Source of the DNA: Bryoerythrophyllum caledonicum
Lineage: Eukaryota; Streptophyta; Bryopsida; Pottiales; Pottiaceae
Length of the DNA: 64,000 nt
Direction: 5' to 3'
Assembly: GCA_963971425.1 (NCBI GenBank)
Contig: OZ020514.1
Coordinates: forward strand, 23,223,406 to 23,287,405
Made by a program: the position numbers and the translations under genes. Positions 1 to 64,000 of the stretch are shown here, one piece after another (the stretch's first letter is position 1; each line of letters starts with the position of its first letter). The notes under the pieces were generated by a model. That model was not told the origin of the DNA. It was given only the letters and a program-made list of their open reading frames with translations, and searched no databases.

Positions 1-1302
1 TCGTCTCGAGTTGAGCCAAATTCTTCTGCAACTCAAGATCTGATTTTCCCATGTCAGTTGGACATGGTCCAGGTAGTTGGTCTCATTGTAGAATTTGGAA
101 ATCCTCTGCAGCTTCAGAGGATCTGTCGACCAAACTACATACGCATCCCAATGCTGCAAAACATTCTTTCGATTCTCCCCGCACTTCAGGACGTTTTGCA
201 GACGCCTAGAGGCCTCCACGGTATGCTGTCCATTGATAAGCATGAACTTGCCGATTTTGATATCGTCCCATGACGTCGGCTGCCGCTGAAAAGGCTCACC
301 ATCCTCATCGACTGGGCAAACACAGATCTTCTGGCGTTGACCAACTTCGCCAAGTTGCACGAGGAAGTCCATGGTGCTTAATACGATGCCCTCCTCCATT
401 CCCCGAATGACGTAGTGGGCTTTTGCTACGACGCACTGCTCGATTCGAACCCCATATGTTGAACGGGAAGCTGTCCTTGCATTCCTCCGAGAACAAGCGT
501 TGCGATTCAGCGACTGCCTCAAAATCCACCTGCGGATCGTTTCGGGCTTTAATTGGAATGGCAGCCCGCATATGGTCGAGGTGGAGCTTCCACGAGCCGT
601 GAACTTCCTTTTTTTTGAGGAGGGCTCTCCAGTCGTTGCAGTCGTTGTTGATGGTCTTCTTGGCGGAGCACGGCTGGAAGTTTGAGGTGCAGATGAACCC
701 GATGGATTGGTTGCATCTGCACCAAGAGCACGAGGTCGACGACGTGCAGTGGCTTCGATTGGAATTGACCGAGTTTCGAATGCCGAAAGAAGTTGATGGA
801 TTCGAACTAATTGCCTGTCGACTTTGACTGCATCATCGTTAGTCCAAAGCAAGTACTTCTCTAACGCCTCTTTCAGCGATCCCTGCCCGTTTCAAACAAC
901 ACATTTGAGCAACTCCGAGAAGTCGAATTGCCCGTAATGTAAACCCACTTTGACGACAATGGAGTGGCAGTGGGGAAGATCAGCTTCGGCATCATCAAAA
1001 GCTTGAACTCCGAGCACAATATACTCCTTCTGTTGCTGCTCAACAAACGTCACCCTCTCGTTTCGGTTCAGTAGCACATACGGGACATTGTCATTGACTT
1101 TGATCGTAATCTGCACAAACTTCCTAGATTTAGAGAATGACCAAGTTTGCAGTACATCCTGAAACGCCCACAATGTGCCATAGTTTTCCACCACGATGTC
1201 GATGAAGGGGGACGGAGCGAACGGATTCTTAAACCTCTCAATAAAATACTCCTCCTCTAAATAATCGTAGTCATCGACAATATCCATTGGATCACTGGCC
1301 AT
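1..1302 (-). pseudogene. ParB-like 'GQH' motif gene, broken, runs off left edge
   Basis: Reading on the minus strand from ATG at 1302 (MASDPMD), one frame is open to 892 and ends ...LLKCVV. The sense continues in other frames: '...LKEALEKYLLWTNDDAVKV' around 870-810, '...SWKLHLDHMRAAIPIKAR' around 600-540, and an open frame from about 450 to base 1 containing 'FMLINGQHTVEASRRL' (about 246-196). At least three frame changes are needed, so this copy is a pseudogene, although unrecognised introns could explain some. The G-Q-H-x-V-E-A-x2-x-L pattern resembles the nucleotide- or DNA-handling motif of ParB/sulfiredoxin-fold proteins (compare DGQHR domains); that link is inference from the motif alone. 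A stretch around 790-610 is Cys-rich (CSWCRC...C...C) and may bind zinc. The alternative upstream ATG at 1338 is less likely because CTGCAG abuts ATG 1302. It diverges from the 7953 gene and shares its palindrome array type. Confidence 0.5.
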
Positions 1303-1347
1303 CTGCAGAATGCAACACCACATGGATATTGATATCACATTGTGGCT

Positions 1348-1859
1348 TATCCTCGAGTCGAGGATAGGAATTCTTATTCATGACAAACGATTATAGATTG
1401 TGAGTCCTGGTATCCTTGAGTCGAGGATAACATCAAATGAAAATTGTCGGATATTATGGATTCATGAATTTACTATCCTCGAGTCGAGGATACATTTTCT
1501 TGAGGCGTTTATTGTGTCGTGATTTAGAGGCTTGTTATCCTCGACTCGAGGATAAACATGGAATCAGAATGGTATTATTCGTGATGCCAGATATCGACAT
1601 GTGACGGGAAAATATATATTTCACATTCAATTTCATTGACTGCGTACAATTAAGCATGATTTTTGGTCCATTTTGTCGTAGAATTTCAACCAGTTTATCC
1701 TCGGCTCGAGGATATTGTACTTTTTGTCATGGTTTTTTTCTTGTATTTATTCTCGGGTCGATGATAAATTGCTTGAAATTCAAACAATTAGTAGAGAATC
1801 AGACGTCGTTTACTTCACCAATGAACCATGACAACAAGTTTATCCTCGGATTGAGAATA
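1348..1859. repeat. Palindrome array, family 1, upstream of the minus-strand gene
   Basis: Seven copies of the 19-bp palindrome TATCCTCGAGTCGAGGATA or close variants lie at 1348-1366, 1411-1429, 1474-1492, 1536-1554, 1696-1714, 1748-1766 and 1841-1859. The first four are 63, 63 and 62 bp apart, about six helical turns. The bases between them are unrelated to each other. The first copy lies 46 bp upstream of ATG 1302. Two copies are perfect palindromes outside the central base; the copies furthest from the gene are the most decayed. The same motif recurs upstream of the divergent gene at 7953. Binding sites for an element-encoded protein are the likeliest role, by inference. Confidence 0.9.
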
Positions 1860-2159
1860 AACGGTTCCCAGTTATGGTTGCTTTATTACCAACTACAGTT
1901 CATTGCAATCAAAACGCAGACAAACAAGCAAACAAACAAACAAATTAGCAATACAAACTCACAAACGATGGTGCTAGGCACTTCTCCACGCAAGCACACA
2001 TACAATGTTTTAGACAGAAAATGAGATGCAGCTTGAAACGCGGAATGTAGAATTGAGAAAGCTATCATTAACTTACTTGGAGTGTGTGCAAAAAAAACAA
2101 CAATAAGCTCTGAATCTGATTGCAGTTGCCGTGCACAATCGATGTGTGGTGAAGCTTAG
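1860..2159. other. No gene recognised; short AT-rich stretch
   Basis: This stretch holds a small (CAAA)n run near 1920-1945. It lies between the array and the CA-rich tract, on the upstream side of the minus-strand gene. I see no coding sense. Confidence 0.5.
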
Positions 2160-2720
2160 TTAAATTAGGGTTTCGTTCACAAGAAAGCCTCAGAAACCCC
2201 TCGCACACCGACAATCAAAACCCTCGCTGAAACAGGAACCCTAGCTAAGACCGTCTAAATCTCTGAAACCTAAACAGTTGAAAAACTTGCGAATCACTAC
2301 CAAAACCCTTGCTTCAGTGAAACAAAATCTAGAACTTTCAAACCCTGAGCGCTGAAAATCACAAACACCTCACACACCTCAAACCCTAAGCGCTCAAAAA
2401 TATTTAACACGTCACAGCTCACACACCTCAAACACAAACACACATCAAACCCTAAGCGCTGACAACCACGAACACACCACACAATCAAACCTCACACAAA
2501 CAATCACATACACACCTCATACACACGCTCTCACACACCGCACACACAATCACACACACCTCACACACTCACACACACACACTCTCAGTCACACCTCACA
2601 CACTCACGCACAAGCTAACATCTACAATTACAAAACCCTCACGCACACGCTAACAAACAGGGGATGCGAGCAAAGACAGAGGGAGAGAAGAGAGGAAAAC
2701 AATATCCTGGAAGAGAGCAC

Positions 2721-2755
<35 letters not shown>

Positions 2756-2757
2756 GT
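2160..2757. repeat. CA-rich low-complexity tract and (GA)n microsatellite
   Basis: Degenerate ACAC/CTCACACA repeats run through 2340-2640, mixed with phrases such as AAACCCTAAGCGCT. A GAGA run lies at about 2718-2757. Read on the minus strand this is a CT-rich leader, as often found in plant 5' UTRs, so it could be the start region of the minus-strand gene at 1302. Short frames here are low-complexity artefacts. Confidence 0.7.
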
Positions 2758-3059
2758 GTCACGCCCTTATTCACTCTTGAAAAAGTGAAGGGATTGGCGG
2801 CTCTTCAACTTTTTCCCCTCCTTTCGAGACCAAACCAAAAGCGTTCATAATATTAATTGTTCATTGTTATTGTATTGTAAATTTCAAATCCAAATAATTT
2901 TTTAATGGTAACTTTGTAAACATTTATTAGAGTCATTGTTCATCAAATTAGGACTCGTTGAGTGGATCAATATAAAACTACATTTATATGTTTTTTTTCG
3001 TTTCGATATGTGTTAATTTCATGCTGTAAACTATAAGTTTGTAATAATTTTTCAAAGTT

Positions 3060-3319
3060 GTCCACAAGTTGCTTTTCAAATTTAAAGTTGCAATTGTCAA
3101 TTAACAATTTCTTACAACTCATGATACACAATACAAACATACCATACCAATGAAATTTTATTTTAGTTGTTCTTAAAGAAAATTACATGTATTTGATTTA
3201 CTATAGTTTTATATTGGCAATCCTATGAAACACAATAAGACTTAAGTCACAAGACAAAAAAGACATAAAGAATTACACACACCATGAATCATGAATAGTT
3301 TTCAAATTCACATCATATT
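3060..3319 (+). repeat. Direct repeat A, copy 1
   Basis: About 260 bp starting GTCCACAAGTTGCTTTTC recurs in the same orientation at 5474-5734 with roughly 90% identity by eye. It is non-coding and AT-rich. The two copies lie in the long spacer between the divergent genes, which indicates internal duplication or two insertions of one element. Confidence 0.85.
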
Positions 3320-5142
3320 TTAAATTTATGAATATTTAATTAAGTCTAATTTTTTTAATTCAGGTTAAGTTTGCTTGCGTTATATTCTTTAGAAGAGGTT
3401 TACATTTCCTTAATTTTTTTCTATTTTAGGCTTCTTTGAGATGAATATTCTATATTTTAAAGTTTAAATGAATGGAAAGTTAAAGAATTATAAACTTAGT
3501 TCAAAGACTTCGAGATAATTTTCATATACTCTCTTCAAAATTGTTATTTAACGCAAACTTGTTAAGATTTTAGAGTGTCTCCATTGTTTGAGATTGATTA
3601 CGCATTTAGCATTTGTACTTTGATGACTCTCATTTACTTCAAGTAAGTTTTAATTTCAACTATCTCCTGGCTTATCTACCTTTGTAGAACCACTTAAGGT
3701 GTTTAGAATACTTCAATATTACTTAACCCCAATAAAACTTCCTGGTCAATTTCACACCAAAATCGCTTCTAAACTGTTGATTATAGTGCAATGAGTAATG
3801 AAGGAAACAAATACTTGTATTTCCAAATTTTACCGTATGATTTAAAAAAATCATTACCAAATACTCAAATTACAAAACTTCATTGACATTGACCGCATGG
3901 ATTGAAAGATTTCTTCTCTACATTCAGTGTAGTCTTTTTTTTTTAATTTTAGTGGGATCGCCACTGTGGCTGCAGAGGCCAGGGAGCTGTAGCACTTCTC
4001 ACTTTTTCCTCAATCCAAATGAAACTAAATTTTCTCCGCAAATATTCATTTCGAAGATTACATCTCTATAAACATAGATTTGTACATCCTTTTCCGCAAA
4101 ATGATGGAGTCCCCGTTGTTCATTAGTAGCAATGTGGCGACATAGCAACGACCATTGATGGAATTCTGGCGGTGTGAAATCACAAATTTCCCCAAATTCC
4201 GGAAATATTCTATTTTAAGATATATTTTCCCCCTGTTGACTATTTTACGCCAAAAAAAAGTTCTTTCACTCCAGTTGTTGTTTAATACTTCTACTATTCA
4301 TGGGATTCTTATTGCATTACCATGATGTTTAGCATGATTCTAGTTTCTTATTATGTGTGAATAATCTAAATTTCAATAGAAACTTCTATGAAGAATTTAG
4401 AATTGCGTGGAGTCTGTATGTTTTACTTTGAGTGGTATTAACTTTTGAACCACAAATCCAAGAAACATAATTAAAACACCTCCACAAACCTTTGACTAAG
4501 GAAAATGGAGTATAAAAGTTTAAGACATAAATATAGATTTTTTGAATCACGGATATTTGCCCAAACTCAAGAAATCTCCTCCAAGGAGATTTTGGTCTTT
4601 AGGGGTTAAGTATAGATTTCCTAGAAGAGCTAGAACAATCTACAAGGTTTACTTTCATCTAATATTTTATAAAAACATTTCATTATAGTTTTTATAAAAG
4701 TATTATGAAATATACATTTTTAAAAACATGGAATGATTTAACAACAATTGGTTGTTTATAAAATCAAGTTTATAACAATATGATATTTAGGATTATTGAT
4801 ATCATTTTATAGTTTCCTTCTTGGTATAGAAAAGAATACAATGTAAGTTTGTGTTTGTAATAACTTATTTGATTTAAAGATTTGCATGTGATATTTTGCT
4901 TCTCTATAATTTCTCTTTGTCTAACATTTAATTTTTCCATTGATTGGTAATTCGATTTATCAAATTGTTTGGTGTTCTTTTATACCATTCTTCTGAAGAT
5001 ATATTGTAGAGCCTGCTTGGTTTAGATTCTACAACAATTTCAACCTTCCACGTTTAAAAAATATTTTAAGTTGTATTCAAGATTTTTTTTGTTTGAAAAT
5101 AAATAAATATTGTTTTAAATTTTCCTTATTACCTAATTTAAG
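3320..5142. other. AT-rich spacer, no gene recognised
   Basis: There is no coding sense on either strand. The frame at 3883-4071 is short and composition-driven. This is part of the roughly 5-kb spacer between the two palindrome arrays. Confidence 0.6.
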
Positions 5143-5336
5143 GTTCGACTTATTTTTAAAGATTGTGAACAAAATTAATCTTTTTTCCTCTTCTTCGTCA
5201 ATTATGAAAAACAAATATGTGTGTGACATAAGTCCAGTGGACATTGACTTAGTGGTGGATCACTAAACACTTTATTCACGCTGGCCCTTCGAATAGGAGT
5301 TCTTCTTCTTCTTTTGAGTGACATAAAACATTTATC
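5143..5336 (+). repeat. Direct repeat B, copy 1
   Basis: It starts GTTCGACTTATTTTTAAAG and matches 5895-6088 in the same orientation with about 88% identity by eye. Copy 2 is open in one frame (from 5872) while copy 1 is not, so coding potential is not conserved. Confidence 0.8.
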
Positions 5337-5473
5337 GTCCTACTTAAAAACCTCATGTATGACTTGATAAATTGAATTGTAATATACTTAACTTATACAA
5401 TTTTTTTAAAATGTACATATTATACGACAAATGTTTTTCTTGAACTTGACATTGCACTTGATTTTTCTAAGTG

Positions 5474-5734
5474 GTCCACAAGTTGCTTTTCAAATTTAAA
5501 GTTGCAATTGTCAATTAAAAATTTCTTACAACTTATGATACACAATACAAACATACCAAACCAATGAAATTTTATTTTAGTCGTTCTTAAAGAAAACTAC
5601 ATGTATTTGATTTATTATAGTTTTATATAAGCAATCCTAAGAAAAACATTAAGACTTAAGTCACAAGAGAAAAAGACATAAAGAATTTCAAACAGTGCCA
5701 TGATCCATGAATAGTTTTCTAATTCACATCATAT
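5474..5734 (+). repeat. Direct repeat A, copy 2
   Basis: Second copy of the 3060-3319 block. With the B blocks the order is A1, B1, A2, B2, so a compound A+B unit may have been duplicated and then expanded unevenly. Confidence 0.85.
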
Positions 5735-5828
5735 TACACTCTACAATTTAGTGATTTAAATAACAATTCTATACCATTTTCTAATTTTCAACACATTGCA
5801 ATTGACCACTTATTATAATTGGAAAATT

Positions 5829-5847
5829 TATCCTCGAATCAAGGATA
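5829..5847. repeat. Isolated family 1 palindrome
   Basis: TATCCTCGAATCAAGGATA, a variant of the 19-bp palindrome, stands alone between the two arrays. It suggests that the spacer belongs to the same element as both arrays. Confidence 0.8.
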
Positions 5848-5894
5848 AACTTTAATTAGAAATTCATTAAATTGCATGAATTAGCTCCAAAAAA

Positions 5895-6088
5895 GTTCGA
5901 CTTATTTTTAAAGATTGTGAACAAAATTAATCTTTTTTCCCCTTTTTCGTCAACTTTGAAGAACAAATATGTGTATGACATAAGTCCGGTGGACATGGAC
6001 TTAGCGGTGGATCAAATAAACACTTTATTCACGCCGCCCTTCGAACTAGAGTTCTTCTTCTTCTTGTGTGTGACAAAAAACATTTATC
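5895..6088 (+). repeat. Direct repeat B, copy 2
   Basis: Second copy of 5143-5336. It lies inside a 77-codon open frame beginning at 5872 that has no recognisable product; I do not call it a gene. Confidence 0.8.
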
Positions 6089-6530
6089 AACTTACTTATA
6101 TATAATAAAAAGTTGATTAAAAATTTGATTTTTTATCAATGAAACGAAGAAAGCCTTAATGAATATACAACTTTTCTATAAAACCAAATTAAATTTTCTT
6201 CAATTCTTATTTGAAAAGAATACTAAAACAAATTATATAGGTTTAAACTTTTAATATTCTAAGAGTTATTTTCTTGAAATCGATTCTCATTTTATAAGGC
6301 TTATTTTTTTTTTAAATCAAATTTTTAATAATTAATTTAACAGATTTTTGTTAATTTTAATTACTTTTTTACATATGAAACCAATTATGACTTTCAACTT
6401 TTCATTCATTAGAAAATCCGATTTTGTCAAAACGAATCTCATTTTGTCTTATTTAGGTTGGTCGCATTCCTAAATTGAAGTGACTCGACAACTTAAAAAG
6501 GGCACCAAAAAGATGTGACAAAAACACATA
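6089..6530. other. AT-rich, no gene recognised
   Basis: A homopolymer-rich spacer just upstream of the putative promoter of the 7953 gene. Nothing coding is seen. Confidence 0.6.
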
Positions 6531-6723
6531 GTTTTTCCGCCCAAAAATGCAGCTATTGGAAAAAAAAATTCAAGTTTCCCGCCCACCTCCGTTTTTTGTG
6601 CACCGAAGTCCATCACGACATTCTGACTTTCCCCTAGAAATACTCATTTCGAACTCTTCCCTCTCTTTCTTCTCTGTGCCTTGCCTCCGCTTCCACTTCT
6701 GTGCTTTAGGTCTTGTCTCTACT
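6531..6723 (+). promoter_or_regulatory. Putative promoter and 5' leader of the 7953 gene
   Basis: Two E2F-like motifs (TTTTTCCGCCC at about 6532-6542 and TTTCCCGCC at 6575-6583) are followed by a CT-rich leader (CCCTCTCTTTCTTCTCTG, from about 6659). A GTAAGA donor-like site lies at 6726. If that donor is used, the palindrome array lies in a 5'-leader intron ending at the AAG directly before ATG 7953. The motifs are visible; the function is inferred. Confidence 0.35.
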
Positions 6724-7046
6724 AGTAAGATACTGGTTTTTATTGTTGTAGATCGTGTTTTGGCATACCATCGTTTTGGATAGTTTTTTAGGGCAAGAGT
6801 GTAAGTGTGGTTGTATTTCTTATGTGGTTGTATTTTTTGCTCGTTGGTTGAAATCATTTTCATTTTCTATTTGCTTGTGTCGCACATGTCATTTCAATGT
6901 TTTCTCCTCTGCTCTCTGTGCAAGATCACAGGTCTCTCCATTGCACGTTACTCAGTGATATTGACCACTTTAGCGGTTCTTGTTCGTCTCTAAACTAAAT
7001 CTCTACCTGTGACACTCCGCATATTACGGAATCACTGTAGCACTGT

Positions 7047-7848
7047 TATCCTCGGATCGAAAATAACCTGAATTCACATAATCAAATCAAATCCATCACT
7101 GATGGGACATTACCAATGAGGTTTATCCTTGACTCGAGAATAGAACTATTTAATCTTGGTTCATTCGTGTAAAGTACTGTACTGTAAGAAAAAGGCGATT
7201 GAAATTGAAAAAACAATTATCCTCGACTCAAGGATAACCGATGTTGATTCTTTGGAATTCGATGAATATACAATGAGTAAATCATGAATTCATCAGCTAT
7301 ATCAGGGTTTGATGTCACGTCAAACTTTGCACAATATGGGTGGTTTATCCTATTTGTGTGTTATCCTCGAGTCGAGCATATAAAAAGTATGATATATAAT
7401 TACTGGATCATTTAATTTATGATGGTTATTCTCGAGTCGAGGATAACTAACTTCGAGTTAAATTTCATCTGAGATGCATGTATAGTGTAGACTGTGAGGT
7501 GGTGAATGCCTATGTCATTCACGCACTAATGTGTTTCAGATATCATTTACAATTCTATCCTCGGGTCGAGGAAAACACATTGAGGCTTCCTGCTATTTGT
7601 TCAGTTCTCATTAAAAAAGATTAGTTCCTTGCAATTTCATATTGATGGAGATGATTTAACAAATCCGGATTTTGATAAATAATTTTTTGAATGCTGATCT
7701 TCGTTTGAATTGTTGTGTATATTTCGTGTGTTCTCTCCAGGTTTAAATCATCACTGTGATGTTATGCCTGGATGTGGTTTTCATTATATGATCTCCTAAT
7801 TTAGTGTTGAAATATTCAATATCAGGAATTATCCTTGTGTCGAGGATA
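7047..7848. repeat. Palindrome array, family 1, upstream of the plus-strand gene
   Basis: Seven copies of the TATCCTCGAGTCGAGGATA palindrome or variants lie at 7047-7065, 7124-7142, 7218-7236, 7362-7380, 7427-7445, 7556-7574 and 7830-7848. Spacing is irregular (65-274 bp). The array ends 105 bp before ATG 7953. It has the same motif as the array at 1348-1859, so both divergent genes carry it. Confidence 0.9.
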
Positions 7849-7952
7849 ATTCTTATTTGTGTCTATCTCCTCTGATAAGAGCCGTTCTATACAAATATGC
7901 CGATTTTTTTGGATAACTAATCCTCTATCCTTTTCATTGTGATATCTTGAAG

Positions 7953-10587
7953 ATGGAAGAACGCTCATACGACGGTGTAGCCCGAGTTCCACCTACCTTA
8001 CCTCCAGGTGTTGCTGCATGTGAGGGCATTTCTTGCGCATCGAGGTTCTCAAAGCGCGTTATCCTTCGAAACACATCTGGGGCTGATGTTGCAATTGGAC
8101 TTTGCCAGAGTGTTGATTCTGGATTTGTTCCACTAACTAGTGGTCGGCCACTTGGAGATGATCATGTTGCTATTCTAATCGCTGAATGCTTAGACGAGAC
8201 TAAAATTCCATTGAATTGGATATTTGCCCTCCGAGCATGGCCTACTCGACAGATCTTTCTTTGCAATGTGAGTTTGTATGACCAAGAGCAAACTAGCATA
8301 TACAATGTTGCTCTGAAAGTATTCCGTCGCGGACCTAGAGTAGGCATTCGACAGTACGAAACCACTCGTCAGAGGGTAGAGGGTCCTCCCCATCAAAGAA
8401 AGAAGTACTTTTTTCTTCACAATCGATCAACTCTGTTGCGAGCACCGTCTGTTGTCCAAGAAATTGTACTCAACAATTTCCACGGTGTTCAGTTACTGTA
8501 CTTCGCTCCCAAGTTTACCGTGACATTGGAGGTGTTTTCTTTCAGAAACATGTTTGGCTAAATGTACACATGCGAAACCACATGGATTCCAATGGCAACC
8601 ATGTAGTGACGCTTGATGGAATTGATGTATGCCTAAATGCACAGTGTACTATCATGGGGGTTAGCGGAGCGACATTCTACCGGTACAAACGAGAGGCAAA
8701 GGATGGGATGCGGGCAGCGGCACATAGCAATACTGGTTCAAAGAAGCCTCGGACTCATACCCTACAGGCAATTGCTACTCTGCATGATATACTTGATGAT
8801 GCTGCCGATCACAGTCCTAATAAGACAACTATACTTGGCACTGGGGAAAAGGTGGTCTCCGAACACCTTCCTGCCTCTTTTCAGTGGAGTGGAGTGTTGC
8901 CCAAAGTGAATGAGGTTAATTCAAGATTTGGCCTCAAATCAATATCTTTGTCTGGTCTTAGTCAAATTCGGAGCTCTGAATTCGAACAATATTCTACGAA
9001 GAAGCCTAGTGATAACTTTGCTCGCTGTAGAAGATGCGACCAACTCAAGCAATTGAAGAAGGCTTGTACACGAGGGTCCTCTGCATACAAAATGTGGGAA
9101 GTCAAATTGCAGTTACATCAAGCCTCTCAACAGACTCATCGTATTTTATATTATGGGAATCGGAAGAAATCGGAAGAAAAACCTAACGAGGTTGTGTGCA
9201 TCATCCATGATAAAATGGATCATAGCAAAACTGCATCTCCTCATTTTTCTCACAAGAATTAAGCGACGGAGTCCTTCATGAAACTGCCTGTGGCCGTAAC
9301 TGGAATGATTGCACATGGACATGGAGATGTTCGTTTTGCCCATTATAGTCTTGACATCTTCCCCACCGACTCAAACCACACTATTGGATCCATTGTGAAG
9401 TTACTTCGGGACTTAGAGAGTCCACCGGTGTATTCTTCTCATGAACTATTTGCGGGAGGCAGAGCTTCTTCTCTCTCTCAGGCTGTGCTTGCGGATGCTA
9501 ACGTGTGTCTTGGATCCCTAGTTGCTCCACCGGTTGAACCTGTTCCTGCAAAACAGTTACCACCAATTCTCCAAATGCAGTTGGATAATGCTATAGGGGA
9601 CAATAAAAATAGATTTGTGTTCGCTTTTTTTTCCCTCCTCGTTCATATGGGTATTTTTCGGGAAGTGTATGTCAACTTCTTACTTGTTGGTCACACTCAC
9701 AAGGATATTGACGCAATGTTTGGGAGATGGAGTTCCAAACTCAAGTCAAATAGCTATCCAATGATTCCACTCTTGATGAAATCATTCATGGATGCTAAGA
9801 AAATGCCTGTTATTCCACATCTCATTGAAGAGGTGCTTGATTTCAAGGGCTTTTTAGAAGTATATTTGTGCATTGGCAAAGAGGCCCTTATAGTCACACG
9901 AAGGGCCAACAATTCAAGTTTTACAAGGGCTCAAATGGATTGCCAAAGATGCAATACAAAATCCTTTGTACATATAGGGATTGGTTGCCTGAGGAGGATG
10001 GAGGAACTCAGCTATGGAAAGTGACAGAAGATGGTAGGCCAATTTTGCCTCGTGGACAGCCGATTCCTCTCATTCCGCGACATCATGAGAATTATGATGA
10101 GGTCCTGAAGGGTATCTCTGGGTTTCTAAGTCTTTGGGAATCTATGGCTAACGAGGATCTTTCAGGTGAATATAGGAGGAAGAACAAGCATATTATGTAC
10201 TATTGGAGAGGAGTTAAGGCTTCCCTCGAGGTGCCTTTGGAAGAATCGCCTCTCCTACGAGAGGGATCCTGGCCACTATCTAGATATGCTCCATCCATGG
10301 TGGATGAATATGAGATTGATGGGTCGTTGAGGGAGGAGTATGCAGAGGACCTTCCATTCATTGGACAACGACGTCATTGTCCCCTTCCATGGTTTCGGGT
10401 TGGTAGAGATGTGTACGAGGGCTATGTACTTGCGGTGCGTTCTGCTGATGGGGATTTGCGCCCATTTTGGATTGCCTTGGCATTGACTAATCCACATCCG
10501 GATCGTGAACATTCTCATGAGATTAAAGTTCAATACTTCAAACCTACATCCCAACATTATGTGGACTTGGAAACGTACCAAGGATAG
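7953..10587 (+). pseudogene. DUF7869-like putative transposase, broken
   Basis: One gene of about 870 codons reads across three open stretches. The start is ATG 7953 (MEERSYDG), directly after TCTTGAAG. The N-terminal part (to about 8530) contains 'RVILRNTSGADVAIGL' and 'RAWPTRQIFLCNVSLYD', also found in the 16977 gene. A one-base shift near 8530 leads into 'GVSGATFYRYKREAKDG', a possible helix-turn-helix, a C-x2-C pair (CRRCDQLKQL), then 'IIHDKMDHSKTASP', an in-frame TAA at 9260, 'LQMQLDNAIGDNKNRFVFAF' and 'GHTHKDIDAMFGRW'. A second shift near 9880 leads to the C-terminus. The ordered Asp residues (9209 or 9218, 9584, and 9704 or 9710) fit an RNase H-like D-D-D/E centre. The pattern matches DUF7869 proteins as I know them; transposase activity is inferred. 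Confidence 0.65.
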
Positions 10588-11564
10588 GATTCTAATCATG
10601 GGAATAATTGGGTAGAAGAGATTGAATCTGAACCAATCTAGTTGTATACAGATTGTATTTTAACGGCTTCGAAGCCTAGGTTGTGTGGAAACACAAGCTC
10701 CTCTAGATTAAAAATTCCTAAATCACATGTGGACATAATGAAGGCATCTTTAGCTGAATTATAGATTTCAACGGAGTTTGTGGTTTTTGGGGACTGGAGT
10801 TATTTTACCAATATAAAATAGGCGGGGTGCATGTTCTTTTTTGATATTTTGTTCTTCCGTACTGGATATCCTATTAAGTATGTAGTGAACTTGTATCTAT
10901 AGGATGGAATTGTAGACTTTGAATGTGCGCATAGCATATTTGTAGATAGAATTAGATTAGTGTTTGTAGTTACATGTAGTGATGTATTGTGTTGCTTTCA
11001 ATATTATACAACAGAGGCGGGAATTTTGTTTCATCATTGATGTATAAATGGCGGTCCACATTGTGAATGTCATTAATTGTACATTTATCCTTGATGCATC
11101 GATATTTTCTATTGATAGTAGTTATTGAATGGATTGCTACAATACATGCTAACTTTTCAATGCTAGCTATTTCAACGACCTTGTTGTTTGGAAATAGTAT
11201 AATCTCTTGAAATTGGTAATTATTTCTCTTTCAAATGAAAAGGTATGCATTCTAGGTGGAATTTAAATGAGTGTATATGTATATTTTAGTCCAATTTTAA
11301 ACCCTATTTAGAGGGGTTATCAAATTTATTGCCGCTTCTCTTTTCACGCAGTAATTTTATTCTTGCGATGATTTTTTTGGATGTATTAGTTTTTCTTAGG
11401 TAATATGCTCCATATCTTGGTACATTTTTGATAATCTATTACCTTTACACACACTATTGAATATGATATTCAATTTCATACAAAATGAATTCAATAATCC
11501 ATGATACGGCTAGATTATTTAGCATTTTCAATCGAGATTGAGTCTCAATTTAATACTAACTTCT
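10588..11564. other. 3' flank of the transposase-like gene, no gene recognised
   Basis: AT-rich and non-coding. It probably includes the 3' UTR of the 7953 gene. I could not find a terminal inverted repeat marking an element end. Confidence 0.5.
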
Positions 11565-11811
11565 TAGGTTTGGGCCCCTAACATCTTAAGTTTGGGCCCC
11601 TAACATCTTAAGTTTGGGCCCCAACTTCTCGGGTTTGGGCCCCTAACATCTGGAGTTTGGGCTGAAACTTAAAATGTTTGGGCCCTAAGCATCTTCGGTC
11701 ACGGCCTAAACTTATTTAATTTGGGCCCCAACTTCTTGGGTTTGAACCCAAACTTTTAGGGTTTGGCACCCAACATCTTAATTTTGGGCCCCAAACATCT
11801 TAAGTAATTGC
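11565..11811. repeat. GGGCCC minisatellite, about 25-28 bp unit
   Basis: About nine degenerate copies of a unit like AAGTTTGGGCCCCTAACATC. The first copies are nearly identical and later ones diverge (TTGGGCTGAAACTT, TTGGGCCCTAAGC). Confidence 0.9.
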
Positions 11812-11863
11812 AACTTGATTTTTTTCTCGCATGAATTTGATACTTAGAATATATATATATATA

Positions 11864-12684
11864 CTAGCAGTTGGCGCTTGCTTTGCAACGCATTAGTTCA
11901 ACCATTTTAATGTAGTTTTTATATCACAAAATATAAAAAAAGAAAGGTAACAACAATCTAGATAAAATATAAATATGTCTTTGAAACCTATGCATGAATT
12001 TTAATAATGTAATAGAATAGAATAGAAAAAAATAAATTAGGTTTTAGATTTTTTGCATTTTAACATGGAATTTCAAAAATGTAATGAACGTCAAATTTGT
12101 AATCAAGAGTTTCAAATTTATTTTGGATAAGCACAAATTGCAACACACAAATGCAAATTTCACACATCCACAAACTCAACTTGCAATTACAATCTCAATT
12201 TCACACACCCACAAACTCAATTTGCAATTACAATCTCAAAACTTGCAATCTCACCTCAAAACCTGTAATTTCAATCTCCACAACTCGAATATGCAATTTT
12301 GCAACTCCAACTTTGTATGCCAACCTCCAAGATCACAACTCCAACTTCAGAAACTTTTTCACTCCAAGTTTACAACTCATAATTTACAATTCAATCTTTT
12401 AGTGCTTAACTCAAAAAATATTTTGAACCTCAAATTTGTAATCAAGAGTACAAATTGCAATACACAAATGCAAATTTGTCACACCCAAAAACTCAAGCTA
12501 ATGCTTTGCAACGCATTAGTCCAACCATTTTAATGTAGTTTTTATATTACAAACTATATTTTAAAAAAAAAAAACATGATTCACTACGCGGTTGGCTGCA
12601 GCCTTCTTATAGTTCACTGCATGGTTGAATGCGCGATTGATCGCTGCATGGTTCACTACGTGAATTATGATTTTAGTAGTATGA
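11864..12684 (-). mobile_element. Small non-autonomous Helitron (family H2), minus orientation
   Basis: Read on the minus strand, the 5' end is TCATACTACTAAAATCAT (at 12684) and the 3' end is ...CTAG (11867-11864). It is preceded by A and followed by T, as for Helitrons. The hairpin GCGTTGCAAAGCAAGCGCC, with a bulge, lies about 10 bases before CTAG. Two internal copies of the 3' region (from about 11879 and 12501) and duplicated blocks at about 12090-12170 and 12420-12490 show internal expansion. The same family occurs on the plus strand at 42803-43207. Confidence 0.6.
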
Positions 12685-12690
12685 TGGCAG

Positions 12691-12792
12691 TGCACACTTT
12701 AGCTCTTTTGGAGCTAAAGTGTGCATATTTTCTTCTTAGTTCCCTACATTTAGTCATGGTGCACACTTTACCTCTAATAGTAAATCAGGAGA
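12691..12792. repeat. Palindrome array, family 3, first part
   Basis: A perfect inverted repeat with 15-base arms (TGCACACTTTAGCTC, 5-base loop, GAGCTAAAGTGTGCA) lies at 12691-12725. A half-decayed copy follows 69 bp later at 12760-12792, where the array is interrupted. The arms share TTTAGCTC...GAGCTAAA with the family 2 palindrome at 16334. Confidence 0.75.
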
Positions 12793-14022
12793 ACCGACGC
12801 CACCATCCCAATGGGCTGAGACACCGGCCCAGGCCGCACGAAGTGGGCTTTACCGTGTTTATTCCTGCATCTTGGTCCCTCTACCCCGATGGAGGTTCTT
12901 TTTTTCTAGTACACTATTTGCCAACAAGTTGGCAACTAGTTTTAGCCACCATAGTCGTGAATATTATCCCTCATTCGTTCAACTACTGCAGTTTATTTTG
13001 TAATAGCCCTCAATTAAAACTCTACTCTAGCACACAAATTTATTACTTGATAAATAGTGTTAGGTCAGAATCTTCTGCCTACCGGTCGCCATGCATTTAT
13101 TCTTCGTCTAATCTTCAACCTCAAATTCTTAAAGTCTTATCCACAACTATTCTCATTCCCATCTCTTGCATTTCCTTTACATTATTTAATATTATCTAAT
13201 GAATATTTAATGTGTAAACATATATTCAGCCAATAACTAATGAATTTATAATGAATTTTCATAGGATATTTAATATATATTTGTATATCTGTAACTTTTA
13301 TGCACAATTAAAGAATATTTAAATATTATTTAATGAATCTTTAAAGTTTTAAAAGTATATTTAATGATAGTTTTATTAATATTTGTATATTTAATGATTA
13401 TTTAGAGATTATTAAATGTATCATAAATGAATAATTAATGAATAGTGCATAAATTTCTAATGTAAAATCAATGTGTATTTGAATATTCAATGAGTATTTA
13501 ATGAATATTTACTGAATATGTAATGCACTTTGAATGTATATGTGATGGATGTCTAATGAGTATTTTACTTGTATTTCTATATTTATTGTAAGTTTAAGTT
13601 TTTTCCTTTTCCAATATTCCTTTCTTTCCTCACTTTCGTTACCAGAAGAATGTTCTTATATTTCTAATCTTCTACTTGTAGTTTCATTTTCCCTCCATAT
13701 TTTACATTCTACTATGTCCAATTTTTGATATTTTCCTTTTGCTCCATACCTACGTCCGGTTATTCCCAAGCTCTTTCTTGCAAATTCTTGTTTTTCTACA
13801 TGCAGTCAACCCTTCTTTACTATGATGCTCAAGATGTAATCAAATCATGATTAAGGTTTCCTACGGTAACTGTCCACAAGTAAAAAACTTTATGTTCCAC
13901 TATTTACTAGGATTGACATCTAGAGTAGTAGTTGACATTTAGTGTAATATAGTTTTGTCACTACACTTATTGTAAAGTTTACAATTACTGTATGGATTCC
14001 TATTTAGTGTCCACTACACTAG
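12793..14022. other. Sequence interrupting the family 3 array; AT-rich
   Basis: About 1.2 kb separates the two parts of the array. It includes an AT-rich tract at about 13196-13560 built from degenerate AATGAATATTTAATG-like words. The 207-codon frame at 12576-13199 crosses the Helitron and the array and is not a gene. No ends were resolved. Confidence 0.5.
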
Positions 14023-14270
14023 AAGCCATCTTGTCTATACTGGAGCTACATAGTGCAGTTTTGCTTTCTAATCCACTCCATTTAGTGATGGTGCACTATT
14101 TAGCTCTAGTAGAGCTAAACTGTACGTATTTTCTTTGTAGTTCACTGCACCTAGTGATGATCACACATTAGCACTACTAGAGCTAAAGTGTGTGCACACA
14201 TTCCTTTTAGTTCATTGCACGTAGTGATGATGCACACCTCTGCTAAAAACTGAGCTGATGTATGTGCAAT
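14023..14270. repeat. Palindrome array, family 3, second part
   Basis: Four units have right arms near 14043, 14112, 14180 and about 14252, a 68-72 bp period. The best copy is TGCACTATTTAGCTC, loop TAGTA, GAGCTAAACTGTACG (14092-14126). Spacers between units are alike (TTCACTGCAC.TAGTGATG), so this is a tandem repeat containing a palindrome. I recognise no gene downstream. Confidence 0.7.
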
Positions 14271-15600
14271 GTGTAATTCCACTTCTTCAAACAATCATTT
14301 TGAACTCCGTACTTCTCTTTATGGTTAAGTATTTCACAAGTGAAATAGAAATCTTTTGAATTTTAAAAAGTTTTTCAAAATATGTGGACCTAAATCTCCA
14401 ATAGTAATATTAAAAAGCAAAAAAATATGACGATCCCCTAGTCTTTAGTGGATATGAAGTCTATGTATTCTTGGTACCCTAAATCAATAATATGTGACAA
14501 TCTGTGAAAATGTATGAATTGGGCTATAGTCTTATTTTTCACTAGAAAAATAACATGTTTTTCCACAATATCAATCGTTCTAATATTACTTCTATGTATT
14601 GAAAATATCACATTCCATAGTGTGTCATAGCAAAAGGTTTTTAAGTTGCTCGACGTGCGGGCAATCGAGAAGTTTCTCTTTTGGCTAGCATACCGTTTAT
14701 TGAAGACATTCATTGAGAAAATAAATTACTTATATATATGCCTCATGACTTTTATCATCCTTCTACAAAATTTTGAGAATTTAAAATATAATTTGCGACC
14801 ACTGGAACGTGCTCAAAAACAAATTATTCTTTTTCTGCATGTATAAATAAATTCAAAATTACTTACATTACAAACATTTAATTATTCCTGATGCACTAAG
14901 TCATACACTTTGTATTAGTTATATTTTATATTCTAATTATCCTTTTTTTAATCATGAAGAGGTCTCTCCGTTTCTTTTTTAAATCTTTTAATAGTGTCCC
15001 ACTCTCTATGTTTTACAAATGACAAAGTCTTTAATTTCACGTCAAAGCATTAAATAAATTGTGTATGGTCAAGAATTCTTCCATCTTTCATGTCATGCTT
15101 AGATTGCCACACTCTAAACTCATGATAATACAATGTGAACTCAAGAATAAGATATTTTAATCCAACTATTGGTTTGCGCACATTTCAAGTCTTTGAGTAC
15201 CTCTAAGTGGACCCTAAACCAATTTCAATTCCAAATCCAGACCATGGGGACACTTGGGATTCTTGCAAAAGAATGAACATTCTAAATTGATTACAAAATA
15301 GTAACATTATACACATTAATAAAACCTCAAAGAAATGATGTCCAAAGCATGTTTGAATACATATTTTTTTGCTGAAAAAACACGTGCACATATAATATGT
15401 TTTTTGTTTTTTTTAATGCTACTCGTTTGTTAAGGTCTTTGCTTTGAACATTATAGATAAGTCCTATTTGGATTGTAATACAAATTCTTTCTAATCATCT
15501 CAATATCTTCTCTACATTTCCCTATACCTTAGTTGAATTGTCAATATCCGAAATATTCAAAGTATTATTATATTGAAATGAAATGACATCAGAAGTATAA
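14271..15600. other. AT-rich, no gene recognised
   Basis: Short open frames on both strands (for example 14438-14713 minus) overlap each other and show no family motif. I see no repeat structure of note. Confidence 0.5.
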
Positions 15601-15715
15601 CACCTAAACCAAGGACCCTAAACCCTGAAACCTAAACCTGAACCTAAATTCCAAACCCTAAACCCTAAATTGAAATACTTAACCCTAAACCTAACCCTAA
15701 TTCTAAGTGTTATCC
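15601..15715. repeat. Degenerate interstitial telomere-type repeat
   Basis: Repeated CCCTAAA/CCTAAAC words, reading as the complement of plant TTTAGGG, run for about 110 bp with many variants. Unique sequence on both sides shows it is interstitial, not a chromosome end. Confidence 0.85.
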
Positions 15716-15799
15716 TAAAATCGTGTATATTATTCGCATGTGCGAGTATATTCGAGGTATGTACTCTTCCTTATTTTAGTCAACCGGAAAGTAGTTGAT

Positions 15800-16250
15800 T
15801 CAGTTTCCCGCCGAGATTTCAAATTTATACTTTTTCAGGGGCTCTGGAAAAGTTTTATCCCGCCAATTCTGAAGTTTCCTCCCGCCAATTTTGAAACGGT
15901 CGTGTGTCCGTGAGTGACCTCGCTGAACCTCGAAAACTTTCTTCATTTTTTTCCGTCTCAGTTTGGTTGCAGTGCAAGGTTGGCGGGGAGAGTATTGGAG
16001 GTGGTACAACTGTAGGAGGTTGAGGAGGGCAACATCTATAGGTTGCGCACGATTGAGTAGGGCGCTTGCGCGAGGCAACAACGCATCGGTTGTCTTCTTC
16101 ATAAGGTACACAATGTATACTTCTTGCATTCTCCGTGCACTCTAGCAATTAGGATGTGACAGTGTTTAGGGTTATTGCGTTGGTTTCAGTTGCTACTGTG
16201 ATTTTGAAGAATCACTGTGAGTTTCTTGACGACTAACGCAAAGATTTGGG
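15800..16250 (+). promoter_or_regulatory. Putative promoter and leader of the 16977 gene
   Basis: Three E2F-like motifs occur: TTTCCCGCC at 15804-15812, and TCCCGCCAATT at about 15858 and 15880. The sequence then becomes locally GC-richer up to about 16150. The layout (CCCGCC motifs, leader, palindrome array, start codon) mirrors 6531-7953. Function is inferred from this parallel. Confidence 0.35.
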
Positions 16251-16333
16251 TTCTAGTACACAGAGAGGCAGATTCATAGGCTTAAGAGTTTATCCATATG
16301 AAGCCCAAAAATGTCGCCAAAAAATCACGGAAG

Positions 16334-16878
16334 GACAGTTTAGCTCGAGTCGAGCTAAGCTGTCATTCCATAATATTAACGACAGTTTTGCTCGAGTCGA
16401 GCTACACTATCAGCCCATCTTATTATCGGCAGTTTAGCTCGACTCGAGCTAAACTGTCCTTTGAAATAGGGTTAGACAATTTAGCTCGACTTGAGCTAAA
16501 CTGTCGTACTACATTGATAACGACAGTTTAGCTCGTCTCAAGCTAAACTATCTTACCTTATTTCCAAGGACAGTTTAGCTCGACTTGAGCTAAACTGTGA
16601 TACCTTATTTTATATGTCTGTTTACCTAAGCTCGAGATCAATTGTCATACCGTCTAATAGTCAACATTTCAGGTCGGGCCATGCTAAAATGTCATTGTCA
16701 AGGGTGAGATTATTTCATATTCGGATTAAAACTGATGGCATGAAATAGCATTCTTGTCATATAATACCATATGTGTTTACCTCGAGTCGAGCTAAATTTG
16801 CCTGTTCTACAATGTCAATTCAATTGAATGCAAGTTATTTTCAAGCGCCAGACCTTACCTCGATTCGAGCCCAATCAC
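16334..16878. repeat. Palindrome array, family 2, exact 47-bp period
   Basis: Eight 31-bp palindromes start at 16334, 16381, 16428, 16475, 16522, 16569, 16616 and 16663, each exactly 47 bp apart. The consensus is arm GACAGTTTAG, core CTCGAGTCGAG (or CTCGACTCGAG), arm CTAAACTGTC. The 16-bp spacers are all different. Copies decay towards the gene (units 7 and 8). Two further cores at 16781-16791 and 16859-16869 are out of phase. The array ends about 100 bp before ATG 16977. The core is shared with family 1. Confidence 0.95.
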
Positions 16879-16976
16879 CCTCTTCATATGCTTCTTCATT
16901 GATGTCTATTCCTACAAGTTACTCACCCATTCTTATTGGGCAGGATTATATAATATTTATCTCATTGGAATGCAGG

Positions 16977-17471
16977 ATGTCGTCTTCGGAGGGCGACGAT
17001 GTTAATGTTGACACTCCCGTGAACCCAGACCTTCCTGAGTTTGATGTTATTCCGCGCCGTCTCTAGGTTGGGATGACTGTTTTGCTTCACAATGGTTCGG
17101 GTATTCGCGTTGCGGAGGGGTTGGTTCGCAATGTCCGGTCTAGTGCAATTCTAGGTTCTTCAAGTCCTTTTGGGGATTCTAATGTTGTAGTATAGGTGTC
17201 GAGTACTTTTGTTCACAAAGAAGCTCCTGATGAATGGAGGTACTCGTTTAAGTCCTGGCCAATTCAACAAGTCTTTTTAAACGGTGTGAGTCTCTTTCAT
17301 CATTGCCTTAGGGACGTTTATAATGTCTGGTTGGTTGAACGGAACAAACCTTTATTATTTCCTTCCCATGTGGTACAATCGCCTACTGCTCCCATTGCTA
17401 CCGCAATTGGTACTTCAGGTGTCGCCTCAGCCATTGGTTGTATTATAAGTTTTCTTCCAATATCTATTTGA
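16977..17471 (+). pseudogene. Relative of the N-terminal part of the 7953 gene, truncated
   Basis: From ATG 16977 (MSSSEGDDVNVD), directly after TGCAGG, a single frame runs to 17471 with two in-frame TAG codons (17064 and 17193). 'TVLLHNGSGIRVAEGLVRNV' aligns with 'RVILRNTSGADVAIGLCQSV' of the 7953 gene, and 'FKSWPIQQVFLNGVSLF' with 'LRAWPTRQIFLCNVSLYD', so the two are homologous though distant. The DUF7869-like core is missing because the frame meets a minus-strand gypsy remnant by about 17450-17500. It carries its own palindrome array type (family 2). Product role unknown; by position the shared domain is the N-terminal module of the putative transposase. Confidence 0.7.
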
Positions 17472-17497
17472 ATTCTCCTTCTTCCTTTTATTTTGGT

Positions 17498-17719
17498 TTA
17501 ATTTAAACTTTCGTCTAAAGAACTATAACTCGTTTCCAAGCCTTCTGGACTTATACTACGTCTAGTTCTCCAACACGAAAATGAGGTCTGTTTCTTAAAT
17601 TTTTCTCTTTGAGTTCTTTCATATTCTTTCTGTAGAGAATTTCTTGAGGACAATCTCTCGTATCTTTCTTTGATCTGTTGATTCCTTCGTTGTAAATTAT
17701 CTTCATTATCACTACTCAT
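17498..17719 (-). pseudogene. Gag start of gypsy remnant B
   Basis: A 73-codon frame on the minus strand (MSSDNEDNLQRRNQQI...) is charged and probably coiled-coil. It lies about 140 bp downstream of a primer-binding site, where gag is expected. It is cut at the junction with the 16977 gene. The position is seen; the gag assignment is inferred. Confidence 0.4.
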
Positions 17720-17857
17720 AATCCTTCATCTTGTCAATACATAATCTATAACGCATCAATGTATACTCCATAAAATTATAATCAAAGATTGGTTCTTATA
17801 ATATATTTTTATTTTTATTTTCTTCAATTAACTCTTAACATTTTATAATAATGTCCA

Positions 17858-17875
17858 TCCCCGGCAGCGGCGTCA
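17858..17875 (-). other. Primer-binding site, tRNA-Asp type
   Basis: The plus strand reads TCCCCGGCAGCGGCGTCA, matching 16 of 18 bases of the plant tRNA-Asp 3' end (TCCCCGGCAACGGCGCCA). The retroelement is therefore on the minus strand, with its 5' LTR to the right. Confidence 0.75.
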
Positions 17876-19062
17876 AAATGTAGTTATTGTTTTGGTCGGA
17901 TTTGAAATAAACCCTAAGCACCATATCAGTATAGGTGGATTTGTTCGCGGGGAAAGACTGTTCATATGAATGCATCATGTTATTGTCACGATTGATTATT
18001 CACCTGCTTTCTAACTTCACTTAACAATTATAATCACTCAATTAATCTCTTGCATCACTCCATACCTAAACACTCTCCAATTATCCATTCTTCATGATCT
18101 CATAATCATGTCAATTTCTCTCTTCTTCATTGTACTTACAGTAAATTATATTCAATTATTCGTGATCAACTTCCGTAATCACATTCAACAACCAATTGTG
18201 TCACACAGATTACAATCTCTTCACGTATATCATTCAACTATCTAACTTTTCTATCTCCACAATTCTCATACAATGTTCATAAACTTCACTATCAATCACA
18301 CAATCACACTTCTTTAATTCCAATTTTATTCATACTTCATACTAATCACAATTCTACACAAAGAAATAGAAAAATCCAAAGAAAAACAAGAGGTAGCACC
18401 AAGCTTGCCTCGGCTTACGACTATCAAAGTCTGGCCTCAAATTCATCTTCCTCAAAGTCTTTATCCAAAAATGAGATTCTAATTTCTAACTACCAGGTTC
18501 CAACAGTCACATGCTTCTTCACCTCTTAACTAACTTTTCATGTAACTTTTCAATCTCACTACTGAACTACAAAAATACCATGCAAACTGCCGAGTTTAAC
18601 CATTTCTAAACCGTATGTTAACACAAAAAATAATTACATATTCTACAATCCTCTAGTAAATCTAGATGCCTCACCCTAATGAACACGAGAACCTTTCACA
18701 ACAACCTTCCGGAAAACACGGTCCCATACTGGTTACTACCATGTACATGCAACACTCAAAGATGTCACTGCAACGCCAGACTTAAACCCGATTTACCATG
18801 CATCCAAGGTGTCCTACACAACCACTTTCTATCAATAATCTCAAACCCAACCATTACAATATAATTCAAAGAATTCACATATTGTAATGATTGATTTTCC
18901 CCAATAACAAAATCACACAAGATAAACAAATTCCAGCCTTTTCTTAATGAAATTAGCTCATTAGGATGGAAAGTGGATCTACTAATTGTAATCACGGCTG
19001 GAGCTAGAGTCACTACGCATATTATGGCTATTTCCAGAATCTTTTGGGAACGGACTCCCACA
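17876..19062 (-). mobile_element. Gypsy LTR (between remnants A and B)
   Basis: The left border abuts the primer-binding site. The right border is set by a minus-strand polypurine tract (GAGAAAGGGGCAA, about 19064-19076) followed by TGTGGGAGTCCG. It therefore serves as 5' LTR for remnant B and 3' LTR for remnant A. Apart from its first 45 bp, which resemble the start of the LTR at 21604, it is poorly alike to that LTR, so the two may come from different elements. It carries no gene. Confidence 0.5.
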
Positions 19063-19109
19063 TTGCCCCTTTCTCACCCGTGAGTGTCCACGGAAACGCT
19101 TCCACTATT

Positions 19110-19399
19110 GTTTTCCGGGTTTTAAGTTTTATCTGAGATCCATTAGGTCTAGTATCTAAAGGTCTCACTTGAAGATCTACAAGTTGTAAGGATCCATTCA
19201 AGTAAACTTCAGAAATTCAAAACGGTCCCAACCAACGGGTATGTAATTTACCTGGAAATTCTTTACAGCGGCTAACAAAGAGGAGCACCACACTGCCTTC
19301 ATCGATTTCGATTTCTGTTGGTTGCTTCCGGTCGTACAAGTCCTTCCGGTATCCCTTGGAGCTTGTCGCCCTTTGAGGAGAAGGACTGTCATTGTTCAA
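19110..19399 (-). pseudogene. Ty3/gypsy integrase C-terminal fragment
   Basis: On the minus strand, 'IDEGSVVLLFVSRCKEFPGK' runs directly into 'LHTRWLGPF', the typical end of gypsy integrase with the GPY/F module. A TGA stop follows GPF, then the sense continues in frame: 'ISEVYLNGSLQLVDLQVRP'. The rest of pol is absent: the frame leads back within about 300 bp to a gag-like start (19685). It lies just before a polypurine tract, the expected position for the end of pol. Confidence 0.75.
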
Positions 19400-19685
19400 A
19401 TTGTCATCTTCACTCCAGTGGCTCTTTGTGTTGCTTCCGCTACTTAAGTCGCCGGATCTGGAACTCGCATGTTTCTTGCTCTTCTGGCCCGGCTTGCGGA
19501 GCCATCATTCTTTGATTTCCTCCTAATTTGGCAAAGGAATTGCTTTGAGTTTTTGAAATGTTGTGCAGCCTCCATCGCCTCCTACAACCTTAATCCCCGC
19601 GTCTACCATTACTGTCTAGACCTGCTACTACCTTTTTTCGGCTGGACCTTCGGATTCCTTCAGCCTGCTGCTCACCTTGACTCAT
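19400..19685 (-). pseudogene. Gag-like start of gypsy remnant A
   Basis: ATG 19685 (MSQGEQQAEGIRRSSRKKV) lies about 75 bp after the primer-binding site at 19776-19759. Frames are broken within 30 codons and the sequence merges into the integrase tail, so nearly all of gag-pol has been deleted. Confidence 0.4.
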
Positions 19686-19758
19686 ACAAAGAAATTATTT
19701 TATTCCCTTGTCCTAATCTATACTTAGTGCTATCAATTCAGAAAACAAAGTGAATAGA

Positions 19759-19776
19759 TCCTCAGCAGCGGTGCCA
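19759..19776 (-). other. Primer-binding site, tRNA-Asp type
   Basis: The plus strand reads TCCTCAGCAGCGGTGCCA, 13 or 14 of 18 bases like the tRNA-Asp 3' end. It marks the left border of the LTR to its right. Confidence 0.6.
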
Positions 19777-21604
19777 AAAATTGGGTTGCAAATTGTCGGG
19801 TTAGTATCCCTCCTGTTACCACTTAATTGTCATTGAATACAAACAAAGTAAACCGCTCCAATGTTGTTCCCACAAAGATCTATTGTTTCTTTCTTGAATG
19901 AACTAAACTACCAAACACTACTCCGCAGGTTTGCTTCCTACTCATTCCTTTGCTCAATATCCAAATCCTTCCGGATTCCAAATTTTTTACAATAGCTTCC
20001 GGAACTAATTTCCGGACACCTAAAGGGGAGTTTGATTTATCTTTGTTCCTCCTTAGAGAGTCTTCCGAACAATTTAAGCAAGTGACCAGAAGGCCACTGA
20101 TCATGTTTTGTATAAGTGGCCGGATTTCCCACTATCTTGTGACTTAAAGAGGCTAGACACCCACAATCTTGTAACTTAAAGTGGCTAGACACCCACTCTC
20201 CCTACTTTGCAAACCGGTGGACAATTGTTGTTGCCGAACCCCCGCCCTCACAACATCCCGAAGGCCTTCCGGTCGCGATCACGCGCAGGCAAATCCGGAA
20301 TACAACGACATTCCGGTCAGTACTATGGTGGTTTCTAATGAGTGAGCATTACAGTCTGCAAGATGATCACCTTCTAGACATATACACCAAGCTTTTTACC
20401 TATCGTAGGGGAAATTCCGGCCTCAATCAAAATCCGGGTTCACACAAATTTTTGGTGCCCTATAGACTACCAGGCACACCTCTGCAATACGTCTCTTCCC
20501 CTCCTCGCTACCTCTAGACCCTGAAGAATGTCAGGGCTCTTCCTAATCTCTTCTCCAGCTCTTCCGGGCAATCTCCCAATGCAAATCCCAACCGGTTACT
20601 TCAATTACAAATACTTTAACACTCACCACAAGAGAACTAGATCACCACACCCCAACCACAATGGATCCGTTCCTCACAAGAATACTTTCAATCACCACAA
20701 GTTTGAAATAAACAACATAGCAATGGATTGAAAACGTTCTCAGCGAGAGAAAAAAGATGATGAGCTCATAAAACTCACCTACTAAGTACTAACTAATTTT
20801 CCTAATTTTAAGTGTATCTTATCCGCGGGAAATCTGTAAAATCTTATTCTGGCAGCAGAAGGCCTCGTCTCTAGAAGTCCGATAATTTTGGGCTCAGATC
20901 CAAAAATTTAGGATCTGAGATCCGGATTTACCGTTCCTAAATCTTAAGGTAGGTATGAAGTTCTTAGTCTAGGGTTTGATAGTCGGGTGCAATTCGGAGC
21001 CCCATCGTTAATTGCTACTAAAACTAAGTAACGAAGAATTTCCTAACACTAATCCTAGATCTAACTACGGGGTGTTCTAAACACCCTTGAGCCTAGGGCT
21101 CCTACGCCTAGGTGATTACTCCATCCCTACCTTTATGGTGTCCACTCTATTTCGGAGTCGGTTCCGGGTCATTGGCCTTCAATCTGGAAGTTGGTGCATA
21201 AGGTTCTTTCGTTGGTGGCACCACCTTCGTTGTCGATCTTAGATAGTTGCGTCCGAGGCCCGTTCAGCTGGCAGACGGAGTCGGGCTCATGATGACGGTT
21301 CCGGATTCCGGTCTCGACCGGATGTCCATTCTTGGCCGGATTCCAATCTCTTGAAATAGTGCGGTCTCCGCCGGATTATGGATTCTGTCGGATTTTGGTC
21401 TTGGCCGGATTTCAAAATCGGTCGGATTCCAAATTAGTATTTTAATAGTACGGATTAAAAAAATTTGGTTTGGACCTAGAGTTCTTATCCACTAATTTTA
21501 TTGGCTTATGCTATTCTAGACTGTCCTATCCACTAAATTGTTTAAATGTCTATTTTTATCAAATATTATGGCTATTTACGGAACCTTGTGGGAACAGACT
21601 CTCA
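19777..21604 (-). mobile_element. Gypsy 5' LTR, rich in TCCGG
   Basis: About 1.83 kb lies between the primer-binding site and TGAGAGTCTGTTCCCACAAGG-like sequence (minus strand, ending at 21604). That start resembles the LTR start at 19062 (TGTGGGAGTCCGTTCCC). Words CCGGA/TCCGG are strikingly frequent from about 19970 to 21430. No gene; short frames are chance. Confidence 0.55.
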
Positions 21605-22212
21605 TAGAAGGCAAGGATGGCCGGGAGTGTCGGGAGCACTCTAAGAATTGTGCTCCCCATCATTCATACATTGATGGCTACGTTCATCCGGAGTCGGCGG
21701 TTGTGCCCGACGGCCTTCCGTTTTTGTGTGTGGTGAGAAGAAGGGCGCGGCTACCATGTTGCTTTATGACCATTGCTAGTGTGGTTGGCATATGGCTTGC
21801 CTGGTGCTGTCTTTCTACTCTACCGTTCTGGGATTAGACTGGCCCTTGTTGTCAGAGGTCTTCTTGCCACGTTTCACCCGATGAAATGGCTTCAATTCCT
21901 CGTGGACTTGTCACTGTGTCGTGGCTTGCCATTCAGTTGAAGTTCCTAGTTTTGATTCAGGAATAGGCAACGTGGAGATTAACCTAGGGATTGGCAACAA
22001 AATTCCCTAAGGCGATTAAAGATGGGGCTCACATTGCACTTGGCCTACCCTCTCTTTGTTACTTCTCCATATACTTATTGATTCAACGACGGGCAACATC
22101 TTCAACTGAATGCGTATAGTTGTTGCAGCGACATCACCTTGGCATTTAATCTTGTTAGTGTTGTATGCTCCTAGCTGGATAGAGGGTCTCTTTTTCCGCT
22201 AGTGGGGGCACT
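21605..22212. other. No gene recognised
   Basis: Moderate GC with short frames only. No family motif is seen. Confidence 0.5.
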
Positions 22213-22782
22213 TGAGGGTGTATTACGTATACATATTTTAGTATATGTTTTTACTTTATTTGATGTTGGTTAGGACTCTTGATCTGTTGTGGTTATCGAT
22301 CTATCTTTACACGACAACTGTCACAGGACGTGGTGTTGAGGGCTTCTCTGTATCGTAGTTTTAGCGTAGATTAGTTTGTTACTAATCTACGTGTATTTAG
22401 GGACAAACAACGGCGCACCGCATTCATCCATGGATGATTTTCATCCACTTAGGGTTGTATGCATGTGCGTATAGCGCCGCACACGTCCTTGACTTGAAGT
22501 CTATGTCAAGTCAAGCTTTGTGAGTGTGTTTAGAGAGTGATTAGTGAGTGCTTGTTTGTAAGTGATGGTTAGTCATTAGGAAAGGCTCTACATTCTCTAG
22601 ATCCACTAGAACTCATTGATTCTCCCCTCGTGGAGTGCAAGACGCTTGACTAGGTGTGATTTACATCTCATTCCTTGAGGATGTATTACGTATTCTTGTT
22701 TTAGTGTATGTTTTTTGTTTATTTGATGTTGGTTAAGACTCTCAATCTGTTGTGGTTATCGATCTTTATTTACACGATAGAT
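22213..22782. repeat. LTR-like sequence with tandem start
   Basis: The first about 105 bp (TGAGGGTGTATTACGTAT...) recurs at 22676-22782 (TGAGGATGTATTACGTAT...), giving a 463-bp unit followed by a partial second copy. Phrases such as TGTCAAGTCAAGCTTTGTGAG and GTGGAGTGCAAGACGCTTGA recur near 47870-48020. This fits the ends of an LTR family, but orientation and partner are unclear. Confidence 0.45.
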
Positions 22783-24024
22783 CCTTGCAATGTCGTGCAA
22801 GAATCACTACTGGTGCAAGCTCGTAGAATTGTCGTGCAATACATTAATGCAAATGTCCCCTTCAAAAACATAAAATCACATAACAAAGTATTAAAACCAA
22901 GCGTGGCGTCTACCAATGATGTCATTGCCTTGGCTGCAAAGACCTCAAGAATGAGCTACTTTCGGCCATGGTCGATTGACCATCTAGGCCTAATCCATGC
23001 CTATCATGTCCAATAATTCAACTCAAGATCATGGAGATGAGGTGTCTACTTACCTACTAGAATGTCGTAGTTGGTCATGTTGGTTACAACACACTAAAGG
23101 AAAATGTAAGAGTATAATAGGGCATGTCCTACACTAAACATCAATTGCAATAGGTGTGTAGTGTAATCCATGGCCTTCTTCGTGATCCCTACTATTGTGA
23201 CAATCATCAAAGGGAAAGGCTCAAGATTGGCAGCACCTAATTACAATTTTTAGGCTAGTTGATTGGGTAACATCATTTGCTAAGCCTTGGAGACCATTAT
23301 CACAAGCAGAGGAGTGACACAAGTAGAGTTTTTGTTTGTACAACCACTTACCATCAACTCATTGTAGTTCATTAGCCATACCACTCTCAAGCACATAATG
23401 TATTGTTTCCTTGTAGAGCTTGCCGTGACATTAGACAAATAAGCTCTTCTAAACACAAACAAAGGATCATCGGTTGACTACATCATGGGTGGAGTACTCA
23501 CCCGCCTAGGATACCACTAAAGAAGACATGGTTACCTTCCCCATCAACATGTTTCCCGCCAATAGAACACATCAATTAGTCAAAAATCTAGTGTCAAAAA
23601 GTCCATTACAAAAAATACGGGAAATCACAACACTTTGTATGTCAACGAGTGTGTGGCATTATTGTACAAAGAATCAGCTTGGGGTGCAAAGATGGGACTA
23701 AAAGCTGCACTAGAAGTGCCTACATCCACAATGTTGAAAGATAAAGGTAGGTTTGACTACCCAATCTGATCAAGCAATCCCACGTGACAAGGACGCTTGC
23801 CATTGATCGTTGGAATCAAAGAAGGTGCCCATTTCTGAGCCATAATAAGAGCTCAAACGACATCGCTGATACCATCCCCTTAAGGCGCCAATCATATAGG
23901 CATTAATGGATGACAATGAGCCATGGTCCATCATTTAAGCCCGTGTATCCGTCACATGTCCCAAAAAAGTCAACGCGCTTAAAAATACATTTCAAGTCCG
24001 CAATCTCAATATGTAGCGCCTTCA
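22783..24024. other. Decayed retroelement sequence, no intact gene
   Basis: Patchy minus-strand coding sense, with frequent stops, lies downstream of the zinc-knuckle fragment at 24025-24411. I could not assign protease or reverse transcriptase motifs. Confidence 0.35.
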
Positions 24025-24411
24025 CTATATCCAATAAACTGGGCGCTTCTCAAGGTAGTAAACAAAGTAGTTTTCAACACCATGGCTAGTCTTGCTACAA
24101 CCAAAACACGTCATGGGCTTCAATTTTTTGCCTCTAGACTTCTTGCTAGAGTTGGCCGCCTTACATCTTGGATTTGGCCTACTCCGCACCTTTCCCCTTT
24201 TTCTTTGAATAGTTGAAGTGTCCTTTGGTATGGCCAGCGTTACCATAAGCTTATTATCTACAACTTTCTTAGATTGTGCCTCTACCAAGCTGCTAGTTGT
24301 GGTAGCGGGCTTTGTCCGCTTAACAACCTTCGACAAATATAGCTCATGTCTGTAGTGTTGTCTTGACAAATAGGTGTCATACAGCTCCACTTGTGCAAAC
24401 ATGTTGACCAA
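24025..24411 (-). pseudogene. Gag zinc-knuckle remnant
   Basis: This 128-codon minus-strand frame has a basic stretch (IQRKRGKVRSRPNPRCK) followed by 'CFGCSKTSHGVENYFVYYL'. That fits a C-x2-C-x4-H-x4-C nucleic-acid-binding knuckle whose last Cys is replaced by Tyr. It is typical of the end of an LTR-retrotransposon gag. The frame is short and not joined to pol, so it is a remnant. Confidence 0.5.
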
Positions 24412-25633
24412 CTATGCCTTCCTCGTAAGACCATCGGATACAAGACGGGTTTGCTCATAAGTTCTTGGACAAGTTCATTTACAAGTTGTTGATTGCTTCG
24501 TGAGCTAGTACATCAATTGTCCTACTCTCTTTTCACTCTAACATAATGCTAACTGGCAATATGTAGTGACGATGTTACTTACTAGGTTGAAGTTGCTTCG
24601 ACCAAATTCACGTACTATGTGGAACCGTCTAAGGCTTGAAGTAATCTTTTAACAACAAAGTAACAAAAGTTTGTACTTGCATAAAGGATGCCCCAAACTC
24701 TCCTCTCCATTGTTGCAATTACCGTAGAGCCATAAAGAGGAGAAGAATTCAAATTTATGTATCCTTTCAAGTTCCACAATAAGACTTTCTATTGAATTTG
24801 CGATTGCTAGAAGAAATTGAAGAAAATACATGTGAATGATAATGATTGTGAATGTTGAAAAGGAATAAAATATAAGATGTAATTATGTCTTGTAGCTGCT
24901 ACAATTTAGAGTCTAATAAGTGCCAGTTGAAATAATGGAGCTTCAAGTTGATTGGTTATAACAAAGACCGGCTAGACTTTGTACAATGTGGGGCTTAAAT
25001 TTGTGCATTAGACACCATACATTTTTCCATAGTGGCAACGAAAAAGACACTATTATTTACAATGTTTGATGATATTCTTGAATTCCCATAATTGAAGTTT
25101 ATATTTTTGGTATGGATATTGATAATATTCAATGTACAACTTAACTTTGCATAATTCATACTAAATGTGTTGGAATTAAAACCTTAAAATGGCAACTTAT
25201 AATGATAATGTGAAAATGAAAGAAGGCAAGGGAGAAGAGCACAACCACTTTTGATTGTGTGCTAAAATTGGCCCAATCCATTAAGTGTTCATGACAAAAA
25301 AAATTAAATTGAGCATGGCGCAAATAAGTAGACTTATATTGGCATGCTTTGCAACCACCACCCCTCTCCAATTGTCTTATATATGTTTTATTGCTACCCA
25401 AACTACTTCAAATGTTTCAAAAACATAATTTTTTCCTTAATTGCCCAATCAATCATTGTATTTAGTAATTGAAACATTACAAACATCCAATCATTTTTCA
25501 CTTTGTATAAAACAACCTATATTTTAATTGCTTGATTAATGTACAATTTGTTCTAAATAATTTAAGAATATTTTGTTTGTACTTGATCAATGGCATACCA
25601 AATATAAAAAGTCACATATACAATTGTATTTCA
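24412..25633. other. AT-rich, no gene recognised
   Basis: Possible upstream gag sense on the minus strand to about 24830, heavily decayed. The rest is non-coding. Confidence 0.4.
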
Positions 25634-25714
25634 TTGTTCCTAAGTCTTTCTTGTGCCTTTTAGTATTTCATTGTCAATTCTAAATACTAAAAGGCACAAA
25701 AAAGACATAGGAAC
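25634..25714. repeat. Foldback, about 33-bp arms, 13-bp loop
   Basis: Arm GTTCCTAAGTCTTTCTTGTG... (25636-25668) is matched by its complement ...CACAAAAAAGACATAGGAAC (25682-25714) with about three mismatches. It is a compact hairpin, either a miniature foldback element or a potential small-RNA precursor. Confidence 0.8.
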
Positions 25715-25961
25715 AAATAAAAATGAGTACTCAAGTATAGAAAATGAAAAAATAACTTCATAATATAATATTCTCTATAGACTTCTAAAAAAAGTGTGTA
25801 ATTATAGACCCAAAGGGTTACATTTATAAATTAGATATAGACATATGATTATACATATTGTTTTATAATATTGACAACACAAAATATATCCTATTAAGTT
25901 GAAATATCTTTGCTTCAGGAAGTCTGGGTTTCTTTTGCATTTAGTTGATTGAGTTTAAACT

Positions 25962-27042
25962 TTCTTTGTATAAACTCCTCCAACATGCATAAGAATTATC
26001 TTCATGCTTGTCTTTTTTCATAGTTATTAAATATTTAATAAACAGAAGAGCTTGTGTTCAAAGACTAATTATTATATTAATATACTCTGCTTTTATTAAT
26101 TAGAACACAAATTCTATCATAAATTCAATCCAAAGTTCTAATGCAACTAAGATTTGGACACAAGATTTAATAACCATAAAAGGTAATATTTGTCAAGGTT
26201 TATGGCTATTGGTATGACAGCCACCAAGGACCACTCCCTCAAAATACATTGCCACTATTTTGAATTCCTGTCAATTCATTATTTCATTACTCCTATCTTA
26301 CTATACAGAAGGACCTCAAAATTCAACACACAATATTTACATTAGATAAAGTTCTCCTACAAAATATGAAACAAATCAATTTTCTCAATCTTTTTCCATA
26401 GCCTAAATTTCCTATTCCAAAATCCGCCTCTAGTAGGCCTTCAAAATCTTGATTGCTACTTCCTTTATACTTTTAGCTCAAAGATTCAGATACAACCTTT
26501 AAAAGGCATTGATAGTACTATCTCAAAATCTCACTTTTATTATCATAACATTCGTTGTGAAACACCTCTTTTTGAGTTTCAATACATCAAAACCATACTT
26601 TTAAAAAAAATGATATTCAAAGCAACACCGCAATTTCAATCTAAGTTTGATGAGAGAGTGTGATATACCTTTGAAAACCTTATAACAAGAAGAATAACCC
26701 TTAGAAATGTGAAAGTTCAAATTCTAAGAATTTACAGAAACCTGCCTTGAAATTTGAGCATCTTTAAGTATGTAAGGAGGGCAAGCTCAACGGAGGAACG
26801 AAGAAAGAGAAAGTCAAAGACGTACATCAGCCCACATTGCTTTTCTAGCGTCCCTATTGCCCATATGTTGCACACACATTTGTGCATAAATCAAGATTCC
26901 TACTTACCTATGTTCCATAATTCCTTCAATTTTCTTAAGTTCTATTCATATTACTAGCTACTTCCAAACTTCTTCCTTTAAATTGATGACAAAAACTCAT
27001 ATATCTTATTATTATGCATGTTGGAGGAGTTTATACAAAGAA
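25962..27042. mobile_element. 1.08-kb element with 31-bp terminal inverted repeats
   Basis: TTCTTTGTATAAACTCCTCC... at 25962-25992 is the exact reverse complement of 27012-27042. The interior is AT-rich and has no recognisable gene. I see no clear target duplication, so the family cannot be assigned; a simple inverted duplication is the alternative. Confidence 0.6.
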
Positions 27043-27485
27043 TTATCATTTAGACTACCTAGACCTCATCTCTTCCATACATTTTTTGGAATTTTTATAT
27101 TATGATATCAAATATTATTAGATCCTATTGTTAAGCATGAAATAAGTGTTAATGACTAATAAATAGCATAGTGTCTACTGGACAAACATTCAATCTTATC
27201 ATCACAAATTTATAGCTTGGTGTAATGAACTAACATTCTTTCTATTACTTAAACACAATAAACTCTATCTATTTATTTCTAAATACTCAAAATTGATTCT
27301 AGACATGTATAAGAAAGAAGGCGCCAATTTCTATTCTACTAAACTATGTTTTATAGGTGTAAGGTGAGATATATATTTTACTCACAATTGAAGTCCTCAG
27401 AGAGTGGAATTCATCTTCCTTTCTAATACTACCCATCAAGAATCCCACCACCAAGATTTTGTTCTCACAAGATATTATAAGTAAA
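27043..27485. other. AT-rich, no gene recognised
   Basis: Non-coding flank of the tandem Helitron array. It ends ATAAGTAAA, the left half of the array's target site. Confidence 0.5.
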
Positions 27486-27886
27486 CTAGAGTGTTAACCG
27501 TGTCCTCCGGATACAACATTTTTTTGTGTTGAGTTCCCACCTCCCCGTCCCCTAGCCCTTTCCCTCCAATCCATAGTCTCCCCATCCTTGTCCGCTTGTC
27601 CCCCGTCCCTCGTCCCCGTCCCCGTCCCCCGTCCTTGTCCACTTGTCCCCCGTCCCCCGTCCCCCGTCCCCCGTCCCCCGTCCCTCGTCTCCGTCCTCGT
27701 CCCCGTCCCCGTCCTTTTATCCAAAACCCTAACTTTTAGCTTTTCATTTTATCCAAAATCCTAATTTTCAGCTTTTCATCCAAATGCATTTTTCATCTAC
27801 GCATTCATCCATTTGACGCTCCTTTTCCATCTAAGCGTTCATCCATTTGACGAATTTCTCATCCTGTATTCTTTTATAGATATAGA
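27486..27886 (-). mobile_element. Non-autonomous Helitron (H1), tandem unit 1
   Basis: On the minus strand it begins TCTATATCTATAAAAGAATA (at 27886) and ends CTAG (27489-27486), with a GTGTCC/GGACAC-type hairpin about 12 bases before CTAG. The flanking plus-strand A (27485) is the host T of A|T insertion. The interior has (CCCGTC)n and AAAACCCTAACTTTTAGC words. Frames here are repeat artefacts. Confidence 0.7.
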
Positions 27887-28329
27887 CTAGAGTGTTACCC
27901 GTATCCTCGAGTCACAACATTTTTTTGTATTGAGTCCCCACCTCCCCATCCCCTAGCCCTTTCCCTCCAATCCATCGTCCCCCCCGTCCTTGTCCCCTTG
28001 TCCACCATCCCCCGTCCCCCATCCCCCGTCCCCCGTCCCCGTCCCGTCCCTTTACCCAAAACCCTAACTTTTAGCTTTTAGCGTTTTTCATCGAAACCCT
28101 AACTTTTAGCTTTTAGCATTTTTCATCGAAACCCTAACTTTTAGCTTTTAGCATTTTCATCGAAACTCTAACTTTTAGCTTTTAGCGTTTTTCATCGAAA
28201 TCCTAACTTTTAGCTTTTAGCATTTTTCATCGAAACCCTAACTTTCAGCTTTTCATCCAAAAGCATCTTTCATCTACGCGTTCATCCAAAAGGATCGTTT
28301 GTCATCTTGTATTCTTTTATAGATATAGA
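27887..28329 (-). mobile_element. Non-autonomous Helitron (H1), tandem unit 2
   Basis: It abuts unit 1 and unit 3 with no spare base (CTAG|TC junctions). It contains about five tandem copies of a 37-39 bp unit (CCCTAACTTTTAGCTTTTAG, then CGTTTTTCATCGAAA) at 28059-28250. Its 3' hairpin is decayed. Confidence 0.7.
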
Positions 28330-29225
28330 CTAGTGGGGTACCCGTGTCCTCTAGACACAACATTTTTTTGTGTTGAGTCCCCACCTCCCCGTCCCCTAGC
28401 TCTTTCCCTCCAATCCATCGTCCCCTTGTTCCCCGTCTCCATCCCCGTCCACGTCCCCGTCTCCATCCCCATCTCCATCCCCGTCTCCATCCCCGCCCCG
28501 TCCTTTTATCCAAAACCCTAACTTTTAGCTTTTCATTTTATCCAAAACCCTAATTTTTAGCTTTTCATCCAAAAGCTCTTTTTCATCTACACGTTCATCC
28601 ATTGACGCATCGTTTTTCATCTACGCGTTCATCCATTGACGTGTTTGTCATCCTGTATTCATTCGATGTGTTTGTCATCTAGTGTGAAATTGTGGCTTAA
28701 TGTGATAGAGACTGAAAAATATAGTCCATTTTGGCAGTGTTTAGCTTATGTTGGCTATGAAATTAAACGGATTCGAGAGAAAGAGACTGTTGTGATCGAG
28801 TTGAAGGATTTACTCTCTCAAATACAAGATGACTTTAAAGTGAGTTCCCTTTCTTTATGGAGAAGCGATCAGGGAATTTGAACACCTTAGCCTTGTTTAT
28901 TCGACCCTGATCTAATAAATGATCACATACTTAGAAGGACAAATCAGTGGGGATGGGACACATAATTAGAGAACATTAGCCTGCCATGTGCCATGGGCCG
29001 AAGAGGTTGATTGTGTGGCGCCAATGAATACGGCGCTTGCCTACAGAGCATGAGGTTCTGGGTTCGAACCCCAGCATGGTCGTCGCAAAAGCTACTTTCT
29101 CGGGTACTTTTCTCAAGTCGTTTTTCATCACAATGCATCACTTTTCATCCAAAAGGATCGTTCATCCATCGACGTGTTCATCCATTTGACGCATTGTTCA
29201 TCCTAAATTCTTTTATTATATAGGA
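28330..29225 (-). mobile_element. Non-autonomous Helitron (H1), tandem unit 3, carries extra sequence
   Basis: 3' CTAG is at 28330-28333 and the 5' TCCTATATAATAAAAGAAT end at 29225. The hairpin stem is retained (GTGTC...GACAC). It is longer than units 1 and 2 because it holds a unique stretch at about 28660-28960 and a tRNA-like segment at 29016-29085. The 81-codon plus frame at 28636-28881 may be a captured fragment; I do not recognise it. Confidence 0.65.
29016..29085 (+). repeat. tRNA-derived SINE-like segment
   Basis: GGCGCTTGCCTACAGAGCAT followed by GAGGTTCTGGGTTCGAACCCC has the order of a tRNA anticodon arm and T arm, with an intact B box (GGTTCGAACCC). The D arm and acceptor stem do not fold well, so this is a tRNA-derived repeat and not a functional tRNA gene. 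Confidence 0.6.
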
Positions 29226-30009
29226 CTAGTGGGGTACTCATGTCCTCCGGACACAACATTTTTTTGTGTTGAGTCCCCACCTCCCCATCCCCTAGCCCTT
29301 TCTCTCCAATCTATCATCCCCTCCGTCCTTGTCCCCCGTCCCCCGTCCCCGTCCCCTTGTTCCCCGTCCCCTTGTCCCCCGTCTTCCGTCCCCCGTCCCC
29401 GTCCCCGCCCCATCCCCGCCCCGTCCTTTTATCCAAAACCCTAACTTTTAGCTTTTCATTTTATCCAAAACCCTAACTTTCAGTGCCCATCGTCCCGACA
29501 GGGAGAGCGGAGTGTGGTGTGTTAATTTTACGTTTGTGTATTTTGTATTTTAAAACCTATAAGCTCAAATCGAATCTAATTGGAAAAATACATATATTTT
29601 GGAGTGCATGTAAACGTTCCCCTAGTTTAATCCACTTCAAAATTAAAGTACTTTTGCTTTACATTTGCATTTTGATCAACCCTTTGTGCACATAAGTATC
29701 ACTTGCCCAATATAAGAGGAGAAACCCCTTCACATCAAGAGGTCAAAATCAAGAGTCATTAGGTAACTACCTAATATAGGAGGAGAAAACCCTTCACATC
29801 AAGAGGTCAAAATCAAGAGTCATTAGGTCACTACCTAATATCAAGAGTCAAGAAGAGTGCATCACCGTGCCTCACCCTTCACATCAAGAGGTCAAAATCA
29901 AGAAAGAGAGTCACGTGACCGGGAGTTAAAATTTATAACTTTTAACTTTCGCATCACTTTTCATCCAAGTTCGGCCCGTTCATCCATCCGACGCATTGTT
30001 CATCCTAAA
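29226..30009 (-). mobile_element. Non-autonomous Helitron (H1), tandem unit 4, left portion
   Basis: 3' CTAG is at 29226-29229. The unit is interrupted at 30009 by a plus-strand Helitron and resumes at 32346-32363, where its 5' end TCTCTTATTATAATAG abuts unit 5. It contains (CCCGTC)n at 29330-29430 and a 63-bp tandem repeat (AGGAGAAA...CAAGAGTCATTAGGT) at about 29710-29900. Confidence 0.7.
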
Positions 30010-30840
30010 TCTACTACTATAATAGGCGACAGTCCGTCTGTCCGCCGCTCCTCCCATCAGACCAAGAAGACCAACACCGCTCCAACAGACTAAGAAGACC
30101 ATCACCGCACACCAGACCAAGATTTGAGAAATGCATGGAAGGGTATCACTTTCTTTGTTCTCCTCTTGCATCCGACCTCCCTGTCGCTGCCACTTCGCTC
30201 CGTCTCCTCGCCCTCTCTCCGCAGACCCGCGCGCCGTCTCTTTTTGTGCCAGATTGCTCCAGTTCCAGCTCCTCTCGCACCACGTTCTTACGCCTTCTGG
30301 ACAGATGTAGACAGGTGTGCGTGGAGCGGGATGTCGCAGAGGGAGGCAGGTTTCGAATAGGTGTGAGGAACGTGGAGTTTTCGGATGTGTAGGAGGAGGT
30401 GAGAGACAAGCAGAGTTGGGTTCGGTGTTGGTTTTTATTTTTTCGTTTTTCGATGATTTGCAACAGACGCGCTGGAGGAAGGAAAGCCACAGCTCCAATC
30501 GTTTGAGAGCGGAGCTATTTTGAATAGCAGGTCAGAAATCGCAGATCCGTTCTCGCAATCCCGAATTTGGTTATATGTTCAGGAAGTGTGTCTAGGAAGT
30601 TAAACGTGGTTGGTATTGTGTTTGCAGTTATAATTTGTTTGAATCGCAATTGTGGAATTTAGATATTCACAGCTAGCTTCGATTATGCGGGTCAGAATTT
30701 TATTTGAATGCAGTTCTAGGTTTGATGATGCAGCTTTCAGAAAGTCGTCTTGATTGCAGGTGGTTGTGTAATTATATGTGCAAAGTTTGATCGTGGTTGG
30801 TTGTGGTTGCAGTACTGACAAAGCTTGATTTGCTGTATCG

Positions 30841-31068
30841 ATGATGGAGGACGTGATGGAGTCGTATTCGCTTCTGTCAAAGGCATCGGCGGCGGCGCTG
30901 CTGAGCGTGGTGGTGACGGTCGTGCTATACGTGGTGGTGACGACGATCGCGAAGCGGTGGAAGCTTCCGCCGGGGCCGTTTCCGTGGCCGATTATCGGCA
31001 ACATTCCGTCGGCACCGGTATGGTTTAATTCCGTTGGCAGAGTTTCAATGCAAGCACCGGTATGGTGA
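30841..31068 (+). pseudogene. Cytochrome P450 N-terminal fragment (captured)
   Basis: Start ATG 30841 (MMEDVMESYSLL) gives a hydrophobic anchor of about 20 residues, a basic break (AKRW) and the proline hinge 'KLPPGPFPWPIIGNIP', characteristic of microsomal plant P450s that sit on the ER membrane. The frame ends after 75 codons; the haem-binding and oxygen-binding parts are absent, so it cannot make an enzyme. It lies inside the 30010-32345 Helitron, 160 bp before the HSF fragment. Family (CYP number) cannot be given from the anchor alone. Confidence 0.75.
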
Positions 31069-31230
31069 ACTAGGGTTTGAGGATTTTGTTGGAGCCATGG
31101 CAGAATTGTGCGTGGGCGCATAATAGTTTTTAAATATCTCATGATTTGCTGAATTGTACAATAGGTGGATTGATTGAGTGGAGCTCAGACTTCAGATTGA
31201 CGAGAAGAAGGAATTGAGTGATTGAGTGAC

Positions 31231-31362
31231 GAGAAGCTCAAATTTTGGGCCGGGAACAACAGCTTCGTGGTGTGGAACGTCCCCGATTTCGCGCAGGAGC
31301 TGCTGCCCAAGTATTTCAAGCACAACAATTTCTCCAGTTTTGTGCTGCAGCTCAACACCTAT
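31231..31362 (+). pseudogene. Heat-shock factor DNA-binding-domain exon fragment (captured)
   Basis: The 44-codon segment reads '...[19 protein letters not shown]' and '[17 protein letters not shown]', the second half of the first HSF exon. It is followed at 31363 by GTAAGT, a splice donor exactly where plant HSF genes have their conserved intron (after ...QLNTY). The usual Arg of FVRQLNTY is Leu. The first part of the domain and everything after the intron are missing. Captured by the surrounding Helitron; a chimeric transcript with the P450 fragment is possible but not shown. Confidence 0.85.
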
Positions 31363-32250
31363 GTAAGTGAAGTGGAGGAGCGATGGTGATTTTGAGCGGG
31401 ATTGCGATTAGGTCTGGGTTGATTGATGAGTGTTGTATAGATTTCGACGTTGTCTCAACTACAAAGGTTGTCTCAAAGCAAAGCAGTGAAGTTGGCTTCA
31501 TTGAAGTGTACCATGTTGAAATCAGCTTCAACTGATCTATCAAGGTGACGTAGTTATCTTCTTCAAGAGCACTTACCTTGAGATTTGTAATATAAGTTTA
31601 CTCCCTCATTTTCTCAAAGTCAGGCATTTGACATGTCGATCTTTTTCACCTCCATACATTTCTATTTGTTTAACGTTTATTACACTAATTTCAAAAATTG
31701 AGTACCATGAAGTTTTCGATACTTTGGTTGGTCCCAAGAAAAGAAATCATGTCAATATACGTATGCATCATCATTTCTGTCTACATCATGCTCGGTGTGT
31801 CTATCTTTGAACCATTGGATTCGGTGGACATTGTACACATGAGAATTCACGTTGTGTCTCATCAAAATTGGTGGATTCAATATACATATGCATCATCAAT
31901 TCTGTCTACATCATGCTCCGTTGTCATGTCTCATCTATGTCATGTCATGACAATCACATGTCATGTCTATGTAACTAGAAAAACCAGCAAGAGCGCGTTA
32001 CAGCCAAATTGGTTGCTTGGTGATCATGTGAGGATGAGAGCACATTGTTGTATGATGTGGTTTTATATCGGAGATTTTAACATTGAGTTGTGGGACTATA
32101 ATCTTAATAGAATTGGTCATTATCCAAATAAATGTGTACTTCATGGACGGATTGTATATGGGCCCGTTGGAGACTGGGTCATTTTTATCTTTTACTTTTT
32201 ACTTTTACTTTTTTCTTTTACTTTTTATCTTTTATTTTTACTTAGTAGAA
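31363..32250. other. Helitron interior, no gene recognised
   Basis: It starts with the orphan HSF donor. A 47-bp direct repeat (GTCAATATACGTATGCATCA...) lies at 31752-31798 and about 31876-31923. The 193-codon frame at 31698-32279 has no family motif and looks like chance. Confidence 0.5.
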
Positions 32251-32363
32251 TCATAGGGGACGGGGAGGGAAAGGGCTAGGGGACGGGGAGGTGGGGATTC
32301 AACACAAAAAAATGTTGTGTCCGGAGGACACCGGTACCCCACTAGTTCTATTATAATAAGAGA

Positions 32364-32666
32364 CAAGAGTGTTACCCGTGTCCTCCGGACACAACATTTT
32401 TTTGTGTTGAATCCCCACCTCCTCGTCCCCTAGCCTTTTCCCTCCAATCCCTCGTCGCCCTCGTACTTGTCCCCTTGTCCCCCGTCCCCCGTGTCCGTCC
32501 CCCGTCTCTTGTCACCGTCCCCGTCTTTTTATCCAAAACCCTAACTTTAAGCTTTTCATCCAAATGCGTTTTTCATCTACGCGTTCATCCATTTGACGCT
32601 CCTTTTTCATCTACACGTTCATCCATTCGACGGATTTCTCATCCTATATTCTTTTATAGATATAGA
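32364..32666 (-). mobile_element. Non-autonomous Helitron (H1), tandem unit 5
   Basis: 3' end CTTG (mutated CTAG, plus strand CAAG 32364-32367) with an intact hairpin GTGTCC-GGA-GGACAC. The 5' end TCTATATCTATAAAAGAATA is at 32666. The next plus-strand base is T, so the whole five-unit array sits in a single A|T site with 27485. Confidence 0.7.
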
Positions 32667-32667
32667 T

Positions 32668-32772
32668 ATTTTTGTCCCTAATGTGCTCTTAAAAAATATA
32701 ACAAGTAAATTCTTTTGTCCTTATTGTGTTCTTATAGAACGTACTAAGTAAATACTTTTGCTCTTACTATTA
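32668..32772 (+). repeat. About 45-bp tandem repeat, 2.5 copies
   Basis: TTTTTGTCCCTAATGTGCTC..., TTTTGTCCTTATTGTGTTCT... and a third partial copy lie just before the Harbinger transposase gene. The TGCTCTTA words resemble Harbinger ends but point the wrong way. Confidence 0.6.
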
Positions 32773-32816
32773 TATTCTTCTGGGATTATATTCTTCATAG
32801 TTGACGGTGTGGAGGC

Positions 32817-34066
32817 ATGGAGGAAGGAGGTTCAGGCGTCTATTCAAAAGGCACTAGAGACGATGAGGACGAAGAAGAATATGAGGAAGGGTTTTTTTCA
32901 GCAATGGTTGGTGCGGTTAGAGAGGAGGTGGAAGGTGAAGTGCGGGTGAGATGTAAGCCTGGTAGGAGTACAATCGGCAGACGATACATTTTCCGTGACA
33001 GGAAAGCATACCATCAACGCTAGTATCAGGATTACTTTGCTGAGAGTCCTACCTATGGCCATTTCAAGTTCCGTAGACGATTCAGAATGAGACGGGAATT
33101 GTTCGTAAGCATTATGGATACAGTGGCAAATTTTGATCCCTAGTTTGTCCAAGGTGTTGATGCGGTCGGCAAATTGGGTTTAAGCACACTGCAAAAATGC
33201 ACTGCAACAATCAGGATGCTTGCATATGGATTGCCTGCGAACGCGTGCAATGAGTATTGTAGGTTGGATGAGTCCATAGCCTCTGAGTGCATGGAACGGT
33301 TTGTAGTAGCAGTGAGAGGGTGTTTTGAGACTACTTACTTGAGGCAGCCCACGCGTCAGGATTTTGAGCGACAAATGGCCATCAATGAAGCACGAGGCTT
33401 CCTTGGGATGTTTGGTAGTCTTGACTGTATGCATTGGAATTGGAAGAATTGTCCGGTTGGGTGGCAAGGACAATTCAAAGATAAGGACAAGAACCGGTCA
33501 ATTATCTTAGAGGCCATTGCAGATCAGAGCTTCTGGATATGGCATGCATTTTTTGAAGTCCCCGGAGGCAATAACAACATCAACGTCTTGGATAGATCAC
33601 CTCTTGTTTCCAACATGTTGAGAGGTGAAGGCCGTAATCTCACCTTCCAGGTAAATGGCCATGTCTACCCTCGATTATGCCTTCTTGCGGATGGTATTTA
33701 CCCACCGTGGGCATGTTTTGTGCAACCAAGTGCCAGGAAGGTGCTCATAAGGATGTCGAGCGTGCTTTTGGAGTATTGCAGGCCAGGTTTGAGATACTGA
33801 AGAACCCCGTTAGGCAATGGGATCTGAGCACAATTGAAGACATCATGATGGCGTGTATAATCTTGCACAACATGATTATAGAGGACGAGCAGGGATTGTC
33901 ACTAGAGCCATTCATTGATTGGGGGCTTCCAGTGGAGCGCGTTAGACATCCTTTATCATTCAGAGAGTTGCAATCAAGCACCACGGAACTTCAGAATGTC
34001 GAAGCTCACTTTGCTTTGCGCAATGATCTCATAGAGCACTTGTGGAGGCTCAAAGGAGGGTTGTAG
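32817..34066 (+). pseudogene. PIF/Harbinger DDE transposase, broken
   Basis: From ATG 32817 (MEEGGSGVYSKG), the frame has in-frame TAG codons at 33021 and 33141 and a frameshift between about 33695 and 33750. The catalytic signature is visible: first D in 'SLDCMHWNWKNCP' (33423), second D in 'LLADGIYPPWACF' (33690), and E in 'HKDVERAFGVLQARF' (33758). The C-terminus '...MIIEDEQGLSLEP' also fits. Length (about 415 codons) is normal for plant HARBI1-like nucleases, which cut and rejoin DNA in the nucleus together with the Myb-like partner. It ends about 30 bp from the convergent partner gene. Confidence 0.85.
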
Positions 34067-34099
34067 ATTTCAATTCGCAAAATATAAATATGTCTTTAT

Positions 34100-35401
34100 T
34101 GTCAATAGAATTAGGAATTGAGGTTCAAACCTTGGCCACCATTTCTGTAACCAAGCATGTGATTTTCTAGTAAAGGCGGCTTGAATCGGACTTACACTTG
34201 CACTGTGAGAGCCGTACATCACATTTGACTGTCCAAAACTGAACCCTGCTCTAACTCTGCCATGGCTTGAATTCACGTAACTCACATCATGGCTGCCTCC
34301 GAAGCTCTGATCGCCGTGTGAGTGATTAGCATCGGCTGGAGTGTCTGGAATGCACTCCGTATCTTCCCAGCCGGAGTCCCCTCCATCACCTACAGACAAG
34401 CACAAAAGACGATGAGCACAAGACAAAAAACCAAAAAGACAGACAACGAAGACGTACTCCAGATTTCGCTCCTTCATACATGTCCAGATTCCGCTCCTTC
34501 AGCAGCCTCGCATGCTCAAGCTCCTCTAGCTCCGCTCTTCTTTGCTCCGATTGAATGCGCTGCTCAAGGCGCTGTATCTCCTCCTGCCAAGGTAGGGTGA
34601 AGTATTTGCGCGCTTCCTCGGTGAGACCTTCTTTCAACGGCATCGTGAACAAGGACATTGCGCACTGGTCTTGAATCGCATTTGCCTTGCGGAGGCTCGC
34701 TTCTGCCATGGTCTCCATTGCGCGCGCCTACGATTGAAGAATCTTCTCTCTCTTCTTCTACGCGGCTAAATCCGCCTTTGCTGCCTTCGAACCCTGCGGT
34801 CTGGTTGGCCTCGAGGGAAACCCTTGCGGGTTGATGACTGCGACGTCCTCCTCCGAAGCGCTGCCCAACCCGGTTGCATCGGTGGGGACCTCTGTGGCAG
34901 CTGTCGGAGGTGACTTGCGCTTCCCCATGCCTACACCTCTCGGAGCACTCTCCACCGCAATTGATCGCCGTTGCACATCGATTAGCGAATCCCACCACCT
35001 TGGCACATCCTTCAGAATCTGCCAACAATGCAAATAAACAAAACCTTGCTGCTTGGGATGCCTATCTCGATAAAACTGGAGCGCCTTCTCAACTACATCG
35101 TCTAGGGACGTCCCCGACTCTCTACAGTCAAATACTTGCTTGTACGCCCCACAGAATTCCCCCACGTCGTACTTAATGTGACCCCATTTTGTCTCTAGCG
35201 ACCTAGCACGGCGCACAGGATTTGTGCGTGGTTTGTTCTGATTGAAAAGAGTAGTGATACGCTCCCAAAATGCAGAATTGCGTTGACCATTGCCACAAAT
35301 TGGGTCATGCAAGATAGCAAGAAAACTTCTACACAAGCTTCGCTCCTCGTGAGCAGTAAAATTTCTACCCTTGCATGTCTTTCCCGCCTCTACGTGTGCC
35401 A
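34100..35401 (-). pseudogene. Harbinger Myb/SANT-like partner protein, broken
   Basis: Start ATG 35401 (MAHVEAGKTCKG; an ATG lies 9 bp upstream). The N-terminal trihelix, Myb-like domain includes 'FTAHEERSLCRSFLAI', 'NSAFWERITTLFNQNK' and 'RSLETKWGHIKYDV', as in plant Harbinger ORF1 proteins often annotated NAM-associated. In-frame TAG codons occur at 34760-34758 and 34730-34728, after which the same frame continues (METMAEASLRKANAIQ) with a coiled coil rich in E/R/L to about 34450. A probable intron (about 34391-34450, ending CTGTAG) joins a Ser/Gly-rich tail (VGDGGDSGWEDTECIP). The partner helps the transposase bind element ends in the nucleus. Confidence 0.75.
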
Positions 35402-35560
35402 TGGTGGCCACTATCAGGACCGGTAGCGGGAGGACTGGTTCTCACGGCAAATACGAAAAAACTGCGGGAGGTCATCTGGCGGGAGCGGCACAATGACGGG
35501 AGGGGTTGCGAAGGCGTTGGAGCATCGGGGGCAACGGTCACAACATTGAGGATGCTCTTA

Positions 35561-35931
35561 GGCCACTTGAACCACCAGACGGAAGCCAAATGTATTAAGA
35601 GCAAAAATCATGTCCTGCATAACCTACTCTTCTCGTAGATCTCATGCGCTCGTCTAAAGTGGGCCTTATTGCATATAGTTCTGAGATGGGAATTGCCCCT
35701 TGGTTGCGAGTGGATGATTGTTCTCGAGCAATCCGTCGTCCCTCCTCTCTTGTCTACGACCACCCATGCCCACCCAATTCTACGGGTGCTCTAATTAGTA
35801 CTCCTGACAACTAGGCTTTATTTCAGATGTCTCTGACTAAACTGGGCTTGTTACCATTGCGACGGGAGTATTTTGGCGTTCACCTATGTGTCGCATTGAC
35901 AGTCTATGTCAAATAGTCTTCTATTTGGGCA
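35561..35931. other. No gene recognised
   Basis: Spacer between the Harbinger right end and the next Helitron pair. TTAAGAGCAAAAATC at about 35597 faintly resembles a Harbinger-type end, but no partner is found. Confidence 0.5.
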
Positions 35932-36435
35932 CTAGTATAAATACCCGTGTCCTCAGGACACAACATTTTTTTGTATTGAGTCCCCACCTCCCCGTCCCCT
36001 AGCCCTTTCCCTCCAATCCATGGTCCCCTGTCCTTGTTCCCCGTCCCCGTCCCCGTCCTCATCCCCATCCCCATCCCCGTCCCCGTCCCCATCTCCATCC
36101 TCATCCNNNNNNNNNNNNNNNNNNNNNNNNNNNNNNNNNNNNNNNNNNNNNNNNNNNNNNNNNNNNNNNNNNNNNNNNNNNNNNNNNNNNNNNNNNNNNN
36201 NNNNNNNNNNNNNNNNNNNNNNNNNNNNNNNNNNNNNNNNNNNNNNNNNNNNNNNNNNNNNNNNNNNNNNNNNNNNNNNNNNNNNNNNNNNNNNNNNNNN
36301 NNNNNNAAAACCCTAACTTCTAGATTTTCATCCAAAAGCGTTTTTCATCAACGTGTTCATCCATCGATGCGTTTTTCATCAACCCGTTCATCCAAAAGGA
36401 TCGTCCTTCATCCTGTATTCTTTTATAGATATAGA
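35932..36435 (-). mobile_element. Non-autonomous Helitron (H1) containing the assembly gap
   Basis: 3' CTAG is at 35932-35935, preceded by A, with perfect hairpin GTGTCC-TCA-GGACAC. The 5' TCTATATCTATAAAAG end is at 36435, abutting another copy. The true length is unknown because of the N run. Confidence 0.7.
36107..36306. other. Assembly gap, 200 N
   Basis: A run of exactly 200 N falls inside the (CCCGTC)n tract of a Helitron, where assembly would collapse. The round number suggests a placeholder. Frames crossing it are meaningless. Confidence 0.99.
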
Positions 36436-36506
36436 CTAGAGTCATACCCGTGTCCTCCGGACACAACATTTTTTTGTGTTGAGTCCCCACCTCCCCACCT
36501 CAACAT
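36436..36506 (-). mobile_element. Helitron (H1) 3' end, head-to-tail with the previous copy
   Basis: CTAG at 36436-36439, intact hairpin GTGTCC-GGA-GGACAC and the usual CTCAACACAAAAAAATG follow. Similarity stops near 36506, and I could not locate the 5' end. It may be truncated, or a longer Helitron running towards 36940. Confidence 0.6.
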
Positions 36507-36946
36507 AAGAAAAGTATTACAAGAAGAGATTAGAAGTGGAATAAAAACAACCAGATTAGAAAACTCCCTCGCTCGATTGATAGCACTTGTACTCTACACA
36601 CTCCAAAGACAAAAGCGCTCAACACAATCAAGAACAAAGAGCAACACTACTAACTAACAACAAGAGCGCTCAACAACGGAACTAAGGGGAAACAAGAGAA
36701 ATAGAAAAAAACAAGAACCAGGTGAAGAGCACGAAACATGAGAAAAACAATTGCAGAAGAGACAGGCTAAGTGGACGAGACATGAGAGAACAAGAAGCGA
36801 AGTGGAGCAGACATGATTGGAGGGCATGATAAAGAAACAAAGAGAATGAATGATATAGTATATAGTAAATGAAAAACATCTCAAATGGATGAATATTGAG
36901 AAAGAATTGTGAAAGAAATGGAAATCGAGGGAAATTGTTGACGAAC
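36507..36946. other. No gene recognised
   Basis: A-rich sequence. The overlapping minus-strand frames near 36654-37017 are T/C-rich artefacts. Confidence 0.5.
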
Positions 36947-37049
36947 GGTATAGACCTCGCCCGAGTGCTTGCCGGGAAATGAAGTGCACTCGGGCTAACC
37001 GCCCTCGTGCGCTTCATTTCCCGGCAAGCACTCGGGCGGGGTCTGTACC
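36947..37049. repeat. Foldback with 38-bp GC-rich arms
   Basis: Arms 36947-36984 and 37012-37049 (GGTATAGACCTCGCCCGAGT... and its complement) differ at about two positions and flank a 27-bp loop. It is much more GC-rich than its surroundings and ends about 18 bp before the first recognisable codons of the membrane-protein gene, whose start codon is missing. A miniature inverted-repeat element is likely. Confidence 0.85.
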
Positions 37050-40000
37050 CCTTACGTTAGATGTAGTTTGTGGTTTGTCGTGACATTCGTTGTATCTGTG
37101 AGCTGGGGTTTGGGAGTGGGAGCTCAAGATGGAGGTGAATACGTAAACAGAAGCTTTCCGGCTTTGGCAACTGTTATCATAAGCTTGTACGACCAAGCAA
37201 TCCAACAAGCAGCGTACTCCGCGTTTGCGAAGTTGAGTCCGGTAACCGGGATCAAGTATGGTGCAAGTCTGACTGAGGACCTAGCCAATGTCACTGTGGA
37301 AGCCGTTCGGCTGCGGGTGGGCAGCTTGCGAAGATATGGAATCACGCTTGGAAGGTTCACAATACCGCCGGGTTTACGAATTTCAAACGTTTCTTCTGTG
37401 AGGGTCATTCTGGTGTACAGGGATTTTGGCAACGTGTTAGTGTATTCTTCAGCAAGGCCCGGACAGATGTTTGTTAGTTCTTTAGCTGGGATAAGGGTTT
37501 ACAATGGTGATAAGGTGAGCACATTGGCTTCTTTGTCTGCATTGACTGCTATCGCTCTCGATAATCCTATCAAGGTTGTCATTCTACCTAACGCACAGCC
37601 CTCCTACTGTGTTGAGTACTTTGATAATGGGACGGCTTAAGCAAACGTGGGATAACTGCGAGTGTGAGCAAGGTAAGCCACCCTAAAACCGCCAATATCC
37701 CATGGCCGTCAGCTACTTTTTCACTAAAAACCGCCACTACATGCACATGTAACCAACTCTCTATTTTTAATGGCGGGAGAAAAGGCTAGGGTGGCATGAA
37801 TTGGATGCACAGTTGGTGGTTTTAGGGGAATGGGATCTTCTAGACTTATTGTACATGCAAGAGTGGAGAAAATGGAATATTTCTAGAATTAGTTTAAGGT
37901 TGACTCATTGCCGGTTTTTGGTTGTTGTGCATGCGGTTTTAGGCCATTTGTGGGAGGATCATGGCCCCCACCTACTGACGCTCACCCAACTTTCTTCACA
38001 TGTGCCTTTGAAAATTCATAACTAATTCATAACACATCGGAAAAATATGAAATCACTTGGGTTGAAATTGCAATTCTATTGGCTATCACTGAAAAATAAT
38101 TTAATTATTATCTAGGTTCTCCATATATGAAAGCTGCTTAATTTGACGGTTATGGGGGGGTTTACTTTAATGCCAGTTATGCCACGTTCGTGTGCGTTTC
38201 GTGTGCTTGGAGACAACTACATTAAACACTGAATATAGTGTAGAAGGATTATTGATGTAGATCACTCACACTAATTTCCATCAAAGCATGTGCATGCCAA
38301 GTTCTAATTGGATATTTGTTTTCAAGCAAGTGTGTGTCAGTCAACAATTGGGAGCCCCGTATTCCTTGCACAAGGTCGTTGCGGAGCTCCGCCTTTGGGC
38401 CGAGTCGCTGCCCGGGCAGCTACGGGGAGAAAAATCCGTCGTGCTTGATACCCGCTCATTCACGAAGTTGGCAGAGGTCCCGCCCAAACCCTAGCTGCCT
38501 CATTCTCCCGCAGCCTCATTCACTCCTACAACTTCGTTCTACCGCAGCGTTGTTCTCCCGCAGCCACCGCATCTATTCACAGCATCGCATCGCATCATCG
38601 CAACACAACATTGCATCGCAGCATCGCAACACAACATTGTATTACAGCATCGTATCGCAACATAGCATCGCACAGGTTCACAGCATTATTAGCAATAGAC
38701 TTGCACGTTTTGATCTTCTAATGGATTTGCAGACTAGTACCATGTTCTTGTTGTTTTTGTCTTGCATTCCTAATCACGTTCGTGTAGTCACGTTTCTAAT
38801 CCATTCGAAGTGACATTGGAAGGTGCTTATGTGCTCATTTGCAGGGCTCGAAGCCTGTTTCCGAAGTTGATCCCAAGGGAGCCAGGGTGCAAGAAGAAGG
38901 GAAGCGGAAGGGAGCTCCTCTAGATGAGATGGCAGCCGGTTTTAAAAAAATGGTTTTCTTGAGTAAAGGTCAAGTGAGTAATTGGCAATCGCATTTGCAG
39001 AGCAAGCTCAGTCCTAGGCCTGCGACACGGTTCACCTTCAAAAGTTTGACTTCGGTTTAGTAACTCTTCTCTTTCATAAACATAAATTTCCCATGTTGAA
39101 TTCTCAGCATAAATCGCGTAAATATCAAGAGCTCCTTGAAGACCGAGAAACAATAATATCTCTCACGAGCCATGCACTGAAAAAAGGAACAAAATCTATG
39201 GAGTAGTTGGCTCCCGTGTGAAAACAGATGGATTGGACACCAAAGAACACGAAAGTTTGCAACAACAACTTCACTTATGATTTTCAGAGAATTTGGTAGC
39301 ACTCGTCACAGCCTTATAAAACCTGAGAAATTTACACTTATGTAAAACCTGAGAAATCTACATAGCTCATCAATGGAAAGAAGAAAGTCATCCCTCCAAC
39401 AAAGAAGGAATGTAGGTATGAAGGACGCTTGAAATCCTACCAAGAAGGACTGCACGATGGTTTACTAGTACAAGCGGTTGATTAACCTATTACACACATG
39501 AAAGATTATAAAGGGTCACGCTTTGTACAGTTGCAGGCCTATGATCTACAAGCCCCATCCTAAACCGAGGGCACGGCGGCTGTGAGAGAACGAGGGCGCG
39601 CTAGCTGCGGAAGAACGACGTTGCGGGAGTGCGGGAGACCGACGGTTTGTAGGCTACGGCGAGGGTTTGGGGAACGACGTTGCGGGTAGTGGGGCAGATC
39701 AGGGGTTTGGGTGCCGCTCGAAAGACAAAGTAAACTGGGGGATCTTTTCTTGATGGCCAGGTATCGCCTGGGTATCGGGCACGACCGATTTTTCTTCCCG
39801 CAGCTACCCGGGCAGCGACTCGGCCCAAAGGTGGAGCTCCGCAACGACCGTGTGCAAGGAATACGGTGCTCCCAACAATTGCATGTAAATTTCAATTAGT
39901 GTAGGAAATTTCAAATAGTCTGGTCTACACTATATTCAAGGAACGGTGTACTTTGCTTTGGTTGGATTCCCGCAATCAGGAAAAAAAGCTAACTCGTGGA

Positions 40001-40221
40001 AGATCATCGTTGGAAGAGTAGTGGGAGTGCTCGGCCTGGTTTTGGTGCTGTCTGTGCTCATTTTCTGCTGTCGGCGGCATCTCCGAAAACAAAAGATCAC
40101 TAAGATGCAGTTTCAAGTGGACAGGGGGGAAACATTGCAACCGACGGTGGTCGGCAATAGTAGGGCTCCAGTGGCGACACAAACTAGGACGCGCCCAATG
40201 TTGGAGACAGATTTTGCGTGA
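37050..40221 (+). pseudogene. Plant single-pass membrane protein gene, 5'-truncated and shifted
   Basis: Exon 1 (to 37672) encodes a hydrophobic leader (WFVVTFVVSVSWGLGVGAQ, cleavage after GAQ likely) and an ectodomain with 'AAYSAFAKLSPVTGIKYGA', 'LRVGSLRRYGITLGRFTIPP' and 'VLVYRDFGNVLVYSSARPG'. After a one-base shift near 37635 it ends '...WDNCECEQ' at a CAAG|GTAAGC donor. Exon 2 (39941-40221) continues 'GTVYFALVGFPQSGKKANSW', one membrane span (from IIVGRVVGVLG), a basic stop-transfer (CCRRHLRKQK) and a tail 'SRAPVATQTRTRPMLETDFA'. This matches a plant family annotated only as transmembrane protein, with the conserved R-A-P-T/V-A...TRT.P.LE tail. No in-frame ATG remains before the foldback at 37049. 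Function unknown; probably plasma membrane or endomembrane. It may be pseudogenic. Confidence 0.7.
38350..39873. mobile_element. 1524-bp inverted-repeat transposon in the intron, 7-bp TSD
   Basis: Ends GGGAGCCCCGTATTCCTTGC... and its complement share about 103 bp with roughly nine mismatches. AACAATT directly flanks both ends (38343-38349 and 39874-39880). Long inverted repeats suggest a non-autonomous Mutator-like (MULE) or foldback element, although MULEs usually duplicate 8-10 bp. The interior has a leader-like stretch of CGCATCGCAACACAACATT repeats (38580-38670) and a 73-codon frame (38839-39060, MQGSKPVSEVDPKGARVQEE) that may be a captured gene piece. Confidence 0.8.
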
Positions 40222-42802
40222 CATGATTTAGCGTCTTAGTACTAGCGATCACCTTTTGTTACCTATTGGGTCACGCAGTTTGGAAAACCCAGAACGTAAG
40301 GATAGGTATGACAACTGGGCGTTTCTTGTTTTCAAAACTTTTGGTTGTAAAATGAGATGAGGATTTAGAGATGATAATCTGACAGGGAACTACGTCCAGG
40401 TTATTTGCTTAGATCTTTCTAGCAAAATTACTCCGTGTATTGAAGTGGGATATAGCAATTCATTTCTTGTACGGCAGTATGCTTCGGCTGCTGCTTTCAT
40501 GCATGCTCTTAAGTGAACTTAGTTTCTGGCGGTTCCTTACTTATTTACCTAATTTTTCCATTTTGTCTTTGCATTTTCGATCAGCAGATATACAGGTTTG
40601 GATCGAAACATAAGTTTTCCCTGCTGAATTCAGGTCTGATTGTTTGCCCACTCTGCGTTCACCAGCAGCTGCTACGCTTTTGTTCATTCTACGTTGGAAG
40701 TATTCATAATGTATTTCGTATGTCCTTAATCCTAGGACGTCAGAAGGTGCCACTGCTGGCCACAGTATCCTACATGTATAGTGTTGTATTTGAACTTGAT
40801 AGTTAAAGAATCTTCAATTCAAAGGTGTGAGTCTTGCTAAGCTTTTATACTTTTTTTGCAGCATGCATGAAAGCAGCATCTAATACTTCAAAATTAGGCA
40901 TCTAATACTTCAAAATTTTGTATCAAAGTGGCGAATGTAAATTATGTGCTGTAAGTTTTTGTGATTCTCATGAAAACCTCAAGTAAATAAAGTCGATTTC
41001 TTTTTCAACTTTAGTAAAATTGCCTCTTGTACATCAAAATGTTTCAGTTGGTGGTTTAAGGTTAATAAATCATAGATGTATGGCTTATAAGATATGATAA
41101 GGTTTTTTAATAAACGGGTTGTAGGTGTTGTAAATATGGTGTAGTAAGTTTTTAAATTAGAAAAAATTAAAAATTTACCAATAATGTTTAATTAGAATGT
41201 AACATACAAACCAGGATGATATATGCTTATATGAAAGACTTGCAATGGAACATGTTTTATAAAAGACATACACATTTGAATATAATAGTTACAACAATTT
41301 TACATTATGTTTCATATAAAACAACGTATTAATAACCAAGAATCTAAGAATAAAAATTTGTTATGTTATAGAAAAAAGAATGTATAGTAGTACAAATATT
41401 GCTCAAATGTGATATTAGATACACATGCATAATTATTTAGCATTCCAAAAAACTTAACAATAAAATTAAAGGATAGAAGTACACTACATCCTATACATAT
41501 TTGGCAAAATTGGAGAATTCAATAAAAATTGGCAGAGATTTTATTTTTGTTTCGGTTGGTTAGTAATGGAATTAGACATGATTCTACATGTAAGCCTAAT
41601 TTTTTTGTTTATAATCCCTTAAACAAAGATTTTTTTAGAAACGCTAAACTTGAAGAGAGGTACATTGTAACATTAAAAACTTCCAATTATGAGTTTGGAG
41701 TTTTAAAGACAAACTAATTAAACAAAAAATAGAGCTAACTCTAGAATCTTATTATATTCCTCTATTAATCAATAGTCTATAACTCCAGTATTTTACTGAA
41801 TTCTCCATTTTTGTAATTTTAGTGAATAGAACCAAATATTGATTTCAAATGGCAAATTTCTCTGAAATCCTCGGATTTAATAGTAGTGCTAATCATCTCG
41901 CCAAATTCAATAATGTGATTTTCCTCATTTATGTACATTTAAAGTGTATTTGTTCCAAATATGAGACACTGTGACATCAAAAGTGAGGTACCATAGTGTG
42001 CTTATACCTTTAAAAGTAAGGCTAATCCTTGATTTACAATGAAGATTTATAATTATTTTGATAGATTTTGAAAATTCTTTATAAAATCAATTATAGCAAG
42101 ATGATAGAATAGGAAGTTTAAATGGAAATAGTAAGGAGTATTATAGTTACATGCTTTCAAGACATTTTGCATATAATTGATTTATGATGTATTTATATTT
42201 AGGCACTGTAATACTTTAGCAATTTGGCAATATATGTATAATAATTTGGCAATGCAATAGTACGAAAGATAATTTTTGTTTTCGTACATGTAAGAAGTTT
42301 AGTTTGAAATTAATAGACTTTTTTAATTTCCATTTAAGTTCCAAAACTCAATATGAGCTATTTAATTTGAATGGGTGTGTTACTAAATATATTACTTCAT
42401 ATTCAAGTGTTTTATTGGCGAACTCAACGTGCATGATAGACTATTATAAAATTCACCATTCATCTAAAATAAATATCTATATAAACAATAATTAGCATAT
42501 TAACAACTATTATGTTATATATAATGGTTGAAAGAAATACCTAGTTCCTATAAATATAGTGTATATATAAAATAGTATTACACATGATTAGTTGGTGCTG
42601 CACAAATTACTTGTTATGTTTACTTTGATTAATAATCCAAGTCAAATTTATTTTCATAAAGTATTACAGTAATTGAGAAATGATATCATTCAATTTTAGG
42701 TCCTGATCAAATGGTGTGAAATCATATTAAGTGTAACTATGATCTCATACTACTTAAAAATAAAAATAAAGTAAAAGATGTTTTGATTTCACTAAGACAC
42801 CT
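40222..42802. other. 3' flank of the membrane-protein gene, then AT-rich
   Basis: The first about 600 bp may be the 3' UTR. The rest is AT-rich with no coding sense or repeat that I recognise. Confidence 0.5.
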
Positions 42803-43011
42803 ATTATACTACTAAAATCATATTCTATGCAGTGAACCACACAACGATCAACCATGCAGTCAACCGAGCAGTGAACTACAGAAACGCTGCAATGGACTGC
42901 GCAGTCAACCGTGCAGTGAATCTTGTTACTTTTTTTAATTGATAGTTTGTAATATAAAAACTACATTAAAATGGTTGGACTAATGCATTGCAGAGCAAGC
43001 GCCAATTGCTA
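42803..43011 (+). mobile_element. Small Helitron (H2), tandem copy 1
   Basis: It starts near TATTATACTACTAAAATCAT and ends ...GCGCCAATTGCTA, where CTAG has become CTA directly before copy 2. The interior has CAGTGAACCACACAACG/GCAGTCAACCGTGCAGTG words and the conserved ATTAAAATGGTTGGAC before the 3' hairpin. The 5' TC is not intact. Confidence 0.5.
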
Positions 43012-43207
43012 TCATACTACTAAAATCATAATCCGCAGTGAATCATGCATCAATCAATTGCGCAGTCAACCGTGCATTCAACTACAAAAACGTTGCACTC
43101 AACCGCGCAGTGCACCGTGTTACCTTTCTTTTTTTAATATTTTGTGATATAAAAACTACATTAAAATGGTTGGACTTGTGCGTTGCAAAGCTAGTGCCAA
43201 TTGCTAG
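43012..43207 (+). mobile_element. Small Helitron (H2), tandem copy 2
   Basis: 5' TCATACTACTAAAATCATAA at 43012 and 3' GCCAATTGCTAG at 43207, then T. The 196-bp copy abuts copy 1 head to tail and matches the minus-strand copy at 11864-12684. It is non-coding. Confidence 0.6.
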
Positions 43208-46200
43208 TATTGTTTGGAATTGAAAGTGTTGTTTCAAGACCTTAATCATTGTCTTTGTTCATTATTATGGGCCAATTTCTATGGGAACTTAAATTTCAAT
43301 TTTGGTTGAATTGAAAAACATGTGGTCATTTAGAAGTATAAAACTACAACTACAAGTCATAGTTTAGAGGTTGTGTTTCTTAAAATTGTATTTAGTAGTT
43401 TTTGATTTTGGAAAAGGTAGCATTCTTAATATGATTAAAAATTTGTGTGTAGATTTTATGGGCATTATTTTGAATGCATTATTGCATGATCCTCACTACT
43501 TTTTATACTACACTTCATTCAATTCATGTGAACATGTGTCAGAAACATTAGTCTTACTAAAATGCAATGTTTAGTTTGATAAATTCTTCAATGTAAGCTG
43601 TAGACTTTAAGTAAATCTGAAAGATATAATATGAGGAGAACTTTTGTATAGATGTCTAGTAGTTATGTATACATATAACTTTTGTGTATATGTCCAGTAT
43701 ATATGATTCACTATATGGATACATTCATTTGTAGTCTTGAAGAATCTCCATTTGAGTTTAATATAGTGTGTGAAGATGTATATGACTGCGTTTTAAAAAA
43801 TCCATATCAAACGAAAGAAATAAAATGAAAGAAATTTTCACATTAATTTATAATGGTTTAGAAGAAGTATAAGATTTATAATATAAAATTAAATTGTAGC
43901 ATTGAATATAAATTGTGGATTCATCAAATAATAAATAAAAACATTAATACTTTCAAAACATGAAAATATATTAAAGTATAGAAATAATGGTGTAAGACCA
44001 TAATTTAAAGGGATTACTTATTGCTAAGAAAAATGTAGGGACTTAATCAAAATACTTGTTTTATGTGCATTGTATGTACAGTACATTAGATTCAAATCCA
44101 TCCATTAGATTTAATAAAAAGACTTAATAGATTTAAATCCTTGTAATTTAAATATGTACACAAAAAAATATACTAATATTAGGGATGATATTGTATACAT
44201 TTGGTTGTCCTATCAATACTTTGAAATCTAGCATGTCTTATCTCCATTGTAGGCATGCCCTCATATTGACGATAGTATTGGGTATATGACAGTGAAGTGA
44301 TGATTGAAGAGTTTTTTCTTATAATATCATCAATTTTCATTAATTAGAATATAGCTTATATCATAGTGCCCTCTTTTTTATGCCGCTCTTTTAAAGTCCT
44401 TCAACATGTATTCCTTCTAAAAGTTGTTTTTTTGAATGTGTGACGACTTTGTTTAAGATTTAACAAATCTTAGATCTTGAGTCCTTACTGGCATTCAACG
44501 AGAGATTTTGACCTTATGCAACAATGAGTAATACTAAGAAGATTTAAAGTTAGAGTGTAGGTACCTTTAATAAGATGAAAGAAGAGATATACCGAGGAGT
44601 GTGGAATTGGTTTATTAATTCTGCCATGACCACTTTCTCACAAATTTAGAAGATTTGCTACAAGATATAAACTCATAATTAACAATAATTTCAAGGATTG
44701 GCATGCATTTGACTTTCAATCTCAAGCCTTAGAAGATGAAATGCACCAAATATATTTGGGGTAGATTGGATATTGTTGTATATAACCTAAAATTGAAACC
44801 AAAATACAAATGCAATTGCTTCTTGTTTTGAAGAAATGTATGCTGTTAGTAGTAGTATCAAGTTTGAGGCACATGCAAGGGCATCAAGTAAAAAATAGAG
44901 AAAACATCCTCTAGTGATGCTAATAAAAAAGCCTTGGCCCTCAACTCCTCAAATAAATACCATATTAGTTCTTCTACTTTTGCCACATGCCTAGGCCATG
45001 TTCAAGATCACCTTTTATGGAATTTCATCAACAATTGAGTCATTGCAAGCATTTCCATCGTACTTACAAGATGAGTATTGAGACTTCCTACCTAATAAAA
45101 TGCATCAAAATTAAAACTTTAAGTAGCAGAAGTATAAAACACTTTGTACCATGTATATGAGATTGGCACAATTTTTTATAGAGGCTAGAGGCATGATTAT
45201 TTGGAGTCAAATGATGAAGGTCCTTTTGTCAAAATTTGACAAGCGCCTCCCTAAGTGTCCAAATATACCGTCAAATTTGGACAAATTATGGCAGCAAGGC
45301 CTCATTTGTAGAGGTTATTGTCATGGATCATTAAAAAGAGGCATTGTGCTGATAAGATGATACCAAACTACTATCCTAGCCAGTGAAGCCTTTAGTTGCT
45401 TTTAGACTTTTAGAAAAGGCTAAGTTCAATTGTTTCTTGAATTGTTGATAGTGGTGAAAGTTTGGCTATGTGAAGAAAAATTGTCTTTCTAATTGGTAGG
45501 GGGTCCAATTTCTTGGAAATCCTAGTAAGCAAGAATATGATATAAACAAGATATTGCAAAGTTTTTAGAGAAGGAGTTAGAGCACTTTCACTAGGAATAA
45601 TCCAACCATAAAGAGTCCAGTTAAAATGTATCGCATTTATAAAAAGGTCTTCTTATTAGGAAGTGGAGGCCAAGTCATCATTGGACTCTTGTTTTACGTG
45701 GTTTTAAAGTTAACTTTTTGATTCATATTTTGAAGCTGTGGTTAAAGTAATGTGCTCCATGACTACTATAAGTATATAAACATTAATGAATTTCTCAAGT
45801 CCTATTGCATGTGAGTTTGTAGAGAGTTTAAGGCTATGAGATAGTGTCTAGCAAATCAAATTGGCCAAGCATAGTTAACAATGTCCTTCAAATTAACAAA
45901 TGCAATTTGATTGACAAGCGCCCATGTTTAACATCAAAGGCATTTAATTCCTCAACTAAAGTAGTGCATACTTTGGCTCTTGAAGTGTTGTAATCAAGTC
46001 TTTTCACCACAATAAAATCAATATTGTTGTGATTTTTTAGCTTTCTATGCAACTTTATCTTGTTGGTAGGATTTTAGGGAGAAGGACATCCATGCCTTTC
46101 AAAACTTGGCTCAAATTGATTAGAGCAATATGTCTTGAAGTATTAAAAAATATGATAAGTTGTAAGCAATACCTGAATCAAAGGCCATTGCATCTTTTAA

Positions 46201-47630
46201 TGAACACAACCCATGTGTTCAAAGCCTTATTAGGTAATGAGGTTCATAGCTACTAAACAATAGCAAACAACAATACAATTTCAAATCCTACTAGGACCAA
46301 GTCAATGGTGAATTTAAAGGCATATAAAAGTGATTTGCAAATTGAATTTGTCAACCATGGTTACTATTGCCATTTGGATTTGTCTAATGTAATTTGTTGC
46401 GCTCGTGTCTATGTTCCATTTCTTGAGGCATTTATTTCAACAATTGGTGTTGCATACACTTTGGCTTCCAAACTATTGCACATAATTGAACGGCTACGGT
46501 GTAAGTTATGAGCAATGAGAGGTGATTGGTGGTTGTTTTGCCACATAATTGAAGATTGTTTTAGAGAAAGATGATAAATAAGCATGGATTTTAAAAAAAA
46601 TAGAATCCAAATTTGGCAAAAAATGCTTCAATAACCATGATGTCATGGAACGTGCTATTAGGGTCTCATTGCATCAAAGTAGTGATTTTGTTACTGTAAT
46701 GCACTTTATTGAAGTGCATCATATAGATTTGGAGATGTGTTATTAATATTTATATAAATAGGAATGATATCTATGGAAAAACTTATATACATTTTGAGTG
46801 GATTAAATGACTTTTGTTGCCTTGGTTGATTTTTTTCTTTGAAGGTATTTGCTTCAAAGATACTAACTTGGGTATCTTTGTAGTGTGAGAAGTAGGGGAT
46901 TTAGGACTACTTAGGAGGCATAAAGACGGTTTTTCCTTGGCACACGGATTTTGGAGAAAGAGGCAAGGGGGATAGAGAAATCTGAAGGGGAATGGAGGGC
47001 AACAATATTTAGGATTTGGTTAGGAGGTCATTTGAGAGGAATGAGAGTATTGAATTAAATAGTAATTTGGAGGTTGCAATCTAAATGGGTAGAAAATGGA
47101 GTGGGGAGGAATAGAGAGAAAAATGGAAGGTGTGCACTAGAAGAGTCTTGGGCGGCAAATTCAAGGGCGGTTTGGATTTCCTCCACTACAATCTCGGTTT
47201 TTAAAAATTATTTTGAAACATTAAGAGGGGCATTGAATATGGATTAGCTTTTCAATGAGCCATTCTATGCAAGAATTAACTCATAACAAGGAAGAAATCA
47301 ATATTTTTGTGTAGAGGATTTTGGATTTTTTTATAGAGGGTTTTGGAGGGCTGCACAACCGTGACTTTCAAAAGCGGTTTGGTTCTCTCCTTGCCAATTG
47401 TTTGCTTTTTATTGTCTACTGTAAGGTCTTAAGGTTTACTACGCATGAAGGTTAGCTTTCAAAGAAGCTCTTATACATTGACATTAAAGTTCAGACAAAG
47501 AAAAAATCAACATATTGGTTATTGAGGATTTTGAGGAATTCAAGTTTGGATAAAGTTTGAATATTTTTTGATGTTAGGGTAGAAGGGTAGGTGCATCTAG
47601 GCTCTAAAGGTGCATGTTGATATTGTATTT
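43208..47630. other. AT-rich repeat debris, no gene recognised
   Basis: Scattered short plus-strand frames (45151-45360, 46047-46256, 46305-46511) could be decayed retroelement coding sequence. I find no diagnostic motif. I see no structural repeat beyond small homopolymers. Confidence 0.4.
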
Positions 47631-48030
47631 TGCGTATTAGCTACTTTTATATATTTGGATAATATTTTTTAAAAAATTGTGTTTTTATTCTTTTTGTTGT
47701 GATCTAAAAGCAACTATGGACCTCGAGTTTTTCAAGGAGACTTTTCTCCCAACATTGTAGTTAAGTTCATTGTCACAAATATATGTGTGTGGAAAGGTGT
47801 GCATTCTTAATCAAAGGATTCATCTACCTAGAGTTCATAAGTATAGTAGTGCAACCTTGTTTGGCTTGACATTCTTGTCAAGTCAAGCTTTGTGAGGAAA
47901 ATCAGTGAGTAGTGAATGGAAGTTCTTGCTTCTAGATAAAGGTTCAATCATTGATAAATTCTCATGCTTTCCATTCCATCTTGCACCCACTAATTCTTCT
48001 GTTGTGGAGTGAAAGACGCTTGATTTTAGC
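47631..48030. repeat. LTR-like fragment related to 22213-22675
   Basis: It shares TGTCAAGTCAAGCTTTGTGAG and GTGGAGTG.AAGACGCTTGA in the same order and spacing range with the 22.5-kb sequence. The first part is diverged. Probably a solo LTR or LTR remnant. Confidence 0.4.
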
Positions 48031-51000
48031 ATAAATTGTTGTTTTCTCACTAGGCCAAGGATCTTTTCTATAAAAAAATGTTTTCATTTCATTTTAAGTT
48101 TTAAAGTGCTCTAAAACTTTGCAAAGGTACTTTGGTACTAGAATACATAGATAGAATAGAAGTTGTAATATGGAATTGCAAAACTATTTTCCTCAAACAG
48201 ACCTAAATGTGTTAGGATTCCAATTTTTAGGGATCTAAAATTGTTACTATTAGGACTTTTCAATCCCTTTTAGTATGTCTTCATAACTTTTTACAAAACA
48301 ATTATCAATAACTTTTTGAGAGTGAATTTTGGAATTGTAGAGGTTTATGCATGTTGTGGAAATGAAAACTTTTTCTATTTGAAATTTTCCAAAATCCTCA
48401 TTTTTCATTTGTTGATGAAAATATATTGTATGTACTTTCAACTTTGAAATGTAATTGTGAAGGCATCTTGACTTAAATTTGAGCAAGGTTTGGGTCCATA
48501 ATATGTAAAATTTGCCTTTAAAACCACTATTTATGTTATTTTTGGATTTTTAGTGTATTATTTTTCCTTTATTGGTATAATTAATGGATTGAGTATTGAT
48601 TTTCAACGGTGCTTCTTGAACTTCTATGAGCTATGAAATATTTTTACGAGGAAAGACACTTTCAAGTGGTTTTTGCATTGCAAGTTTTGCAATTTGGTGA
48701 CCACCCAGTGCTTGCTCGTGCTAGAAGCTCTTCTTCACATTTGTCAAATCCATTATTTTTTGTATAGTGGGAGATGGTTTTGTATGCTTTTTTGGATGTT
48801 TTCTTGGTACCTTCCTAGGTGGCAAACACTAATGCCGGAATTTTCTTGGCATTCCTTATGTTGTATTAAACGTAGATTGTGATAGACATTCCGTAGTAGT
48901 TGCGTTAGGCTGATGATTGACATGACCTTTACGTGGGGTGGTTGTTGAACTTATAGTAGCCAAAAGTGATGATTGGAGAACCCAAAACTTTGGTCATGGT
49001 TGCAGATGGAGGGTGCCCCTTGTCGTAATCGTTGAAGGTACCCAGATAGACTCGTTTATTGTTAGCACTAGAAGTTGGTCTTGCCCTTCTTTTTTATCCA
49101 ACGATTTGAAGAGTGACCACATGACAAACTTTGGACCAAGGTTGATTAACGACAAGGCTTTTGAGCCTATTTTTGCATTAGATGCCAATAATAGGCTTTA
49201 TATTGGAGGAATCGACCTTTTAATAAGATGAAGGAATATCTGCACGATATGGTTTAAACAAAAATTTGGTAGTGGGCAATGGTAGGTTTTCTTCCAATCA
49301 AAAGCTCCAATTATACACATGGATGAAAGAGAAGCTCCAACAATCCTCTATGGTATATTTCCTTACATCTGTTGCTTGTTAGAAAGCAACATGTTATAGG
49401 AAATATCTTTCTTCTTAACATTATTGGTGATGGGGAACTTGGATTGCACATGAGCATTTTGTAGAAATAGCTAAACCAAAAAATGGGTGCGTTAGAAATA
49501 TAATTCCAAAATACAATAGAATAAGTGGAAGAAGAAAGAATGACAAAAAAAAACAAGGGAAGAATGACAAAAAAAAACAAGGGAAGAATGAAACAAATAT
49601 AAAAATGAAAAATTCAGAGATAACAACAAGGAAAGATTAAAAAGAAATAATATTGTTAAAGGGATTGAATATTTAAAGGGATTGAATATCGTAGACATAA
49701 GGTGTCTAAGCAAAGCCAACGAAAGTTCGTTCGTAGCACACCAATTGTGCTCCAAGCGAAATCTGTAAATTTCTATATATTCCTCCACCTCCAAAAAAAG
49801 ATGGCCGTCGATTGGTTGAAACAAAAGAAGGACTGCATTATCATTAAGATAAAAATCCACAAACTCAAATATAGTTTCTACATTGGTTCCAAGCCTTGTA
49901 TTTTATTACAAATTGGCTATTTTGTTGAGATCCTAGAGATAAGTAAAATTTCCAGATTATTTGCAATATGCAGATCAATTCACGTATGCCTTTACATGAT
50001 TGACAAGACACAACTTCTAATTGCTCCAAATTCAGGAAAATAAATAAATCATATATTTTATTCAAAGCTATGAAAAATACCAAAAAAAATTAGCTTAGGA
50101 ATCTAATAATATAGGTAGTCCAAATTAAGTTGAATCATAATGTATTTACTCTAGTGACCAAATCATGTATAGGCTTCCATAATGGATGTGGTCCACCTAG
50201 TTGCTCGAATGAAAACATCAAAGTTAAAATAGAAGCATTGTGGATGAATGCCTTTATTGGAAATTATTGAAGCTAAAGTAGAAGAATCAAATGCAATTAG
50301 ACAATGTTATTGTTGTTGTCGCAGAACATCTTAGGTTTAAAAATAACTTGAATGTTTTCTCTCACAACAAAATTTACCATTTATTCATATATTCTCAGGG
50401 TTTGAGAACTCTTGTAGACACCTCTTAGTTAATGAAAAAACAAGTGTTCTCATAAAGCTCGTCAAACTCCATTATAAAACAATCTTGAAGCTAAAAAATC
50501 AATAATGAAATTATGAGTAACGGGACATAAATAAAGGATGCAAATCAAATCAACATACAAATTGTTATCTAAGCGCAAAAAGTAGTCCGACGAAGCCAAT
50601 AATCAAGAGAGATTTCTTTTACATCTTCATGATGGAATAAAAAAGAAGTGGAAATAATATAGCCTCAATTCCACCAATGCAGCCAATTTGCTTTGAAGTG
50701 AGGCTCCACAGTGCAACTCTCCACCTTTTATAACTTTTCAATAGCCCTTTGCTGTTTTTTGAAGTGAAAGTGGCCAAAATCATAACTGTCCTAAAGGAAC
50801 AAATACATTGTCAAAATAACTATTAAAAACAAGGAAATCTAATATGATCAAAATTATTAATAGAAGTTTATATAAATGAAAAAGCTATGTACTTCAAAAA
50901 ACTCATTGCCATTCTTGAGATTGGCAACAACAAGATATTTCACAATGTCCTTCAATTTGATTGCCTTCATCATTTTCTCCGCAAGTGAGGTCATAGCTTG

Positions 51001-51959
51001 CCATATTCCATCACCTGAGTTGTCCTCTTGAGGGGTTTTTTCTTCATACCCAACAGCTGTTTAATTGGAGGCTCGTGCAATATCTTGCTTGAAACCACGG
51101 TAGTACCATATGCGGTGAAGCCTAGCGGTAAGACTTGACTTTACATGGTCATTTTGAGTTGACTTGAACATAGACAACTAAATACAATATATAGGAAGAA
51201 TTTTGGTGAATGATAAAATCAATAATAAAAAAATGATAGAATCTTTACCAATTCACGTCTTGCGTACAACTTAATGGTGACTATATCTTACCATTGGGAT
51301 TGACGACAAGATAAAGACCAAATAGTGCCACTGAATGTCTTCAAAATACAAGGCTTTGATGTGGCGCCACGAAATAATATATAACGATGGTATCCATCCC
51401 ATATGAAAAATATCTTTCTAATGAAAAATTCATATTATAAATCCACCTTCAACAACTCCTCAAAGTGATCATTTACATCAAACCAATGTGGATCCCATTA
51501 AACAATATTGTCCTCAGTCACATCTGTTGTGCACTTTTTTTCATCATAAATGAAAACATACAAAGCACAATTACCTTCAAGATATTAACCTTCTAACCTC
51601 TTCCCTAAAGTGTTCATGTCCACTTCTTGAATAGGTCAGACTTTTGGAAGTAGAATCATCCAACACAGAGGTAAATAAAATTGTTCACGAGACATGCGCA
51701 TGCTGTCTAATGCTGAAAAAAAATTTGACTGGCCTTGAAATCTCTTTGTATGTTCACCAGCAGCTAAACCAACAAGTCAAATTGGGCAAACCAAATTATT
51801 AGAATCTTTGACCTCCATATCATTAGTACCCTCAAAAGTGTTCTAAATGAAAACACGTACGAGATGAATTTTACGAAATTCATCATAGTTTATTTAAGTA
51901 ATTAACATAAGAGACAATAGCTTTCCTAAATTATAACTACTTAAAACTTGATGGTACCA
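48031..51959. other. AT-rich, probable decayed retroelement interior
   Basis: It lies downstream (minus sense) of the primer-binding site at 51977-51960, so it should hold the interior of that gypsy element, but no gag or pol motif is readable. Plus frames at 48938-49231 and 49702-50043 are unrecognised. Small tandem duplications occur at 49535-49590 and 49658-49690. Confidence 0.4.
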
Positions 51960-51977
51960 TCTCTAGCAAGGTCGCCA
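51960..51977 (-). other. Primer-binding site, tRNA-Asp type, degenerate
   Basis: The plus strand reads TCTCTAGCAAGGTCGCCA, matching 13 of 18 bases of the tRNA-Asp 3' end and followed by AAAAAAAATG, as at 17858 and 19759. It marks a third minus-strand gypsy element. Confidence 0.45.
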
Positions 51978-53720
51978 AAAAAAATGTAAAGTGATTTTTT
52001 ACAACCAACAAAACACCCAAGCATACCCACACTTCATAGGATTCGTTACGGAGATGATCATACGCCTAGTTTTAAGGAACTGGAGTTAAATTGTGTAGTT
52101 AAAGCTATCCTCTCTGTTAGTTCTTAAGATTATCTACCTATCTTTGAGGAAAGTAGGGTTGTTCGCATCAGTCTTAAGGGTTCCATCGACAAAGTATAAC
52201 CCCAAAGGATCTCTCGTGCCTTAAGAAGCAACATTAGTCCTTTTAAGATTCTGCTTGTGCTGCTAATTCCTAAACATATGCCACGTTGGGCTAATGGAAG
52301 ATTCCATGAAATCTCATGGCATTGGTTCCTTAATCATGCCCTTTAATAATTCAAAGTCTTACTTCATCCAATTCGATCCACTTCTCACGGCCGTCCACTC
52401 GGTCCACGTGATCACGTACTTAATACAAGAGTTAGTCTCAAAAATCACACACAAGTTAACTTAAGTCTTAATGAGTTCACCTCTTAAATCCCAACTTAAG
52501 TTCACTCATCCATGCTTAACCCTTTAAGATGAATGGTATCCTACACTTACAGTTATCTTCTTTAAGCCTTAACACTTAGACTTAAGATATATGAGTGTTA
52601 CTTAAGTATTCACTCATGGTAGACTCCATATACTTAAGGACAAGCCTCTCGACTTAAAGGTTCTTAAGCGCTCATACTCTTACCTAGGGCTGACCCTTAA
52701 GGACCTGCACTTTGTCTTAAGTTTACTGAGTGTATAAGCGTCTATTTGTGAAGTGCTTAAGGACTTATTGGTTACACTCTCTAAAGTATCTTATTCTTTA
52801 AGCTCGCATCAATACTCACACGTCTCACACACTTATGTTGACTTCTTTAATACGCACAAATTATATCAAATCATCATTAGCTTTTTTAAGTTTCCGACTT
52901 AAGTCTATCAAAACAAGGAGTGAATATCACTTTTTGCAAATGATGTCTCACGTTCTCGCCCATGCACACCTTTAAGTCATAAATTTAAGGGTCCTCTTTG
53001 TGCTTAAATTCTTAATCTACATAGTCTTGAGCTATCCAACTTTGACTTAAGATTCTTAAGTTTCTATACTCATGCCTAAGTCTTCCTTAAGTATTTGTAC
53101 ATTACTCACTCTAATGCATTAAGGAAACTTAAGGTTGCATTAATCCATATAGAATTCACTCTCTTATGATAGATTCTTTAAATGTTGACAATTTAGCCTA
53201 CCTTGAAGAATCCCTTCCGTTAAGGCTAGACCTAATGCTAATTATATGTATGCATATGACACTCTTTGCCATGCATCAAGGTATGCCACTCTTGATGTTT
53301 GTTGCATAAATTGCATTAACATGAATAAGAACTCCATTCTTATTCTTAAGTTATTCAAGTTATGCTCACTCACACTTATGATCCTATGAAGTACTTATGC
53401 ACTACATTCCTTATACATTAAGTCACTTAATTTTGCATCAACTCAATGAAGCCTCACACACTTATGAATATTGCTTCAACGCACACAAGGTCACTCACAC
53501 GACCTTAATAGTTAAGGTGTTTCCCTAACTTATTCTATGAAGAATAAATATGTAATGCATTCATGCATAGGACTTATCTCACTATCAAGACCTAATGCAT
53601 ACAATAACAATTATAAAACACAATAAAATCAATATATTATATTAATTAAACAAGGACTCTTACAACCGTTAAGAGCTCCTTTACTAGCTTTACTCCTTAA
53701 GCTAGGGCTCACTCCATCTT
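51978..53720 (-). mobile_element. Probable gypsy 5' LTR saturated with TTAAG
   Basis: From about 52060 to 53560, CTTAAG/TTAAG words occur every few tens of bases on both strands. The region is bounded on the left by the primer-binding site; the right border is not resolved. It parallels the TCCGG-rich LTR at 19777-21604. No gene. Confidence 0.45.
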
Positions 53721-56000
53721 TGCTTGAGGTAATGGCCAAGAATGCTAAAAATTCAAGCTATTCTTTCTACTCTACATCCAATAGGCATACCTCTTGGCAA
53801 GTGTTTTTCACTAGCATTAACCATTAAGATTAATTCCACTAAATCCTCACATCTATCAATATCTATTTATGAAAAGGTACATTCTATCCAAAGGGTGCGA
53901 GTTCAATTATTTTTCCATTATTTCCTAATTCTTGGATATGAATAGGTATTTTTTAATTCATTAACTATTTAATATAAACTTAATCATTAATTATCTAATT
54001 CTCAATATATCTATAATTCTTTTTAGACGTAATTTTTTTAGAAAAGGTTTATTTTAAGCATTTTAGCTCTATAATTATCATATCCAAATTCACTGACCGC
54101 AACTTATTGGTACGTATACATCAAGATGTAGTGGACAAAATTCCCCTTCTAACATATATTATTCATGCATGTGCAAACATGTGCTTGATGTCGACCACAC
54201 TAAATTTCATACATAGTGAAGGCCTACTATATGATTTATAAGTGCTATTAGTTTTTACTCTCAATGAATATTTTTTGTCACTATGTTTATAATGTCATCT
54301 TCTCTGAATAGTATAGATAGTTGTACTCTTAGTAAAAATCTACATCAAAGTTTGAAAGTAATAGCAAAATCAAATCATAAAGAACTATTATACTAAACAT
54401 TAAATCTAGATTAATTTAGGATTATTCATAATTTACTCTAGAACCAAACTCGTTCAAAAAACCTACACTATTATTTGTGAATGCAAATTACAGTGGTCAA
54501 CCTCAATTTACACTCTACATTAGTTATATGCTACAATAATATTTCAAGGATTTCCATTCTAATAATACAATCAATCCTTTTGAAACCTCTAATTTTCTTT
54601 CACAATTTTACACCAAAAACAAAATAAACTTGTTGATTTACAAAAAAATCATATTAGAAATTTCAGATCATTCATTTGACATTCCGACTTATAATTACAA
54701 AATCATGTCTTTGCATACTAGATATGGACGTAGACATGCGTCCTTGTCCTATTCTCTAATATAAAATTGATAATGTATATCTCTTGAATAGTCTGCAAGC
54801 TCTCAACTCCATCAATTCCTCCTCTCTTGAACAACAAGACTCGAGAAGTATTTTCTAAGTCTAATTGTGAAACCTTGGCCTTCCATCTCCCCATCCTTAA
54901 TTTCCTTAGCTACTTACTACATGAAAATTGATATCCACACTTCTTTGTCTTCTTTTTTTCTACAACCTTAGGTGAAGGTGCTTGAATGACAACTTCTTTA
55001 GGCATCTTCAAATAATCACATCTAATCACATTTCCCTCGATATGCAGGAAGTGAACCTACCACAATGCATGTTCATATATCTTCCTCAATTACAACTTAA
55101 GATTATAAACAAATATAGTTCACTTCAAAATTTCTAATAAAAATATTATTTTTATAATGCATTGTGCATATACCAGTCTTTACTAACAATAATAATGGTG
55201 TTCCGATTTATATTCAAAATTCCATTACCACTACCGTTGATGTGAAATGACAGCGTTGCATCATTTTTAGATTGATTGACCATATTACTTTTAGTACTTT
55301 CATAATATTGTCTACATGTCATCTGTTGTTATGCCATTTAATTTTGATTAAATTTCATAAAAAGTTATCGAATGAATTCAAAAGTTCTGAAATTTTGGTT
55401 TCCAATTATATTAAAGTTCATTTTGTCTGTCACTAATTTCAACTTCCTTCCCGATATTCTAATCAAGCCAACTCACGTACCTAAACTGATAATTATTGGG
55501 TTTTTTGTATCAATGTCCATGCTTTTAGACGCTAATGATAACTAGTGTGTTTTTGATGCTGTTCCAAAGGCAATCAATTCCAACCTTATTTGGTAAGCCA
55601 CACCATAAATGTATGCTCTGCTTTATTTTTTATTATCGTTTCATTGTCTTTCATGCTGTCATTATCACAACGCAAAGAGTGGATCTTGCATTATCAACTA
55701 AATTCAACATGTGTTGTAATGCCTTTATTTGCTTATATGGCAATACAAGATAAGTATGCTAGCTTGAGAGTTTATATTCCATTGTATACATTAGTCTCCA
55801 CTTTGAGTTGCGCTAAAAGAAGATTCTATTTGATTTTTCTGTTCTTCAATCCACTCCATAGGGGTCTACTATATTTCTTTTTAACAAACGGCATGAACAC
55901 AACATGTCCTTTTAAGTTTCATGATCTCGTTCAGATCTATCTCTCTCGCCTTTGAAATGTTCTGACTACTTTACCATCAAATGTTCTTAGTATAATTGCT
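53721..56000. other. AT-rich, no gene recognised
   Basis: Short frames only. The frames at 55535-55955 may be upstream coding sense related to 56001-56303 but show no motif. Confidence 0.4.
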
Positions 56001-56303
56001 TTGCATACTGAGCTTCAAAGGATTGTTGTCCTCGTCCGCAAAGATGGACCAAAGGTGCCCATATTGTTTGATGTTGGTGAGCATAGATATCCTTTAGTTT
56101 CGGCTGCTTGTTTAGGCTTTTGCTTTGAAATTCTAGACGGTGCCATGGACATGAATAAGGATGTCTTTGACGCAGTCACGGTCAAGATCAATTATATCCT
56201 AGCTCAGACTTGTACTACTCAAGAAAATGAGCGCGTTTGGTTGTTAAAGCCTAGAAAGTATATAGTGTACAACATGAAAGATAACCTCCCGGGCCTCTTT
56301 TAG
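56001..56303 (+). CDS. Unrecognised open frame, possibly a fragment
   Basis: A 100-codon frame with protein-like composition (VLVRKDGPKVPILFDVGEHR... and ENERVWLLKPRKYIVYNMKD). A second frame at 56308-56652 (Ser/Thr/Pro-rich, then basic) follows after a 4-bp gap in another phase, so both may be pieces of one decayed gene. I do not recognise a family. The first Met is not well supported because sense may continue upstream. Confidence 0.25.
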   Translation: MHTELQRIVVLVRKDGPKVPILFDVGEHRYPLVSAACLGFCFEILDGAMDMNKDVFDAVTVKINYILAQTCTTQENERVWLLKPRKYIVYNMKDNLPGLF

Positions 56304-56652
56304 TACTTTGATTCCTAAGTTGTCCACAACCACCATACAAGTTACTTCTTTGTTGCAAGAACTGAAACTAGAGTCCGGTAACACTACCATTTATATACTG
56401 AGTGACGATTCTGACAATGACTGCCTTTTTCAATCCACCCCCCAAATCATAAGTCCTTTGGCCACTACACCATTGTCCACTGGGTCTAGTCTTCCTATGA
56501 CAGCCAAAATTCCACTCTCTCCTTCCAACAACATCGTCAATTGCATCAAAAGACTTGGTTGCAGAAGGCGATCAAGGTCTCATCTCATTAAAGTGAATTT
56601 TGGTTCTATTGTTGTAAAGAAAGTAAGTTTCCTACCTTGTCTTTTGACATGA

Positions 56653-58080
56653 ATGTGATTTTTGAACTTCCAGCAATTGGCAAGGCTAGCTCCTACTCAC
56701 AAGTCGGAGTGCTACAGAGGATGGACAAGAGGCACGACAGTAACACTTGGTTTTGTATTATTACATTCCATATTCAGAACGATTCGTACCTCACATTAAG
56801 AGTGTCCCCCTGTTAAGGACATCTTCAGTGTACTAATATAGATTGCAAATATTTGAAGCGGGTGCACCATACTAAGCGTATGTACGGTTTGCTAACAATA
56901 CTTCCTTGCTCGGAAATGGATATTTTTTCTACAATTTTGTGAGTCTTTTTTCTTCCTTTGCAATATAATTGCATTTCAATACACGTATGATTGCAATGAT
57001 TTTAATTCTGAAAATGGGGTCTTTTTCCTCAATCAACAGTCATAGGACTTTATTGTTTACTAAATAACCACAACATTACAGACATTTGTTTAGTTTGTTT
57101 GGCTGTGAAATCCATTAAAAAAACCAAATATTACAATATTTAGCTCACAACTCATAGCTCATGACTCACGGCTCATGGCTCTCAGCTCACAAAATAGCTA
57201 CGCTTGACATTGAAGCCTTAAATGCATTTAAATGACAACAAATTTGTCTCTTATTGCATGGCTTATGGTACTAGCTTTCATGGAATGACAAGCTCATCAT
57301 GTGCTTGTAAAGTGACTAAATGGGAAATTCTTGCGGTAAAACACATTTAAAGACAACTAGTTTGTCATTCTTGTGTGGCTTAAAAGCACTTATAGGATGA
57401 CAAGGTCATTCTATCATACCGAGTGATTGGACAATAGTCTAATGTCTCATCTAGACCTAATTCAACCATAGGATTGGGTTGATGACCATTATTGGCTTGG
57501 ATTTCCGTATTCTACCCAGAATTCATTGACTATCTAGGGGAATTGATGATAGTGCATTTTAGAAGGAAGGTATATAATTTCCTCAACAATCACATCACCT
57601 TTTCTCCACTCTAGTTGAATTTTGGTTAGAATGAAGGCAATGGAGTTGGTGAATAGCTTCATGAGCTTGGTTTAGGCACAACCATTGTAAGTCCACTTGA
57701 TGTAGACAAGTAAGAATTTTGGATTGTACTGAGGATATGGAACATAAATAGTCGTCGTAGCAAGAAAAAATTAGAACCATAAAGTGCGTCCAAAGAAAAG
57801 CTTTTCATTGAGCCCCTCAATTTTCAACTTTTAAAGGCTTAGAAGGGGCTCCATTTTACACGGAGAAACACCCTTTTTGTGGTAGGTGTTCCTGAAAGGG
57901 CATTCAAGGAAGTTTCCAATTAACTAAAAGAGGTAGAGGACAAAATATTATGTGAGGTAAAATAGGAAAAACCTGCTTAAGAGGCCACATCAATTATATT
58001 CTGATTGGAAAGACATGCCTTCACCATATGGAGGTGAAGAATGAGGGTTACAAAGACTTTTAGGCACCATGGGCACCATC
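56653..58080. other. No gene recognised; small CTCA repeat
   Basis: A degenerate about 9-bp tandem (AGCTCA/GACTCACGGCTCATGGCT) lies at about 57140-57192. The rest is AT-rich and non-coding. Confidence 0.5.
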
Positions 58081-58122
58081 AAAGTTGATGACTTCAAGAG
58101 AGACATTACCATGTAGTGTGAA

Positions 58123-59700
58123 TTGCAAAAATCTTGTAACCCCGACTTCAGTCTGTATATAGTTTGGAAAGCATTTTTTGGGTGTTTGGAGGGTGCTTCA
58201 TTAGCGGATTATGGAGAATTGCAAGAGGCTCACCTTGCAAAAATCCTAGCTTTGAGAGATATCTACCCATGGAACTATAGGGGTGTTTGGTGGAGCACCG
58301 AGGGTGCCATTACTTCTAGCCAAAGAGAAGCAAAAGGAAGGCACGAGTAGTGCTCAAGAGGTGGGCCAACGAGTGGAGATGGTGGCTAATCCACCTCCGT
58401 TCACTTCCACGGCTAGATTATATATACAGCTCCGTTAGGACTACCTAGGTCAAGAGCCTGACAAGATGTAGGCGTTGAGATCCTGTGCGCGAGGAAGAGA
58501 TGAGTCCTTGCGGGAAGCTCATGCGAGGTTATGGAGACTGATATCAGCGACACATGGAGTCACGGAGCAATAGGCGGTGCAACATTGCTACAACATCCTA
58601 GAAAAAGAGTTGGAAACCCTAGTTTGCAATGAGACACTACGACTAGGCAAGCCACTAACCTTACACATTGTGTTCGAGACTATAGAGCGGATTGAGATCA
58701 ATTTTATGGAGGAAAAGGCGGCTATGGCATTTCTCAAATGTGAAAAGAGAATTTTTCAGAAGGCCAAGGTTGCCAAAGTTGCCGTTTTCTCTAATGCAGC
58801 GGCCCGCTGGCACTAAGGCTTTATGCTTTCAACTGTAACCAGCAAGGGCATTTGAAGAAGGATTGCAAGGAAAGCAAGTCTTCTATCCCTAAACTCGTAG
58901 ATTTTGCTTGGATTGTGGTGCCAAAGGGCATGCCGAGCTGAAATGTTGGAAGCTTTACCCTGAGTTGAAACCTTCTTGAGGCAAGGGAGCCAAGACCTAC
59001 GGCAATGAGAAATAGTCAAAAGCCTCTCCAGGAGAGAATAAGAGTTGAGAGGCCAAGTTTGCAAAGATGAAGGCTTAGATGAAGGCCATGAGCGCAAACG
59101 TTGCTTTAGTAAGTGATAAGCCTTAAGTCAGTTATAGTTTCATTCTGAAGGCAAGGTTAGACCCGATGATGACAACTTTGAGGATTGCATGCTGAGTGGC
59201 ATGGCACTTGCTACCATGGATGGTTTGTGGAAGGCTTATGCTCTTACACAGAGTCAGAGACCGGTGTCCAAGGAGGTACCACATGGAGCAAGCCCAACTC
59301 TAGATCCTAAATACGGAAAGGACAACATGCAATTCGGTTGCCAAAGTCTTTAACATTGGAAGAGATGGTGCTGACACTTCCACGGTGCCTCTAATTCAAC
59401 GGCGCACGCCGTCAACTTGCCCTACGGTTGATGTTGAGGAGCCTACAAATGCGGTGGTAGTCCAAGCGGCAAATGCGTTTTAACAAGCTTCATTACTTTT
59501 TGTTGAACTAATGTCACTAAAGGGCTTTAGTCCCGCAGAAGTCTTCAAGATGGCAAGCACCATGCGTGAGTTGGATAACCCCACTGGCATCAATACCTTG
59601 AAGACGGAAGTGATATAGAAAGGAGCGTTGAAGAGTCGAGATGACAATGTGGTGGAATGCTATTAGCAGCCATGGCCACCTAGCCTACATTTGAAAGGTC
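58123..59700 (+). pseudogene. LTR-retrotransposon gag remnant with zinc knuckles
   Basis: Capsid-like helical sequence (58490-58815, EAHARLWRLISATHGVTE ... ILEKELETLVCNETLRLG) is followed by two CCHC knuckles. The first, 'FNCNQQGHLKKDCKESK', has its leading Cys shifted by one base. The second is complete: 'FCLDCGAKGHAELKCWK' (C-x2-C-x4-H-x4-C, about 58906-58956). Many in-frame stops, mostly TAG, and frameshifts break it. Downstream sense to about 59650 (EPTNAVVVQAANAF; SLKGFSPAEVFKMASTMREL) may be the protease region, but no active-site motif is seen. LTRs were not found. Gypsy versus copia is undecided. Confidence 0.55.
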
Positions 59701-61363
59701 ATCTTTTACACAAGGTGTGGTCGTGGTTGACAACTTCCAAGGCATTTTCAACTTGTAGGGCCGAAGGAGAGGATTTTTGAACCTAGATGGATGTTTTCTC
59801 CTTCGATGTCTTTTGTTTTGATCGTGGTTGTTTTCAGTAATAAAGTCACCTCTATCTGAACAAGCGGAGGAGGTGAATCTATTGGAGAGTTCAACCAAGT
59901 CGGCACTTGTTTGGATACCCTATCCTTGTCCTTCTGACGTTGTAAGGTTGGGTTGTAGTCTTTGAGACAAGCATTGATATCCTAATTGGTGGAGCACCAA
60001 GAATAACGCCAACAATTGCGGAGGCTGTAGGAACAATAGTGGACACGAGTGACTCATTTGAACCATAGTCTCATGTAGAGCGCCTTGTTGTTGCTGTCTA
60101 CGGCCCACCAACGGGCTTCACAGTCCGGACAACTGTTTCAACCGCGACCCGGATGACCACCTCATTGTTTGGTCGACTACTAAGCGGGACCTGTAGCTCC
60201 CTAACATACGGTGGTGACGTGATCTCGGGATTGTTGTACTGAAGGTCCGGCGACAGTGTGTCATTGAGATCAACATCTTTTTCTTCTTCCTCTTTAGTTT
60301 CCTCTACATCGAGATATGAATTTCTTGGTATAGAGACCTCCGACTATACAAGCGCCAGGACCAAGTCCGGGCCATCATTCCTATCGTTTGTTTCTATGTC
60401 CACCGCTTGAGAGCCTCGAAAAGTTCAGACACCGTAATTGTACAAATGGGTGGTGGTCGCGGCATTCCTTAGAAATTTAGTTGCGAGCTTTTTGAAATGA
60501 ACAATATACGCTTGACCCACCAGTAGGCGGGGCACTTCTCTTTCTCGTCATGGATGTACTCGACGATAATAGCTTTGTGTTGCTAGAAGAAAGATACAAC
60601 GTTTGTATAGGATTGAAGATCGTTGTGCTTGGAGGATCGTCGACGGCCACTGACCACATTCATGCTTAAAAGAATCAGATTCAAAAACCATTTGCGACGT
60701 CAGCAAATAGCAAACGAAATCAAAAACCTTCTGAAAGCCAATGTCGTCACTTTATCGCCGCCCCTAGACGTTAGAGACTGTGTGGGCGGTTACCTTAGAC
60801 TACAACGCTTCTTCGAGAATTGCGTTCAACAAGTAACTAACATGGAACTTGTCACGAGACCAATCCTCTTAGAAATATAGGTTGCGTCGTCCCACATTTG
60901 ATCTAAGGATTTCTTCAGCCCCATTGTACTTGCTTATATGGGACATGGACGTCTTGTCCTCCTTCTAGCTTCTTACATAATCCCGGATGAGGTGCATACT
61001 CTGTGATCAAGAGGATTTGTCTTAAACTTTGATGCAAAATGTAGAAGGTACCGGATGGTGAGGAAACTCCAATCAACTTTGGACGACAGTCCTCAACCTC
61101 TAATTAGTGGTTTACAAACAAGTTTGTAAACCAAATGCTTAGAGCCAACAAGCGCTTCACAACAAGCTCGTCTGAATAGGCGTTTTGCTCCTCATCCATC
61201 TTTTAGTCAACCAATGCCCTGTCAACAACTAGACATACGTCCTCTCTCCAAAAACTTTCTGCATCTCCTTATGGCTTGTATCCAAAAATGACGAACATCT
61301 TTACGAAGTTGAACTGCAATCTCAAGGACTCGCTGCAAATGTTCTGTGATTGCATGACCTAGA
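59701..61363. other. No gene recognised, moderate GC
   Basis: Composition is higher in GC than the flanks, and patchy minus-strand frames exist, but none carries a motif I know. It may be the continuation of the retroelement or of the 61364-61863 sequence. Confidence 0.4.
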
Positions 61364-61863
61364 TTAAAAAGTTGCAATCTTGGAGTCAAATTTGACGTCT
61401 AAGTATGCAACATTGTCGAAATCATTGGATGTGTACTTCAATGCTAGCCAAAATTCCTCCAAAGTTGGCCTCATAGTCGGAGTCGCCTCATTGTATCTCC
61501 CTTTGAACCTATCCCTCCCAATTTCGGTACTCCAAATCTGATTGTGGATATTCATGATGGTTTGGTCATTGAAAACCTTTTCCTTCGCAAGATCCGCCCA
61601 GTTCTCTTTGGTCCACTTCTGCCCCCTTTCCACAATGCATCTCACGGCTTCTTCAAGGAAAAACCTCAGAACTACCAAATGAGCTTGTTCTTTACAATAT
61701 AGTAGAACTTGAGCTCCTGACACCACTCTTTTAGAGATATTTCTTTGATTGTCATTGCGTCGTTGCCAGTGACCTTATTATAAACTTTCTTGTCAATGAT
61801 GTTCTTGGCAAGCCAAACGCAGTCCAAATCCAGCAGGTTGACAAGATGTTGGAGGTCGTTCAT
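61364..61863 (-). pseudogene. Unrecognised protein fragment, frameshifted
   Basis: Two overlapping minus-strand frames read as one product: 'MNDLQHLVNLLDLDCVWLAK' up to about 61700, then after a shift 'FLEEAVRCIVERGQKWTKEN' and 'EFWLALKYTSNDFDNVAYL' to the stop at 61364. Composition is protein-like (several Trp, alternating helices). No family is recognised, and the neighbours give no clue beyond a repeat-rich setting. Confidence 0.3.
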
Positions 61864-64000
61864 GGCGATATCCCACTATGGGTATCTCGTCAATCTGCCC
61901 TCAGGTCTTTCTCCATCCCTACCAATAAGCTTTCCATTTTTCCACATGTTGAAGACTACCGACTAGAGTTCATGTCTCGTCCAATTTGCATACCAGCGGA
62001 TACTTATACATGTAAGAGCTTGCCTTTGTTTTGACCATTGGCCCAAGATACTCCTTCAAAAATTCCAATAGTTGTACAATTGAGGAATTTAAAGCCAATA
62101 GGCGACATCTCGTGAGAGCGTAAGAGGCCAAGCAACAGTAAGAAAGGAGGTCGGCTGAAATTGTCCGTCTTATGCACTTGTAATTACAATCAGAATTGAT
62201 GAAAGTAAATTGATAACTAAATCATAATTAAAGATATAAATTGGTAAAAAATCAGGAATATAAAAATTGAACTTGTGAGCATATCTTGAATTTTTTGGGA
62301 TCATCCTCCCTTGCCATCCGGCCTTTCCCAATCTACTTGTCTCTCATAGGACCGAGTTGCGGTATTACCTTAGTTAAATAGACAATAACTTGGTCAAATA
62401 GATAGTAGCCATGAAATGGATACAATTCATTTATTATTAGGCTATTTATTAAAAAACCAAGTCTATATACTTGTGTCGTGCAATGATGCATAAGTTATGG
62501 TAAAATATTTCTACTTATCTCAAGCAAACCCGCACTTATCTTTTCTGAACTAATTCTAGTCTACCATCCTCTATTCCTAACTCAAATTATTTTAGAAATT
62601 GCTTATTTACATCTCTTTATCACATTCTCTCTTAAGTATTGACACCGTTAATGGACGTACAAAATGTAATGGAACTAAATTACTACAATGACAATTATAA
62701 TCCGCTGGTATTATCCTAATCTCTTTATTAATCCATAGTGTTCAATATTCAAATATTAAGGGTGATCAATCCTCAATGAATATTTATATCTAATTTATAA
62801 AGAAATCATTCAGTTATAATTTTTTTTTTGTCATGCAATATTTAATCTAAGATTTGCGTCATCATGCTAAGTCTTTTCTACTAGATCCTTGAATAGATTA
62901 GGTAGCAAGTCTAATATAAATAATCTAATAATTCAAGTATTCTATAATTAAAGTCATGTGACACTTATCACTATGATCTTTTTTCTAGATCCATGGTTTA
63001 TTTATTCAAAAGGCATTACTAATTTATGCCACTCAAATTCTTGCATTAAATGAATGCAAATTAATTAATATCATTACCCGGTTAATTTATTATCCTACTG
63101 TCAAGTGCTATCTGTTCAATTATATTTTTTAGTTGACTGAATTAGCCTTCATTGTTTAATCCATCACTCAACCTCTATGAGCCTCTAGATCCAATTTCGA
63201 ATAGAAACATCATATATATTATAATTGAAAAATTCTAGAACTTCCAAAGGTATATACTCTACTCCAACAAAAAACTTTTAAACCAATTACAACTGAGGTG
63301 CATATTAAAAATTAAAAATTAAATGCAAATAACACTTTGAAGAACCAATGTACACCAAAATAGAGAGAGGAAAAAATGAATATTCATTTTTGGCTACTCT
63401 TTTGCACTTATATACATAGGAAAGCAAAAAATAACCAAAGTATCCAAAATTAGGAAGGAAATATATGAATATTCCTTTGTTTTATTCTATTATCCAAATA
63501 TCAAAATGCACACCTATATGAGATTGATCAAATATCTAATAAAATGGAAGCAAATATGAATTATTATTTTTTAGATTCTTCTGGATGTTTTGCCTTGTAT
63601 GCCTCAAATCCCCTTAGAAGTTCATCTGGACAACTATAATGTGTAGGTGGTCTTTGATTAGGACAAATATGTTTCCATCATTGCTTACGCAACATTTGGT
63701 GATTCCAACAAGTGATTAATTTAGGAAGCAATTGGCGACCGCGAGCAAATAGTGCAGAACTTATGTTTGTTCCACAAATCATGTTGGAGACTCGAGGTTC
63801 CGTGCGTGCAATCTTGCAAGAGCCTTCAAATGATGTGAGTGAGGAAGGACTTGAATGCTTCAAGCAGAGCTAAATAAATCAAATTTATGAGCGCTACATC
63901 TCGACCTTTGATCTTGCAAACTCTTAGAACATAACGTCTCTGGGCTTTGTACATAGGTCCAATGCCCAAAAATAGAATTCCATTTGAAGTTTGAACTTAT
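61864..64000. other. AT-rich, no gene recognised
   Basis: Short frames only (for example 63678-63863 minus), with no motif or structural repeat that I can support. Confidence 0.5.

Follow-up and report, generated by a model that had tools for sequence, protein, structure and literature searches.

A 47-bp-period array of palindromes as a putative binding-site cluster in a DUF7869 transposon of the moss Bryoerythrophyllum caledonicum

VANDAL transposons of Arabidopsis are described (PMC5735166) as carrying many copies of short motifs in their own non-coding regions, including upstream regions and introns, and tandem repeats of the VANC motif are described as expanding, contracting, and differing between related families, with the short sequence YAGTATTAY as the motif of VANC21. 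Together with the subterminal repeats of CACTA (En/Spm) transposons (PMC8978399), these motif arrays appear to be the closest analogues of a repeat array that we report here from the genome of the moss Bryoerythrophyllum caledonicum. The array lies in a stretch of 64,000 nucleotides (hereafter the window), whose coordinates are used throughout unless a particular transposon copy is named.

Like VANDAL elements with their VANC motifs, the moss element contains many copies of its motif, arranged in tandem, variable in number, and specific to the family. Unlike the short VANC21 motif given there, the moss site is a palindrome of 21–31 bp. The comparison with CACTA transposons (PMC8978399) also reveals differences: in place of CACTA termini and a 3-bp target duplication, the terminal inverted repeats of the moss element start with AACACC and the clean duplication measures 4 bp (in one copy), most of its sites are internal, and its transposase-like gene is of the DUF7869 type. 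A literature search found no paper using the word DUF7869. Among the matches listed by searches for palindromic subterminal repeats in moss transposons, or for a new superfamily, no title or abstract opening describes this element, which does not in itself prove that it is unpublished.

The palindrome array and its host transposon

The array spans positions 16334..16693 (+) and comprises eight units, six of them intact (units 1–6) and two decayed (units 7 and 8), each composed of a 31-bp palindrome (GACAGTTTAGCTCGASTCGAGCTAAACTGTC) and a 16-bp spacer. The geometry given in an initial annotation was confirmed: the start-to-start period is exactly 47 bp across all eight units, from 16334 to 16663, the spacer is 16 bp long in every interval, and the decayed units stay in phase. 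The same annotation counted eight 31-bp palindromes, a description that holds for units 1–6, with 12–14 of 15 positions self-complementary, and fails for units 7 and 8, with 7/15 and 10/15, respectively. With up to three mismatches allowed, the window contains 18 matches to the half-palindrome GACAGTTTAGCTCGA, 14 of them from 16334 onward, vs. a mean of 1.33 and a maximum of 5 in the shuffled control; the pattern is far beyond chance. Downstream of the array, a solitary palindrome site (16775..16803, +) and a second, degenerate one (16853..16881, +) are both off phase, at distances of 108 bp and 78 bp, respectively.

The host of the array is a DNA transposon of approximately 18 kb that is bounded by terminal inverted repeats and contains a transposase-like gene of the DUF7869 type. 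A full-length copy, L025, measures 17,901 bp. Alignment of copies identified a sharp right end (...AATATGGTGTT or ...CTCCCAATATAACGAATATGGTGTT) common to 13 loci, beyond which the flanks differ, and a left end (AACACCATATTCG or AACACCATATTCGTTATATTGG) found in three loci. Terminal inverted repeats, the hallmark of class II elements, are present at these sharp ends and extend over 29 bp at 90% identity when the left end of one copy (L016) is compared with the right end of another (L010). Among the two copies with both ends, the target-site duplication reads TTGA/TTGA in L010 and AAAG/TAAG in L025, a clean 4-bp duplication being found in one of the two (L010). MULEs duplicate 9 bp of target sequence, unlike the moss element with its clean duplication of 4 bp, a Sola-like length that is no more than a lead.

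The window contains a truncated copy of this transposon (11556..17354, +), from which the left part and everything to the right of 17354 are missing, and no terminal repeat of the element was found within the window. The 5′ part of its DUF7869 transposase-like gene (MSSSEGDD..., with stops) occupies 16977..17354 (+), and beyond 17354 the sequence is no longer homologous to other copies. The array ends ~0.28 kb upstream of the first ATG of this frame (16977); it may be located in the promoter, in the 5′ UTR, or, with an exon further upstream of 16977, in the first intron. A second gene is encoded on the opposite strand in the left half of the element. Another tandem array of the element, with units of ~21/43 bp and GTTTGGGCCCAAAC-like motifs, is found at 11556-11805.

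Individual copies contain additional features. In L016, a NIF/FCP1-like phosphatase frame (6614-7465, −; PF03031, 2.9e-16) lies 1.4–2.3 kb from the left end and is possibly a captured gene. At oriented position 4697/4698 of the same locus, the left end of another copy (AACACC...) directly abuts a palindrome array at its first base, which probably reflects nested insertion at the edge of the array. Across the window, an Rfam scan recovered only a tRNA (29009-29082, +; 36.4 bits), which ARAGORN did not report, and a Plant_tran transposase frame (33144-34066, +; PF04827) faces a NAM-associated frame (34758-35441, −; PF14303), a pair that looks like a PIF/Harbinger element.

With up to two mismatches allowed in its 16 bases, the palindrome TTTAGCTC-N5-GAGCTAAA occurs at 24 sites in the 17,901 bp of L025 and is absent from ~2.3 kb of its flank. 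Single sites lie near either end (642 bp in from the left, 622 bp in from the right), an array with a period of 52–53 bp lies before the start deduced for the second gene, two sites 68 bp apart form a pair mid-element, and the 47-bp array is also present, the other sites being single. Arrays with periods of 69 bp and of 71–73 bp are found in other copies of the element. In the window copy, the segment 12684..12780 (+) retains one palindrome site (12698) and lacks the second site that other copies have 68–69 bp further on, while a repeat of 70-bp period (14083..14237, +) has sites at 14099 and 14167. Judging from the reading frames, the sites appear to lie in non-coding parts of the element. 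Genome-wide, the exact palindrome was found at 6,048 places and its reversed control at none.

Copies of the array and the evolution of its units

The array was searched, with 100 bp on each side, against the moss's own 437-Mb genome and is a dispersed repeat: a first look returned 553 candidates, and all 40 of those scored match at 77–100% identity (window included). The 40 arrays examined comprise the window, 20 loci with ~4.7 kb per side, and 19 loci with ~0.4 kb. Counting only the longest cluster of each locus, homologous loci contain between 4 and 11 units, the variation in copy number that characterizes tandem-repeat arrays. On contig C1 (65.2 of 437.4 Mb, ~15%), which could be a sex chromosome or a TE-rich one, we observed 22 of the 40 scored copies, a count biased by the ranking of candidates on similarity to a C1 copy.

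The spacers of the window array, described in the initial annotation as unique, are related to one another. Spacers 1–6 have a mean pairwise identity of 0.425, vs. 0.306 after shuffling, with only 2 of 5000 shuffles as high. Spacer 3 (16459..16474, −) is identical at 13 of 16 bases to the reverse complement of spacer 5 and is thus an inverted copy of it, which is evidence for inversion of a unit. Spacer 5 itself (TTACCTTATTTCCAAG; 16553..16568, +) has 12 exact places genome-wide, vs. one for the reversed control. Eight of these places fall within the 40 arrays examined, and two further ones are 94 bp (2 × 47) apart on opposite strands, like the spacer 3/5 pair of the window. When up to one mismatch was allowed, the seven window spacers had four matches outside arrays in 213,580 bases of array loci. 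Across the 40 arrays, the 242 spacers of 16 bp (other lengths were left out of the typing) group into 22 types at 12/16 identity with both orientations counted, and an inverted spacer pair (at least a 13/16 match) is present in 20 of the 40 arrays. The spacers are ordered, recur across copies, and have a weak common consensus.

These shared, ordered, duplicated, and inverted spacers therefore indicate that the array evolves through whole units being duplicated, lost, or inverted. Since copies differ by whole 47-bp units, with duplicated and inverted spacers visible among them and a weak consensus shared by all, the spacers are diverged copies of one tandem unit, an outcome that the initial annotation had itself named as speaking against its interpretation; its alternative suggestion, an amplification mechanism that fixes the spacing, agrees with these data. 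Since there is a palindrome in every unit, the 47-bp phase would survive an exchange in either orientation. Units are gained, lost, and inverted, mostly in whole 47-bp steps, and the constant period is probably a side effect of unequal or inverted exchange among units with a common palindrome, through which the sites would be amplified as tandem repeats.

Related families and the encoded proteins

Palindromes of a related family (TTATCCTCGASTCGAGGATAA) are located at 7045..7849 (+), upstream of a second DUF7869 gene, with irregular spacing (77, 94, 144, 65, and 129 bp between the first six). This gene (7917..10587, +) is broken into overlapping frames, and its protein is 57% identical over 166 aa. 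Six more palindromes of this family, spaced 63, 63, 62, 160, and 52 bp apart, lie at 1347..1767 (+), upstream of a minus-strand frame with its first ATGs near 1302–1323. The exact TTATCCTCGASTCGAGGATAA palindrome was found at 1,046 places genome-wide vs. 0 in the control. The palindromes of both families have the inner sequence CTCGASTCGAG in common and differ in their outer arms.

Three further DUF7869 genes were evaluated over a 1.7-kb stretch, 1.6–3.3 kb upstream of the domain; one has an array, a tandem of ~61-bp period with a different motif that is not clearly palindromic, and two have none, so that arrays are not established as a feature of all DUF7869 genes. At 1177-1697 of L054, upstream of a DUF7869 gene, we observed nine repeat copies with AGGCATATGTCTCACCC at a spacing of 55–62 bp. 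Genome-wide, a first look uncovered 3,613 DUF7869 candidates, and all 150 of those scored were above the cut-off (0 of 14 control genomes). At least 40 of the 150 have an open frame of at least 1,000 aa with no internal stop; as read from these sequences, the open-frame copies are probably recently active transposons.

Two other copies have open stretches that match the PF25273 (DUF7869) domain (2.6e-33 and 2.7e-39). Among the matches listed, the closest named proteins belong to two mosses, Ceratodon purpureus and Physcomitrium patens, in which a 518-aa query finds 65% and 50% identity, respectively, over 99% in both cases. An alignment of 22 DUF7869 proteins contains invariant D, E, and H residues, and few positions are strictly invariant among 72. 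Two fold predictions (pLDDT 53 and 67) gave no PDB match at E ≤ 0.001, the best Foldseek E value being 0.29 with a low-confidence model.

The gene pieces scanned gave no significant match to any known DNA-binding domain, and pieces of the second gene have no significant Pfam domain; one of them has a sub-threshold match to HTH_Tnp_Tc3_2 (E 0.13). Weak profile matches, such as ATP synthase b (E 0.0055) and YxeA (0.0052, which is below the cut-off of that family), were taken as chance. The second gene also contains the sequence INGQHSVAASK, whose ParB-like look received no support in Pfam, NCBIfam, or PDB profile searches. Between the two families, the second genes have no detectable similarity in their N-terminal frames.

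Putative function and alternative explanations

Considering these results, the array is likely a gene-proximal cluster of family-specific palindromic putative binding sites within the ~18-kb DUF7869 transposon. Each palindrome would be bound by a dimer, probably one encoded by the transposon. The first candidate for this binder is the DUF7869 protein, alone or within a complex, since the families share the DUF7869 gene and have second genes with no detectable similarity in the N-terminal frames; we would give it about an even chance. The product of the second gene is a possible, less probable binder, and a host factor seems rather unlikely. Such binding, close to both ends and ahead of both genes, could contribute to end recognition and to control of the element's own expression.

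A tandem repeat without function, in which the palindromes are alike through unit duplication and conversion alone and no protein recognizes them, is an unlikely explanation that nonetheless accounts for part of the data: units have clearly been duplicated and inverted, and units 7 and 8 at the edge are decayed, as expected where homogenization fails at array edges. However, separate arrays that differ in period and in spacers contain the same 16 core bases, which also stand alone near both ends, the second family retains the inner core despite its irregular spacing, and the 6,048 exact palindrome places contrast with none in the control.

The initial annotation favored a protein–DNA filament or an alternation of helical faces, that is, an arrangement requiring exactly 47 bp, and the lengths of the intervals bear on this directly. 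In the 40 arrays, 242 of the 270 intervals are 47 bp long, whereas 21 are 46 bp and seven are of other lengths. Changes in length by other than whole units amount to 2.41/kb in the array (from 195 intervals, taken only between units of motif score ≥25) vs. 4.36 and 4.16/kb in the flanks, as determined for 35 of the 40 copies (L016, L019, L026, L033, and L046, with an uncertain left edge or truncated, were left out). This lower rate, which leans toward the filament, may stem from homogenization or from spacing being mildly constrained. The filament and the fixed helical face are nevertheless disfavored, because the same site is found at 52–53, 68–69, and 71–73 bp and alone in the same element, and spacing is irregular in the second family; we regard such an arrangement as very improbable.

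The strong self-complementarity of the near-perfect 31-bp palindromes would also suit a role as DNA cruciforms or as RNA hairpins, such as sources of small RNAs, a function that we consider equally improbable given the pattern of substitutions. At symmetric positions of the palindrome, changes are mostly one-sided (438 cells); both-sided changes were found in 27 cells (12 compensatory and 15 not) against 28.5 expected (9.5 compensatory by chance), in a test of 183 distinct units among 259, from which duplicates and units scoring <25 had been left out. Compensatory changes are therefore not in excess, and nothing points to selection on base pairing. Variation is lowest at particular letters of TTTAGCTC, not across the entire stem. 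Among matched intact units, divergence is 0.064 in the core half-sites, 0.154 in the outer arms, 0.179 in the centre, and 0.139 in the spacer, in units preselected by motif score (<30 left out) and matched by spacer, a selection that favors low core divergence. Conservation of the core together with one-sided changes would fit sequence recognition by a dimer rather than a hairpin. Finally, a CRISPR-like array with acquired spacers has a negligible probability, since the regular repeat–spacer layout is its sole point of likeness and the spacers, instead of being unrelated and independently acquired between near-identical repeats, are mutually homologous, ordered, inherited, and shared between copies (as with the eight exact places of spacer 5 in the 40 arrays), so that the resemblance is superficial, as the initial annotation had already judged.

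Beyond the array as a cluster of putative binding sites, we tentatively propose that moss DUF7869 transposons have a control system of their own, in which a transposon-encoded dimer would read a family-specific palindrome, present in amplified arrays before both genes and also near both ends. Families would change the outer arms and keep CTCGASTCGAG, and protein and site would co-evolve independently of VANC and CACTA, possibly escaping silencing.

The window array shows how spacers can differ at a strictly constant period with no CRISPR-like or filament mechanism involved. The thousands of exact sites and of DUF7869 candidates in one genome point to a large group of transposons, probably active until recently, whose site code can be read, and the moss DUF7869 families would provide a natural series in which to follow the joint divergence of transposon proteins and their binding sites outside flowering plants.
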